DNA of 51,138 bases, taken from positions 1 through 51,138 of the forward strand of contig JACOTM010000043.1 in NCBI GenBank assembly GCA_016178305.1. The letters run 5' to 3'. Position 1 is the first letter of the stretch. The number at the start of each line of letters is the position of its first letter. Source of the DNA: Flavobacteriia bacterium. Lineage in GTDB: Bacteria > Bacteroidota > Bacteroidia > Flavobacteriales_D > Crocinitomicaceae. The notes below the pieces were generated by a model that was given only the letters and a program-made list of their open reading frames with translations, was not told the DNA's origin and searched no databases. This document shows, in pieces, positions 1-51,138 of this stretch. The translations under genes were made by a program, and so were the position numbers.

Positions 1-474
1 AAAACAGAGGCACACGGCACTTTAGATAATAATGGAGAAGCTGTTGTAGAATTGCGACAAAAAAACAGAACTTATAGTGTTCGTGTAGTAGAACCAGCAA
101 ATACTTGTTACAACAAACAAATTACGCAATATTTTGATAGTAAATATGATGTGAATGGGGTATTTACTTTTGAGTTTGCAGAGTGTGCTTATTTCAAATT
201 AGATATTAATAATGTAAACTGTTCAGGTCCAACAGATAACTTTAAACTTTATTATATGGGCAGACAAGTAGCAGATCAAGGTTCAAACATTGTTGGAGCG
301 TTATCTTTAGAAGGAGATGGATGTTTTAACTATGTTGGAGATTCATTTTCGTCAGTTCCGATTGGTAAAATGATGTGGAAGTGGGTAGTTACAAGAAATG
401 GTAATACAACAACATTTTTTGACACTATAAACTTTTTACCAGAAGAATATAAGGTTTATCATATTAATTACTAA
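1..474 (+). CDS. Lipoprotein-family gene, copy A (5' end cut off by window)
   Basis: The reading frame is open from base 1, so the gene begins before the window; the codons up to about 180 match copies B and C (nt 633-811 and 1176-1354) almost base for base. The remaining part encodes a front half shared with the other copies (TLDNNGEAVVELRQKNRTY) and a private tail of about 95 residues ending in ...KVYHINY. The two intact neighbours' N-termini show that the family carries a lipoprotein signal, so this one is presumably also an exported lipoprotein. The front half looks like a small beta-sandwich of the carboxypeptidase-regulatory type, but I do not recognise a named family. The stop TAA overlaps the next ATG by one base (TAATG), so translation is probably coupled to copy B. 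Confidence 0.75.
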   Translation, partial: KTEAHGTLDNNGEAVVELRQKNRTYSVRVVEPANTCYNKQITQYFDSKYDVNGVFTFEFAECAYFKLDINNVNCSGPTDNFKLYYMGRQVADQGSNIVGALSLEGDGCFNYVGDSFSSVPIGKMMWKWVVTRNGNTTTFFDTINFLPEEYKVYHINY

Positions 475-1008
475 TGAAGTTTTATTTATTGATCATATTT
501 TTTCTAGCGACTTCCTGTGGTAAAAAACGTACAATACATATTATCGCTAAAAACGCCGCAACGGAAGTACGCTATGCAGGTTTAGAATATTTTGTAGTTT
601 CATCCCGTACAGGTGCTAATGGGGAAAAATATAAAACGGAGGCACACGGCACTTTAGATAATAATGGAGAAGCTGTTGTAGAATTGCGACAAAAAAACAG
701 AACTTATAGTGTTCGCGTAGTAGAACCAGCAAATACATGTTACAACAAACAAATTACGCAATATTTTGATTCAAAATACGATGTAAATGGGACATTTACT
801 TTTGAGTTTGCTATGGTTAACTACAAGTGAATCGAATTCTTTTATAACTCAAACAGGGTGTTTTCAATTTGATGGCGATTATTTTTCTTTGCCTATGGGT
901 AAGTATAAATACGAATGGGAAGTTACAAAAAATGGAACAACTACTTATCATGATTCAATATTTAACTTAGTTGAAAATCAACATTTTAATTTCACAATTA
1001 ATTATTAA
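474..1008 (+). pseudogene. Lipoprotein-family gene, copy B, broken by internal deletion and frameshift
   Basis: The gene starts at the ATG overlapping the stop of copy A and reads a lipoprotein signal peptide with the lipobox ending ATSC at residue 15, then the shared front half, and stops at 830 after EFAMVNYK. From about 787 to 1008 another frame (+1) encodes a tail (CFQFDGDYFSLPMGKYKYEW...FTINY) that is clearly homologous to the tail of copy A (CFNYVGDSFSSVPIGKMMWKW...YHINY). About 30 residues present in copy A between EFA and the conserved Cys are missing. The simplest reading is an out-of-frame internal deletion near 811-830. A truncated 118-residue lipoprotein (474-830) could still be made. 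The remnant tail ends with TAATG, overlapping copy C. Confidence 0.75.
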
Positions 1009-1354
1009 TGAAACAAATATTCTTTTTAAGTATCTTTTTACTTTTAATAGCGACTTCCTGTGGAAAAAAACGCACAATCCATATCATTGCTAAAAACGCC
1101 GCAACAGAAACACGCTACGCAGGTTTAGAATATTTTGTAGTTTCATCCCGTACAGGTGCTAATGGGGAAAAATACAAAACGGAGGCACACGGTACTTTAG
1201 ATAATAATGGAGAAGCTGTTGTAGAATTGCGACAAAAAAACAGAACTTATAGTGTTCGCGTAGTAGAACCAGCAAATACCTGTTACAACAAACAAATTAC
1301 GCAATATTTTGATTCAAAATACGATGTAAATGGGACATTTACGTTTGAGTTTGC
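505..1354 (+). repeat. Direct repeat: near-identical 307-bp blocks shared by lipoprotein copies B and C (and A)
   Basis: Block 505-811 aligns without gaps to 1048-1354 (offset 543 bp), with about 13 mismatches by eye; block 1-179 aligns to 633-811 (offset 632) with similarly few changes. Identity falls away sharply just after the codons for TFEFA, exactly where the tails diverge. This points to recent tandem duplication or gene conversion confined to the front half of the genes. Confidence 0.85.
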
Positions 1355-1388
1355 CGAATGCGCATCTTTACAGATAAATATTAAGTAA
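1008..1388 (+). CDS. Lipoprotein-family gene, copy C, with shortened tail
   Basis: The gene encodes 126 residues: a lipoprotein signal (hydrophobic core FFLSIFLLLIATSC, lipidated Cys about residue 18) followed by the family's conserved front half (GKKRTIHIIAKNAAT, YFVVSSRTGANGEKYKTEAHG). It ends only nine residues after the shared EFAECA, whereas copy A continues for about 80 more, so the variable C-terminal part is lost or was never present. No homologous tail is seen downstream of the stop in any frame. It starts on the ATG that overlaps the end of copy B. The product should be an outer-membrane-anchored lipoprotein of unknown function. The nucleotide sequence over 1048-1354 differs from copy B at only about 13 positions. 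Confidence 0.7.
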   Translation: MKQIFFLSIFLLLIATSCGKKRTIHIIAKNAATETRYAGLEYFVVSSRTGANGEKYKTEAHGTLDNNGEAVVELRQKNRTYSVRVVEPANTCYNKQITQYFDSKYDVNGTFTFEFAECASLQINIK

Positions 1389-1570
1389 ATTTATTATGAT
1401 TTCAATATTTTAAGTCTTTTCCTCTCAAAACGCGTTAAGTTTTTAAGAAATAAAGATCCATTATTACTGAAAATCTTGCCTTTTTTGAGTAAAAAATCCA
1501 ATAAAATTATTTGATGTTACTTTTTTCCCAAGATTCGTTATACAGATGAAAATCAATAAAATTGAATCTT

Positions 1571-3085
1571 ATGGAGGCCAAATTTCTACATTTCACAATT
1601 CTATCAATTACTTTCTTTCTTGTTCAATTTTCAAGTTGGGCGCAATGCGAATCGATTGTGGTGATCAAATTGAACAATAATAAGGGTGGTGTTTATTCAG
1701 GTCAAAATGTTGAATTAAAAAGTCAAAATGATGGTAAAATCTATAAAATGACGAGCGATTCCAAAGGTGAAGTGATATTTCAAGTTCCCTGTGATCAACG
1801 TTTTGATTTAACGATTGCCAATTACACACGAAAAGAAGAATTAAATTCTCCCTCAATTAGCGGAGCAGAATCATTTGAAGAATACAGTTATTCTCCAGAC
1901 ATGGCTCTAAAAGACAAAATGATGGCTATGAGTGAAGCAGATAAAACAAAATTGGATAATCAATTGAAGAGCCTTCCCGATACTATGAAAATATTTAAAT
2001 CTCAAATGCCCAAACCGTTGATAGTAGATGGTTTTATGCAGTATTTTATCATCGTAAAAAATCTTGAAAATAAACCTTTAGCAAATGAGAAAATAATAGT
2101 TTCAGGAAAGAAGCGAAACAAACATTTCAAAGGAGAAACAGATGCCACAGGAAAGATTCAATTGTATTTACCAAAAGGAGATGTTTATACCGTTAATTTT
2201 AAATACCATAAAAATTATTATTCCCATGAAATTGCTTACACAATAGGAACTGGAACTGGGAGCATGGAATTGATCTACATGGGAACAGAAGAATATTTGA
2301 GAAGAAAAAAAATCGAAGAAGAACGCATCAAAGCGGAAGAAAAACGGCTTGCTGAAGAGAAAAAACGCTTTGAAGAATGGTGCAAAGCAGAAAAACTATC
2401 TCGAGAAGAAGGATTAAAACGTAAAATGAAAGAACTGGAAGATCAGCAGGAAACACTCAAACAAGGAATCGTTTACAAAGTGCTCAATCGCAATAATTGG
2501 TCGGAAAAACTGATTGTATGTGATTTAACTGGCAGTATGATGCCGTATGCTTCTCAATTGGCCTTGTGGTATCAATTAAATTTAGCGAAAGAAAAAAACT
2601 TACAATTTGTATTTTTCAATGACGGAGATAATCAAATGGATAGTCAAAAACAAATCGGTTCAACTGGAGGAATCTATTACCAAAAAAGTAAAGGATTAGA
2701 CAGTTTGACAACTATGATGAATTATGTTCAATTTAAAGGATATGGGGGAGATTGTCCTGAAAATAATATGGAAGCCTTGATAAAGGGAGTCAAATTAGCA
2801 AATCCCTATAAAGAATTAGTGATGATAGCGGATAATTATGCACCCGTTAAAGACATTGAACTCTTGAAAAATTTCAATAAACCGGTACACATTATTTTAT
2901 GTGGTGTAAGCGATCAAGTGCTTCTAGATTATTTATTAATTGCTTGGAAAACAAAAGGAACGATTCATACCATTGAAGAAGATATTGTCAACATCGCAAA
3001 CATGATGGAAGGTCAATCAGTCAAAATCAATGGTATAATATATAAAATTATGGGCGGTGAATTTGTGCGAATTGGTAAAGCATAG
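1571..3085 (+). CDS. Exported vWA-like protein with N-terminal Ig-like/CarboxypepD-type domains
   Basis: I start at the ATG at 1571, because the frame extension upstream would use a TTG and the ATG gives a clean signal peptide (residues 1-22, ending SSWAQ). The mature part has a beta-rich region near residues 30-75 (GQNVELKSQNDGKIYKMTSD), another near 155-225 with the pattern of transthyretin-like domains (NLENKPLANEKIIVSGKK...TDATGKIQLYLPKG), then a highly charged helical stretch at about 243-300 (EEERIKAEEKRLAEEKKRF). The C-terminal third resembles a von Willebrand A fold: a central strand ending in the MIDAS-like D318-L-T-G-S322, followed by FFNDGDN, the GGDCPENNMEAL segment and a later MIADN. 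The role is unknown; vWA proteins often bind ligands through a metal ion. It is probably periplasmic or surface-located. It stands alone between the lipoprotein cluster and a converging pair. Confidence 0.65.
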   Translation: MEAKFLHFTILSITFFLVQFSSWAQCESIVVIKLNNNKGGVYSGQNVELKSQNDGKIYKMTSDSKGEVIFQVPCDQRFDLTIANYTRKEELNSPSISGAESFEEYSYSPDMALKDKMMAMSEADKTKLDNQLKSLPDTMKIFKSQMPKPLIVDGFMQYFIIVKNLENKPLANEKIIVSGKKRNKHFKGETDATGKIQLYLPKGDVYTVNFKYHKNYYSHEIAYTIGTGTGSMELIYMGTEEYLRRKKIEEERIKAEEKRLAEEKKRFEEWCKAEKLSREEGLKRKMKELEDQQETLKQGIVYKVLNRNNWSEKLIVCDLTGSMMPYASQLALWYQLNLAKEKNLQFVFFNDGDNQMDSQKQIGSTGGIYYQKSKGLDSLTTMMNYVQFKGYGGDCPENNMEALIKGVKLANPYKELVMIADNYAPVKDIELLKNFNKPVHIILCGVSDQVLLDYLLIAWKTKGTIHTIEEDIVNIANMMEGQSVKINGIIYKIMGGEFVRIGKA

Positions 3086-3171
3086 AAATCATCAAAAATA
3101 TTTTTCAAATCTGTTAAAAAATATAGAAAATTTCAAATAACTGAAAAAATTACAACTATGCTTAGAAACGT

Positions 3172-3705
3172 TTATTTTTTTGGTTTTAAAAATTTAGCCG
3201 CATTGAAAAGGTTTGAATTTCCTTTAGGAATAGAAAGCGAAATCCAATTTGTATCACAAATCATTTTTCCAATAAATACAATTTGTCCAACATGATAAGG
3301 ATAATGTGCAAGTTGCCTATTGATGGCTTCTGTAACAGTATGACTTTCATTTCGAATGTAAATAATTTTTGTTAAATCTTCTTCTTTTAAATTTTGAATT
3401 ACTTGAAAAAAGCATTCCCAGCCACTGTTCCATTTTTCAATTAATTCCGATTTCGTTTGAATATCATTTTCAAATTCCGATTCTCTGTTTCGCCATTCTT
3501 TTTCACCATCAGAAGTGTAAAAATCAGTCCATCGAGATAACATATTGCCATAAAGATGCTTCACAACAGTTGCAATAGAATTACTTTCTTCATTAAACTT
3601 CCAAAAAAGTTGTTCCTCTGTGAGTTGAAGAAATGTTTTTTCACCAAGTAATTTATAATACTCGAATTGATTATGAATGCTTTGGATGTAGTTGACCATT
3701 TCCAT
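3172..3705 (-). CDS. DinB-like protein, DUF1572 type
   Basis: The 177-residue product has the four-helix pattern of the DinB/YfiT superfamily, DUF1572 subgroup: an N-terminal helix (YIQSIHNQFEYYKLLGEKTF), the conserved QLTEEQLFWKFNEESNSI, a first metal-ligand-like His in VVKHLYGNMLSRWTDF, and HYPYHVGQIVFIGKM near residues 133-147. Family members are cytoplasmic and often metal-binding, some acting as thiol-dependent transferases, but most DUF1572 proteins have no proven substrate. The start ATG overlaps the stop of the upstream TPR gene by one base (TAATG on the minus strand), so the two are almost certainly co-translated. Confidence 0.8.
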   Translation of the reverse strand: MEMVNYIQSIHNQFEYYKLLGEKTFLQLTEEQLFWKFNEESNSIATVVKHLYGNMLSRWTDFYTSDGEKEWRNRESEFENDIQTKSELIEKWNSGWECFFQVIQNLKEEDLTKIIYIRNESHTVTEAINRQLAHYPYHVGQIVFIGKMICDTNWISLSIPKGNSNLFNAAKFLKPKK

Positions 3706-4529
3706 TATTTTAGTTGTAATTCTTTAATAAAATTTAATTCTAAAGTTAACCAATCTTTTTTTATTTGATAAGGATATTCTTCATATTTTGCATTATCTTC
3801 ATTGATTGTATAACCTTTTGAAAAGTCACTAATTGCTTGATTAATTAAATCAATTGCTTCATTGTTTCTATTTTGGAGTTCTAAAAGTTGAGCTTTATAG
3901 TATTTAGGATCTGGAAATTCTTTATAAAAACCTAAAACTTTGTCAAAAAACACAATTGCCTCCTTATTGTTTCCTTGTTCCATTTTGATAATACCCAAAT
4001 AAAAGTATTCGACAAAATGTCCAGACCCCCATTTTTCTTCACTGTAGTGAATTGAGTTTTGCAAATATTCTTCTGCTTTGTCAAATTGATTGAGCTGTAA
4101 ATAACTTAACCCAATGTAAAAATCGTATGAATGATCCATTACAAACCCTATTTTGTGTTTTGTTTTCAATTCTTCAAAATCAGCAATCGCTTCTTTATGC
4201 GATTTAACAAATATGCATTTAATGAAAGCTCCATACTCAAAATAATGATCTGTGTTATCATATTTAATAGCACTATCTAAATATTGCAATCCTAATTCGT
4301 ACTTTTTTTGTTTAAATAAAGGCATTGCTTTTTGCTGCCAGATATATGCAATATCTGATTTTTCCATTAATATACTATCCAGATATTTTTGTCTATCTTG
4401 AGAAAAAAGACGAATATCATTTAATTTATCTAAATAATGTTGAATTTTTAAGGTATCAAATTGTTGATTAATCTCTGAGTTTTGAGCAAACGTAAAAAAA
4501 GGTATCAGGAACAGAAAAAAAGTTTTCAT
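3705..4529 (-). CDS. Exported tetratricopeptide-repeat protein
   Basis: The 274-residue protein begins with a signal peptide (MKTFFLFLIPFFTFAQ) and then carries about four TPR-like helix pairs: LFKQKKYELGLQYLDSAIKY (about 90-110), IGLSYLQLNQFDKAEEYLQN (about 140-160), YLGIIKMEQGNNKEAIVFFD (about 175-195) and AQLLELQNRNNEAIDLINQA (about 210-230). Such proteins usually act as scaffolds in the periplasm. No enzymatic domain is visible. It is translationally coupled to the DinB-like gene downstream, but the pairing does not point to a known pathway. Confidence 0.75.
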   Translation of the reverse strand: MKTFFLFLIPFFTFAQNSEINQQFDTLKIQHYLDKLNDIRLFSQDRQKYLDSILMEKSDIAYIWQQKAMPLFKQKKYELGLQYLDSAIKYDNTDHYFEYGAFIKCIFVKSHKEAIADFEELKTKHKIGFVMDHSYDFYIGLSYLQLNQFDKAEEYLQNSIHYSEEKWGSGHFVEYFYLGIIKMEQGNNKEAIVFFDKVLGFYKEFPDPKYYKAQLLELQNRNNEAIDLINQAISDFSKGYTINEDNAKYEEYPYQIKKDWLTLELNFIKELQLK

Positions 4530-4832
4530 ATAAAAGGTTTTAATTCAAAACTAAGAATTAATTTGAATTGTACTGGAATTAAATATTATTTTGAGGGACT
4601 CATTGGAAAATTAAATCTAAAATTATTCAACCTTTGTCTCAAAATTTCGCTTCATTATCGAAAATTATCGTTTGTCCTTTTTTTGACTTGAACCCAAAAA
4701 GAAAGCATTGCTTTTGAAGACTAAGCAATAGTGATGGAACAAGACTTGAAAAATAATGATTCCTTCCAGGCTAAATAATAGAACAACGTAATAGTTCATT
4801 TTAAAAAATAATTTAACTTTGAAAATAAAAGA
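4530..4832. other. Intergenic region between divergent TPR and small lipoprotein genes
   Basis: There is no convincing gene in these 303 bases; the only plus-strand open frame starts inside the TPR gene and has no coding character. A short palindrome (AAAGCATTGCTTT, around 4700) is present. The right end holds the promoter of the next gene. Confidence 0.5.
4814..4821 (+). promoter_or_regulatory. Bacteroidota-type -7 element for small lipoprotein
   Basis: TAACTTTG matches TAnnTTTG and lies 12 nt before the ATG at 4833, implying a very short leader. No clear -33 TTG was found. Confidence 0.5.
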
Positions 4833-5093
4833 ATGAAATCTTTGGTAATAATTTTAGTTTTTGGATTCACATTGACAGCTTGTTCAAATTCGAAAGATGA
4901 GCAATTTTGTAAATGCATGGAAGTTTCAGAAAAATTTAACGAAACAGCGAACAAAATAATTGAAAAAGGGACCACCCCTATTTTAGAAAAACAGTTTAAA
5001 ACTCAAAAGAAAGCAAAGGAAAAAGCATGCAAAACATTTCAAACTATGGGCGGAAAAGAAATGTTAGAGAAAAAAGCTGCTTGTGCAAATTAA
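4833..5093 (+). CDS. Small lipoprotein, cysteine-rich, unknown function
   Basis: The 86-residue product has a lipoprotein signal with the lipobox LTAC (Cys at residue 17). The mature part is short, helical and highly charged (KFNETANKIIEKGT, KTQKKAKEKACKTF) and includes the paired cysteines of FCKCMEVSE plus later Cys residues, suggesting disulfides. Similar tiny lipoproteins with a C-x-C start are common in Flavobacteriia and have no assigned function. It is monocistronic, as prs downstream has its own promoter. Confidence 0.65.
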   Translation: MKSLVIILVFGFTLTACSNSKDEQFCKCMEVSEKFNETANKIIEKGTTPILEKQFKTQKKAKEKACKTFQTMGGKEMLEKKAACAN

Positions 5094-5134
5094 TATTTTT
5101 CGAATAAGTTAAGGATGTTTCCAGCTAAATTTCA

Positions 5135-5142
5135 TATCTTTG
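5135..5142 (+). promoter_or_regulatory. -7 promoter element of prs
   Basis: TATCTTTG is a perfect TAnnTTTG, 19 nt before the prs ATG. It would drive prs and probably rplY, up to the strong terminator at 6744. Confidence 0.65.
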
Positions 5143-5161
5143 CGCTTTCAAATTGAGAATC

Positions 5162-6097
5162 ATGTCTGTTGAAGTAAAAATATTTTCGGGAAGAGCTACA
5201 ATCGGTTTAGCAGAAAAAATAGCCAAAAGTTATGGTTTACCACTTGGAGATGTAAAAGTTACTGATTTTAGTGATGGTGAATTTCAACCATCTTTCGAAG
5301 AAACAGTAAGAGGTAAAGATGTCTTTATTGTGCAATCAACAATGCCACCTGCAGACAATCTTTTTGAATTATTATTAATGGTTGATGCCGCTAAAAGAGC
5401 TTCAGCAAGAAAAATTATCGCTGTAATTCCATATTTTGGTTTTGCTCGTCAGGATAGAAAAGATAAACCAAGAGTTGCTATTGGTGCAAAATTGGTAGCA
5501 AATATGTTAATGGCTGCTGGAGTGAATCGTTTAATGACGATGGACTTGCATGCCGATCAAATTCAAGGTTTCTTTGAAGTTCCTGTAGATCATTTATATG
5601 CTTCAACTATTTTCTTTAAAGAAATGGAAGCTTTAAATACAGGAAATTTAATTATGGCTGCACCAGATGCTGGTGGAACAAAAAGAGCAAACTCGTATGC
5701 TAAGAAATTAGATGTTGGTTTAGCAATTTGCCATAAGTCTCGTAAAAAAGCAAACGAAGTTGCAGAAATGACCGTAATTGGTGATGTGTCAGGAAAAGAT
5801 GTAATTTTAGTGGATGATATGTGCGATACAGCAGGTACATTGACAAAAGCAGCAGATTTATTCATGGAAAAAGGAGCAAAAAGTGTCAGAGCATTTTGTA
5901 CACATGCTGTACTTTCAGGGCCAGCTTATGAAAGAATCGAAAATTCATCTTTAACAGAATTAATTGTTACAGATACAATTCCTTTAAAACAACAAAGCAA
6001 AAAGATTCGTGTAATCTCAGTAGCTGATTTATTTGCAGACATCATTCATGGAATGGTTAACAATGAATCAATTAGTTCACATTTTATAATCTCATAA
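5162..6097 (+). CDS. prs: Ribose-phosphate pyrophosphokinase
   Basis: The enzyme makes PRPP from ribose 5-phosphate and ATP, feeding purine, pyrimidine, histidine, tryptophan and NAD synthesis in the cytoplasm. With the ATG at 5162 (an in-frame TTG nine bases upstream is less likely) the protein is 311 residues, the usual length. Visible hallmarks are FSDGEFQPSFEETVRGKDVF near the N-terminus, the YFGFARQDRKDKPR flexible-loop region, MDLHADQIQGFF, the CHKSRKKANEV catalytic segment and the PRPP-binding loop DVILVDDMCDTAGTLTKA. The gene is followed after 10 bases by rplY, a common pairing in Bacteroidota. rpiB, which supplies ribose 5-phosphate, is elsewhere in this window. Confidence 0.97.
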   Translation: MSVEVKIFSGRATIGLAEKIAKSYGLPLGDVKVTDFSDGEFQPSFEETVRGKDVFIVQSTMPPADNLFELLLMVDAAKRASARKIIAVIPYFGFARQDRKDKPRVAIGAKLVANMLMAAGVNRLMTMDLHADQIQGFFEVPVDHLYASTIFFKEMEALNTGNLIMAAPDAGGTKRANSYAKKLDVGLAICHKSRKKANEVAEMTVIGDVSGKDVILVDDMCDTAGTLTKAADLFMEKGAKSVRAFCTHAVLSGPAYERIENSSLTELIVTDTIPLKQQSKKIRVISVADLFADIIHGMVNNESISSHFIIS

Positions 6098-6107
6098 ATA
6101 AATAAAA

Positions 6108-6719
6108 ATGAAAAAAGCACAATTGAGCGGTTCGGTTAGAGCGAACGTAGGGAAAAAGGATGCTGCCCTTACAAGAAATGCAGGGTTAGTTCCGTGTGTA
6201 GTTTACGGTTCAGGTGAACAAACTCACTTTTCTGTCAAAGAAATTGATATCGAAAGAATTGTTTATTCTCCAGATGTTTATCAAGTTGAATTAGAAAATG
6301 AATAAAAAAAAGTAAATGCAATCATTCGTGAATTACAACAACACCCAACAACAGGGAAAGTTCGTCACGTAGATTTCTTACAATTAGAAGATAATAAACC
6401 AGTAAGAGTTGAATTACCTGTTCGTATCGTTGGATCTGCTAAAGGTGTAATGAGTGGTGGTAAATTAATGCAAGCTTACCGTCGTTTAAGAGTTGTTGGT
6501 TTACCAGCTGCTTTACCAGAATCTATTACTTTAAATGTTTCTAGTTTAAAAATTGGTAAATCTATCCGTGTTGGTAATATCAACATCCCAGGAGTTACTA
6601 TTTTAGATCCACATGCATCTGTAGTTGTTTCTGTTCGTATGGCTCGTGGAGCTGTTAAACCAGTTGAAGCTGATGATGATGAAGAAGAAGTTGTTGATTT
6701 CGTAGTTTTAGATAAATAA
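6108..6719 (+). pseudogene. rplY: 50S ribosomal protein L25 (CTC type), interrupted by an in-frame TAA
   Basis: The gene encodes the 5S-rRNA-binding L25/CTC protein. The first 65 codons (VRANVGKKDAALTRNAGLVP, CVVYGSGEQTHFSVKEIDIE) run into a TAA at 6303-6305, and the same frame continues directly with KKVNAIIRELQQHPTTGKVR, HVDFLQLEDNKPVRVELPVR and the usual acidic tail, to a stop at 6717-6719. Total length is about 202 residues plus the internal stop, normal for the long form. The TAA begins an A8 run, and one base change (for example TAA to AAA) restores the frame. Nothing else has decayed, so a sequencing or assembly error, a very recent mutation or readthrough are all possible. I label it broken because that is what the sequence shows. 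Confidence 0.8.
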
Positions 6720-6743
6720 GCTACGTTTTAAATAAATCTCATG

Positions 6744-6775
6744 AAAAAGCTGTCCTTACTGGACAGCTTTTTTTT
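6744..6775 (+). terminator. Rho-independent terminator after rplY
   Basis: A perfect 12-bp stem (AAAAAGCTGTCC / GGACAGCTTTTT) with a TTACT loop is followed by a T run. Confidence 0.9.
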
Positions 6776-6915
6776 GATCTATAAAAAATCAAATACTTCA
6801 AACAATTTGCTTTGATGCCCTTTTATGGTTCATTTCATTTGAAATCAATCACAAAATAACATCAACAATTTTCCACCTATCGGAAACATTCTTGTAGATT
6901 CTAAATTCTATTTAT

Positions 6916-6923
6916 TATCTTCG
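6916..6923 (+). promoter_or_regulatory. Probable -7 element of ileS
   Basis: TATCTTCG (one mismatch to TAnnTTTG) lies 25 nt before the ileS ATG. The region 6776-6948 shows no T-box or other leader structure that I can recognise. Confidence 0.4.
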
Positions 6924-6948
6924 TAATTCGTAAAATTTACAAAACGAA

Positions 6949-9900
6949 ATGAGCCAAAAATATCAAGAATACAAAGGGTTAAATTTACCGAATGTAGCAC
7001 AAACAGTTTTAGAAAAGTGGGAAAAAGAGAAGGTTTTTGAAAAATCGATTTCTACTCGTGATGAAGATAAACAATATGTGTTTTTTGAAGGACCACCATC
7101 TGCGAACGGTCTTCCTGGAATTCACCACGTAATGGCTCGTTCTATTAAAGATATTTTTTGTCGTTATAAAACGTTAAAAGGTTTTCAAGTAAAACGTAAA
7201 GCTGGTTGGGATACACACGGACTTCCAGTGGAGTTAGGTGTTGAAAAGGAATTAGGTATTACGAAAGAAGATATCGGTTCTAAAATCACAGTGGACGATT
7301 ACAACAAAGCTTGTAAAGAAGCAGTAATGCGTTACACGGATATTTGGAATGATTTGACACACAAAATGGGTTACTGGGTAGATATGGAAGATCCATACAT
7401 TACTTACGAACCAAAATACATGGAATCTGTTTGGTGGTTGTTAGGTCAATTATACGAGAAAAATTTAATTTACAAAGGATATACAATTCAACCCTATTCG
7501 CCAAAAGCGGGAACAGGTTTATCTTCACACGAATTGAACCAACCGGGTTGTTACCGTGATGTGAAAGATACAACGGTTGTGGCACAATTTAAAATTAAAC
7601 CTATTGAAAGAGAACTTGCAATTAATATTGATGAATTGCATGATGAAGCACAAAACACACTTCATAAAATTCCATTAGTTGGAATTGAAAATGTTATTTA
7701 TGACCTTCAAGAAGAAATAAATGAAGATATATATTTTCTTGCCTGGACAACAACACCATGGACTTTACCTTCTAATACAGCGTTGTGTGTAGGACAGAAT
7801 ATAGAATATGTTTTGGTAAAAATGCCAAATCATCTTGGAATAATTGTAAACGTAATATTAGCAAAAGATAGATTATGGGCTAATTATAATTGGAAACAAG
7901 TTCTAGTTAAACTCAAAGATTATCAGATAGATCCTGATAAAACTTCTGTTATTGATGCTTACAATAAAATCACAAAGGAAAAAATTGAAAACAATATTAA
8001 TACTTTTGATGCATTTAAATTGATTATAAATTTAGGATTAATTGAAGATGTCGAAATTATTTATGAAAATATATTAGGTTCTCATTTAGTTGGTATTAAA
8101 TACGAACAATTATTACCATATGCTTTACCAGCTGAAACTCCTGAAAAAGCATTCCATGTAATCAGTGGAGATTTCGTAACTACAAATGATGGTACAGGTA
8201 TCGTTCACATTGCGCCTACATTTGGCGCGGATGATGCGAGAGTTGCTCACGAAGCTGGAGTTCCAGCAATGTTGGTTCCAAAACTTGAAACAAAAGAATC
8301 ATTTATTGAAAGATGGTCTAATCGATATATAGATATTCCAATTTTATCTGCTGAAACATTTACAAATATTTACTCATCAAGTATTGATTTTAATGAGCGT
8401 TTAAATGAATTAATCAATTCCAAATATGAAAATTTAGTATTAGATATAAAAACATCATTAAATAATTTAAAAACAAAAAATATTAATGATACTATTGATT
8501 TATTAAAAAACATCGATAAGAATGAAATATTAGATCTTATTGGGCATGAATGGGAGTTAGCTAGGAAAGGTAACTTAGTCCCATTAGTTGATTTAACAGG
8601 TCGTTTCAGAACTGAAGTAAAAGATGAGGTATTTGGTCTATCACAAGAATACGTGAAAGCAGATTACTTGACGGATGAAGAAAAAGCAACTGAATTAGGA
8701 ATTCAAAAAGAAAAATTAAAATCAATTATTCCTGATTTAAAAGCTTATATGTCAGTTGATGAACGCATCGCTCTTAAATTAAAGATTGAAAATAAAGCAT
8801 TCAAGATTGAGAAGTATGAACACAGTTACCCACACTGTTGGAGAACAGACAAATCAGTTTTATATTACCCATTAGATTCTTGGTTCATTCGAGTAACAGA
8901 TGTGAAAGAAAGAATGATTGAATTAAACAACACAATTAACTGGAAACCAGAATCAACAGGTTCAGGTCGTTTCGGGAAATGGTTGGAAAATGTAAATGAT
9001 TGGAACTTATCGCGTTCTCGTTACTGGGGTATTCCAATTCCAATTTGGTCTTCTGCTGAAGGTGATGAGCGCATCATAATTTCTTCAGTTGAACAGTTGA
9101 AAGCAGAATGTGAGAAAGCAGTTCAAGCTGGAGTGATGGACGCAAATCCATTAGCAGATTTCGTTGTGGGGGATATGTCTAAAGAAAACTATGCAAAAAT
9201 TGATTTACATAAAAACTATGTAGATACAATTACCTTAGTTTCAGCTTCAGGAAAACCAATGAAACGTGAATCAGACTTAATTGATGTTTGGTTTGATTCA
9301 GGTGCGATGCCTTATGCGCAATGGCATTACCCGTTTGAAAACAAAGATTTAATCGACAATAGAAAAGGGTACCCTGGAGATTTTATTGCAGAAGGTGTAG
9401 ATCAAACACGTGGTTGGTTCTATACTTTACATGCAATTGCTACGATGGTATTTGACTCAGTAGCTTATAAAAACGTTGTTTCTAATGGATTGGTATTAGA
9501 CAAAAACGGACAAAAAATGTCGAAACGTTTAGGTAATGCCGTCGATCCGTTTACAACCTTAGAAAAATACGGACCAGATGCAACGCGTTGGTACATGATT
9601 ACAAACGCGCAACCTTGGGATAACTTAAAATTTGATTTAGAAGGGATTACAGAAGTTCAACGTAAATTCTTCGGTACACTTTACAATACCTATTCGTTCT
9701 TTACTTTATATGCAAACATCGATGGATTTGATTATTCAACGCCAGATGTTGCTTGGAATGAACGTCCAGAAATCGATCGTTGGATTTTATCAAAATTAAA
9801 TTCATTGATCAAAGAAGTAGATGAAGCATTTGAAATCTACGAACCAACAAAAGCAGGCCGTTTGATTCAAGAATTCGTTTCAGATCAATTGTCTAACTGG

Positions 9901-10878
9901 TATGTTCGTTTATGTAGAAGACGTTTCTGGAAAGGAGATTTTACAACAGATAAAATTTCTGCTTATCAAACATTATATACGTGTTTAGAAACAATTGCAA
10001 TTTTGGGTTCGCCGATTGCTCCGTTCTTCATGGATCAATTGTTCTCTGATTTAAATGCCGTAACGAAAAGACATACAGCAACTTCTGTACATTTAGCAGA
10101 TTTCCCGAAAGTGAATGAAGCGTTGATTAATCCAGAATTGGAAAACCAAATGAATGTTGCGCAACGCGTTTCTTCATTGGTATTAGGAATCCGTAAGAAA
10201 GAGAAAATTAGAGTTCGTCAGCCATTGCAAACGATAATGGTACCAACTTTGAGCAAAACGTTCTCAGACAACATTACACACGTTCAAGACTTGATTTTAT
10301 CAGAAGTGAATGTGAAAGAATTACATTTGTTAGAAGAAGGAAGTGGTGTGATTGTAAAAAGCATCAAAGCCAACTTCAAAACAATCGGACCAAAATACGG
10401 TAAGCAAATGAAAGCAATTGCTGAATTAGTAAAAGGTTTCACATCGGAAGACATTGCAACAATTGAGAAAAATACAGGTTGGAACGGAACGATTGATGGT
10501 GAAAATATTCAATTAGATTTAGCCGATTTCGAAATTTTAGCGCAAGATATTCCAGGATGGTTAGTAAGTACAGAAGGTGATTTAACAGTTGCCTTAGACG
10601 TTACGATTAGCGAAGAATTAAGAGCAGAAGGAATCGCAAGAGAATTGATCAATAGAGTTCAAAACTTACGTAAAGAATCTGATTTCGAAGTAACAGATAA
10701 AATTCAATTAACCGTTGAATGTTCGCCAGAAATTCAAAAAGCAATTGCTGAAAATCAAGCGTATGTTTGTAATGAAGTATTAGCAACTGAAATTACATTC
10801 AATACCTTAGGGGATAAAGCCTTTGTGATTGATTTAGTAGAAGAAGGTGATGCTAAAATTGAGTTAGCGAAGCAATAA
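6949..10878 (+). CDS. ileS: Isoleucyl-tRNA synthetase with enlarged editing domain
   Basis: The product charges tRNA-Ile with isoleucine in the cytosol. The HIGH-type signature is GLPGIHHVMAR (HH at 59-60), followed by KRKAGWDTHGLPVE; the second signature KMSKR is at 856-860. Editing (CP1) hallmarks are FLAWTTTPWTLPSNTAL and GDFVTTNDGTGIVHIAPTFG. The anticodon-binding domain follows (FVSDQLSNWYVRLCRRRFW) and then a C-terminal DUF5915-type tail. At 1309 residues it is about 170 longer than the roughly 1130 I expect for Bacteroidota. The excess is in CP1: before FLAWTTTPW, around residues 305-375, and a block of about 95 residues at 446-540 that is Lys/Asn/Ile-rich and AT-rich. The frame is intact. 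A terminator follows. Confidence 0.95.
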   Translation: MSQKYQEYKGLNLPNVAQTVLEKWEKEKVFEKSISTRDEDKQYVFFEGPPSANGLPGIHHVMARSIKDIFCRYKTLKGFQVKRKAGWDTHGLPVELGVEKELGITKEDIGSKITVDDYNKACKEAVMRYTDIWNDLTHKMGYWVDMEDPYITYEPKYMESVWWLLGQLYEKNLIYKGYTIQPYSPKAGTGLSSHELNQPGCYRDVKDTTVVAQFKIKPIERELAINIDELHDEAQNTLHKIPLVGIENVIYDLQEEINEDIYFLAWTTTPWTLPSNTALCVGQNIEYVLVKMPNHLGIIVNVILAKDRLWANYNWKQVLVKLKDYQIDPDKTSVIDAYNKITKEKIENNINTFDAFKLIINLGLIEDVEIIYENILGSHLVGIKYEQLLPYALPAETPEKAFHVISGDFVTTNDGTGIVHIAPTFGADDARVAHEAGVPAMLVPKLETKESFIERWSNRYIDIPILSAETFTNIYSSSIDFNERLNELINSKYENLVLDIKTSLNNLKTKNINDTIDLLKNIDKNEILDLIGHEWELARKGNLVPLVDLTGRFRTEVKDEVFGLSQEYVKADYLTDEEKATELGIQKEKLKSIIPDLKAYMSVDERIALKLKIENKAFKIEKYEHSYPHCWRTDKSVLYYPLDSWFIRVTDVKERMIELNNTINWKPESTGSGRFGKWLENVNDWNLSRSRYWGIPIPIWSSAEGDERIIISSVEQLKAECEKAVQAGVMDANPLADFVVGDMSKENYAKIDLHKNYVDTITLVSASGKPMKRESDLIDVWFDSGAMPYAQWHYPFENKDLIDNRKGYPGDFIAEGVDQTRGWFYTLHAIATMVFDSVAYKNVVSNGLVLDKNGQKMSKRLGNAVDPFTTLEKYGPDATRWYMITNAQPWDNLKFDLEGITEVQRKFFGTLYNTYSFFTLYANIDGFDYSTPDVAWNERPEIDRWILSKLNSLIKEVDEAFEIYEPTKAGRLIQEFVSDQLSNWYVRLCRRRFWKGDFTTDKISAYQTLYTCLETIAILGSPIAPFFMDQLFSDLNAVTKRHTATSVHLADFPKVNEALINPELENQMNVAQRVSSLVLGIRKKEKIRVRQPLQTIMVPTLSKTFSDNITHVQDLILSEVNVKELHLLEEGSGVIVKSIKANFKTIGPKYGKQMKAIAELVKGFTSEDIATIEKNTGWNGTIDGENIQLDLADFEILAQDIPGWLVSTEGDLTVALDVTISEELRAEGIARELINRVQNLRKESDFEVTDKIQLTVECSPEIQKAIAENQAYVCNEVLATEITFNTLGDKAFVIDLVEEGDAKIELAKQ

Positions 10879-10897
10879 ATAAGCAATATTTTATTTT

Positions 10898-10928
10898 TAG
10901 AAGCTGTCCAATTTGGATAGCTTTTTTT
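10898..10928 (+). terminator. Rho-independent terminator after ileS
   Basis: The 10-bp stem AAGCTGTCCA / TGGATAGCTT (one G-T pair) with a short AT loop is followed by seven T residues. Confidence 0.85.
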
Positions 10929-11021
10929 ATGATAATTCAAAGTTATACTTTGAATTATCATGATAATTCAAAGTATAACTTTGGATTATCATGATAATTC
11001 AAAGTATAACTTTGGATTATC
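10929..11021 (+). repeat. Three tandem 31-bp palindromes upstream of the DUF4143 ATPase
   Basis: The units are at 10929-10959, 10960-10990 and 10991-11021, directly abutting. Each has 12-bp arms GATAATTCAAAG / CTTTGAATTATC (one mismatch, G for A, in the right arm of units 2 and 3) around a 5-bp asymmetric core. The core is TTATA in unit 1 and TATAA in units 2 and 3, so unit 1 is in opposite orientation. In units 2 and 3 core plus arm give TAACTTTG on the plus strand (10976-10983 and 11007-11014), a perfect -7 promoter element; unit 1 gives the same on the minus strand. The last is 44 nt before the ATG at 11058. Confidence 0.85.
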
Positions 11022-11057
11022 ATGAATATTTTTATATATTTGTATAAATATTAGAAC

Positions 11058-12200
11058 ATGCGAATAGATAGAAAACAGGTATTTATAGATAATGATGGAC
11101 AAAGTATTTTCTTTTGGGGTGCACGTCAAACGGGAAAAAGTACTTTGTTGAAAAAGTTATTCCCAAATGCCTTACTTTTTGATTTGTTACTATCGGATGT
11201 ATATAAAAGATTATTAACGAATCCAGAATATTTAAGAGAAACGATTTTAGCACAAGATAAAAAGCTTGTAATCATTGACGAAATTCAGCGAATACCAATT
11301 TTGTTAAATGAAGTTCATTGGCTAATAGTAAACCACAATATTCAATTTATTTTAAGCGGATCAAGTCCGAGGAAAATCACACGATCAGGTGAAAATTTAT
11401 TAGGAGGAAGAGCATTAAAATATTCTTTATTCCCTTTAACGAGTACTGAAATACCAAATTTTGATTTGGAAAGAGCATTGAATAATGGATTATTACCAAG
11501 ACACTATTTATCAGAAAATCCTAAAAGAATGCTCGCTTCTTATATCGGTAATTATTTGCAGGATGAGATTGTAGCAGAAGCCAAAATTCGAAATGTTGAT
11601 ATTTTTGCAAGGTTTTTGAATGCCGCGGCTTTCAGCCAAAGTGAAATTGTCAACTTCACTTCAATTGCAACTGATTGTGGCGTTTCAGCAACAACAATTA
11701 AGGAATATTTTCAAATTTTAGAAGATACTTTATTGGGTTATTTCATTCCTGTATTTCAAAAGAAACCAAAGAGACGTGTCATAAAAGCACCAAAATTTTA
11801 TTTTTTTGATCTTGGAATTGTAAATAGTTTATTGAATCGTGGGAAAATTGAAAAAGGAAGTGAATTATTTGGTCACGCACTTGAATCGTTTATTTTTCAG
11901 GAATTAATAGCCCATAGACATTATTCAGGTTTAGAATATAAGATTTCATATTGGAGAACAGCTTCCCAAATTGAAGTTGACTTTATTTTAGGAGATCATG
12001 AAGTTTCTATTGAAGTGAAATCTTCTAATTTAATTTCTTCAAAACATTTATCAGGTTTAAAAGCATTTAGTGAGGAATATGAGGTTAAAAAATCAATTAT
12101 TATCTGTAACGAACCAATAGCCAGAATAATGAATGATATTCTAATTCTCCCATGGAAAGATTTTCTTGAAAATTTATGGAATGGAGAAATAATATATTAA
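11058..12200 (+). CDS. AAA family ATPase with C-terminal DUF4143 domain
   Basis: The 380-residue protein has a P-loop (GARQTGKS, residues 21-28), Walker B with D74-E75 (LVIIDEIQ), and a sensor-like FILSGSSPRK. A winged-helix-like linker (IATDCGVSATTIKEYFQIL) is followed by DUF4143, whose PD-(D/E)XK-like core is readable as GHALESFIFQEL...YWRTASQIEVDFIL...SIEVKSS. The family is common and often multicopy in Bacteroidota; its cellular role is unsettled, and it may be a nuclease-linked ATPase of accessory or defence type. There is no partner gene: ileS ends in a terminator upstream, and a MITE-like element begins exactly at its stop codon. The palindrome array in front probably supplies and regulates its promoter. 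Confidence 0.85.
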   Translation: MRIDRKQVFIDNDGQSIFFWGARQTGKSTLLKKLFPNALLFDLLLSDVYKRLLTNPEYLRETILAQDKKLVIIDEIQRIPILLNEVHWLIVNHNIQFILSGSSPRKITRSGENLLGGRALKYSLFPLTSTEIPNFDLERALNNGLLPRHYLSENPKRMLASYIGNYLQDEIVAEAKIRNVDIFARFLNAAAFSQSEIVNFTSIATDCGVSATTIKEYFQILEDTLLGYFIPVFQKKPKRRVIKAPKFYFFDLGIVNSLLNRGKIEKGSELFGHALESFIFQELIAHRHYSGLEYKISYWRTASQIEVDFILGDHEVSIEVKSSNLISSKHLSGLKAFSEEYEVKKSIIICNEPIARIMNDILILPWKDFLENLWNGEIIY

Positions 12201-12462
12201 CCTGAGTTCGATTATTATTTTATTGTCAGATCGCCTGTAAATGTTGAGATACGACTAAAAAGTTTTTGGAATAATGGATTATTTCAACAACTTTTTGGGA
12301 AGTAGATTGACATTTAGAAGTGAAAAGATGGAATTTGCTTTTTAAAGAATTAAAATATCCATCGTTTCGATTTTTTGATTTAGCCCGCTAAACCAATAAA
12401 ATAGCGCCTTGTCTATCTTAATTCTTTAAAATCTGACGGCAAAATAATAATCGAACTCAGGT
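12200..12462. mobile_element. MITE-like or IS-remnant element 1 (263 bp)
   Basis: The element is bounded by long terminal inverted repeats. The left end reads ACCTGAGTTCGATTATTATT and the right end is its inverse (AATAATAATCGAACTCAGGT); similarity extends inward to about 32 bp on each side (TCAGAT / ATCTGA). Both flanks show TATTA, a possible 5-bp target duplication. No transposase is encoded. The left junction falls on the stop codon of the DUF4143 ATPase. Its ends match element 2 at 24083-24183. The source IS family could not be identified from memory. Confidence 0.7.
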
Positions 12463-12607
12463 TATTAACCTGAGTGTAAAACTGTAATCGAAATCAAGTT
12501 TAAAAGCTAATGATGATAAATTTCTAAGAAAAATAAAGTTGACGTTACTTTAATCAAACACTTATTATTAATTTTACACCTTTATTAAATCTATCAACAT
12601 CTTAAAA
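12463..12607. other. Spacer with a degenerate mini-copy of the same inverted-repeat element
   Basis: Right after element 1, 12467-12500 reads like a left end (AACCTGAG) joined to a right end (TGTAAAACTGTAATCG then AAATCAAGTT), closely resembling the right end of element 2. The rest of the spacer is AT-rich leader before the 12608 gene, with no clear promoter motif. Confidence 0.45.
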
Positions 12608-15600
12608 ATGAAATATTTAATTGTTTTAATTTTCCTATTATCTATCATTAAAATTGAAGCACAAGATACTTTTGACAATGGCAAGGATTTTTGGTTTGCT
12701 TTTTTAGACAATAGAAGTGCTAGTGTTACAGATAATTTGGCTCCTATCACTTATAAAGTTAGCTTATCAGCAAGAGAAACAACTACAGGAACAATTGCTA
12801 TTCCACAGATAAATTGGAATTATAACTTTATAATCCCTGCAAATGAATCAATAGAAATAGAATTACCTGCCAATATCGTTGAAAACACACAATTTAATTC
12901 GATTCAAAAAAAAGGAATTCACATAACAGCATCGCATTCAATTTATGCAAACATGCTTAATCGCCGAACTTTTACCGGAGATGCATCTCAAATATTGCCT
13001 ATAGAAAACATAGGAAATTCTTATATATTAAACATGTACTCCTATTTAGCTCCTGTAACAAATACACCAAGTGGTGGGCATTCAGAATTTGTAATTGTTG
13101 CTACTGAAGACAATACCTTAGTTCAAATCACTCCAAAAGTAAATTTATTAAATCATGCCATAAATATTCCATATACAGTCTTATTAAATAAAGGTGAATC
13201 GTATCAAAATCAGTCAACTAGTTTATCTCAACATGTATCAGGAACAGAAATAAAAGTGTTAAATTCAACCTGTAAAAAAATTGCCGTATTTTCAGGATCA
13301 CAATCTACAGAAGCTATTTCAGCATGCGATGCGGCAGATCATATTTTTGATCAAGAAATCCCATTAAATCAATGGGGAACAACCTATTTTTTAGCTCCAT
13401 TTAAATACAGTTCTGTCTATTCAGCTCAAATAGTTGCTTCTCAAAACAATACAGTTGTAACAATAAACAACACAACTATAAATTTAAACAAAGGGCAAGC
13501 TTATTTAATTAATCCTTATGATTGGAATACATTTTCTACCCATAAAATCACTTCCAATTATCCGATTTCAGTTACACAATATATGCGGGGAAGTTCTTGT
13601 GCCGGATTTGGAGACCCTTCAGTTGTAAACCTTACACCTCAAACTACTGGAATAAAAGATGTCCATTTTCAAACTTTTTCATCACCAGGAATAGATACTA
13701 ATTACATTTCTATAATAACAGAAACATCTTATATCAATGAAATAATTTTAGACGGAGAATCTATAAATAGTAGCTTATTTATAAATTATACTTTTGATGC
13801 AGGTTATTCTTATGCTGTAATTCCTGTTTCTAAAGGTAACCATAACTTAACTTCAAACCATTTATGTAAAATTATGCTCTTTGGTTATGGCTTTCAAACG
13901 TATGAAAGTTATGCTATAAGTCTGGATCATTCAAATTTATATGTCAATAATAATCAAAATCAAACAACCATTTGTGCCAATAATAATATTCAATTAGCAG
14001 CTCCAACAAATGTCCAATCTCCTTGGTGGTCAACTGTAAATAATTCAACCGACACATTATACAATGGAAATAATTTACAATTAAATTATCCTTTTGAAAG
14101 TAATTTATATATACTAAACGGATTTGATTCGATTGCCAATTGTGAATCAAAATTATATTACAATGTTTCTAGTAATGTAGCTCCTTTATATGAATTACAT
14201 GTCCCTAATGATACAATATGTAAAAATGAAAACCCAAATATTTCAATAGATTTTTTAACAGAATCGGATTATTACAATGTTGAATGGTTACCGTCCAATG
14301 ATTTTAGCAACGATTCCCTTTTTTCAACGCAATTAATCTCAACAGAAAGTAAATGGTATTATGTTCGGATTACACCCAAAAATTATACGAATACTCCTTG
14401 TTTTTATGTTTTGGATAGTTTTTTTGTTCATCAACTAAATAGCGAAATAATCAGTCAAGGAATTGAGATTTCAAATAAATATTTATGTGGAATTGACTCA
14501 ACAACTTTATCAGTGGAAATACAAAAAAGTATTTTTCACGACGATTTTAATTCAGGATCTGCAAATTCAAATTGGTCTAGTTTAATTTCTACTACTATTA
14601 GTACTGCTTGTAATTCAACTTCAAATGCTTTAGTTTTTAACGGATCAACACCTATAAGAATAGCAACATTTGGGACATTTGATTTATCCACAGGAGGTAC
14701 AATAAAAGTAACGGTTGATTGCGGAGGTACATGCAACAAACCTGAATTAAGTGATAAATTAATTTTACAATATTCTGTAAATAATGGAACTACATGGCAA
14801 ACATTATACAATTTTGTACCGAATAGTTTCCAATTAATAAGTAAACAGTTATTCTCAATTCCCATACCTGTTCTTAGTACTAATACGTTATTGCGTTTTT
14901 CCCAATCTTCTTTTGAAGGAGCTTCATTCGATATTTGGATTGTTGATGATGTTGAAATTTATCAAAATCAAAGTAATTATCCAATAACATGGTCACCTTC
15001 TCAACTTGTAGAAAACAATACATCACTTTCAACAATTGCACATTTAACAAATAACACTTGGTTTTACGCAAATTATTCATCTTTGGGTTGTGTGTATCAA
15101 GATTCTATTTTTGTAATTCGTGATACTTTTAATATTGATTTAACAAGTTCTCCTATTTCATGCACTAGTAATTCTGTCAATATTAATGCAATCTCTAATA
15201 CAAATTCGAATTTTGAAAGTGTATGGAATTTTAATGGAACAGAAATACCTATAACCAATACTGTAACGATTCCATTTAATATAATACAACAAGATCTGGA
15301 AATATCTGTATCTTCTGTATCTTCAAGTGGATGTAGTCAAAAAGACACCCTCATTTATCAAATACCAGAAAGTTATTTTGAAGTTGCATTTTCAGGAGAT
15401 TCAATAATATGTTTCGGGGATACTTTAAATTTTTCAGGGTTTTCTAGAAAAAGTTATTTCGATAATTTCAATGAAAGTGCGATAAATATGCAATTTTGGG
15501 ACAGTATTGTAGGAGGTAAATTAAGTACAGCTTGCAATGTTATTTCAGGTAATTCTTTACATTTTGATTCAAGTACAGTAAGATTGGCTCAAACAAGAGA

Positions 15601-18034
15601 GTTTAATTTTAGTCATGGCGGGCAAGTTTCTTTTGATATTTCGTATGGAAATGGAATAAATGGCTCAGGCTGCGGAATGACAAGCGGCACAGAATTTTCC
15701 CATTTTCAATACTCAACAGACAACGGTCAAACTTGGCAAGTAAAAGCTTATTTAACTTTTACAACTGGGTCAAGTACCTTTACGCATTATGATATAGATT
15801 TTCTACCCATTCAAACACCTGTAATTTTACGATGGATTCAACCAAGTCATACCAATGCTTACAATGATACTTGGAATCTTGAAAATATTCGAGTAACAGC
15901 CTCAAAAGATTCTACTCAAATAGTATGGACTGATGCTCAAAACCAAGTTCTTTCAACAAATAATATTATTTCGTTCGTTCCTTCGAATTCACAATATCTA
16001 TATGCAACAATCACTGATACGGTAAGCCAATGTTCTATTACCGATAGTATTCAGATAAAACTTGGAACTCCATTTACTTTGCAAATTCCCGATACAACTA
16101 TTTGTAATTATTCCACCGTCAATTTTATATATACACCAAATTTACCTAGTGGAAATGATTACACGTTTAACTGGCATCAAAATACAAATACTTACCATGA
16201 TTCAACTTTACAAATAACTTTAACAACATCAAGTCAAATTACAACTGAAATAATTTCTACAAATGGTTGCTCCATGAAAGATACTTTTTTTATTAATCTC
16301 AATCAAACAGGTTTTTCAGATGTTAAAATTGTTGGGGATAATGGAATTTGTTTAAATGACACAAGCACAATAAAAGCTTATCCAATTATCCAAAAAATTA
16401 CGTATAATTTTGATAATCTAACAACTTCAGCTTACACAGGTGGAGTAATAAATAACACTTATGGCTCTACCTCTGGAAATGCCCTCGTGTTTAATGGTGT
16501 TAATCCCCGAAAATTTGAAGGAAATAATTTGGGATTTAATATTTTACAAGGAGGATTGGTTGAATTTGATTTAAAATTTTGCGACAATAATACTTGTGAC
16601 GGTCCTGAAATTAATGAATATATTCTAGTACAATATTCAATAAATTATGGAAGTAATTGGACGACTTTTGATACCATTTTTGTGAATCATGATTCTTATT
16701 TTTCAACCTATCGTTTTAATCTTCCTCTAATTGCCTGTACAGCCAATACCAATTTTAGATTGCTTCAATCAACTGCATCTGGTAGTAATTTGGATATTTG
16801 GATATTGGATAATTTTTCAATGTATCGTTTATCAAACAGTGCTACTACTTATCAATGGTTAATGAACAATCAAGTGTTTTCAAATCTTTCTCAAATTGAT
16901 GTTTCCCCTACTTCTACTGTAAATTATACCATGCTGTTATCAACAATTGATAATCAATGTCATGTCTTAGATACCTTTGAAGTTAAAGTTAGTAACTTTA
17001 ATGTAAATGCTGGATTAGATTATAGTTATTGTGAAAATGAACAATATCAATTACAAGGAAATACGAATGCTATATCTCCTTTTGAAGTACATTGGAATAA
17101 TCCTTTAAGCTTGAATAATTCAACTATTTTAAATCCCACTATATTACATCCAGAAGATCAAACCTATGAATTAATGGTTATTAAAAATGGTTGTATTAAA
17201 TTGGATTCTGTTTATTTGCATGTTAACGCAATTGACTCCATAATTGATTCTGTAAGTATTTGTAGTGGTAGTAATTATACTTTCCAAGATGGTTATTTAG
17301 CTACGAATATTACCGCTCCACTTTCTCATACTTGTACTTTCACCAATCAAAATGGGTGCGATAGTATGATCATTACTCATTTAGCCATTTACAATGTTAG
17401 TTCAACCGTTGATTCTATAAATATTTGTAGTGGTAGCAATTATACTTTCCAAGATGGTTATTTAGCTACGAATATTACCGCTCCGTTTTCTCATACTTGT
17501 ACTTTCACCAATCAAAATGGGTGCGATAGTATGATTATAACACATCTTTTACCACAAAATATTAATTCAAGTATTAGTGTAATGAATGATACTCTATTTG
17601 CTCAAGAAGGAATGGATATATATCAATGGTTGGATTGTGATTTGAATTCAGAAATAATTGGAGCTCAAAACCCAATATTCATCCCAAGTTATAATGGAAC
17701 ATTTGCTGTAATCATTCAAAACGAATCTTGTGTAGATACATCTGTATGTGAAACAATTTCAGATTTAAAAGTCGAGAAGATTATGTCAAATTTGAAAATA
17801 CATATTTGTCCAAACCCTTCAGAAGGAATATTTAATATCACACTCGGAAATAATAAATGGGATGAATATTCAGTTAGAGTTTTAGATTTAGTTGGACAAG
17901 AAATTTATGTAAAAGAATATTATTTAATAAATTCATTCACATTGGATTTTCTAGAACAACCAGAAGGTATTTATTACTTAGAAATTGGAAACAAAACTAA
18001 TTTTATTAGGGAAAAAATATTACTAATAAAATAA
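12608..18034 (+). CDS. Giant T9SS-exported surface protein with IgGFc-binding-like N-terminus
   Basis: The 1808-residue protein starts with a signal peptide (LIVLIFLLSIIKIEAQ). Residues about 25-440 resemble the IgGFc-binding-protein N-terminal domain (GKDFWFAFLDN, SEFVIVATEDNTLVQITP, SGTEIKVLNSTCKKIAVFSG, DHIFDQEIPLNQWGTTYF). Then come three reelin/MAM-like beta-sandwich modules, each with a ...DKLILQYSVNNGTTWQTLY... type strand and ending near FDIWIVDDVEI, interspersed with PKD/Ig-like stretches. Near the C-terminus two 55-residue units are almost identical (ICSGSNYTFQDGYLATNITA). The last 80 residues are a type A T9SS sorting domain (CPNPSEGIFNITLG ... PEGIYYLEIG). It is most likely a secreted or surface-attached adhesin. 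No secretion genes are nearby, which is normal for T9SS cargo. Confidence 0.85.
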   Translation: MKYLIVLIFLLSIIKIEAQDTFDNGKDFWFAFLDNRSASVTDNLAPITYKVSLSARETTTGTIAIPQINWNYNFIIPANESIEIELPANIVENTQFNSIQKKGIHITASHSIYANMLNRRTFTGDASQILPIENIGNSYILNMYSYLAPVTNTPSGGHSEFVIVATEDNTLVQITPKVNLLNHAINIPYTVLLNKGESYQNQSTSLSQHVSGTEIKVLNSTCKKIAVFSGSQSTEAISACDAADHIFDQEIPLNQWGTTYFLAPFKYSSVYSAQIVASQNNTVVTINNTTINLNKGQAYLINPYDWNTFSTHKITSNYPISVTQYMRGSSCAGFGDPSVVNLTPQTTGIKDVHFQTFSSPGIDTNYISIITETSYINEIILDGESINSSLFINYTFDAGYSYAVIPVSKGNHNLTSNHLCKIMLFGYGFQTYESYAISLDHSNLYVNNNQNQTTICANNNIQLAAPTNVQSPWWSTVNNSTDTLYNGNNLQLNYPFESNLYILNGFDSIANCESKLYYNVSSNVAPLYELHVPNDTICKNENPNISIDFLTESDYYNVEWLPSNDFSNDSLFSTQLISTESKWYYVRITPKNYTNTPCFYVLDSFFVHQLNSEIISQGIEISNKYLCGIDSTTLSVEIQKSIFHDDFNSGSANSNWSSLISTTISTACNSTSNALVFNGSTPIRIATFGTFDLSTGGTIKVTVDCGGTCNKPELSDKLILQYSVNNGTTWQTLYNFVPNSFQLISKQLFSIPIPVLSTNTLLRFSQSSFEGASFDIWIVDDVEIYQNQSNYPITWSPSQLVENNTSLSTIAHLTNNTWFYANYSSLGCVYQDSIFVIRDTFNIDLTSSPISCTSNSVNINAISNTNSNFESVWNFNGTEIPITNTVTIPFNIIQQDLEISVSSVSSSGCSQKDTLIYQIPESYFEVAFSGDSIICFGDTLNFSGFSRKSYFDNFNESAINMQFWDSIVGGKLSTACNVISGNSLHFDSSTVRLAQTREFNFSHGGQVSFDISYGNGINGSGCGMTSGTEFSHFQYSTDNGQTWQVKAYLTFTTGSSTFTHYDIDFLPIQTPVILRWIQPSHTNAYNDTWNLENIRVTASKDSTQIVWTDAQNQVLSTNNIISFVPSNSQYLYATITDTVSQCSITDSIQIKLGTPFTLQIPDTTICNYSTVNFIYTPNLPSGNDYTFNWHQNTNTYHDSTLQITLTTSSQITTEIISTNGCSMKDTFFINLNQTGFSDVKIVGDNGICLNDTSTIKAYPIIQKITYNFDNLTTSAYTGGVINNTYGSTSGNALVFNGVNPRKFEGNNLGFNILQGGLVEFDLKFCDNNTCDGPEINEYILVQYSINYGSNWTTFDTIFVNHDSYFSTYRFNLPLIACTANTNFRLLQSTASGSNLDIWILDNFSMYRLSNSATTYQWLMNNQVFSNLSQIDVSPTSTVNYTMLLSTIDNQCHVLDTFEVKVSNFNVNAGLDYSYCENEQYQLQGNTNAISPFEVHWNNPLSLNNSTILNPTILHPEDQTYELMVIKNGCIKLDSVYLHVNAIDSIIDSVSICSGSNYTFQDGYLATNITAPLSHTCTFTNQNGCDSMIITHLAIYNVSSTVDSINICSGSNYTFQDGYLATNITAPFSHTCTFTNQNGCDSMIITHLLPQNINSSISVMNDTLFAQEGMDIYQWLDCDLNSEIIGAQNPIFIPSYNGTFAVIIQNESCVDTSVCETISDLKVEKIMSNLKIHICPNPSEGIFNITLGNNKWDEYSVRVLDLVGQEIYVKEYYLINSFTLDFLEQPEGIYYLEIGNKTNFIREKILLIK
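17246..17560 (+). repeat. Tandem 165-bp duplication inside the T9SS protein gene
   Basis: The copy starting at 17246 is repeated from 17411 (period 165 bp, 55 codons) with few changes; both encode ICSGSNYTFQDGYLATNITA and CTFTNQNGCDSMIITHL. The low divergence suggests a recent or homogenised duplication. Confidence 0.85.
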
Positions 18035-18196
18035 GAAATTCCTGTTTATAAATAATGTTGGACAGAATATTTTCTTTTTGGAAGGACTTTAAGAAACTGT
18101 GAAAAATTCAAAATTCACAAATTGTTAAATACATGCCTTTAGTCAAAATGAAAATATTAACAGGACATTCTTGCTACAGGTGGGCTTTCTTTTATC

Positions 18197-19204
18197 CTAA
18201 ATCAACGTCACAATAAAATAAATAGCAACTCCATAGCCAATAATAGGAACAGTTCTATAAATAATACGCTTGGTTCTTGACATTTTCATTTTCTTTTTGA
18301 TTAAATGCTTGCTACCATTATGAATTGTTGTTTTGTGAAGCGCTTTTTTTACTCTATCGTGATAGGGTTTCTTTAGTTTACTGAAACTTAAATCTTTTAT
18401 TTCCTTTAATAAAACATTTCCTTTAACCGAAAGAATTTTAGAGTCATGGATATAGATTAAAAAATCATCTCCTGATTTTTCAATTATTTCAGTTAATACT
18501 TCTGTTTCAGATAATTTTGTAAAAGATGCTTTTTTAATAAAAAGGTCTATATCTTCTTTTGTGTAAGTGTTTTTAGCAATATAGGCTTTTAAAAATTGAA
18601 TATATTCTCTATCTCTATTAATAATTTTATCAAGTGCAATTTTTGAAAAATGATTTAATGAATTTTTAAATTCAAGGTGTGACATAGAAGCATCTTTTGA
18701 ATCAGATCTATATGCTTCAATAGTTGAATAATATTCTGTTTCTAAATAATTTCCTTTCCCAATTATACTATCTAATAAAAAAATATCTTTTTCTGTTTTT
18801 TCATTAAAATAAGCTTTGTTTCTTTCTGCGTCTAATACTTGAATCGCATCCAAAAAAGGACGTAATTCCACTGTACGAGAAGTTGAGATTTTATTTTGAA
18901 TAGTAGAAAAAGTAATTTTGGTAATATCAGCATTTATTTCAATTCGATCACTTTTGTAGGGTGTAAATGTATTGCTGCCTTTAGGGATATTTTCTTCGTA
19001 TAATTTTCTAACTAAACCAGATTTTGGTTCTGTCATTACTTCAATAAATGCCGTTTCATTTTGAATCTCAACAAAAGTGTAATATTTATCACGCCCACCA
19101 TCAATACCTACAAAAATGGATTTTTCCTGCGCATAAAAAGGTTGAATAAAACCAATTATTGTCCAAAAAAGCGAAAATATTATTTTATATAATTTGTTAG
19201 ACAT
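18197..19204 (-). CDS. Exported protein of unknown function with C-terminal membrane segment
   Basis: I place the start at the ATG at 19204, since it gives a normal signal peptide (KIIFSLFWTIIGFIQPFYAQ); a longer frame to 19264 adds 20 unlikely residues. The mature protein, about 310 residues, begins with beta-rich sequence (EKSIFVGIDGGRDKYYTFVE), is lysine-rich and helical in the middle (DKIINRDREYIQFLKAYIAK), and ends in a basic stretch (KKKMKMSRTKRI) followed by a single hydrophobic segment (TVPIIGYGVAIYFIVTLI). I do not recognise a family. It lies alone on the minus strand, divergent from the S9 peptidase, and may share that regulatory region. Confidence 0.55.
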   Translation of the reverse strand: MSNKLYKIIFSLFWTIIGFIQPFYAQEKSIFVGIDGGRDKYYTFVEIQNETAFIEVMTEPKSGLVRKLYEENIPKGSNTFTPYKSDRIEINADITKITFSTIQNKISTSRTVELRPFLDAIQVLDAERNKAYFNEKTEKDIFLLDSIIGKGNYLETEYYSTIEAYRSDSKDASMSHLEFKNSLNHFSKIALDKIINRDREYIQFLKAYIAKNTYTKEDIDLFIKKASFTKLSETEVLTEIIEKSGDDFLIYIHDSKILSVKGNVLLKEIKDLSFSKLKKPYHDRVKKALHKTTIHNGSKHLIKKKMKMSRTKRIIYRTVPIIGYGVAIYFIVTLI

Positions 19205-19344
19205 GTTCAGTAAATATGATAAAAAGTTAAATAATGAGAATAGAAAAGACCTCTTTAAAAACAAATATCAGAAAAATATTCAACAATTCTAAATAATATT
19301 TAATCGAAATAAGGTTAAAAATGATATTACCTATTACTTTTTTA

Positions 19345-19352
19345 TAATTTTG
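19345..19352 (+). promoter_or_regulatory. -7 element of the S9 peptidase gene
   Basis: TAATTTTG is a perfect TAnnTTTG, 22 nt before the ATG at 19374. Confidence 0.55.
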
Positions 19353-19373
19353 CCTTTTTACAATATAAAAAAA

Positions 19374-22160
19374 ATGAAAAATATTTTAATTATTTGCGTT
19401 ACCATCATCTCTCTTAATGTACATTCTCAAAAAAAAATAATTGATAATACAACTTATCAAGAATGGAAAAAAATTGAAAATCAAATTATTTCTAACGATG
19501 GTAAATTCATTTCTTATTTCGTTACTCCATTAAAAGGAGATGGTTTTGTTTATATTTATAACACTATTTCAGGAAAATTAGATTCTATTTCCAGGGCTTA
19601 TAAACCAAACTTTACTCCAAATAGTAAATGTTTAGTGTTTAAAATTTCAGCTGGTTACGATACGTTAAGAAAATGTGAATTAAATAAAATTGAAAAATCT
19701 AAATGGCCAAAAGACTCATTGGGAATTTATTTTTTAGCAAATGATTCTTTGGTTAAAATTCCTGCTGTCAAATCTTTTACTATTCCTGAATTTGGAGATT
19801 GGATTGCATATACTGTTGATTCAAACACCTTAAAATCTGGTAAAAAAACTAAAAAACATTATTGGATTAAAAAGAACAAACCTGTTGATTATAAGTCAGA
19901 TGGAAAACTTTTTACAGCATTTAATCCAATGACAAATAAAAAATATCAATATAAAGATGTGACAGATTATGTTGTTTCAGATAGCGGTAAATATATTGCG
20001 CTAACAATTCATCAGAAAATAAAAACAGATTCTTTTCAATTAGCGTTATTGGAAACCAAAACAGGAAATTACTTTTTAGATAAAGCGAAACGAACATTTA
20101 TAAGTGATTTTACTTTTAACAAGCAAGAAACCAAAGGAGCCTTTTTAATTAGTGCTGACACCAATGAAAACAAATTGATTGATTTAGCTATTTACGATAT
20201 TCCAACTAAAACTTGGAAAATATTGGTAGATACAAACAATACTGCTTTTTCAAAATTAGAAAGTGTAAGTGAAAATCGCTCACCTAATTTTACAGAAGAT
20301 GGTTCAAAATTATATTTCGGAGTAAATGAAAGACCTATCCAGGAACCAAAAGATACCTTATTGGAATCTGAAAAAGTAAAACTGGATATTTGGCATTATA
20401 AAGATAAACGCTTACAACCTCAACAATTAAAAGAATTAAAGAGAGATGTAGCAAAAAATGATCTCTATATATATCACTTTGATTCTCAAAAATATATTAA
20501 ATTATCAAACGATACTTTAACTGTTTATCCTCAAGATAAATTAATTGGAAATTATTTGTTTGCAGTAAGTCGTGAGCAACATCAAGGAACATACAATTGG
20601 ACTTCTCCTAATTTAGAAGATCATTACCGTGTAAATGTAATAACGGGTGAAATCTCCGTCTTGAAAAAAAATGTTGGTTTTGGGGGTGAATTATCTCCAA
20701 AAGGAAATTATTACACTTATTTTGACGGTGAACAAAAAAATCATTATATCATTGATTTAGAAAAGAATAAAACGACATGCATCACTTGTTCGCGTAAAGA
20801 TGTAAATTGGCAGTTTGATAACAACGGAACACCTGAAGTTGCAGCTCCTTTAGGAATAATGGGTTGGTTCAAAGACGAAAATAAAGTTTTAATTCAATCA
20901 GAATATGATGTTTGGAGCTATTCTCTTGATACCAAATTATTAAGTTCAATTACTTTAGAAGAAGGAATGCGCACAAAAACAAAACTAATTTTGAATTATT
21001 GGACTTCTGATAGTGTTTACGTTGACTATTCCATTATTTATTTAAATGGATTAAACGATCAAACAAAAGCGAGAACTATTTATACATTAACAGATCATTC
21101 CAATCATGTTGATATGAATTTAGTATATTCTACTCCGATGGAAATCACTGTTTTAATGCGTTCAAAAAACAAAGAAACAATACTTATTCGTAAAATGACC
21201 GTGAAGGATTATCCAGATATTCATGTATTAGATGCTTTTTTTAAAAATGAAAAAATCGCTTCAAACGTAAATCCTCAACAATCTTTATACAATTGGGCTA
21301 CGGTTGAAATGGTTTCTTGGAAAGCTTATGATGGTACACCATTGCAAGGTTTATTGTATAAACCCGAAGATTACGATTCTACAAAAAAATACCCCTTATT
21401 GGTTTATTACTATGAATTATACAGTGATGAAATCAATAATTACTATGCCCCAAAACCAACTGCGTCCATTATTTTTCCAACAGAATATGCTTCTGCAGGA
21501 TATTTCGTATTTATACCAGATATTCGCTACAAATCAGGTTATCCAGCAAAATCGGCATACAATTGTATTATGAGTGGAACGGATAAAGTGTTAAAACTAT
21601 ATCCAGCAATTGATTCATTAAGAATGGGTTTACAAGGTCAAAGTTGGGGTGGCTATCAAACAGCACAACTAATTACAATGACAACTCGATTTAAAGCTGC
21701 AATGGCAGGAGCACCTGTATCAAATATGTTTTCCGCTTATGGAGGCATTCGTTGGGGATCGGGATTAAATCGGCAATTTCAATATGAAAAACAACAAAGT
21801 AGAATTGGAAAAACAATATGGGATGCACCTGAATTATATTTTGAAAATTCACCCTTGTTTCATATTCCAAATATTCAAACACCCTTGTTAATTATGGCTA
21901 ACGATGAAGATGGAGCCGTTCCATGGTATCAAGGAATTGAAATGTTTACAGCAATGAAGCGTTTAGGAAAACCTGTTTGGATGTTTAATTACAATGGAGA
22001 TGATCATAATTTAATGAAAACTGCCAATCGAATAGATTTAAGTATTCGTATGCGTCAATTTTTTGATTATTATTTACAAGGAAAACCAGCACCAATATGG
22101 TTAGTTGATGGAATTCCGGCAATTGATAAAGGTAAAAAAATGGGTTATGAAACTCATTAA
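19374..22160 (+). CDS. Exported S9-family (prolyl oligopeptidase-like) serine peptidase
   Basis: Started at the ATG at 19374 (signal peptide NILIICVTIISLNVHSQ), the protein is 928 residues. The N-terminal two thirds form a WD40/beta-propeller-like region with recurrent sheets (KFISYFVTPLKGDGFVYIYN, DGSKLYFGVNERPIQEP), which in S9 enzymes gates the active site. The C-terminal alpha/beta hydrolase domain shows the nucleophile motif G-Q-S757-W-G-G, the acid in NDEDGAVPW (Asp844 or Asp846) and the His878 in GDDHNL. It probably cleaves peptides in the periplasm or outside the cell, supporting peptide feeding. The last 14 bases overlap the start of the VanZ-like gene, so the two are translationally linked. 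Confidence 0.9.
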   Translation: MKNILIICVTIISLNVHSQKKIIDNTTYQEWKKIENQIISNDGKFISYFVTPLKGDGFVYIYNTISGKLDSISRAYKPNFTPNSKCLVFKISAGYDTLRKCELNKIEKSKWPKDSLGIYFLANDSLVKIPAVKSFTIPEFGDWIAYTVDSNTLKSGKKTKKHYWIKKNKPVDYKSDGKLFTAFNPMTNKKYQYKDVTDYVVSDSGKYIALTIHQKIKTDSFQLALLETKTGNYFLDKAKRTFISDFTFNKQETKGAFLISADTNENKLIDLAIYDIPTKTWKILVDTNNTAFSKLESVSENRSPNFTEDGSKLYFGVNERPIQEPKDTLLESEKVKLDIWHYKDKRLQPQQLKELKRDVAKNDLYIYHFDSQKYIKLSNDTLTVYPQDKLIGNYLFAVSREQHQGTYNWTSPNLEDHYRVNVITGEISVLKKNVGFGGELSPKGNYYTYFDGEQKNHYIIDLEKNKTTCITCSRKDVNWQFDNNGTPEVAAPLGIMGWFKDENKVLIQSEYDVWSYSLDTKLLSSITLEEGMRTKTKLILNYWTSDSVYVDYSIIYLNGLNDQTKARTIYTLTDHSNHVDMNLVYSTPMEITVLMRSKNKETILIRKMTVKDYPDIHVLDAFFKNEKIASNVNPQQSLYNWATVEMVSWKAYDGTPLQGLLYKPEDYDSTKKYPLLVYYYELYSDEINNYYAPKPTASIIFPTEYASAGYFVFIPDIRYKSGYPAKSAYNCIMSGTDKVLKLYPAIDSLRMGLQGQSWGGYQTAQLITMTTRFKAAMAGAPVSNMFSAYGGIRWGSGLNRQFQYEKQQSRIGKTIWDAPELYFENSPLFHIPNIQTPLLIMANDEDGAVPWYQGIEMFTAMKRLGKPVWMFNYNGDDHNLMKTANRIDLSIRMRQFFDYYLQGKPAPIWLVDGIPAIDKGKKMGYETH

Positions 22161-22497
22161 AGTTTTTGTTGGAATTATTTTAATTGTAATAACCTATTAC
22201 AGCTTAAGATTACCAAGTGATGAGAGTTTACCTACGAATGATAAAGTAGGGCATTTTTTAGCATATGCATCGCTATCATTTAATTTACTATTGCTTTGTA
22301 AAAATGGAATACAAACTATTTATGCTCTTTTATTTTCTATTTCTTACGGTTTATTTATGGAATTTTGTCAAGGATTTATTCCAAGTAGAGATCCCTCTCT
22401 CTACGATATGATTGCAAACTCTACTGGCGTTTTAATTGGATTTATTTTGATGAAATTGATCGGGGGAAAAATAAAATTAATATTTATTAAACATTGA
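22147..22497 (+). CDS. VanZ-like small membrane protein
   Basis: The start is the ATG at 22147, 14 bases inside the end of the peptidase gene; the frame extends further upstream but only within that gene. The 116-residue product has about four hydrophobic helices and the VanZ-like signature: NDKVGHFLAYASLSF near residues 33-47 and GLFMEFCQGFIPSRDPSLYDM near 75-95 (the motif pair D-K-x-x-H and E-x-x-Q...R...D). VanZ-like proteins are inner-membrane proteins without a proven biochemical role outside teicoplanin resistance; nothing here indicates antibiotic resistance. Confidence 0.8.
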   Translation: MKLIKVFVGIILIVITYYSLRLPSDESLPTNDKVGHFLAYASLSFNLLLLCKNGIQTIYALLFSISYGLFMEFCQGFIPSRDPSLYDMIANSTGVLIGFILMKLIGGKIKLIFIKH

Positions 22498-22614
22498 AAT
22501 AGCGTTTCAAAATATTTAGAAACTGCATGGAAATAATGAACCTTATTTTCAAAATTCTTCAACCATCATATTTTTTTAAAATTTCAACAATTAGTGATTT
22601 TCTAAAATAATCCC

Positions 22615-22622
22615 TAACTTCG
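22615..22622 (+). promoter_or_regulatory. Possible -7 element of the aldehyde dehydrogenase gene
   Basis: TAACTTCG (one mismatch to TAnnTTTG) lies 19 nt before the ATG at 22641. Confidence 0.35.
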
Positions 22623-22640
22623 TTTAGCGAAAATTACACG

Positions 22641-24083
22641 ATGGAAAAACTTCAGAATTTTATTGATGGAAAGTATATTGCTCCGAATAGCAATGCTTAT
22701 TTTGATAATATAGAACCTGCAACAGGACAAGTTTATAGCTTGATTCCGGATTCTGATTCAGAAGATGTTGAATTGGCTGTAAAAGCAGCTGAAAAAGCAT
22801 TTCCAATCTGGTCTAAAATGTCAATAGAAGAAAGAAGTGCTATTTTGATCAAACTTTCAGAAGGAATTGAAAAACGCATGGATGAATTTGTTCAAGCTGA
22901 ATCAAAAGATAATGGGAAACCTGTTTCTTTAGCAGCTCACATTGATATTCCAAGAGCCGTTTCTAACTTTCATTTTTTTGCAACTGGAATTATACATTTT
23001 GCTTCTGAATCGCATTATATGGAAGGTATAGGTGTAAATTATACGCTTCGTAAACCGATTGGAATTGTTGGTTGCATTTCGCCTTGGAATTTACCTTTAT
23101 ATTTATTTTCATGGAAAATAGCTCCTGCCTTAGCGACTGGAAATTGCGTCATTGCTAAACCTTCTGAAATTACACCATATACAGCTTATTTATTAGGGAA
23201 AGTAGCACAAGAATCCGGAATGCCTGATGGTGTTTTAAATATTCTACATGGATTTGGACATAAAGTGGGTGATGCAATAGTCAAACATCCAAAAATTAAA
23301 GCAATTTCATTTACAGGTGGAACGAAAACAGGCGAATATTTAGCAAGAACGGCTGCACCTATGTTTAAAAAATTATCCTTAGAATTAGGTGGAAAAAATC
23401 CTGTTATCATTTTTGCTGATTGTGATTTTGATGATATGCTGAGCACAACTATTCGTTCTTCCTTTGCAAATCAAGGTCAAATTTGCTTATGTGGATCACG
23501 TATCTTGATTGAACGTTCTATTTATGATAAATTTAAAGACGCATTCATTGCAAAAGTTTCAAAATCTGTTGTTTCTTACCCTTCTGATCCAAAAGCTAAT
23601 CTTGGAGCTATTGTATCACAACCACACATGGAAAAAATACTTTCTTACATTGAATTAGCAAAAGAAGAAGGAGGTACCATCTTAACCGGTGGTGAACGTG
23701 TAATTTTAAATGCACCTTACGAAAATGGGTATTACATTCGACCTACAGTTATTGAAGGTTTAGCGTATGATTGTAGAACGAATCAAGAGGAAATTTTTGG
23801 TCCGGTTGTAACAATTACCCCTTTTGATACAGAAGAAGAAGCTTTAATGATCGCAAATTCTACACAATACGGTCTTCAAACAACTTTATGGACTTCAGAT
23901 TTAAAGCGTGCACATCGTATTGCAGACGAAGCTCAATCAGGTATTGTATGGATTAATTCTTGGTTAGTAAGAGATTTAAGAACCCCTTTTGGCGGAACAA
24001 AAGCGTCTGGAGTTGGAAGAGAAGGCGGCTGGGAAGCATTGAGATTTTTTACTGAACCCAAAAATGTATTTGTTAAATATTAA
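22641..24083 (+). CDS. NAD-dependent aldehyde dehydrogenase, ALDH8 / muconic-semialdehyde type
   Basis: The 480-residue protein is a full-length ALDH that oxidises an aldehyde to its acid with NAD(P)+. Visible signatures are ISPWNLPLYLFSWKIAPALA (cofactor and substrate tunnel), KPSEITPYTA, FTGGTKTGE, the general base E248 in LELGGKNP, the catalytic C282 in GQICLCGSR, and EEIFGPVVTITPF. The LCGSR context and overall sequence resemble 2-aminomuconate or 2-hydroxymuconate semialdehyde dehydrogenases, used in kynurenine or aromatic breakdown, but no other pathway gene is adjacent, so the substrate is uncertain. The terminal TAA is at the junction with the inverted-repeat element. Confidence 0.9.
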   Translation: MEKLQNFIDGKYIAPNSNAYFDNIEPATGQVYSLIPDSDSEDVELAVKAAEKAFPIWSKMSIEERSAILIKLSEGIEKRMDEFVQAESKDNGKPVSLAAHIDIPRAVSNFHFFATGIIHFASESHYMEGIGVNYTLRKPIGIVGCISPWNLPLYLFSWKIAPALATGNCVIAKPSEITPYTAYLLGKVAQESGMPDGVLNILHGFGHKVGDAIVKHPKIKAISFTGGTKTGEYLARTAAPMFKKLSLELGGKNPVIIFADCDFDDMLSTTIRSSFANQGQICLCGSRILIERSIYDKFKDAFIAKVSKSVVSYPSDPKANLGAIVSQPHMEKILSYIELAKEEGGTILTGGERVILNAPYENGYYIRPTVIEGLAYDCRTNQEEIFGPVVTITPFDTEEEALMIANSTQYGLQTTLWTSDLKRAHRIADEAQSGIVWINSWLVRDLRTPFGGTKASGVGREGGWEALRFFTEPKNVFVKY

Positions 24084-24183
24084 CCTGAGGAGTTCGATTA
24101 CTATTTTGCAATCAGATCACCTATAAATAGGGAAAAAAGCTTTTCAATTAAATTTGAGTGTAAAATATTAATCGGACTCAGGT
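24083..24183. mobile_element. MITE-like element 2 (101 bp)
   Basis: The ends are ACCTGAGGAGTTCGATTA and (inverse) TAATCGGACTCAGGT. About 45 bp of the left side resemble element 1 (GTTCGATTA, TATTTT, TCAGATC, CCT, TAAAT), with a 2-bp insertion near the tip. The flanks are TTAA on both sides of CCTGAG...CTCAGG. As in element 1, the left tip lies on the stop codon of the upstream gene. It has no coding capacity and could fold into a long hairpin and act as a transcript end. Confidence 0.65.
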
Positions 24184-24260
24184 TAATAATATATTACGTA
24201 AATTCTAAATAATTTTCGTTAACTATCCTCACTTTTATTTCACGTCTAAAAAGATTGACG

Positions 24261-24268
24261 TAAATTTG
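24261..24268 (+). promoter_or_regulatory. -7 element of ygiQ, implying a leaderless transcript
   Basis: TAAATTTG is a perfect TAnnTTTG but ends only 4 nt before the ATG at 24273, so transcription would begin at or next to the start codon. Confidence 0.4.
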
Positions 24269-24272
24269 TACC

Positions 24273-26162
24273 ATGACAAATGAAAGGCCGATAACGGATT
24301 GGTTGCCATTAACCAAAAAAGAGGTTGAAAAAAGAGGTTGGGATGAATTGGATGTAATTATCATTTCAGGTGATGCTTATGTTGATCACCCTGCTTTTGG
24401 AACAGCTGTTATTGGAAGAATTATTGAAGATGAAGGTTTTAAAGTTGGAATTGTCGCACAACCTAATTGGAAAGATGATTTACGGGATTTCAAAAAATTA
24501 GGGAAACCTAAATACTTTTTTGGAGTAACAGCTGGTTGCATGGATTCAATGGTGAATCATTACACGGCTAATATCCGTTTACGCTCAACGGATGCTTACA
24601 CACCAGGGGGACAAGCAGGATTTAGACCAGATTATGCCACAACTGTTTATAGTAAAATATTAAAAGAAATATATCCTGATGTTCCTGTATTAATAGGTGG
24701 GATTGAAGCTTCATTACGTCGTGTTACTCATTTTGATTATTGGAAAAATCAATTAATGCCTTCCATTTTAGTTGACTCAAAAGCAGATATGTTGGTTTAT
24801 GGAATGGGGGATCAACCTTTGCGTGAACTCTTGCGTTTGGTAAAAAGAGGTGTTCCTTTTGAAGGCTTGAGAACTTTAAAACAAGTAGCATTCCTTCAAA
24901 ATTCAACGCAAGATTTACCTAAAAATAAACAATGGGAAACGGTTGAAATGGCTAGTCATGAAGAATGCTTGAAAGACAAAATTAAATATGCTTCGAATTT
25001 TAAAATTGTAGAAGTAGAATCTAATAAATGGCAAGCGAATCGGATTATTCAAAAAGTTGGAAATAAAACATTGGTTATTAATCCGCCCAATAAAACAATG
25101 ACGGAAAAAGAAATGGATCAATCGTTTGATTTACCTTATACACGTTTACCTCATCCGAAATATAACAAACGTGGAGCGATTCCTGCTTACGATATGATTA
25201 AATTTTCTGTGAATACACATCGAGGTTGTTTTGGAGGATGTAGCTTTTGTACTATTTCAGCACATCAAGGAAAATTTATTGCCTCCCGAAGTGAAAAATC
25301 AATCATGGCTGAAATTAATCAATTGGTAGAGCATCCTGAATACAAAGGATATCTTTCAGATTTAGGTGGTCCTTCTGCTAACATGTATCGTATGAAAGGA
25401 AAAGACGAAGATATTTGTGCAAAATGTTCTAGTCCTAGTTGTATCCACCCTGTTATTTGTAATAATTTAGACACATCGCATAAAGCTATGACTGATTTGT
25501 ATCGCAAAGTTGACGCAAATCCAAAAGTAAAAAAAGCTTTTATTGGTTCTGGAATACGATATGATTTATTAGTTGATGATTTCAATAAAAATAACGAAGA
25601 CGGAAATCATGAAGAATATATTGAACAAGTAGTCACACGTCATGTAAGCGGTCGTTTAAAAGTTGCTCCAGAACATACATCTGATGCTACTTTACGTGTA
25701 ATGCGCAAACCATCGTTTAAATATTTTCATAAATTCAAGGAAAAATACGATCAGATATGTGCCAAACATAACATTAATCAACAATTAATTCCCTATTTCA
25801 TATCGTCCCATCCCGGTTGTGAAGAAGTAGATATGGCAAATTTAGCTGCCGAAACAAAAGATATGGGTTTTCAATTGGAACAAGTGCAAGATTTTACACC
25901 AACACCAATGACTGTGGCTGAAGTAATTTATTATTCAGGTGTACACCCTTATACTTTAAAACCAATAAATACCGTTAAAACGAAAGAAGAAAAATTGAAT
26001 CAAAATCGCTTTTTCTTCTGGTATAAACGAGAAAACAGAGATTGGATTAAACAACGTTTGCAAAAAGCCAATCGCCCAGATTTAGCAGAAAAGCTTTTAG
26101 GTGAACGAGAAGTTAGCAAAGCAATGCCAACGTGGTTAGAAGAAAGAAGAAAACGGAAATAA
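24273..26162 (+). CDS. ygiQ: YgiQ family radical SAM protein (UPF0313)
   Basis: The 629-residue protein has the N-terminal cobalamin-domain-like fold of the family (ELDVIIISGDAYVDHPAFGT, GIEASLRRVTHFDYW) and a radical SAM core with the 4Fe-4S cysteines C319-x3-C323-x2-C326 in HRGCFGGCSFCTISAHQGK. The family-specific insert with extra cysteines (DEDICAKCSSPSC then HPVIC) follows, and VAPEHTSDATLRVMRKP marks the barrel's end. The reaction of YgiQ is unknown. It is convergent with kup downstream and has its own promoter. Confidence 0.93.
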   Translation: MTNERPITDWLPLTKKEVEKRGWDELDVIIISGDAYVDHPAFGTAVIGRIIEDEGFKVGIVAQPNWKDDLRDFKKLGKPKYFFGVTAGCMDSMVNHYTANIRLRSTDAYTPGGQAGFRPDYATTVYSKILKEIYPDVPVLIGGIEASLRRVTHFDYWKNQLMPSILVDSKADMLVYGMGDQPLRELLRLVKRGVPFEGLRTLKQVAFLQNSTQDLPKNKQWETVEMASHEECLKDKIKYASNFKIVEVESNKWQANRIIQKVGNKTLVINPPNKTMTEKEMDQSFDLPYTRLPHPKYNKRGAIPAYDMIKFSVNTHRGCFGGCSFCTISAHQGKFIASRSEKSIMAEINQLVEHPEYKGYLSDLGGPSANMYRMKGKDEDICAKCSSPSCIHPVICNNLDTSHKAMTDLYRKVDANPKVKKAFIGSGIRYDLLVDDFNKNNEDGNHEEYIEQVVTRHVSGRLKVAPEHTSDATLRVMRKPSFKYFHKFKEKYDQICAKHNINQQLIPYFISSHPGCEEVDMANLAAETKDMGFQLEQVQDFTPTPMTVAEVIYYSGVHPYTLKPINTVKTKEEKLNQNRFFFWYKRENRDWIKQRLQKANRPDLAEKLLGEREVSKAMPTWLEERRKRK

Positions 26163-26242
26163 TTTTAGACAGATTATTCTTTTCATTTTATTAAAATCTA
26201 AATCTAAAATATTATTCCCTCTTCTCCTAACCTCAGTTAAAA

Positions 26243-28204
26243 TTATTTCCTCACCAACTCCACATGTTCAATCGGATGAAACACAATCGGAAATTGTTCC
26301 ACAACAACATCAGATTTATCCAAACCAAATGCTTTTTCATCACGCTGTCCTAAATGTTTTAAGAAGAAATAAGAATTCATAATCAAACCTTCTCGCAACT
26401 GAAATTCATTTTCTACAGACAAAAATTTCTCAATTACAATAAATTTAAAATCAGGTTCTGCATTGTATTTCGTAGATCCGTCAGGGCGAATGTGTAAATT
26501 CAATTCCTTATTTGCTACCAACTCTTTTACTATTTTCTTGAAATACAATTCTGCTTTTGGTTGCACTCTGAAACCTGTATTTACGGTTACTTTAATCACT
26601 TTATCTTCCACCAATTCAGATACTTCATAATTCAATGTATACGGTTCTTCGGTGCGATGAATGTGTAGAAACCAATAAACATCAGCCCGTTTCGGTTTCT
26701 TAGAAAAAATAGATTTTATAATTTTTTCCTCTATTTCATCTCTATGATCAGCTTTCGATAAATAAATCAAATGCGTAGCAAATTTTTCAATTGAATCATC
26801 TTCACTCAATTCATTGATTAATCCTGTATATTTTCCAAGATCAACAAATTTTGTAAATCGATTATTGATTTTACGTGCATAATACCACACATACATCGTC
26901 ATGAAAATAAATAATTCAAAAAATAAGAACATCCATCTTTCCTTTATTTTAGCCACATTGGCGATAAAAAATGACGTTTCAATAATCAGGAAAATAGAAA
27001 TCAGTCCAACGATTAAAAAAGTATTCCATTTCAAATTGTATTTCAAAAAATAGCCTAATAACAAGGTGGTCATCAACATCGTAATTGTAATTGAAAATCC
27101 ATAGGCCGCCTCCATGTGAGCCGATTCTTTGAAGTAAAGAATCATCAAAACACAACCAAACCATAAAATATTATTGACACTTGGAATAAAAATTTGTCCT
27201 TTAATTTCTGAAGGCTGGCGTACGGCAACACGTGGCCAAAAATTAAGGTTAATTGCTTCACTAATCAAGGTAAAAGAACCACTGATCAAAGCTTGAGAAG
27301 CAATAATTGTTGCTGCTGTTGCAATCAAGATACTTGGTAACAAAAACCAACTTGGTACAATTTCGAAAAATGGATTACGCCCATTTAATAACGATTCTCC
27401 TTGATTCATTATCCAAACTGCCTGACCTAAATACGAAGCAACCAGACATATTTTCACAAACACCCAAGTGATTCGAATGTTTTTAATACCACAATGACCT
27501 AAATCTGAATATAGAGCCTCTGCCCCTGTTGTACATAAAAACACTGCCCCTAACAACCAAAATCCTTGCGGGTAATTCACTAATAAATCATAACCGTAAA
27601 CAGGATTTAATGCTTTCAATACTTCAGGGTGTTGCATAATTTGAGCACCTCCAACGATTAACAACATTGAAAACCAAATGGTCATGACTGGCCCAAATAA
27701 TTTACCGATGGATTGTGTGCCAAATCGTTGAAAAAAGAACAAGAAAGATAAAATAGCTATCACAATTCCGATGGTTAACGTATTACCCGGAACAATGGTA
27801 TTTTCTAAACCTTTAACCAAACCCAAACCTTCAATGGCAGAGGCAACTGAAATCGGTGGTGTGATGATTCCATCTGCTAAAAGAGTTGTAGCTCCTAAAA
27901 TAGCTGGGATAACCAATTTTTTACCGTGTTTTGATACTAATGCATACAAAGAAAAAATTCCGCCTTCTCCTTTGTTATCCGCTTTTAACGTCACCCAAAT
28001 ATATTTGATTGTTGTTTGGAAAACCAAAGTCCAAAAAATACAGGAGATTCCGCCGTACACCAATTGTAAATCAATCGGTCGCTCCCCTATTACTGCTCTC
28101 AACGCATACAAAGGACTCGTTCCGATATCCCCATAAATAATTCCTAATGCAACTAACAAAGAGGCAACTGTCACCTTATTTTTTTGCGATAAAACCTGTG
28201 TCAT
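26243..28204 (-). CDS. kup: Low-affinity potassium uptake transporter Kup
   Basis: The 653-residue inner-membrane protein imports K+ with protons. It begins with the family signature LGIIYGDIGTSPLYALR (residues about 19-35) and shows the conserved NKGEGGIFSLYALV, ADGIITPPISV (TM pore region) and TEALYSDLGHCG-like GAEALYSDLGHCG motifs, about twelve transmembrane helices, and a soluble C-terminal domain from about residue 440. It is the last gene of a minus-strand run that contains a KdpD/KdpE-like pair and a Fic protein, although gaps of 141 and about 50 bases separate them, so it may have its own promoter. Confidence 0.95.
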   Translation of the reverse strand: MTQVLSQKNKVTVASLLVALGIIYGDIGTSPLYALRAVIGERPIDLQLVYGGISCIFWTLVFQTTIKYIWVTLKADNKGEGGIFSLYALVSKHGKKLVIPAILGATTLLADGIITPPISVASAIEGLGLVKGLENTIVPGNTLTIGIVIAILSFLFFFQRFGTQSIGKLFGPVMTIWFSMLLIVGGAQIMQHPEVLKALNPVYGYDLLVNYPQGFWLLGAVFLCTTGAEALYSDLGHCGIKNIRITWVFVKICLVASYLGQAVWIMNQGESLLNGRNPFFEIVPSWFLLPSILIATAATIIASQALISGSFTLISEAINLNFWPRVAVRQPSEIKGQIFIPSVNNILWFGCVLMILYFKESAHMEAAYGFSITITMLMTTLLLGYFLKYNLKWNTFLIVGLISIFLIIETSFFIANVAKIKERWMFLFFELFIFMTMYVWYYARKINNRFTKFVDLGKYTGLINELSEDDSIEKFATHLIYLSKADHRDEIEEKIIKSIFSKKPKRADVYWFLHIHRTEEPYTLNYEVSELVEDKVIKVTVNTGFRVQPKAELYFKKIVKELVANKELNLHIRPDGSTKYNAEPDFKFIVIEKFLSVENEFQLREGLIMNSYFFLKHLGQRDEKAFGLDKSDVVVEQFPIVFHPIEHVELVRK

Positions 28205-28345
28205 ACTTCAATAAATTAACTAACACAAAGGAATTTTAAAAAGTGTAAATGCCCTGTCAAGAAAATAAATTGAGCGTAAAGATTTTGTAAAGAAGGTTTA
28301 AGAGAAATTAGATCTTTAGAGTTTAGAAATTAGACTAACTGATAA

Positions 28346-29308
28346 CTAATTATGCGATTCATTGATAAAATAAAGCGTTTTATTTTTATCTCCAGATTTA
28401 ATTAAGACACCTAATTCTACTCCTTTCGCTAAATCTCTACTTGCAGTTGCAGTGGATAATTCTTTGAAAACAGAAATGTAATCTTTTCGAGAAAATGGTT
28501 TGATTTGTTTTTCAATAAAATAATGTAATCGATCTACTTCCGTTTTAATTTGTGGGGTTATGGAAAGTTCATTTAATGCTTCTAATAATACAGCTAACAT
28601 AAATTCAATAAACGGAGTTGAATTTCCTATTTTGTCACTTGTTGATAATGCTAAATAATAAGCATCTTGTCTGTTTTTAATAATAGTTTCGAAGGGAATA
28701 AATTCAAAAATTGGATATTCCTTCATTAAAATTAATGTTTGCCATAATCTACCCATTCTCCCATTTCCATCTATAAATGGATGAATAAATTCCAATTCAT
28801 AATGAAACACACAACTTTTGATTAAACTAATTTCAGTATCCTTTTTAAGATAAGTAAAAAGGTCTTTCATTAAATAAATAACTTTATCAAAACCAGGTGC
28901 AAAATGTTCAATTTTTTTACCTTTTACAATACCAACATTTTGTTTTCTATAACTACCTGAATGATCTAATAACCCTTCTAATAAACATTGATGTGCTTTT
29001 AATAAGGATTTTTCTGAATAAGGATCAAACTTAGAAAGTGCCTGATACACATTTATAGCATTTTGAACCTCAATTATATCTTTCTTTGGTCCTACAATTC
29101 TTTTATTTTCTAAAAGAGCTGTAATTTGTGACTCAGTTAATGTGTTACCTTCTATTTGCAAAGAAGCATGAATCGTTCGAATCTGATTTTGCTTTCTTAA
29201 TACAGCAGAAGGTTTATCTAAGTGCAAAATATTAATTTCCCCCAATTTAACTGAAATTGCTGAAATTAAACGAATTATATTTTCATTAATATAATATGGA
29301 GGCTTCAT
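28346..29308 (-). CDS. Fic family protein with inhibitory helix and C-terminal winged helix
   Basis: Fic proteins usually transfer AMP from ATP to target hydroxyls. With the ATG at 29308 (a TTG at 29332 is less likely) the protein has 320 residues. The active-site motif HPFIDGNGRMGR is complete (catalytic His176), and the class II inhibitory motif S49-x3-E53-G54 is present in ASLQIEGNTLTE within the Fic_N region, so activity should be autoinhibited. The end (FSRKDYISVFKELSTATASR) looks like a winged helix. Two 11-bp palindromes overlap the promoter and start codon, suggesting the protein represses itself. No separate antitoxin gene is present, as expected for class II. It lies downstream of the KdpE-like gene on the same strand. 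Confidence 0.9.
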   Translation of the reverse strand: MKPPYYINENIIRLISAISVKLGEINILHLDKPSAVLRKQNQIRTIHASLQIEGNTLTESQITALLENKRIVGPKKDIIEVQNAINVYQALSKFDPYSEKSLLKAHQCLLEGLLDHSGSYRKQNVGIVKGKKIEHFAPGFDKVIYLMKDLFTYLKKDTEISLIKSCVFHYELEFIHPFIDGNGRMGRLWQTLILMKEYPIFEFIPFETIIKNRQDAYYLALSTSDKIGNSTPFIEFMLAVLLEALNELSITPQIKTEVDRLHYFIEKQIKPFSRKDYISVFKELSTATASRDLAKGVELGVLIKSGDKNKTLYFINESHN

Positions 29309-29331
29309 GATACTATCATTTGATACTATCA
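29308..29331 (-). promoter_or_regulatory. Twin palindromic operator over the fic promoter and start
   Basis: The 11-bp palindrome TGATACTATCA occurs at 29308-29318 and 29321-29331 (13 bp centre to centre, a little over one helical turn). On the minus strand the -7 element TACTTTTG (29330-29337) overlaps the upstream copy, and the downstream copy ends on the first base of the ATG. A dimer at each site would block transcription. The Fic protein's own C-terminal winged helix is the likely binder. Confidence 0.65.
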
Positions 29332-29356
29332 AAAGTAATTAATTTTTTTATAAAAT

Positions 29357-30034
29357 TCACATAAACCGATACCCCACACTCGCTTCAGTAATCAAATGTA
29401 CTGGGTGCGTAGGATCATTTTCTATTTTTTTTCGTAATTGTCCAATGAAGACGCGTAAATATTGGGATTCATTTTGATAAGAAGGTCCCCAAATTTCTTT
29501 TAGTAAATAATTATGAGTCAATACTCTACCTTCATTTTTTGCCAACATTGACAGTAAATTGTATTCAGTAGCTGTTAACTTTACAATTTGATGATCTTTT
29601 TTCACCGTTCTTCCTACAATATCAATTTCTAAATCTCCAGATTGAATAATTGTACTCGCTACATCTTTTGTTTTTGATTTTAAAATACTGCGTAATCGGG
29701 CCAATAATTCACCGGTACGGAAAGGTTTTGTTAAATAATCAGTTGCTCCATTATCAAAGGCTTGTACCAATTGTTCTTCGTCATTTAAAACAGTCAACAT
29801 GATAATTGGACCTGAATACCATTCCCTTAATTTCAATAAACCATTTTGTCCAGAATCATCCGGTAAACCAATATCTAATAAAATCAAATCAGGAGGGTGA
29901 ATAGCCGCTGTTGCAATCCCATCTTTCATCGTAGTTGCACTAACAACCTTGTAATCTGCTGTTTCTAATACAATTTGAAGTAATTTTTGAATCTGAATTT
30001 CATCATCAATTACTAAAATGGTCGCCTTATTCAT
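29357..30034 (-). CDS. kdpE: KdpE-like OmpR-family response regulator
   Basis: The 225-residue protein has a receiver domain (ILVIDDEIQIQKLL; phosphoacceptor D54 in DLILLDIGLPD; conserved Thr in MLTVLND; Lys in DYLTKPF) and an OmpR-type winged-helix DNA-binding domain (VKLTATEYNLLSMLAKNEGR, RVFIGQLRKKIENDP, TEASVGYRF). It overlaps the upstream kinase gene by 8 bases, so they form a pair. By similarity to KdpE it would respond to K+ limitation or envelope stress, but kdpFABC are not in this window; the nearest K+ transporter gene is kup, two genes downstream. Confidence 0.85.
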   Translation of the reverse strand: MNKATILVIDDEIQIQKLLQIVLETADYKVVSATTMKDGIATAAIHPPDLILLDIGLPDDSGQNGLLKLREWYSGPIIMLTVLNDEEQLVQAFDNGATDYLTKPFRTGELLARLRSILKSKTKDVASTIIQSGDLEIDIVGRTVKKDHQIVKLTATEYNLLSMLAKNEGRVLTHNYLLKEIWGPSYQNESQYLRVFIGQLRKKIENDPTHPVHLITEASVGYRFM

Positions 30035-31124
30035 TCTTTAATTTGTTTAAATATGAAATTTCACATGGAACATTTATTGTAAAAATTGCTCCACCTTGTC
30101 TATCATTTTCTAAAGTTATTGTTCCATCTTGCGCTTCTACAAAGCCTTTTACAATAGACAAGCCTAAACCTGTTCCTCCAGCAATGGTATGATTAATTCT
30201 ATAAAATTTATCAAAAACAAATTCTATCTCATCACTCGGAAAACCAGGTCCATTGTCAGAAATGATTAAAATCAATTCATCGTTTTTATGAATTTCATTC
30301 GTATCAATTACCACACGTTCATTTAATACAGAAATAGATATTTTTGAATAATCTGGTGTGTATAATAATGCATTAATTAATAAGTTATGAATAATTTGTT
30401 CAACGATTACTTTATCAATTTTATACAAAGGTAAATTCTCAGGTAAATCAACAATTAATTGATGGTTTTTCTTATTAATATCGATCTTATTGATCACTGT
30501 ATAAATCAATTCCTCCATGTCGACCCAATCTTTTTTCAATTTCAACGAACCCGATTCCAGTCGCGACATATTCAATAAATTTTCCACCTGATTATTCAAT
30601 CGGATAGTAGCAATCGAAATTTCATCGATTAATTTACTTTTATTCTCATTGGACAATTGTAAACTACTTTCTTTCAACGAATCGGTCGCTCCTAAAATGG
30701 TTGCGATAGGTGTTTTTAACTCATGCGAAAGCGAATTAAACAATGTATTATACAACATTATGATTTGTTCCTCGTTTTTCTTCTCAGAGAGCTCTTTTTT
30801 GAATTTACGAATCTTGTAACTCAACACAGCATTAACCATAGCAATAATGAAATAAAAAAGCAAAAAGAAGCGGTCTTCTGTGTTGCCTATACTAAATGTA
30901 AATCGAGGTTCTATAAAGAAGAAATCCCAACACAGAGCACTCAAGGTTGCAGCAATCAATACAGGCGCAATTTCAAATAACATTGCAAGTACCGAAACGC
31001 AAAACAATAAAATAAACGCTACATATTTGTAGGGTAAAAAATCTGAAACAAAGTAACAGATCGTTGATGTAAACAATATTAATAAAATACTTATGTAATA
31101 TTGAAAGCCTCTGATTGTTTTCAT
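30027..31124 (-). CDS. kdpD: KdpD-like histidine kinase, short form lacking the N-terminal KdpD domain
   Basis: The 365-residue inner-membrane kinase starts directly with the DUF4118 membrane domain (four helices, residues about 10-105) including the KdpD hallmark CWDFFFIEPRFTFSIGNTED (residues 65-84). The H box is SLSHELKTPIATI with His134; then LLNMSRLESGSL, the N box IEQIIHNLLINALLYTP-like stretch, DNGPGFP and GGTGLGLSIVKG. Full KdpD is about 900 residues and has an N-terminal KdpD/Usp region for sensing K+, c-di-AMP and ATP, absent here. A -7 element TACATTTG lies on the minus strand at 31147-31154. It is paired with the downstream regulator by overlap. Confidence 0.85.
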   Translation of the reverse strand: MKTIRGFQYYISILLILFTSTICYFVSDFLPYKYVAFILLFCVSVLAMLFEIAPVLIAATLSALCWDFFFIEPRFTFSIGNTEDRFFLLFYFIIAMVNAVLSYKIRKFKKELSEKKNEEQIIMLYNTLFNSLSHELKTPIATILGATDSLKESSLQLSNENKSKLIDEISIATIRLNNQVENLLNMSRLESGSLKLKKDWVDMEELIYTVINKIDINKKNHQLIVDLPENLPLYKIDKVIVEQIIHNLLINALLYTPDYSKISISVLNERVVIDTNEIHKNDELILIISDNGPGFPSDEIEFVFDKFYRINHTIAGGTGLGLSIVKGFVEAQDGTITLENDRQGGAIFTINVPCEISYLNKLKNE

Positions 31125-31146
31125 TTACTTACTAATTAGAACGAAG

Positions 31147-31154
31147 CAAATGTA
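31147..31154 (-). promoter_or_regulatory. -7 element upstream of the KdpD-like kinase
   Basis: CAAATGTA on the plus strand is TACATTTG on the minus strand, 22 nt before the ATG at 31124. Confidence 0.45.
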
Positions 31155-31203
31155 TAATAGTTGGTATCACAAGAAAAAATGATGGAGTAAAGATTTTGTA
31201 AAT

Positions 31204-31602
31204 TTATTCATTTTCTTCTTCAGCATCTCCCCAACCTTCCAAGAAATAACCTAATTCTCTACGGTCTTTTTTGGTTGGTTTTCCGCTTCCGTTATCTCGG
31301 TAAACTGCTTGAGAAAGATTGTATAATCTGAATTTTTCAACCTCTTCTAAAGGTGTAGTATCAATTAAATAATTTTCAACCAATTTAGGTCCTATTCGCT
31401 TATCTATAATGTCAATTAACTTATAACTAAAAGTTGCTGTATTTTTAGAAATCTCGATAGAATCACCCACTTTAGGTTCACGTGAAGCTTTTACTTGCTG
31501 TCCGTTCAATTTAATTTTCCCTTTAGAAATCAATTCTGAGGCCTGTGAGCGCGTTTTAGCTAATCTAACAGCCCAGACTACTTTATCAAAGCGTGATGCC
31601 AT
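31204..31602 (-). CDS. S4-domain RNA-binding protein (Hsp15-like)
   Basis: The 132-residue cytoplasmic protein begins with an S4 RNA-binding domain (RFDKVVWAVRLAKTRSQASE, LISKGKIKLNGQQVKASREP) and has the basic/acidic tail of the HslR/Hsp15 group (GSGKPTKKDRRELGYFLEGW). Hsp15 rescues stalled 50S subunits carrying a nascent chain; the same role is likely but not proven here. It overlaps the upstream YjbR-like gene by 17 bases, so translation is coupled. Confidence 0.85.
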   Translation of the reverse strand: MASRFDKVVWAVRLAKTRSQASELISKGKIKLNGQQVKASREPKVGDSIEISKNTATFSYKLIDIIDKRIGPKLVENYLIDTTPLEEVEKFRLYNLSQAVYRDNGSGKPTKKDRRELGYFLEGWGDAEEENE

Positions 31603-31936
31603 CTCGAATCTTTTTTGGAAGTGATTTTAAAACCAACTCATACGAATGGTCGATTAACTCTAAAACCAGTTGATTATCAACATCATGAAAAACATTTACC
31701 GTATTCCAATGCTTTTTATTCATGTGAAATCCAGCTTTTATGCCTTCATATCGTTCTCTTAAATTGATGGATTTTTCAGGATCGCATTTGAGGTTGATGC
31801 TTTTAAAATCTTCAATTCCACACAAAGCAAAAATTTTACCTCCGATTTTAAAAACTAAAACAGTATCATCAAACGGAAAACATTCTTCCGCTTGATGCTT
31901 ACTTATACAATATTCTCGAATAAATTCAAGATTCAT
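31586..31936 (-). CDS. MmcQ/YjbR family protein
   Basis: The 116-residue protein matches the YjbR fold: the N-terminal CISKHQAEECFPFDDTVLVF (the usual G-x-x-E-x-x-PF-x-x-x pattern), FKIGGKIFALCGIED, INLKCDPEKSINLRERYEGI, GFHMNKKHWNTV, and a C-terminal helix (LIDHSYELVLKSLPKKIRD). The family is called DNA-binding from structure only, and its role is unknown. It overlaps the S4 gene and follows the desaturase gene after 6 bases, so three genes likely form one transcript. Confidence 0.85.
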   Translation of the reverse strand: MNLEFIREYCISKHQAEECFPFDDTVLVFKIGGKIFALCGIEDFKSINLKCDPEKSINLRERYEGIKAGFHMNKKHWNTVNVFHDVDNQLVLELIDHSYELVLKSLPKKIRDGITL

Positions 31937-31942
31937 TTCTTA

Positions 31943-33058
31943 TTAATGTAAAGCCGGTGCGTTATCATAATGACCTAAATCATATAACATTTTAGAATGT
32001 TTTACAATTGCTCCTAAAAATGTTTTTTCACTATTATATGGCAAATTATATTCTTCGGCTGTTTGTTTCACAATTTTTGAAATTTCACGGTAATGTACAT
32101 GACAAATATTTGGAAACAAATGGTGTTCAACCTGGTAATTTAAACCACCAACATACCAAGACAATAAACGTGCACCAGGAGCAAAATTTGCTGTATTATA
32201 CAATTGGTTTACAGCCCAATCAGCTTCAATGTTTCCTGAATCATCAGGCATTGGATAATTAGATGATGGAACAACATGCGCAGGTTGAAAAATAATTCCT
32301 AAAATAAAACCACAAATAAACTGCATCATTAAAAAACACAAAATTGTTGCCGACCATGACAAAGGCGAAAACATGAGTGGTAAGCCTAGTATTAATGCAT
32401 AATATATTATTTTAGTAACAATCAACATTATTAATGAGGGAACAAATTTAACTTGTTGTGTTTCTAATAATTCCAATTTAGAATATCGAAATAATTGTTT
32501 AAAATCTTTATTAGTTGCCCAAGACAAAGTCATTAAACCATAAAAAAACCAAGCATATAAATGTTGAAAACGGTGCGCCTTATATCTTTTAGCGTGTGGA
32601 GAAAAACGCATTAAAATTCCTGGGTCAATATCTTCATCTAATCCTGTTACATTCGTATAAGTATGATGCAACACATTGTGTTGAATTCTCCAATTATAAT
32701 CAATACCACCAATGATATAAATAATTCTACCCAAAAGATTATTAACAACCATATTTTTTGAATAGGCATTGTGATTTGCATCGTGCATAATACTTAAACC
32801 GATACCAGCCATACCAAAACCCATCAAAGCCCACATTGCAATTGTTAAACTTAAAGAATTTTGAACCACCTCCAACGAATTAATAAAAACGAATGGGATA
32901 ACGTACAAACAAATCATAAAAATAGTTTTTAAAACCATTCCCAAATTCCCATGTCTCGATTTACCTGTAGATTTAAAATACTCATTTACACGTTGTTTCA
33001 GAACCTTGTAAAATTCTTCGTTGTGGTCCTTGGAAAACTTTATAACTGGTATTTTCAT
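31943..33058 (-). CDS. Membrane fatty acid desaturase (front-end / linoleoyl-CoA desaturase-like)
   Basis: The 371-residue integral membrane di-iron enzyme inserts a double bond into an acyl chain. All three histidine boxes are present: H92-D-A-N-H96, H127-N-V-L-H131-H132 and QVEHHLFP near residue 312, where the first His of the third box is replaced by Gln as in delta-5/delta-6 front-end desaturases. There is no N-terminal cytochrome b5 domain, so electrons must come from a separate ferredoxin or b5. It probably adjusts membrane fluidity in the cold. It heads a run with the YjbR-like and S4 genes. A TAACTTTG element (33136-33143, minus strand) lies 78 nt upstream. Confidence 0.9.
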   Translation of the reverse strand: MKIPVIKFSKDHNEEFYKVLKQRVNEYFKSTGKSRHGNLGMVLKTIFMICLYVIPFVFINSLEVVQNSLSLTIAMWALMGFGMAGIGLSIMHDANHNAYSKNMVVNNLLGRIIYIIGGIDYNWRIQHNVLHHTYTNVTGLDEDIDPGILMRFSPHAKRYKAHRFQHLYAWFFYGLMTLSWATNKDFKQLFRYSKLELLETQQVKFVPSLIMLIVTKIIYYALILGLPLMFSPLSWSATILCFLMMQFICGFILGIIFQPAHVVPSSNYPMPDDSGNIEADWAVNQLYNTANFAPGARLLSWYVGGLNYQVEHHLFPNICHVHYREISKIVKQTAEEYNLPYNSEKTFLGAIVKHSKMLYDLGHYDNAPALH

Positions 33059-33135
33059 AAATAATTATTGTATTTTAAAAGTGCAATCTGTTTGTTTTCA
33101 GTATAAAGCACCCAAATTATTAAAAAAGCGAAACA

Positions 33136-33143
33136 CAAAGTTA
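33136..33143 (-). promoter_or_regulatory. Possible -7 element of the desaturase gene
   Basis: CAAAGTTA on the plus strand is TAACTTTG on the minus strand, 78 nt before the ATG, in the divergent region shared with ispG. Confidence 0.4.
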
Positions 33144-33299
33144 CGACATTAAATTGAAAATTAATACTTTTACGAATCACAAAGTTTGCTAATTCTACGA
33201 TTTCCAAAATGAATGATAGACTTTAATCTTCCATTAAAAATTAAATAATTACTTTTGTTTCAATAATTTTTTTTAGTAAAACTCTTTATTTATAGGCAA

Positions 33300-35237
33300 A
33301 TGAGCGAGAATATCAATCCATTATCATATTGTGAAAATATTTTAATTCGAAAACGATTTCCAACAAATGAAATTACTATAGGAATTTTAAAAATGGGAGC
33401 AGAAAATCCAATACGTGTTCAATCAATGACAACAGTTGACACATTGGATACAGCAGGTTCAGTAGAACAATCCTTAAAATTAATTAACGCTGGTTGTGAA
33501 TTAATTCGTTTAACTGCTCCAAGTAAAAAAGAAGCCGAGAATTTAGGTAAAATTAAACGAATACTCAATGTACAAAATCATTTTGTTCCGCTTGTTGCAG
33601 ACATACATTTCACACCAAATGCAGCCGAAATAGCTGCTCGATTGATTGAAAAAGTTCGAGTAAATCCAGGAAACTATGCTGATAAAAAGAAATTTGAGGA
33701 AATTGAATACACCGATGAAACTTACCTTTCTGAATTAATTCGCATTGAAGAAAAATTTACACCACTTGTTTTACTGTGTAAAGAAAAGAGTACAGCTATA
33801 CGAATTGGCACAAATCATGGATCACTATCTGACAGAATATTAAGTCGTTTTGGTGATACACCTGAAGGAATGGTTGAATCTGCAATGGAATTTATTCGAA
33901 TTTGTAAAAAGCATGATTTTAACGACATCGTTATTTCTATGAAAGCCAGTAATACCTTGATAATGGTTCAAGCTTATCGTTTATTGGTCGCAACAATGAA
34001 AATGGAAGGAATGAATTATCCGCTACATTTAGGTGTAACTGAAGCGGGGGATGGAGAAGATGGACGAATAAAATCAGCTGTTGGAATAGGAACTTTGTTA
34101 GAAGATGGATTGGGAGATACATTGCGTGTTTCATTAACAGAAGATCCTGAATTAGAAATACCTGTCGCTCAAAAATTAATTCAAAAATACACCAAGCTTG
34201 AAAACAACTTTGATTTATCACTTATAAAAATTGAAAAATTACCATACAATCCGTTTCAATACAATAAACACAAAACCATTGATATTGAACATATTGGAAG
34301 CAAAAATGTACCTGTTGTTATTGCTGATTTAACATCTAAAACCGAATTAAAACCTGCTAATTTATTTGCTTTTGGATATAATTATGCCGTTAACTTAGAT
34401 AAATATAACTTATCAGACCAAGCCGTTGATTTTGCGTATTTAGGAAATTTAAAACCAAATTTTGAACTTCCTGGCTCATTAAAATTAATCTCTGAATATC
34501 ATCATTGGAAAAAATATTACAGCACAGTAAACAATATATATCCAATAATAGATTTAAATTCAATATCGGAGTTCTCAAATTCATCAAAACCCTTTTTTGT
34601 AAGAATAAAAGCGGAAGAAAACGATATCGTAATACTCCAACACTATTCCTTAGCTATTATTGTATTAGAAACTGAATATGCCAATAAAACACAATTATTT
34701 CGCAATTTTAGAATAAATTTATCGAAATTAAATATATTGAATCCCGTAATTTTACATATTGAGAAAAATGACATCGATCCAGAAATGTTTCAATTATCCG
34801 TTTCAGCAGAATTAGGAGGAAGTTTAATAGATGGATTTGGTGATGGAATTTGGATAACATCAAATCAATCAGATGCTTTAATTAATTCTACTGCATTTGG
34901 AATATTACAAGCAACCAGAACTAGAATTTCAAAAACTGAATATATTTCTTGTCCTTCATGTGGAAGAACACTTTTTGATCTTCAAGAAACAACACAAAAA
35001 ATTAGAGAACGCACTTCTCATTTAAAAGGAATCAAAATTGGAATCATGGGATGTATTGTAAATGGGCCTGGAGAAATGGCCGATGCAGATTATGGTTATG
35101 TTGGAACAGGGCCTGGTAAAATTAATTTATATAAAGAGAAAAACGTAATGCAGAAAAATGTTTCCGAAAAAGAAGCTGTAGATGCCTTAATTAATTTAAT
35201 CAAAGAAAATGGAGATTGGATTGAACCAAAAAATTAA
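33300..35237 (+). CDS. ispG: 4-hydroxy-3-methylbut-2-enyl diphosphate synthase, long form
   Basis: This [4Fe-4S] enzyme of the MEP isoprenoid pathway turns MEcPP into HMBPP. The TIM-barrel part is clear (PIRVQSMTTVDTLDTAGSVE, LVADIHFTPNAAEIAARLI, VRVNPGNYADKKKFEE, LGVTEAGDGEDGRIKSAVGI), and the C-terminal cluster domain has SCPSCGRTLFDLQ and MGCIVNGPGEMADADYGYVG. At 645 residues it is the long type found in Bacteroidota, Chlamydiae and plants, with an extra middle domain of about 250 residues (about 290-540 here). No other MEP genes are near. It is divergent from the desaturase gene. Confidence 0.95.
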   Translation: MSENINPLSYCENILIRKRFPTNEITIGILKMGAENPIRVQSMTTVDTLDTAGSVEQSLKLINAGCELIRLTAPSKKEAENLGKIKRILNVQNHFVPLVADIHFTPNAAEIAARLIEKVRVNPGNYADKKKFEEIEYTDETYLSELIRIEEKFTPLVLLCKEKSTAIRIGTNHGSLSDRILSRFGDTPEGMVESAMEFIRICKKHDFNDIVISMKASNTLIMVQAYRLLVATMKMEGMNYPLHLGVTEAGDGEDGRIKSAVGIGTLLEDGLGDTLRVSLTEDPELEIPVAQKLIQKYTKLENNFDLSLIKIEKLPYNPFQYNKHKTIDIEHIGSKNVPVVIADLTSKTELKPANLFAFGYNYAVNLDKYNLSDQAVDFAYLGNLKPNFELPGSLKLISEYHHWKKYYSTVNNIYPIIDLNSISEFSNSSKPFFVRIKAEENDIVILQHYSLAIIVLETEYANKTQLFRNFRINLSKLNILNPVILHIEKNDIDPEMFQLSVSAELGGSLIDGFGDGIWITSNQSDALINSTAFGILQATRTRISKTEYISCPSCGRTLFDLQETTQKIRERTSHLKGIKIGIMGCIVNGPGEMADADYGYVGTGPGKINLYKEKNVMQKNVSEKEAVDALINLIKENGDWIEPKN

Positions 35238-35423
35238 AAAAGTATTTTACGTAAAATGGTCAATTTTTAATAAACCGACCATATTTATTTTAAAAAAGTA
35301 AAAAAACACGTCTTTTTAAATCAATTATCTAACATGTGGTAATATGTTTCGATATATAAAACATAAAAACCGCCTTAAATCGCTTTAAAATCCATTTTTA
35401 ATCTTTAAAAATTATTTTTTTGA

Positions 35424-35437
35424 GTTTCACGTGAAAC
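35424..35437. promoter_or_regulatory. parS-like site 1
   Basis: GTTTCACGTGAAAC is a perfect 14-bp palindrome identical to the core of the bacterial ParB (Spo0J) binding site, followed by the consensus A. Confidence 0.75.
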
Positions 35438-35610
35438 AAAAAGAGATTTTAGAATAGATTTTGAAAAGAAGATAAAACATTAAAAAATATCACACTCCTT
35501 AATCTTCACTCAAAGGAGTAAAACTATAAAATTATTCTAAATAATATTTATAAAAATAAATCACATAAAATCGTCTAAAAATTGAATCTACAAAACAATA
35601 ATTAAGTAAA

Positions 35611-35643
35611 TAAAAAATCCGACCAAAATAAAGATCGGATTTT
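35611..35643 (-). terminator. Terminator of mnmG (minus strand)
   Basis: A perfect 9-bp stem (AAAATCCGA at 35614-35622 with TCGGATTTT at 35635-35643) with a 12-nt loop; on the minus strand it is followed by a T run. It lies just beyond parS-like site 2. Confidence 0.7.
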
Positions 35644-35645
35644 GA

Positions 35646-35659
35646 GTTTCACGTGAAAC
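35646..35659. promoter_or_regulatory. parS-like site 2
   Basis: GTTTCACGTGAAAC, identical to site 1, lies between the mnmG stop codon and its terminator hairpin. Confidence 0.75.
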
Positions 35660-35669
35660 AAATTTAAAA

Positions 35670-37541
35670 TTATTTACCTATATGAATCAATAATACAGCA
35701 ATATCACTAGGAGATACACCACTTACTCTTGATGCTTGACCAACTGTAGCAGGTTGTAATTTGGTAAGTTTTTGACGGGCTTCAATACTTAAACTAGGCA
35801 TTACCATATAATCAATATTCTGAGGTATTTTACGTTCATCCATACGACTCATTTTTAAAGCAAGATCTTCTTCGCGTGAAATATAACCCTCATATTTTAA
35901 GAGTATTTCAGTCTGAGAAACAATTTCAGAATTAATTTCTAACAATTGTTCAGCTAAAAGTTTTGAAACTGAACTCATAGCTAATACATCCTCAATTGTA
36001 ATATGTGGACGTGTAATAAGAGAAGATAATTTAACCTGTTGTGTGATAGGAGAACTTTCTTTAGCAATTAATATAGGATTCGCTACTTCTTGAGAAACAC
36101 CTTCCTTTTGTAAAGATTTCTTTAAAGCTTGAACACCTTCTAATTTATCTTGAACTCTTTTTAATTCAGTATCTGAAACCATTCCGATAGCATGAGCTAA
36201 AGGTGTTAAACGAATATCAGCATTATCATGACGAAGTAGAATTCTATACTCTGCACGACTCGTAAACATACGATATGGTTCTTCTGTACCTTTAGTAATT
36301 AAATCATCTATTAAAACACCTATATAAGCTTCGCTTCTAGACAAAATAAAATCATCTTGATTATAAACTTTCCGATGAGCATTAATTCCAGCCATTAAAC
36401 CTTGGCAAGCTGCTTCTTCATAACCAGTAGTTCCATTGATTTGACCAGCAAAATATAATCCACTAACCAATTTTGTTTCTAAAGTATGTTTTAACTGCGT
36501 AGGAGGGAAATAATCATATTCAATAGCATAACCAGGGCGAAACATTTTTACATTTTCAAAACCTGGAATAGTTTTTAATGCCGCCAACTGAATTTCTTCA
36601 GGTAGAGAAGTACTAAATCCATTCACATAGATTTCACATGTATCCCAACCCTCTGGTTCAACAAATATTTGATGACGATCTTTATCAGCAAAACGATTTA
36701 TTTTATCTTCAATACTTGGACAATAACGCGGACCTGTACTTTTAATAGAGCCATTAAACATTGGAGAACGATCGAAACCAGTTTTCAACATTTCATGCGT
36801 ATCTGTATTCGTATAAGTAATATAACAAGGTCGTTGTTTTGACAATGGTAAAGTATCACTGAAACTAAATTTTGCAGGATTTTCATCACCAGGCTGAATT
36901 TCCATTTTATCATAATGCAAAGAACGACCATCAACACGTGGTGGTGTTCCTGTTTTCATTCTACCTGCTTCAAAACCTAAAGCAACTAAATCTTCCGTAA
37001 TACCAATTGATGCTCTTTCCGCTGCTCGTCCTCCACCAAATTGCTTTTCACCCATGTGAATTAATCCATTCAAAAAAGTACCATTCGTCAAAACAACTGA
37101 TTTTGAAAAAATAAAAATACCCAAAGATGTTCGCACACCTTTTACAATATTATTCTCAACGATTAAACCTATACACATGTCTTGCCAAAAATCAACATTT
37201 GGATTGCGTTCTAAAAGCAAACGCCACTCTTCAGCAAACTTCATACGATCACTTTGAGCACGAGGTGACCACATTGCAGGACCCTTAGAGGAATTCAACA
37301 TACGGAATTGAATCGCACTTTTATCCGTAACAATTCCTGAACCACCACCTAAAGCATCAATCTCACGAATAATTTGACCTTTTGCAACTCCACCCATTGC
37401 TGGATTACAACTCATCTGTGCAATGGTGTTCATATTCATTGTCAACAACAAAACTGAACTACCCAATTTAGCAGCAGCATTAGCAGCTTCACAACCAGCA
37501 TGCCCACCACCAACTACTATAACATCATATTCTTTTAACAT
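35670..37541 (-). CDS. mnmG: tRNA uridine-5-carboxymethylaminomethyl modification enzyme, FAD subunit
   Basis: With MnmE this flavoprotein builds the cmnm5 group on U34 of tRNAs reading split codon boxes. The 623-residue length is normal. The N-terminal FAD site is [20 protein letters not shown], followed by the family signature [20 protein letters not shown] and later FFPPTQ-like [45 protein letters not shown] is the second signature. The C-terminal helical tRNA-binding domain ends [18 protein letters not shown]. The gene is flanked on both sides by parS-like palindromes; mnmG (gidA) is close to the replication origin in many bacteria. Confidence 0.97.
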
Positions 37542-37550
37542 ATTTTTCGT

Positions 37551-37564
37551 GTTCCACGTGGAAC
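37551..37564. promoter_or_regulatory. parS-like site 3, overlapping the mnmG promoter
   Basis: GTTCCACGTGGAAC, flanked by T and A, equals the Pseudomonas-type parS 16-mer. A TAAATTTG -7 element on the minus strand (37564-37571) abuts it, so the site covers the predicted mnmG transcription start. Confidence 0.75.
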
Positions 37565-37595
37565 AAATTTACAACGATTAAAATTCAAATAAAAA

Positions 37596-38021
37596 TTAAG
37601 TTTCACGTGGAACAATTCGAGCAAGATAAAAATCTTCTTTAAATCGCATCATCTTCTCATCTTCTGGAAATTTATCTTTATAACCACACAAGTGTAAAAC
37701 GCCATGAACAATCACACGATTTAATTCGTTTTCGAAAGAAACACCATTTTGAATTGAATTATCAAGCACACGATCTTTTGATATAAACAAATCCCCCATA
37801 ATTAAATCACCTTCACAATAATCGAAAGTAATAATGTCTGTATAATAATCGTGTTGTAAGAACTCAATATTTTTCTGCAATAAATATTCATCTGAACAGA
37901 AAATTAAATTAACTTCCTCTAAATTTTTATTTTCAACATTACAACAATCCGATAGCCATGAAATAAAAAATTCTGGATCAAGACCCAGAATTTCAACATC
38001 TTCAAAAAATAAATTAATCAT
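37596..38021 (-). CDS. ybeY: Endoribonuclease YbeY (16S rRNA maturation)
   Basis: I start at the ATG at 38021, since the longer frame overlaps the upstream gene and adds a non-conserved 19 residues. The 141-residue protein carries the metal-binding motif HGVLHLCGYKDK; the third ligand of the common H-x3-H-x4-GHDH pattern is replaced by the GYKDK form that I recall as usual in Bacteroidota. Other conserved parts are LIFCSDEYLLQKNIEFLQHD and YYTDIITFDYCEG. YbeY trims the 16S rRNA 3' end and is linked to ribosome quality control. The last codons overlap a parS-like palindrome. The upstream ATPase-like gene ends 1 base before its ATG. Confidence 0.9.
   Translation of the reverse strand: MINLFFEDVEILGLDPEFFISWLSDCCNVENKNLEEVNLIFCSDEYLLQKNIEFLQHDYYTDIITFDYCEGDLIMGDLFISKDRVLDNSIQNGVSFENELNRVIVHGVLHLCGYKDKFPEDEKMMRFKEDFYLARIVPRET
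37600..37613. promoter_or_regulatory. parS-like site 4, inside the ybeY 3' end
   Basis: GTTTCACGTGGAAC is a hybrid of the two other forms, with a single internal mismatch to perfect symmetry. It encodes part of the final residues (VPRET) of YbeY. Confidence 0.65.
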
Positions 38022-38022
38022 T

Positions 38023-38445
38023 TTATTTGGTAAAATATATATTAACTTTCGTGCCATTTTCTTCAAACTCAACTTCATCAGCTAGGTTTTTCATTAAAAA
38101 TATACCGCGTCCATTTTCTTTTTCAATATTTTCAGGTGAAGTAGGGTCGGGGAGGTTGTGAAAATCAAAACCTCTTCCATGATCTTTTACAGTAAAACAA
38201 AATTCATCTTCCTTGTCAGCAACACCGACATTAACTTCCAATTCATTTTGAAAAGTATTTCCATGTTGAATAGCATTATTCACCGCTTCCGTAACTGCAA
38301 TTAAAACATTACCATAAAAATCTTCTTGAACACCTAATTCACTACAGACTTTATCTATTAATGTTTCAACCTTACGTACCGCAGCATAATCTGACGGAAT
38401 AGAAATATTATCTACTATTGTAAAACCTTCTCTCATACAAAACAT
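38023..38445 (-). CDS. RsbW/SpoIIAB-like anti-sigma ATPase (HATPase_c_2)
   Basis: The 140-residue protein is a stand-alone GHKL ATPase of the serine-kinase anti-sigma type: the N box is VLIAVTEAVNNAIQHGN, the G1 box KDHGRGFDF, and the G2 box ENGRGIFLMKNLADEVEF. Proteins of this group bind a sigma factor or phosphorylate an anti-anti-sigma protein (STAS domain); Bacteroidota lack SigB, so the target here is unknown. Two ATGs are possible (38445 and 38436). It lies between the DUF4175 gene and ybeY with gaps of 13 and 1 bases, suggesting one operon of the three plus mnmG. Confidence 0.85.
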   Translation of the reverse strand: MFCMREGFTIVDNISIPSDYAAVRKVETLIDKVCSELGVQEDFYGNVLIAVTEAVNNAIQHGNTFQNELEVNVGVADKEDEFCFTVKDHGRGFDFHNLPDPTSPENIEKENGRGIFLMKNLADEVEFEENGTKVNIYFTK

Positions 38446-38458
38446 ATATCTTCAATAA

Positions 38459-41400
38459 TCAATTCGCTCTATTGAAATATTCGTTTGCTTTATCTTTATA
38501 ATACTTTCTATATAAAGGGTCAACAGATCTCAATAATTCAATTTGTTTGAGCTTTTGTTTCGTATACTCATCAAATCGAATTTGGTTACTATTATTTACA
38601 CTTTTTCCTTCTTTTGATTCTCTTTTTTCTTCAAACCCTCTCTCCATCAATGCTTTTTCAGACTCTAACAAACGTGTTAAAATATCCTTTTGCCGTTTAA
38701 TCATTTCAGGTGAAAAGTTTTTATTAATCAAATCCTTTTCTTGTTTTTCTAATTCATTAATCAAAGGGTTCAATTTATTACCTGTTCCTTTGCCATCTTT
38801 ATTTAATTCATTTTTTAATTGCTCCAATCTTTGTCTAATAGCCGTTTGCTGAGCTGCCATTTTTGCTATTTCTTTATTACCCAAACCTGGCATACCCATA
38901 TTTCCTCCTTGCCCAGGTTTTGAACCAGGTTTATCCCCAGGCTTATCTCCACCAGGATTGGGACCTTTTTGCATTTGCTCTAATTGTTTTTTCAACATTT
39001 CTTTCATATCGCCTGGGTTCATTGAATCACCAGACTTCGGTTTTCCTTTACCTTTACCTCCAGGTTTTGAACATGAACCACCACCTTTAGATTCAGACTG
39101 CATTTGTTGTTGCATGCTTTCTAACGACTCATTAAGCAACAAAGCAAGATTGTTATAAGAAGTCATAACGGATTGTTGATGTGTATTTAAATAACGCTTG
39201 CGGTGTTCATCAATATCTTCTAAAGCTAAACCAAAATTCTTTTCAATATCATTCAATTCTTTATCTATAAAAGAGGCAATTTTAGGTTGTCTTTGAGCTA
39301 AAGCTTCTAAACTGTCTTTAATAACTTTGGTGTCATCAATAATATTTCGTTGCACACGGCCATATTTCCGATAACTTGGATCATTGTCTTTTACATTCGT
39401 GAATTTATACATTACATCTTCTTGTGCAAAACTCAAAGTCATTAAGTTTTTTAAAATAGACCGAAGCGTATTAATGTCTTCTTCTTGTTGTTCTTTATTT
39501 GATTCTTGCTGCATCTGATCCAATTCATCAGCCATTTTTTTCATTTCATCAGCTGCTTTTTTCTGATTTTCGGAAGCTTTTTTTCCTTTTTTATTGTTTA
39601 AATTTTCGGAAGCTTTTTTCATCTCTTCCGAAATTTCTTTTTTCATCTCTTCCTGATCACCTAAATTCATAGGACTTTTTAATTCTTCATTCAATTTTTT
39701 TAACTCATCTAAATCTTCCTTTAGTTCTTCAAATTTCTCATTTAACTGATCCTGTTTTGGTTTAGCTGATTCAGAATTTAACCGTTCATTATCAATTTTT
39801 TCTTTCAATTCATTTTGCTCTTTTGAAAGCTCTTTCAATTCTTTTTCAAGATCATCAATTTTTTCATTTACTTGTAATTTTTTAAGCATTTCTAAACTAC
39901 GATCTAATTGCTTTTTCATATCCTCAGAAGATTGCTCAACATCTTCCATTTGTTTTTCTAATTTCTCATTATTATCTTGCTTTAATAAATCTTCTAACTT
40001 TTTCAAAAGTTCCATTAATTCATCATCCATCACTTCATTCAATAAATCTTCTATCATTTGTTGTTTTTCCAACAACTCTTTATCCATTTCAGATAATTGA
40101 TTTTTTTGCTCCGTACTCTCTTCTATTTGCTGTAACATTTGCTCCAAAGACTTTTGTATATTTTGTTGCTCTTGCTGTAATTGCTGTACTTGATTTATTT
40201 TATTAAAATCATTTGATTTAGAATTTAAAATGTCTTTTTTTAAATGATCTACTTTCTTTTGAAAATCATTTGCTTTCGTTAAAATATCTTTCAAATTTTC
40301 TTTAGATTCAAGTTGATCTTCAAAACGTTTTTCATTTAATTCTTCTAAAGATGGAAGTTTATATTCAAATGTTTGACTGCGTGAAGATTTAGAACCATTC
40401 ACACCATCATTATCATTCACAATAAAATAATATTCAATTTTATCATTTAATTTAACATCTTCATGTTTGAAGTCAACGGCAAAATTAAATGGCATTTCAG
40501 TTCCAAGAACCTTACCAACAGGAATAGATTGTGTCCGTTTTTTACCATTTTCGGAAATAATAGTATAAACAAATTTCAAAGAAGTAAACCCATAATCATC
40601 AGCTATAGAACCAGAAAAAAAGCGAATTGATTCAGAAATAGAATCTTTTATTTCATCAACATGAATCGAAGGAAAACCGTCTTTCGCAACAGTAATAAAA
40701 AAACTAGCGGTATCCTTTTTATTGTTTTGAGAATTAAACATTGCTATACGAATACGGGCATCATTTAAAAACTTTTGTTTAATCCTAAATGATTCATCTT
40801 CATAAACAGTTGACTTCGAATTAATATCAAAAACAACTTTTTGTGTATTTTTAGTAATAATATTCCATTCAACAAATGTTCCTTCAGGTATTGCTAAATC
40901 TCCAGAATTTATAATGGTCTCCGGCTGTTTTCCTAAATAAGACGGATATACTAATCTTGCTTCTAATTTTCCAATTGTTGATTTTTTAATTACATGAATA
41001 GGATAGATTGTACTTTCAAATGAATTGCCTTCAAAATAAAATTGATCATTTTCTTTAATTTTTTTTAAGAACCCGTGAGCAGCATTTTTAGCAGATTTTT
41101 CCATTAAAAATTTCCCTTGACTGCTAACCAAATATATTTTATCAGGAAATTGGGATCCTTTTAAAATTAAATTAATTTCTAAATCATCACCTTCTTCAAC
41201 TTCTAGGTCTGTGTTATTTAAAACAAAGTCAAAAGGAGCAATTGGCTTAAATTCTTGAGAATAATTTACAACTCTTTCTGTTCCTTGTTGAAACAAAGTT
41301 GGAACAAAAATACCAACTGCCAAAAAGATTAATAGCAACGGAATAATATATTTTAAATAACGTTTGTTCTCTTTAATATCAATTGCTGTTGTAAAAGGAA

Positions 41401-41824
41401 TAGCAGTTAAGGAAGCAGAACGTTGTGAAACACTTGCTCGAATAAGCTCAAAATTACCTTCGTTTTGAGTCAAATTATCATTCAACTGTAACGTATTTAA
41501 TAAGCGATCTGAAATCGAAGGAAAAAAACTTCCAATAATTTTAGATGCTTGATAGCGATCTATTTGTTTTCCTAAAGCAAACAACCGCGACACAGGTATG
41601 ATAATATACTTTGCTAATACATAAATATTAGTCAAAATAAATCCAAAAAATAAGATTGCACGAACAACAGAGTTGAATCTTCCAAAAAATTCCAAGGTTG
41701 TCGTTAATAAAAAAGAAAAAAGAAAAATAATACCAAAAAGGAATAATCCTTTAATCATTTCATTCTTATAATATTTGCGAATAAACGCATCAATCTGACT
41801 TAATAATCTATCAAAAGCACTCAT
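38459..41824 (-). CDS. DUF4175 family membrane protein with long coiled coils
   Basis: The 1121-residue protein has two or three N-terminal membrane helices (LFLFGIIFLFSFLLTTTLEF, AILFFGFILTNIYVLAKYII, YIIPLLLIFLAVGIFVPTLF), a beta-rich periplasmic part (about 190-490), a long acidic/basic coiled-coil zone (about 500-790; repeated EELKEDLDELKKLNEELK-type heptads), and a Gly/Pro/Met-rich segment (KPGGKGKGKPKSGDSMNPGD) before a helical tail. DUF4175 proteins are common in Flavobacteriia; their function is unknown, although location and shape suggest an envelope-spanning role. The gene is the likely head of the minus-strand operon leading to mnmG. Confidence 0.85.
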   Translation of the reverse strand: MSAFDRLLSQIDAFIRKYYKNEMIKGLFLFGIIFLFSFLLTTTLEFFGRFNSVVRAILFFGFILTNIYVLAKYIIIPVSRLFALGKQIDRYQASKIIGSFFPSISDRLLNTLQLNDNLTQNEGNFELIRASVSQRSASLTAIPFTTAIDIKENKRYLKYIIPLLLIFLAVGIFVPTLFQQGTERVVNYSQEFKPIAPFDFVLNNTDLEVEEGDDLEINLILKGSQFPDKIYLVSSQGKFLMEKSAKNAAHGFLKKIKENDQFYFEGNSFESTIYPIHVIKKSTIGKLEARLVYPSYLGKQPETIINSGDLAIPEGTFVEWNIITKNTQKVVFDINSKSTVYEDESFRIKQKFLNDARIRIAMFNSQNNKKDTASFFITVAKDGFPSIHVDEIKDSISESIRFFSGSIADDYGFTSLKFVYTIISENGKKRTQSIPVGKVLGTEMPFNFAVDFKHEDVKLNDKIEYYFIVNDNDGVNGSKSSRSQTFEYKLPSLEELNEKRFEDQLESKENLKDILTKANDFQKKVDHLKKDILNSKSNDFNKINQVQQLQQEQQNIQKSLEQMLQQIEESTEQKNQLSEMDKELLEKQQMIEDLLNEVMDDELMELLKKLEDLLKQDNNEKLEKQMEDVEQSSEDMKKQLDRSLEMLKKLQVNEKIDDLEKELKELSKEQNELKEKIDNERLNSESAKPKQDQLNEKFEELKEDLDELKKLNEELKSPMNLGDQEEMKKEISEEMKKASENLNNKKGKKASENQKKAADEMKKMADELDQMQQESNKEQQEEDINTLRSILKNLMTLSFAQEDVMYKFTNVKDNDPSYRKYGRVQRNIIDDTKVIKDSLEALAQRQPKIASFIDKELNDIEKNFGLALEDIDEHRKRYLNTHQQSVMTSYNNLALLLNESLESMQQQMQSESKGGGSCSKPGGKGKGKPKSGDSMNPGDMKEMLKKQLEQMQKGPNPGGDKPGDKPGSKPGQGGNMGMPGLGNKEIAKMAAQQTAIRQRLEQLKNELNKDGKGTGNKLNPLINELEKQEKDLINKNFSPEMIKRQKDILTRLLESEKALMERGFEEKRESKEGKSVNNSNQIRFDEYTKQKLKQIELLRSVDPLYRKYYKDKANEYFNRAN

Positions 41825-42018
41825 AGTATTCTCATTGATAATAGAAAAACGTATAAAAATAAAACAATATTATGATAACAAGGGTCTGGGAAACATATCC
41901 GAAAACAAAAAAATTGTTAAATGTAAAATGAATCATAAATAACAACTTATAAATCATATTATATATCTGATTATGAACAATATATTAATTAATAAAATGT
42001 AGTTTAAAAGCAATGTAA

Positions 42019-43576
<1,558 letters not shown>

Positions 43577-43586
43577 AAAATTAGAC

Positions 43587-43631
43587 ATTAGAAGCTAGAC
43601 TTTAGACAAAAAGTTTAGTCTAGCTTCTAAT
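43587..43631. repeat. 15-bp perfect inverted repeat between gltX and folB
   Basis: ATTAGAAGCTAGACT at 43587-43601 pairs with AGTCTAGCTTCTAAT at 43617-43631 over a 15-nt loop. There is no T run, so it is not a typical terminator; further TAGC/CTAATATCT fragments follow up to folB. It may be an mRNA-stabilising or processing hairpin. Confidence 0.6.
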
Positions 43632-43653
43632 ATCTAGCATCTAATATCTCAAA

Positions 43654-44007
43654 ATGAAACACACCATAGAAGTCAACGGAATAAAATTATATGCTTTTCA
43701 CGGATGTTTGCCGGAAGAGGGGAAAATTGGTGGTCATTATACCGTAGATATATCGTTAACAACTGATTTTACGGAAGCGGCTCTTTCTGATGAATTAATT
43801 CAAACTATCGATTATTGTGATATCAATCGAATTGTGACTGAAGAAATGGCTATTCGATCGAAATTAATTGAACATGTTGGACAAAGAATTTATAATCGTA
43901 TTTATAAACAAATAGCTAACATCTTGACTTTAAAAGTGAAAATAATTAAAATTTGTCCTCCAATTAATGGAGATGTACAAAACGTTGCAATAATAATAGA
44001 AGATTAA
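43654..44007 (+). CDS. folB: Dihydroneopterin aldolase
   Basis: The enzyme cleaves dihydroneopterin to hydroxymethyl-dihydropterin and glycolaldehyde in folate synthesis. The 117-residue length and motifs fit: IEVNGIKLYAFHGCLPEEG, VDISLTTDFTEAALSDELIQ, TIDYCDINRIVTEEM, LIEHVGQRIYNRIY and the C-terminal KIIKICPPINGDVQNVAIII with the usual KP-type region replaced by KICPPI. It follows gltX after a hairpin-bearing gap of 77 bases and may be co-transcribed with it. Confidence 0.93.
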   Translation: MKHTIEVNGIKLYAFHGCLPEEGKIGGHYTVDISLTTDFTEAALSDELIQTIDYCDINRIVTEEMAIRSKLIEHVGQRIYNRIYKQIANILTLKVKIIKICPPINGDVQNVAIIIED

Positions 44008-44036
44008 TTGTTTTTTAAATTTTTTTATTAATTTTG
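44008..44036 (+). promoter_or_regulatory. Promoter of tRNA-Cys
   Basis: A -33 TTG (44008-44010), an 18-nt spacer and a -7 TAATTTTG (44029-44036) make the best full Bacteroidota promoter in the window. It ends 12 nt before the tRNA. Confidence 0.65.
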
Positions 44037-44048
44037 CACCACACAAAT

Positions 44049-44119
44049 GGTTTTGTGGCCGAGCGGTTAGGCAGCGGTCTGCAAAACCGTCTACAGCGGT
44101 TCGAATCCGCTCGAAACCT
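44049..44119 (+). tRNA. tRNA-Cys (anticodon GCA)
   Basis: A complete cloverleaf can be drawn: acceptor stem GGTTTTG with CGAAACC (one G-T pair), D arm GCCGAGCGGTTAGGC, anticodon arm CGGT-CTGCAAA-ACCG with anticodon GCA at 44081-44083, T arm AGCGG-TTCGAAT-CCGCT and discriminator T, as expected for tRNA-Cys. The 3' CCA is not encoded. Confidence 0.95.
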
Positions 44120-44120
44120 C

Positions 44121-44148
44121 AAAAGCTCTGATTATTCAGAGCTTTTTT
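44121..44148 (+). terminator. Terminator of tRNA-Cys
   Basis: A perfect 11-bp stem AAAAGCTCTGA / TCAGAGCTTTT with a TTAT loop is followed by more T residues. Confidence 0.9.
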
Positions 44149-44256
44149 CGTTTAATGAATTCGTTTTCAAAAAAAGTAATTCACGTTATAAAATAAACTG
44201 AAAGTACGAACAAAAAGAAATTGAATATTCTTTTATCCTGAATCTAACTAAGGTTA

Positions 44257-45102
44257 TTAGTGTTTAATATCCAATGTTTGATATTTCTTCACAACTTCGC
44301 CTGCTTTAGATTTAGCTAATATAAAATAGATATAAGTACCAGAATTTACTAAATCACCATTTAAATTAATTCCGTCCCATTTAAAATTAGGATCTTCAGA
44401 AGTAAATACTGTTTTATTTGTTTGATCCATAATTACAATTGAAAAATCATTTAATCCTTCAGATTCAATAAAAAACAAATCATTTGTTCCATCATTATTT
44501 GGAGAAAAAACATTTGTCAATTTTATTGTATATTCTTCTATTTTATTTTGTTTAGGATGAATGAATTCATCTTTAGCAGGTAAAACTTTTTGTTCTTCTT
44601 TGTTTTCCTCTATATGTGTGGTAGAGGAAGAAATATTATTTTCATTCGTTATTTGTGGAATAGACGTCTCGTTTGAAATAATATTTATTGGGTTGTTTAT
44701 TAATAATATATTGGGTACTGTAGGTAATATACAAATAGATCCAATATTATCTTTATTATTGTTAGCAACTGTCGTTTGATTGTGTTGTAAATTATTCGTG
44801 ATAATTTTTTGATCTTCTATTTGAATTTTATTCTCTATATTTTGAATTGAATTTTGCGTTTTAGTAGGTTTTACAGTTGTTTGAGAATTAGTAGTAATTA
44901 GATAAGCGCCAACAATAGTAGCAGCGGTAATAGAAGAACCAATAATTATTTTTGATAATACAGAAATACCTGTAGCTGTTGAACTAGCAGCAGTAGGAAT
45001 TTGACTAGAAATACTAGTCCATAAATTTTCATTAACTGGAAGTTCTAAATCTTTCAATTTTTCTGAAAATATATCTTTCAATAAGTCTTTATCTCCCATC
45101 AC
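44257..45102 (-). CDS. Anti-sigma-like membrane protein carrying a CHU_C (gliding-motility/T9SS type B) C-terminal domain
   Basis: The 281-residue protein has an N-terminal cytosolic segment of about 45 residues (LLKDIFSEKLKDLELPVNEN, LWTSISSQIP) typical of short anti-sigma factors in Bacteroidota, one membrane helix at about 48-70 (SKIIIGSSITAATIVGAYLI), a low-complexity Asn/Thr/Ile linker, and a C-terminal domain (about 195-281) with the CHU_C pattern: LTNVFSPNNDGTNDLFFIES, KWDGINLNGDLVNSGTYIYF and a final VVKKYQTLDIKH. CHU_C domains normally guide T9SS cargo, but here there is no cleavable signal peptide, so the domain should stay anchored in the periplasm. The start overlaps the sigma factor gene by 14 bases. 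Confidence 0.75.
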   Translation of the reverse strand: MMGDKDLLKDIFSEKLKDLELPVNENLWTSISSQIPTAASSTATGISVLSKIIIGSSITAATIVGAYLITTNSQTTVKPTKTQNSIQNIENKIQIEDQKIITNNLQHNQTTVANNNKDNIGSICILPTVPNILLINNPINIISNETSIPQITNENNISSSTTHIEENKEEQKVLPAKDEFIHPKQNKIEEYTIKLTNVFSPNNDGTNDLFFIESEGLNDFSIVIMDQTNKTVFTSEDPNFKWDGINLNGDLVNSGTYIYFILAKSKAGEVVKKYQTLDIKH

Positions 45103-45625
45103 CTGTAATTTCTAATTTTGATCTTAAATAAGCCTTTGCTCGCATATACTGAGATTTAGAAGTACTTTCTGAAATCCCAAGTGTATCTGCTATTTCTTGA
45201 TGACTATATCCTTCAATCGCAAACATGTTAAAAACAACTTTATACCCGTCTGGCATAGCATTTATCAATTTTAATAAATCTTCTGCCATCATCCCTTCTA
45301 AAACATAATCATTTCCACCTACTTGATAATCAATAGAATCTAATTGAATATCTTGCATAAATTTGGAGTTTTTTCGAATATGATCCAAAGCTGTGTTTAC
45401 CATTATTCTTCGAATCCATCCTTCTAACGAACCTGAATGATTAAAGTCTTTTAATTTTGTAAAAACTTTCACAAAACCATCTTGTAAAACATCTTCAGAT
45501 TCATCTTGATTTTTAGAATAGCGGTTACAAACAGCCATCATTTTCTTTGAAAACTTTTCAAACAACATGTACTGTGCTTTAGCATTTCCTTTAACACATT
45601 CATTAATTAATGTAATTTCATCCAT
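45089..45625 (-). CDS. ECF-type RNA polymerase sigma factor
   Basis: The 178-residue protein has sigma region 2 (YMLFEKFSKKMMAVCNRYSK, DESEDVLQDGFVKVFTKLKD, WIRRIMVNTALDHIRKN) and sigma region 4 (DGYKVVFNMFAIEGYSHQEI, ADTLGISESTSKSQYMRAKA), the layout of ECF sigma factors. Its stop overlaps the gene of the anti-sigma-like CHU_C protein by 14 bases, so the pair is co-translated and the second protein is the probable regulator. A TAACTTTG element on the minus strand at 45713-45720 could drive it, although 88 nt upstream. Confidence 0.9.
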   Translation of the reverse strand: MDEITLINECVKGNAKAQYMLFEKFSKKMMAVCNRYSKNQDESEDVLQDGFVKVFTKLKDFNHSGSLEGWIRRIMVNTALDHIRKNSKFMQDIQLDSIDYQVGGNDYVLEGMMAEDLLKLINAMPDGYKVVFNMFAIEGYSHQEIADTLGISESTSKSQYMRAKAYLRSKLEITGDGR

Positions 45626-45723
45626 TGCACATGTACTTCTAGGAAGACGATAATTGATATTTTATAGTTGCATTGAATCCTTAAAAAAGAATTAATTTCG
45701 TTTACTACTAAACAAAGTTAATA

Positions 45724-46953
45724 ATGAAATCAATATTCACTTATTCATTTCTTCTCTTATTTGCAAAATTTGGCATTGCACATCAAGATTTTAGAATAAA
45801 AGAAGGAAATTGGAGTGCTAAACTACTACTCAACGAGAAAGATGAATTACCTTTCAAATTAATCATTCAAAAGGTAAAATCAAAGTATCAATTTATTATT
45901 TGTAATGCTTCTGAAAAAATTACATTAACAGATCTCGAAAAAAAAGGAGATAGTTTGATAGTTAGCTTTCCAACATTTAACTCAAAATTGTTCTTTAAAA
46001 TTCATACTAAAAAAGAACTAAAAGGATATTGGCTTAACTATAATAAATCAAACAACTATAAAATTCCATTTAGTGCATATTTTAATTATGAAACTAGATT
46101 TTCAAATCAAACCAATGATACACAAACATCAATAATTAATGGAAAGTGGAAAGTAATTTTTGACCCAAATACAAATGATGCGTACCCTTCTATAGGTTTA
46201 TTTTCACAAAATAATCAATCCATAAGTGGAACATTTTTAACCGAAACAGGTGATTATCGATATTTAGAAGGAAATCAATTTGGAAATCAATTGTTTTTAT
46301 CTTGTTTTGATGGATCCCATGCTTTTTTGTTTGTTGCTGAATTAAAAAATGATTCATTGAAAGGGCGTTTTTTAAGTGGTAAACATTTCGAAGGATTATG
46401 GGAAGCAACTAAAAACGATTCATTTCAATTAAATGATCCTTATTCAATAACCAAAATTCAAACTACTGAACCTTTCCATTTTCAATTAAAAGATATTAAT
46501 GGAAAAGATTTTTCCTTTCCAAATCAACAATTTGAAAATAAAGTTGTTATAATTCAAATTATGGGAACTTGGTGTCCAAATTGTATGGATGAAACAAGGT
46601 ATTATAAAGAACTTTATGAAAAATATCATTCCAAAGGTTTAGAAATAATATCAATAGGATACGAAGTTGGTGCAACGTTTGAAGATTATGCAAAAAAAAT
46701 TGCCCTACTTAAAGAAAGATTAAATTTAAATTTTACTTTTTTAGTAGGAGGAAATGCAAGTAAATCCTTAGCATCTGAACAATTTTCTATGTTGAATGAA
46801 GTTATTTCTTTTCCGACGTCGATTTTTTTAAATAAAGATGGAATTGTAAAAAGAGTTCATACAGGATTTAATGGACCAGGTACAGGCGAATATTATACAG
46901 AATATGTAGAAAAAACAAATCTATTGATTGAGGCTATGTTGATGGAGAAATGA
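45724..46953 (+). CDS. Exported TlpA/ResA-like thioredoxin-fold protein
   Basis: The 409-residue protein has a signal peptide (SIFTYSFLLLFAKFGIAH), a long beta-rich N-terminal part (about 25-240, KLIIQKVKSKYQFIICNASE, GKWKVIFDPNTNDAYPSIGL), and a C-terminal thioredoxin domain of the TlpA group from about 252. The redox motif is W283-C-P-N-C287 in GTWCPNCMDETRYYKEL, and the cis-Pro region is ISFPTSIFLNKDG. It probably reduces or oxidises envelope thiols. It is divergent from the sigma factor gene, and a 21-bp inverted repeat separates it from rpiB. Confidence 0.85.
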   Translation: MKSIFTYSFLLLFAKFGIAHQDFRIKEGNWSAKLLLNEKDELPFKLIIQKVKSKYQFIICNASEKITLTDLEKKGDSLIVSFPTFNSKLFFKIHTKKELKGYWLNYNKSNNYKIPFSAYFNYETRFSNQTNDTQTSIINGKWKVIFDPNTNDAYPSIGLFSQNNQSISGTFLTETGDYRYLEGNQFGNQLFLSCFDGSHAFLFVAELKNDSLKGRFLSGKHFEGLWEATKNDSFQLNDPYSITKIQTTEPFHFQLKDINGKDFSFPNQQFENKVVIIQIMGTWCPNCMDETRYYKELYEKYHSKGLEIISIGYEVGATFEDYAKKIALLKERLNLNFTFLVGGNASKSLASEQFSMLNEVISFPTSIFLNKDGIVKRVHTGFNGPGTGEYYTEYVEKTNLLIEAMLMEK

Positions 46954-46973
46954 AGTTATAAGATCAAGATTTT

Positions 46974-47031
46974 AAGATTCAAGATATTAAGACTATAATC
47001 GTAAAAAATAAGTCTTAATATCTTGAATCTT
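46974..47031. repeat. Perfect 21-bp inverted repeat between converging genes
   Basis: Arms at 46974-46994 (AAGATTCAAGATATTAAGAC plus T) and 47011-47031 are exact inverse copies with a 16-nt loop. It lies between the 3' ends of the TlpA-like gene and rpiB, so it may be a shared bidirectional transcript end despite its AT-rich stem. Confidence 0.7.
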
Positions 47032-47047
47032 TCAGTCTTAAATCTAT

Positions 47048-47488
47048 CTATATACAAGCAATTTTATCAACTCTATTTTGATGTCTTCCTCCTTCAAATT
47101 CAGTTGAAAAGAAAGTATCAACCATTTCTATCCCTTCATCTATTGAAATAAAACGAGCAGGTAATACAATGATATTTGCATCATTATGTTGTCTTGCTAA
47201 TTCAGCTATTTCTTTTTTCCAACACAAAGCAGCACGTATTCCTTGATGTTTATTTGCTGTCATATTAATACCATTACCAGAGCCACAAATCAGAATTCCT
47301 TTCATTCCTTTACTTTCTTCTACTAAAGAAGCAACAGGATGTGCATAATCAGGATAATCAATACTAGCAGTAGAGTGACATCCAAAATCTTTTACTTCGT
47401 AACCTTTATCTATTAAATAAGATTTCAGTATTTCTTTTAATTCATAACCTGCATGGTCTGCTCCAATTGGAATAATAACTTTACTCAT
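47048..47488 (-). CDS. rpiB: Ribose-5-phosphate isomerase B
   Basis: The enzyme interconverts ribose 5-phosphate and ribulose 5-phosphate in the pentose phosphate pathway. The 146-residue length is normal. Visible are IPIGADHAGYELKE (phosphate binding), the active Cys in LICGSGNGINMTANK, GIRAALCWKKEIAELARQHN and the C-terminal EFEGGRHQNRVDKI. A perfect -7 element TAACTTTG lies upstream on the minus strand. Confidence 0.96.
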   Translation of the reverse strand: MSKVIIPIGADHAGYELKEILKSYLIDKGYEVKDFGCHSTASIDYPDYAHPVASLVEESKGMKGILICGSGNGINMTANKHQGIRAALCWKKEIAELARQHNDANIIVLPARFISIDEGIEMVDTFFSTEFEGGRHQNRVDKIACI

Positions 47489-47507
47489 AAATGATTTTAT
47501 TTTTTTA

Positions 47508-47515
47508 CAAAGTTA
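47508..47515 (-). promoter_or_regulatory. -7 element of rpiB
   Basis: CAAAGTTA on the plus strand is TAACTTTG on the minus strand, 19 nt before the ATG at 47488. Confidence 0.6.
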
Positions 47516-48207
47516 ATTAGAAAGTAGTATTTTAGATTTTTTACAAGTTTAATTTATTCGAATTAACAAAAAAATAATGTTTTTTAATCCTATTAACAAT
47601 CAGAAGAAGATATAAACAATCAATCAATTATACTATTTTTTAATGCTTGAAATAGAAGAGGTTGATAAAATAAAATTTACACATAAACTAAGATAAAAAT
47701 GTTAATATCTGTGCATAACTAATCATAGATATAATTAGGAAAAATGAAAAATAATTCCAAACCAAATAGTATTTGAATAAACAATTAAAACTTTAGGCGA
47801 GTTATTCAAAAACAATGAACGTTTTTAACACAGAGATTATATAAATTTTATAAAAAAGTAATAAACAATTCAATGAAAGTATAATTTTGTTAATAACCCT
47901 ATAACTATCTGATAAACTTATAAATTAAATAAAGTACTTTTGTTCATAATAAGTCTTAAAAATTTGATAAGTCATAATAACAATAAATAGAGATTCTTTT
48001 TTTACACATATTAACATTGCTAATAAATAAAATAAGTTTTCTTTTTTAAAAAATTCTTTATTTAATTTATATTATAAAAAAGCTATTGTGAGAGATTAGG
48101 ATAATTAAAATTTAAAATGTACATTCAATACAATTCCATTTAAAACAAGGATAAACAATAATTAATTAACTGATATTTAAATAATTAAAAAAATATAATC
48201 AATTAAA
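47516..48207. other. 690-bp very AT-rich gene-free region, candidate replication origin or long regulatory leader
   Basis: No frame of useful length exists on either strand. It contains two 9-mers fitting the DnaA box consensus TTWTNCACA (TGTGCATAA at 47710-47718 on the minus strand, TTTTACACA at 48000-48008 on the plus strand), a one-mismatch version ATTTACACA at 47675-47683, and four copies of ATAAACAAT (47612, 47777, 47861, 48151). The rest is almost pure A/T. No promoter could be assigned to the kinase gene downstream. Confidence 0.5.
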
Positions 48208-51138
48208 ATGTTTGAACGCTTTGCCATTTTTAAAGTAGCTGAAAAACAATTTTTCAATTATTATGAAAAAGAAAATGATTTTCATCGCCTAGCTATTTTT
48301 TATAGTATAGGTGCATTAATAGTTGCCCCCATATTTTGTTTATTAGCTTACAATTCTGAAATACCATCGATTTATTTTAATATTTGTTTATCATTTACTA
48401 TTGCATTTCCAATATATATAATTATTTGTTGGTGGTTTGTTCAACTTAGAAATTACCTGATTTATTTTTTCATTATTCATTTATTTGTTAGTACATATTT
48501 TGCATTTGAAGATTTAGTTTATTCGAATTTTGATTTAATAAATTTTATTTACTTTTTTGTTTTATTTACGATTTGTTCTCATATCATTCAGCGACTAATT
48601 CCAACTTTAATTTACATTGCTTATTGCATTGGTTTATTGATTTATGGTTTTAATTATGTAGATCAACCTGAATTAACGAAAGAAAATGTTATTATAATTT
48701 TTTCTATTTTTTCAATAGCAACAATTTTAGTTTTATTATCTCGAATTCGATTAATTAATAATGTTCAAGATTATTCAGACTATTTAAAAAAAATTGTCAA
48801 TAAACCTGGCTCAGGATTTATATTGTTCAAATTAAGAAATTCAAATGAAGACATTATCGATTTTAATCAAAAGACAAATAATCTTTTTGAAATTGACAAT
48901 AATGATGAAAAAAAACGGCATCAAATGTTTTTTAGTTTTTTTTCTTTGGATGAAAAATTAACCATTCAAAATCAAACAATTGATGATACTTTTTATAAAA
49001 GAGTAGAATTAAATCATGCAAATAGTATTCGAACTTTAGAATTAAAAATTGTTTTATTGGTTTTAAAAAGTGGTAAATATTGGTTGTGTCGTTTAGAAGA
49101 TATTACAGAAAATGTTTCTAAACAATTGGAATTAACCAATAGAGAAAAAAAATACAGAGATTTGTATTATAAAAATCAAGCGGGAGTATTTACTTTAAAC
49201 AAATATTCTGTTTTACTAGATTGTAATGAAGCGTTTTTAAAAATTTTCGAGAATGAATTTTCGATTAATGAACCATTTTTTAGAGCAAAAGATATTGAAT
49301 CATGGAATCGTTTGTTGATATATTTAGAAGAACATGAAACATTAAGAAATGAAAAATTTGAAATTAAATTAAATTCTGGTAAGGCTAAAACATTGATATT
49401 TAATTGGTATATAGACAGAATTAATTCATATATCGAAGGAACAGTAATTGATATTACCAAAGTTGAAAATGCATCAAAAGCAATTCAGTTAAGTGAAGAA
49501 AAATTTAGATTGATTTATGAAGAATCAAATGATGCTATTTTTCTTTTAAAAGATTTTAGAATTATTGATACAAATAGAAAAGGTATTCAAATTTTTGGAT
49601 TTTCAAGAAATGAATTATTAAATACAGATTTATATGATTTATCAAATAATCCTTCAGACGATAAAAAAGAAAGTTTTGAGCATATTTTAAATGAGTTAAA
49701 TCATTCTAAAAATATTCGTTTTAATTGGACTTTTAAAGGATATTCACATATAATTGAAGCTGAAATATCTATTGTTGAGCTGAAAGTAGAAAAAGAAATA
49801 TTATATCAATGTGTTATTAGAGATGTAACAGAAAAAAATAAAAATATTAGAGCATTAGAAACGAGTCAGCAGAATTATAAATCGATTTTAGAAAACACAC
49901 CAGAAGGATTTTTAATAGTAAAAAACGATAAAGTAATTTTTGCAAATCCAGAAATATTTAGGTTATGTAACGTATATGATAAAGAGAAATTAGATATTTT
50001 TCAATTATTTCATAATTCAGACCAGGAGCGATTTAATGAAATTTACCAGGAGCATATATTTTCAAAAAGTATCCAAGAGAAACAATTATCCATTCAACAT
50101 TCCAATGAATTAATTACGAATGTAGATGTTACATTAGTAAAAACAACTTTTGGTGGAGATGATGCAACTTTACTTATTATCAAAGATGTTTCGGTTCAAA
50201 ATAAACTATCTAAAGAAATTTTACGTGCAGAAATAGCAGAAGAAACAAATAAAATATTAAAAGAAGAAATATCTGAAAGAATAAAAACAGAAAAATTATT
50301 ACAAGATCAGTATTTAAGAAGTAAAGCAATTTTTGATAGTTCTTCTAATACTTTACTGTTTATTTTTGATATGAATCATAAAATTTCTTCTTTTAACAAA
50401 CACAGTGAAAATTATTTTTATCAATTAACAGGAAAAAAATTAGAAGAAAATCAATTGTATGGAGTTGTATTTTTAGAATTATTTAAACCGAAACAATTAC
50501 GTTATTTTCAACATTTATTGAATCATGTTAAAAAAGGAAAATCTGAAAGAATTGAAATAAAATTTATTAATAATGATACTAAACATTGGTTAGAATTATT
50601 TATAAATCCAATTTTTGATACAGAAGGAAAAGTATATGAAATTTCAATGGTTGCGCATGATATTACAGAGAAAAAAAGAAATGAAAAAGAAATTGTAGCC
50701 TCTTTACAAGAGAAAGAAATTTTATTAAAAGAAATACATCATCGTGTAAAAAATAATTTACAAATTATATCAAGTATTTTGAATTTACAAAGTTCATTTG
50801 TTCAAGATCAAAAAATATTAGATATTCTACAAGATAGTAGAAATAGAATCCGTTCAATGGCAATGATTCATGAGAGTTTATATCGAACAACTAATTTTTC
50901 ATCCATTAATTTTTCAAATTATATTTATAATATTTCTAGTAATTTATTAGCAACTTATCGAATCAATGAAGAAAATATTAATTTTAAATCGAATTTAAAT
51001 TCTGTAGATTTAATTTTAGATCAAGCAATCCCTTGTGGATTGATGGTTAACGAGTTAATTACAAACGCAATTAAATATGCATTTCCAAATAATTTAAAAG
51101 GTGAAATAAAAATAAGTTTGGAAGAAAAAGAAAATACC
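48208..51138 (+). CDS. Membrane-bound multi-PAS histidine kinase, HisKA_2 type (3' end beyond window)
   Basis: The frame is open from the ATG at 48208 to the end (about 977 residues). Six hydrophobic helices occupy residues about 25-190 (FYSIGALIVAPIFCLLAYNS, FPIYIIICWWFVQL, LVLLSRIRLI). Then come four or five PAS-like modules, beginning near residues 195, 315, 428 (EKFRLIYEESNDAIFLLKD), 555 (SILENTPEGFLIVKNDKVI) and 704 (AIFDSSSNTLLFIFDMNHKI), with a coiled linker at 665-695. The transmitter is HisKA_2: LLKEIHHRVKNNLQIISSIL (H844/H845), followed by RIRSMAMIHESLYR and the N box CGLMVNELITNAIKYAFPNN. The ATP lid lies beyond the window. It faces no regulator gene in view. Signal unknown. Confidence 0.9.
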   Translation, partial: MFERFAIFKVAEKQFFNYYEKENDFHRLAIFYSIGALIVAPIFCLLAYNSEIPSIYFNICLSFTIAFPIYIIICWWFVQLRNYLIYFFIIHLFVSTYFAFEDLVYSNFDLINFIYFFVLFTICSHIIQRLIPTLIYIAYCIGLLIYGFNYVDQPELTKENVIIIFSIFSIATILVLLSRIRLINNVQDYSDYLKKIVNKPGSGFILFKLRNSNEDIIDFNQKTNNLFEIDNNDEKKRHQMFFSFFSLDEKLTIQNQTIDDTFYKRVELNHANSIRTLELKIVLLVLKSGKYWLCRLEDITENVSKQLELTNREKKYRDLYYKNQAGVFTLNKYSVLLDCNEAFLKIFENEFSINEPFFRAKDIESWNRLLIYLEEHETLRNEKFEIKLNSGKAKTLIFNWYIDRINSYIEGTVIDITKVENASKAIQLSEEKFRLIYEESNDAIFLLKDFRIIDTNRKGIQIFGFSRNELLNTDLYDLSNNPSDDKKESFEHILNELNHSKNIRFNWTFKGYSHIIEAEISIVELKVEKEILYQCVIRDVTEKNKNIRALETSQQNYKSILENTPEGFLIVKNDKVIFANPEIFRLCNVYDKEKLDIFQLFHNSDQERFNEIYQEHIFSKSIQEKQLSIQHSNELITNVDVTLVKTTFGGDDATLLIIKDVSVQNKLSKEILRAEIAEETNKILKEEISERIKTEKLLQDQYLRSKAIFDSSSNTLLFIFDMNHKISSFNKHSENYFYQLTGKKLEENQLYGVVFLELFKPKQLRYFQHLLNHVKKGKSERIEIKFINNDTKHWLELFINPIFDTEGKVYEISMVAHDITEKKRNEKEIVASLQEKEILLKEIHHRVKNNLQIISSILNLQSSFVQDQKILDILQDSRNRIRSMAMIHESLYRTTNFSSINFSNYIYNISSNLLATYRINEENINFKSNLNSVDLILDQAIPCGLMVNELITNAIKYAFPNNLKGEIKISLEEKENT

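What the first reader, a model, noticed from the sequence alone, without database searches (positions are those of the whole stretch)
10929..11021. Flipped-core palindrome array that doubles as tandem promoters of the DUF4143 ATPase
Three abutting 31-bp palindromes share 12-bp arms, but the 5-bp asymmetric core is inverted in the first unit relative to the other two. Two arms around an asymmetric core resemble a site-specific recombination or dimeric-regulator site. The core-arm junction produces TAACTTTG, the -7 promoter element, rightward in units 2 and 3 and leftward in unit 1, so core orientation would decide promoter direction. This could be an orientation switch or an operator array controlling an accessory ATPase whose function is unknown.
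Basis: partly seen in the sequence, partly recalled or inferred. Interest (0 to 1): 0.65.

Follow-up and report, generated by a model that had tools for sequence, protein, structure and literature searches.

The report
Gene-specific operator array of defence-candidate ATPase
The three palindromes are not a promoter-flipping switch but most likely a private docking site through which a widespread, uncharacterised, suspected anti-phage ATPase controls its own gene, and many relatives of that gene carry their own differently spelled version of such a site.

Summary
In detail: three abutting 31-bp palindromes (10930-11022) lie between ileS and a DUF4143/AAA_14 gene (11058-12200), and the 5-bp core of unit 1 is reversed. 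The interpretation mostly fails. Across 16 orthologs (7 genomic contexts) the core is variable. Conserved are the half-site CTTTGGATTATCAT, repeated every 31-32 bp in 14 of 16, and one promoter (TTTG-N19/20-TAnnTTTG) whose -33 box lies inside the last half-site in 16 of 16; 14 of 16 have no second -7 box.

The pattern is wider than this gene. DUF4143 genes carry upstream repeats far more often than neighbouring genes (p=8e-13; second set p=4e-8), often at a 31-34-bp period, about three helical turns. Paralogs in one genome show no shared motif; the motif follows the protein across genomes. About half of the genes show no strong repeat. Best explanation: the gene product, an AAA+ / winged-helix / PD-(D/E)XK-like protein of PADLOC candidate class PDC-S01, binds its private array and represses itself. 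Binding and repression are inferred, not shown. I found no description of this in the papers searched. The strong hairpin is peculiar to this copy.

The parts
10901..10928 (+). probable rho-independent terminator of ileS, abutting the array; boundary, not part of the system
   Evidence: Read by eye (AAGCTGTCC-loop-GGATAGCTT followed by a T run).
10930..10960 (+). operator unit 1 (core TTATA, reversed)
10961..10991 (+). operator unit 2 (core TATAA); forward half-site CTTTGGATTATCAT 10979-10992
10992..11022 (+). operator unit 3 (core TATAA); forward half-site CTTTGGATTATCAT 11010-11023 holds the -33 box
11011..11014 (+). TTTG, Bacteroidota-type -33 promoter box, inside the last half-site
   Evidence: TTTG-N20-TATATTTG; the same geometry (N19 or N20) in 16 of 16 orthologs. 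Promoter consensus recalled.
11035..11042 (+). TATATTTG, -7 promoter box
   Evidence: starts at -23 or -24 from the ATG in 16 of 16 orthologs.
11058..12200 (+). DUF4143 / AAA_14 ATPase, 380 aa, PADLOC class PDC-S01; the presumed binder of the array
   Evidence: Pfam AAA_14 1e-20 and DUF4143 7.9e-36; PDC-S01 9.4e-58; AF2 model pLDDT 91.4.
11103..11453 (+). AAA_14 ATPase domain (residues 16-132): P-loop G21-R23-G26-K27, Walker B D74-E75, R118
   Evidence: residues invariant in 28 aligned homologs.
11595..11747 (+). winged helix-turn-helix (residues 180-230), presumed DNA reader; helices 180-192, 200-207, 211-223
   Evidence: secondary structure, read by eye; weak match to the Rex repressor model over 172-215 (E 0.13, 11.8 bits, far below its cut-off).
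11841..12167 (+). C-terminal PD-(D/E)XK-like nuclease part (residues 262-370) with E306, D308, E319, K321
   Evidence: Residues invariant in 28 homologs; motif recognised from memory; PD-(D/E)XK assignment for PDC-S01 from PMC12988326 (passages). My fold search hardly tested this part (note).

Best explanation
The array is the cognate operator of the gene that follows it. The product (AAA+ ATPase + winged helix + PD-(D/E)XK nuclease-like domain, PADLOC candidate-defence class PDC-S01) binds the 31-32-bp-spaced half-sites on one face of the helix, probably as a cooperating multimer. Because the last half-site contains the -33 box, bound protein would shut off its own promoter. Many DUF4143 paralogs have their own 'address' sequence with similar geometry, so they can coexist in one genome without cross-regulation. 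Shown: the array, its overlap with the promoter, its conservation with the gene in different contexts, enrichment of such repeats across the family, motifs that follow the protein and are not shared by paralogs of one genome, and the lack of another cluster among the listed hits in the own genome. Inferred: that the gene product itself is the binder, that the sign is repression, and that the protein works in anti-phage defence.
For: (1) 16 of 16 orthologs in 7 contexts have one promoter whose -33 box lies in the last forward half-site; 14 of 16 have at least one more forward half-site 31-32 bp further up. (2) In 4 genomes, 43 scored DUF4143 upstreams against 273 upstreams of other genes nearby: p=8e-13, 19 of 43 above the control 95th percentile, 8 above the 99th; in other genomes of the phylum, 39 against 276, p=3.8e-8, 21 of 39 above the 90th. 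(3) Strong direct repeats of period 31-34: 8 of 43 vs 2 of 273, and by their printed sequence both of those 2 are divergent neighbours sharing a DUF4143 array; second set 7 of 39 vs 0 of 276. Over periods 10-80, 32 is the only one with p<1e-3 in the pooled sets. (4) Cross-genome pairs: upstream similarity exceeds downstream similarity where proteins are alike (75-95% identity: medians 30.2 vs 15.4, 77 of 78 pairs; 60-75%: 27 of 30; 45-60%: 149 of 239, p=2.9e-7) and not below 45%. Without the window's own ortholog group it holds: 16 of 17, 27 of 30, 77 of 110 (p=7e-7), and 150 of 267 at 35-45% (p=0.04). Paralogs within one genome show no excess in 5 genomes tested. (5) In the own genome no other cluster of the half-site is among the listed hits; the motifs of the two other paralogs tested also cluster only at their own gene, 2 copies 32 bp apart and 4 copies at 33/33/33. 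(6) Model: AAA + winged helix; top Foldseek rows Cdc6/Orc1 on origin DNA (2qby) and human ORC (8s0c), both E 1.6e-4, with poor global superposition; best VIA rows archaeal ATPases 2qen and 2fna, then NLR/CED-4-type cores. (7) Outside Bacteroidota: a perfect 19-bp inverted repeat before the DUF4143 gene in Treponema succinifaciens; a suggestive 32-bp direct repeat in the archaeon Methanomethylovorans (no control there).
Against: No binding, transcription or phage data. About half of the DUF4143 genes show no strong repeat (20 of 43 and 18 of 39 not above the control 90th percentile). In the second set 0 of 39 exceed the control 99th percentile, and the 32-bp period as such is only p=0.019 there and not its best period. 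Outside Bacteroidota the signal is weak (17 loci vs 71 controls, p=0.006); of 8 named plasmid loci I count 2 strong, 2 suggestive and 4 near background. The winged-helix sequence does not track the motif better than the ATPase or nuclease part. Pairs are not independent. Half-sites with up to 4 mismatches have a background of 143 hits in 93,699 bases of the ortholog loci outside the array. Activation rather than repression is not excluded.
Confidence: 0.76

Rival explanations
1. The array is a cognate site of the same protein, but its main role is not repression: it is a loading, docking or target site for the ATPase-nuclease (origin-like, as for Cdc6/Orc1, or a parking site that keeps the nuclease off).
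For: AAA + winged-helix architecture, with origin-bound Cdc6/Orc1 first in Foldseek and STAND switches high in VIA; nuclease-motif residues conserved; arrays of up to four forward half-sites look like more than one operator needs.
Against: The last half-site overlaps the promoter with fixed geometry (16 of 16), which a mere dock would not need; some members seem to have only a single palindrome.
Confidence: 0.12
2. A different transcription factor binds the arrays.
For: None direct; the binder is not identified in this work.
Against: Paralogs have private motifs with shared geometry, and the motif moves with the gene across contexts and genomes; a separate regulator would have to be private to each paralog, and no neighbouring gene cluster is shared by all 7 contexts.
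Confidence: 0.06
3. Invertible element or recombination site whose core orientation sets promoter direction.
For: The core of unit 1 is reversed relative to units 2 and 3.
Against: Core not conserved, second TAnnTTTG absent in 14 of 16 orthologs, no recombinase seen by eye among the ORFs listed nearby, TTTG spacing 23 rather than 19-21.
Confidence: 0.02
4. RNA-level element: a long hairpin in the leader or at the ileS 3' end.
For: One hairpin over the whole array, z -16.5; the arm change in units 2 and 3 is a G-U-compatible pair.
Against: The array lies upstream of the conserved promoter; in the 15 other orthologs z runs from -7.0 to -0.2 (several are still below -3), and position 5 pairs in only 4 of 16 (plus one G-U) although its base is conserved in the forward half-site. 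All Rfam matches are below the gathering scores.
Confidence: 0.03

Closest known systems
PDC-S01 (PADLOC phage-defence candidate; DUF4143/AAA_14 ATPases)
   Same: The gene matches 7 PDC-S01 models, best 9.4e-58; reported as the fourth most common defence across all prokaryotes and as ATPase fused to PD-(D/E)XK (PMC12988326, passages).
   Different: No gene-specific operator arrays or regulation are mentioned in the PDC-S01 passages that I read; the paper says validation is pending for most of these candidates.
Autoregulatory operators of winged-helix/HTH repressors (generic, from memory)
   Same: Inverted repeats overlapping the promoter of the regulator's own gene, co-inherited with it.
   Different: The presumed regulator is an AAA+ ATPase-nuclease; sites often come as 31-34-bp-spaced arrays; several paralogs in one genome each have a private site.
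Cdc6/Orc1 initiators with origin boxes next to their gene; iterons (from memory)
   Same: AAA+ plus winged helix, direct repeats beside the gene (fold match 2qby).
   Different: Low global TM-score (0.26); a nuclease-like domain is added; many paralogous loci per genome; no evidence of replication.
STAND ATPases (NLR, CED-4, Avs5) and archaeal ATPases 2qen/2fna
   Same: ATPase + winged-helix core: VIA Z 15.1 (2qen, rmsd 3.1, 238 residues), 14.5 (2fna), 13.5-11.6 for the NLR, CED-4 and Avs5 rows; a plant NLR (Rx1) binds and bends DNA (PMC4599002, abstract and passages).
   Different: No sensor repeats; the C-terminus is nuclease-like. Clamp-loader rows (Z 11.5 and below, ATPase part only) follow closely, so the STAND link rests on the longer alignment.
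RptR, repressor of a defence island (PMC12255303; listing and start of abstract only)
   Same: Defence genes under a dedicated repressor.
   Different: By its title RptR is a repressor of restriction-modification systems; here the candidate effector itself would be the regulator.

Membership tests
PDC-S01 / DUF4143 ATPase | AAA_14 and DUF4143 domains over the curated cut-offs | tested here: met
   74.5 bits vs 27 and 123.6 vs 28.1.
PDC-S01 / DUF4143 ATPase | match to PADLOC PDC-S01 models | tested here: met
   7 PDC-S01 models, E from 9.4e-58 to 2.3e-15 (no curated cut-offs given).
PDC-S01 / DUF4143 ATPase | Walker and PD-(D/E)XK residues present | tested here: met
   G26 K27, D74 E75, E306 D308 E319 K321 invariant in 28 of 28; motif recalled.
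PDC-S01 / DUF4143 ATPase | anti-phage activity | not testable with these tools
   Needs phage challenge.
Autoregulated operator | inverted or direct repeats overlapping the own promoter, conserved with the gene | tested here: met
   Last half-site over the -33 box in 16 of 16 orthologs, repeated at 31-32 bp in 14 of 16.
Autoregulated operator | motif follows the protein, not the genome or the flanks | tested here: met
Autoregulated operator | the gene product binds the site and alters transcription | not testable with these tools
   EMSA and reporter needed.
Invertible promoter / recombination site | conserved core between the arms | tested here: not met
   Core variable among 16 orthologs.
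Invertible promoter / recombination site | recombinase gene nearby, both orientations in a population | tested here: inconclusive
   No recombinase seen by eye among 8 ORFs; read-level inversion not testable.
STAND ATPase | NOD-type ATPase with winged helix | tested here: inconclusive
   Fold similarity over residues 1 to about 260, Z 13.5-11.6; STAND sequence signatures not tested.
STAND ATPase | C-terminal sensor repeats (recalled as typical) | tested here: not met
   Pfam shows only AAA and DUF4143 and the chain ends in a mixed alpha/beta part; so 'STAND-like core', not filed as STAND.
Iteron/origin (Cdc6/Orc1-like) | replication function of the repeat locus | not tested
   Only the fold similarity and the repeats are known.

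The most novel reading that the evidence does not exclude
PDC-S01/DUF4143 ATPase-nucleases are a family of 'privately addressed' switches: each carries its own DNA address (often a 32-bp-periodic array) that both shuts its gene and docks the protein in an inactive, Cdc6/Orc1-like or STAND-like assembly; an invader that dislodges or out-competes this assembly would at once derepress the gene and free the nuclease. The address would be the built-in self-ligand of one of the commonest candidate defence systems.
Probability: 0.14. Interest if true: 0.86.

Novelty: new variant of a known kind. Interest (0 to 1): 0.62.

Why it matters
PDC-S01 is reported as the fourth most common defence across all prokaryotes, still a candidate, with validation pending for most such candidates (PMC12988326, passages). 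A private, computable DNA address next to many of these genes would be a handle on what the proteins bind: it predicts the ligand for EMSA and structures, provides reporters to ask what induces them, and would explain how a dozen paralogs coexist in one genome without cross-talk.

Tried and rejected
Recombination or orientation switch, tandem promoters and RNA hairpin: rejected for the reasons given under the rivals. Rfam: 18 matches, all below gathering score, most of them microRNA hairpins over the array. Mobile unit with defined ends: relatives without the gene at ileS have different downstream DNA, orthologs sit in 7 contexts, and no precise empty site was found; unresolved. Phage-borne copies or decoys: no match in phages for 10000-12700, no array motif in viral contigs, no relative of the protein there (close relatives only). 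Array without the gene: 0 of the 394 other genomes of the class hold the exact two-half-site pattern, but an exact pattern is strict and would miss several of the ortholog arrays. Winged-helix-specific covariation: not found. Solved structure by sequence: one hit, E 0.24. NCBIfam: nothing over cut-off; PHROGs: none. Literature: DUF4143 in 1 paper; PDC-S01 in 3 of the 10 papers listed, passages read in 2; further term searches (listings) and passages of PMC4158269 gave nothing on such arrays. Subscription journals and preprints are mostly not held, so the work that defined PDC-S01 was not seen. One hint of regulation: a DUF4143 gene, TT_P0211 of Thermus thermophilus HB27, rose 6.6-fold with plasmid present in wild type (PMC4406477, section 7 read); the authors link this to Argonaute.

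Rows dropped before counts: set 1 used 44 of the 53 matches (9 left out: not fetched, weak or fragmentary), 43 of the 44 were scored; set 2 used 44 of the 45 non-own matches (one has a stop inside), 39 were scored (5 had under 80 nt of intergenic DNA). One search used 17 of the 19 loci not labelled Bacteroidota (L046 and L053 had no start codon in reach). One search read 8 loci that I chose from 40 listed of 502 plasmid records. In one search, bins with more than 250 pairs were sampled down to 250. Among the 16 orthologs, L032 has a broken frame and L041 and L058 are cut by contig ends; L026/L030, L028/L029 and L021-L023/L041 are near relatives, so 16 is not 16 independent cases. In one search most of the 78 pairs at 75-95% (61) lie inside the window's ortholog group; one search repeats the test without it.

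Full report
Observation. The three 31-bp palindromes are at 10930-11022, between ileS (with a terminator read by eye) and a DUF4143/AAA_14 gene at 11058-12200. They are far from chance. The core of unit 1 is indeed reversed (TTATA vs TATAA). Units 2 and 3 also carry one arm change, and the whole stretch is one large inverted repeat.

What is conserved. The protein search in genome contigs returned 40 loci. Upstream of the close orthologs (window, L020-L032, L041, L058: 16 loci, 72-100% identity in the best segment), in seven different gene neighbourhoods, lies the same kind of array. A scan for half-sites with up to 4 mismatches gives a forward copy of CTTTGGATTATCAT starting at -47 to -49 in 16 of 16, and in 14 of 16 at least one more 31-32 bp further up; L025 has four. 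(Background at this looseness: 143 hits in 93,699 bases of the loci, both strands, outside the array.) In 16 of 16 exactly one TTTG-N19/20-TAnnTTTG promoter is found on the coding strand in 260 bp, and its TTTG always lies inside the last forward half-site. In the window this is TTTG 11011-11014 and TATATTTG 11035-11042.

The core is not conserved. Across the core, TTTG and ATT pair in 14 to 16 of 16; position 5 is G in 40 of 45 forward half-sites but pairs in only 4 of 16, plus one G-U. So base identity, not pairing, is kept there: the mark of a protein-bound DNA site. RNA folding is exceptional only in the window (z -17.2; others -7.0 to -0.2).

Uniqueness. In the own genome (3.6 Mb, 124 contigs) the half-site with up to 2 mismatches has 106 hits; among those listed (best first, list cut) the only cluster is this array. 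An exact two-half-site pattern is present in 1 of 395 genomes of the class, the own one; this is strict.

The family. The own genome has 13 DUF4143 matches. Reading their upstream regions showed other repeats before several of them. To test this I scored the best direct or inverted self-match in up to 200 nt of intergenic DNA upstream of the genes in stretches around DUF4143 genes of four related genomes: 43 DUF4143 upstreams against 273 others, Mann-Whitney p=8.4e-13, 19 of 43 above the control 95th percentile, 8 of 43 above the 99th. The same scoring on other genomes of the phylum: 39 against 276, p=3.8e-8, 21 of 39 above the 90th, 10 above the 95th, 0 above the 99th. Strong direct repeats of period 31-34 occur in 8 of 43 vs 2 of 273, and 7 of 39 vs 0 of 276; by their printed sequence the two control cases are genes divergent from a DUF4143 gene that share its array. 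In the pooled sets period 32 is the only one of 10-80 with p<1e-3 (mean 15.4 vs 7.3, p=1.9e-5, 73 vs 453 genes); 31, 33 and 64 are slightly raised; in the second set alone period 32 is only p=0.019 and not the best. Three helical turns is the natural reading. About half of the genes show no strong repeat.

Who binds. If the array were read by the gene's own product, the motif should follow the protein. For 120 proteins, upstream similarity exceeds downstream similarity only where proteins are alike: 77 of 78 cross-genome pairs at 75-95%, 27 of 30 at 60-75%, 149 of 239 at 45-60% (p=2.9e-7), no excess below 45%. Since 61 of the 78 pairs lie within the window's own ortholog group, I repeated the test without that group: 16 of 17, 27 of 30, 77 of 110 (p=7e-7), and 150 of 267 at 35-45% (p=0.04). 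Pairs are not independent. Paralogs within one genome show no excess upstream similarity (G000, G001, G034, G002, G027; p from 0.13 to 0.95). The motifs of two further paralogs of the own genome, the two tested, cluster only at their own gene: two copies 32 bp apart and four at 33/33/33 bp. Against: the winged helix does not track the motif better than other domains.

Other lineages. For 17 homologs not labelled Bacteroidota against 71 controls p=0.006. Of eight named plasmid loci that I chose, scored without a control, Treponema succinifaciens has a perfect 19-bp inverted repeat and Runella (itself Bacteroidota) a long imperfect one; Methanomethylovorans hollandica has a 32-bp direct repeat and Simkania an inverted repeat of middling score; Wolbachia, Thermus, Sphingobium and Nitrosomonas are near the background.

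The protein. AAA_14 plus DUF4143, 7 PDC-S01 models of PADLOC, invariant Walker and PD-(D/E)XK residues in 28 homologs. AF2 model pLDDT 91.4 with helices 180-192, 200-207 and 211-223 fitting a winged helix. Foldseek: Cdc6/Orc1 on origin DNA (2qby) and human ORC share first place, E 1.6e-4, TM about 0.2-0.26, followed closely by other AAA+ proteins; VIA: 2qen Z 15.1, 2fna 14.5, then NLR, CED-4 and Avs5 rows, then clamp loaders. The plant NLR Rx1 binds and bends DNA and was modelled on Cdc6/Orc1 (PMC4599002, abstract and passages). PDC-S01 is reported as the fourth most common defence across prokaryotes, validation pending for most such candidates (PMC12988326, passages).

Mechanism. Shown by sequence: the private array, its overlap with the promoter, its descent with the gene. 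Inferred: binding by the gene product through its winged helix, cooperative along three-turn-spaced half-sites, repression because the -33 box is covered, release on an unknown signal. A possible hint of inducibility is the 6.6-fold rise of TT_P0211 in Thermus (PMC4406477, section 7), which its authors link to Argonaute.

The reversed core is then drift in a spacer that is free to vary, or a trace of how the array was duplicated; nothing here needs an inversion switch. The window's near-perfect arms are a peculiarity of this copy.

Verdict. An operator array with a known general role, but in a paralog-private form that recurs across a family of one of the commonest uncharacterised defence candidates, and that is not described in the papers searched.

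Noticed in passing
12195-12467: MITE-like element with 37-nt terminal inverted repeats (89%) at the stop codon of the DUF4143 gene; 38 matches in the genome, partial ones included, many near 70-75% identity, more in the window at 24078-24187.
   Followed up: partly
12608-18034: 1808-aa protein with IgGFc_binding, Reelin-type repeats and a secretion-system C-terminal sorting domain.
   Followed up: partly
L027:2433-2768: A 111-codon open stretch between ileS and the DUF4143 ortholog that looks (by eye, not searched) like a RhuM-type gene remnant; a similar-looking stretch lies upstream of the homolog in L048.
   Followed up: no
G000:C17:115239-115412 (L018) and G000:C16:1816-2106 (L019): Short or broken DUF4143 matches in the own genome (one with an internal stop), suggesting turnover of these genes.
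   Followed up: no
L032:3001-4136: Ortholog (72% identity) with a broken reading frame although its upstream array is kept.
   Followed up: partly
L184:622-3670 (Simkania plasmid pSn): DUF4143 ATPase gene annotated between two site-specific integrase genes.
   Followed up: no
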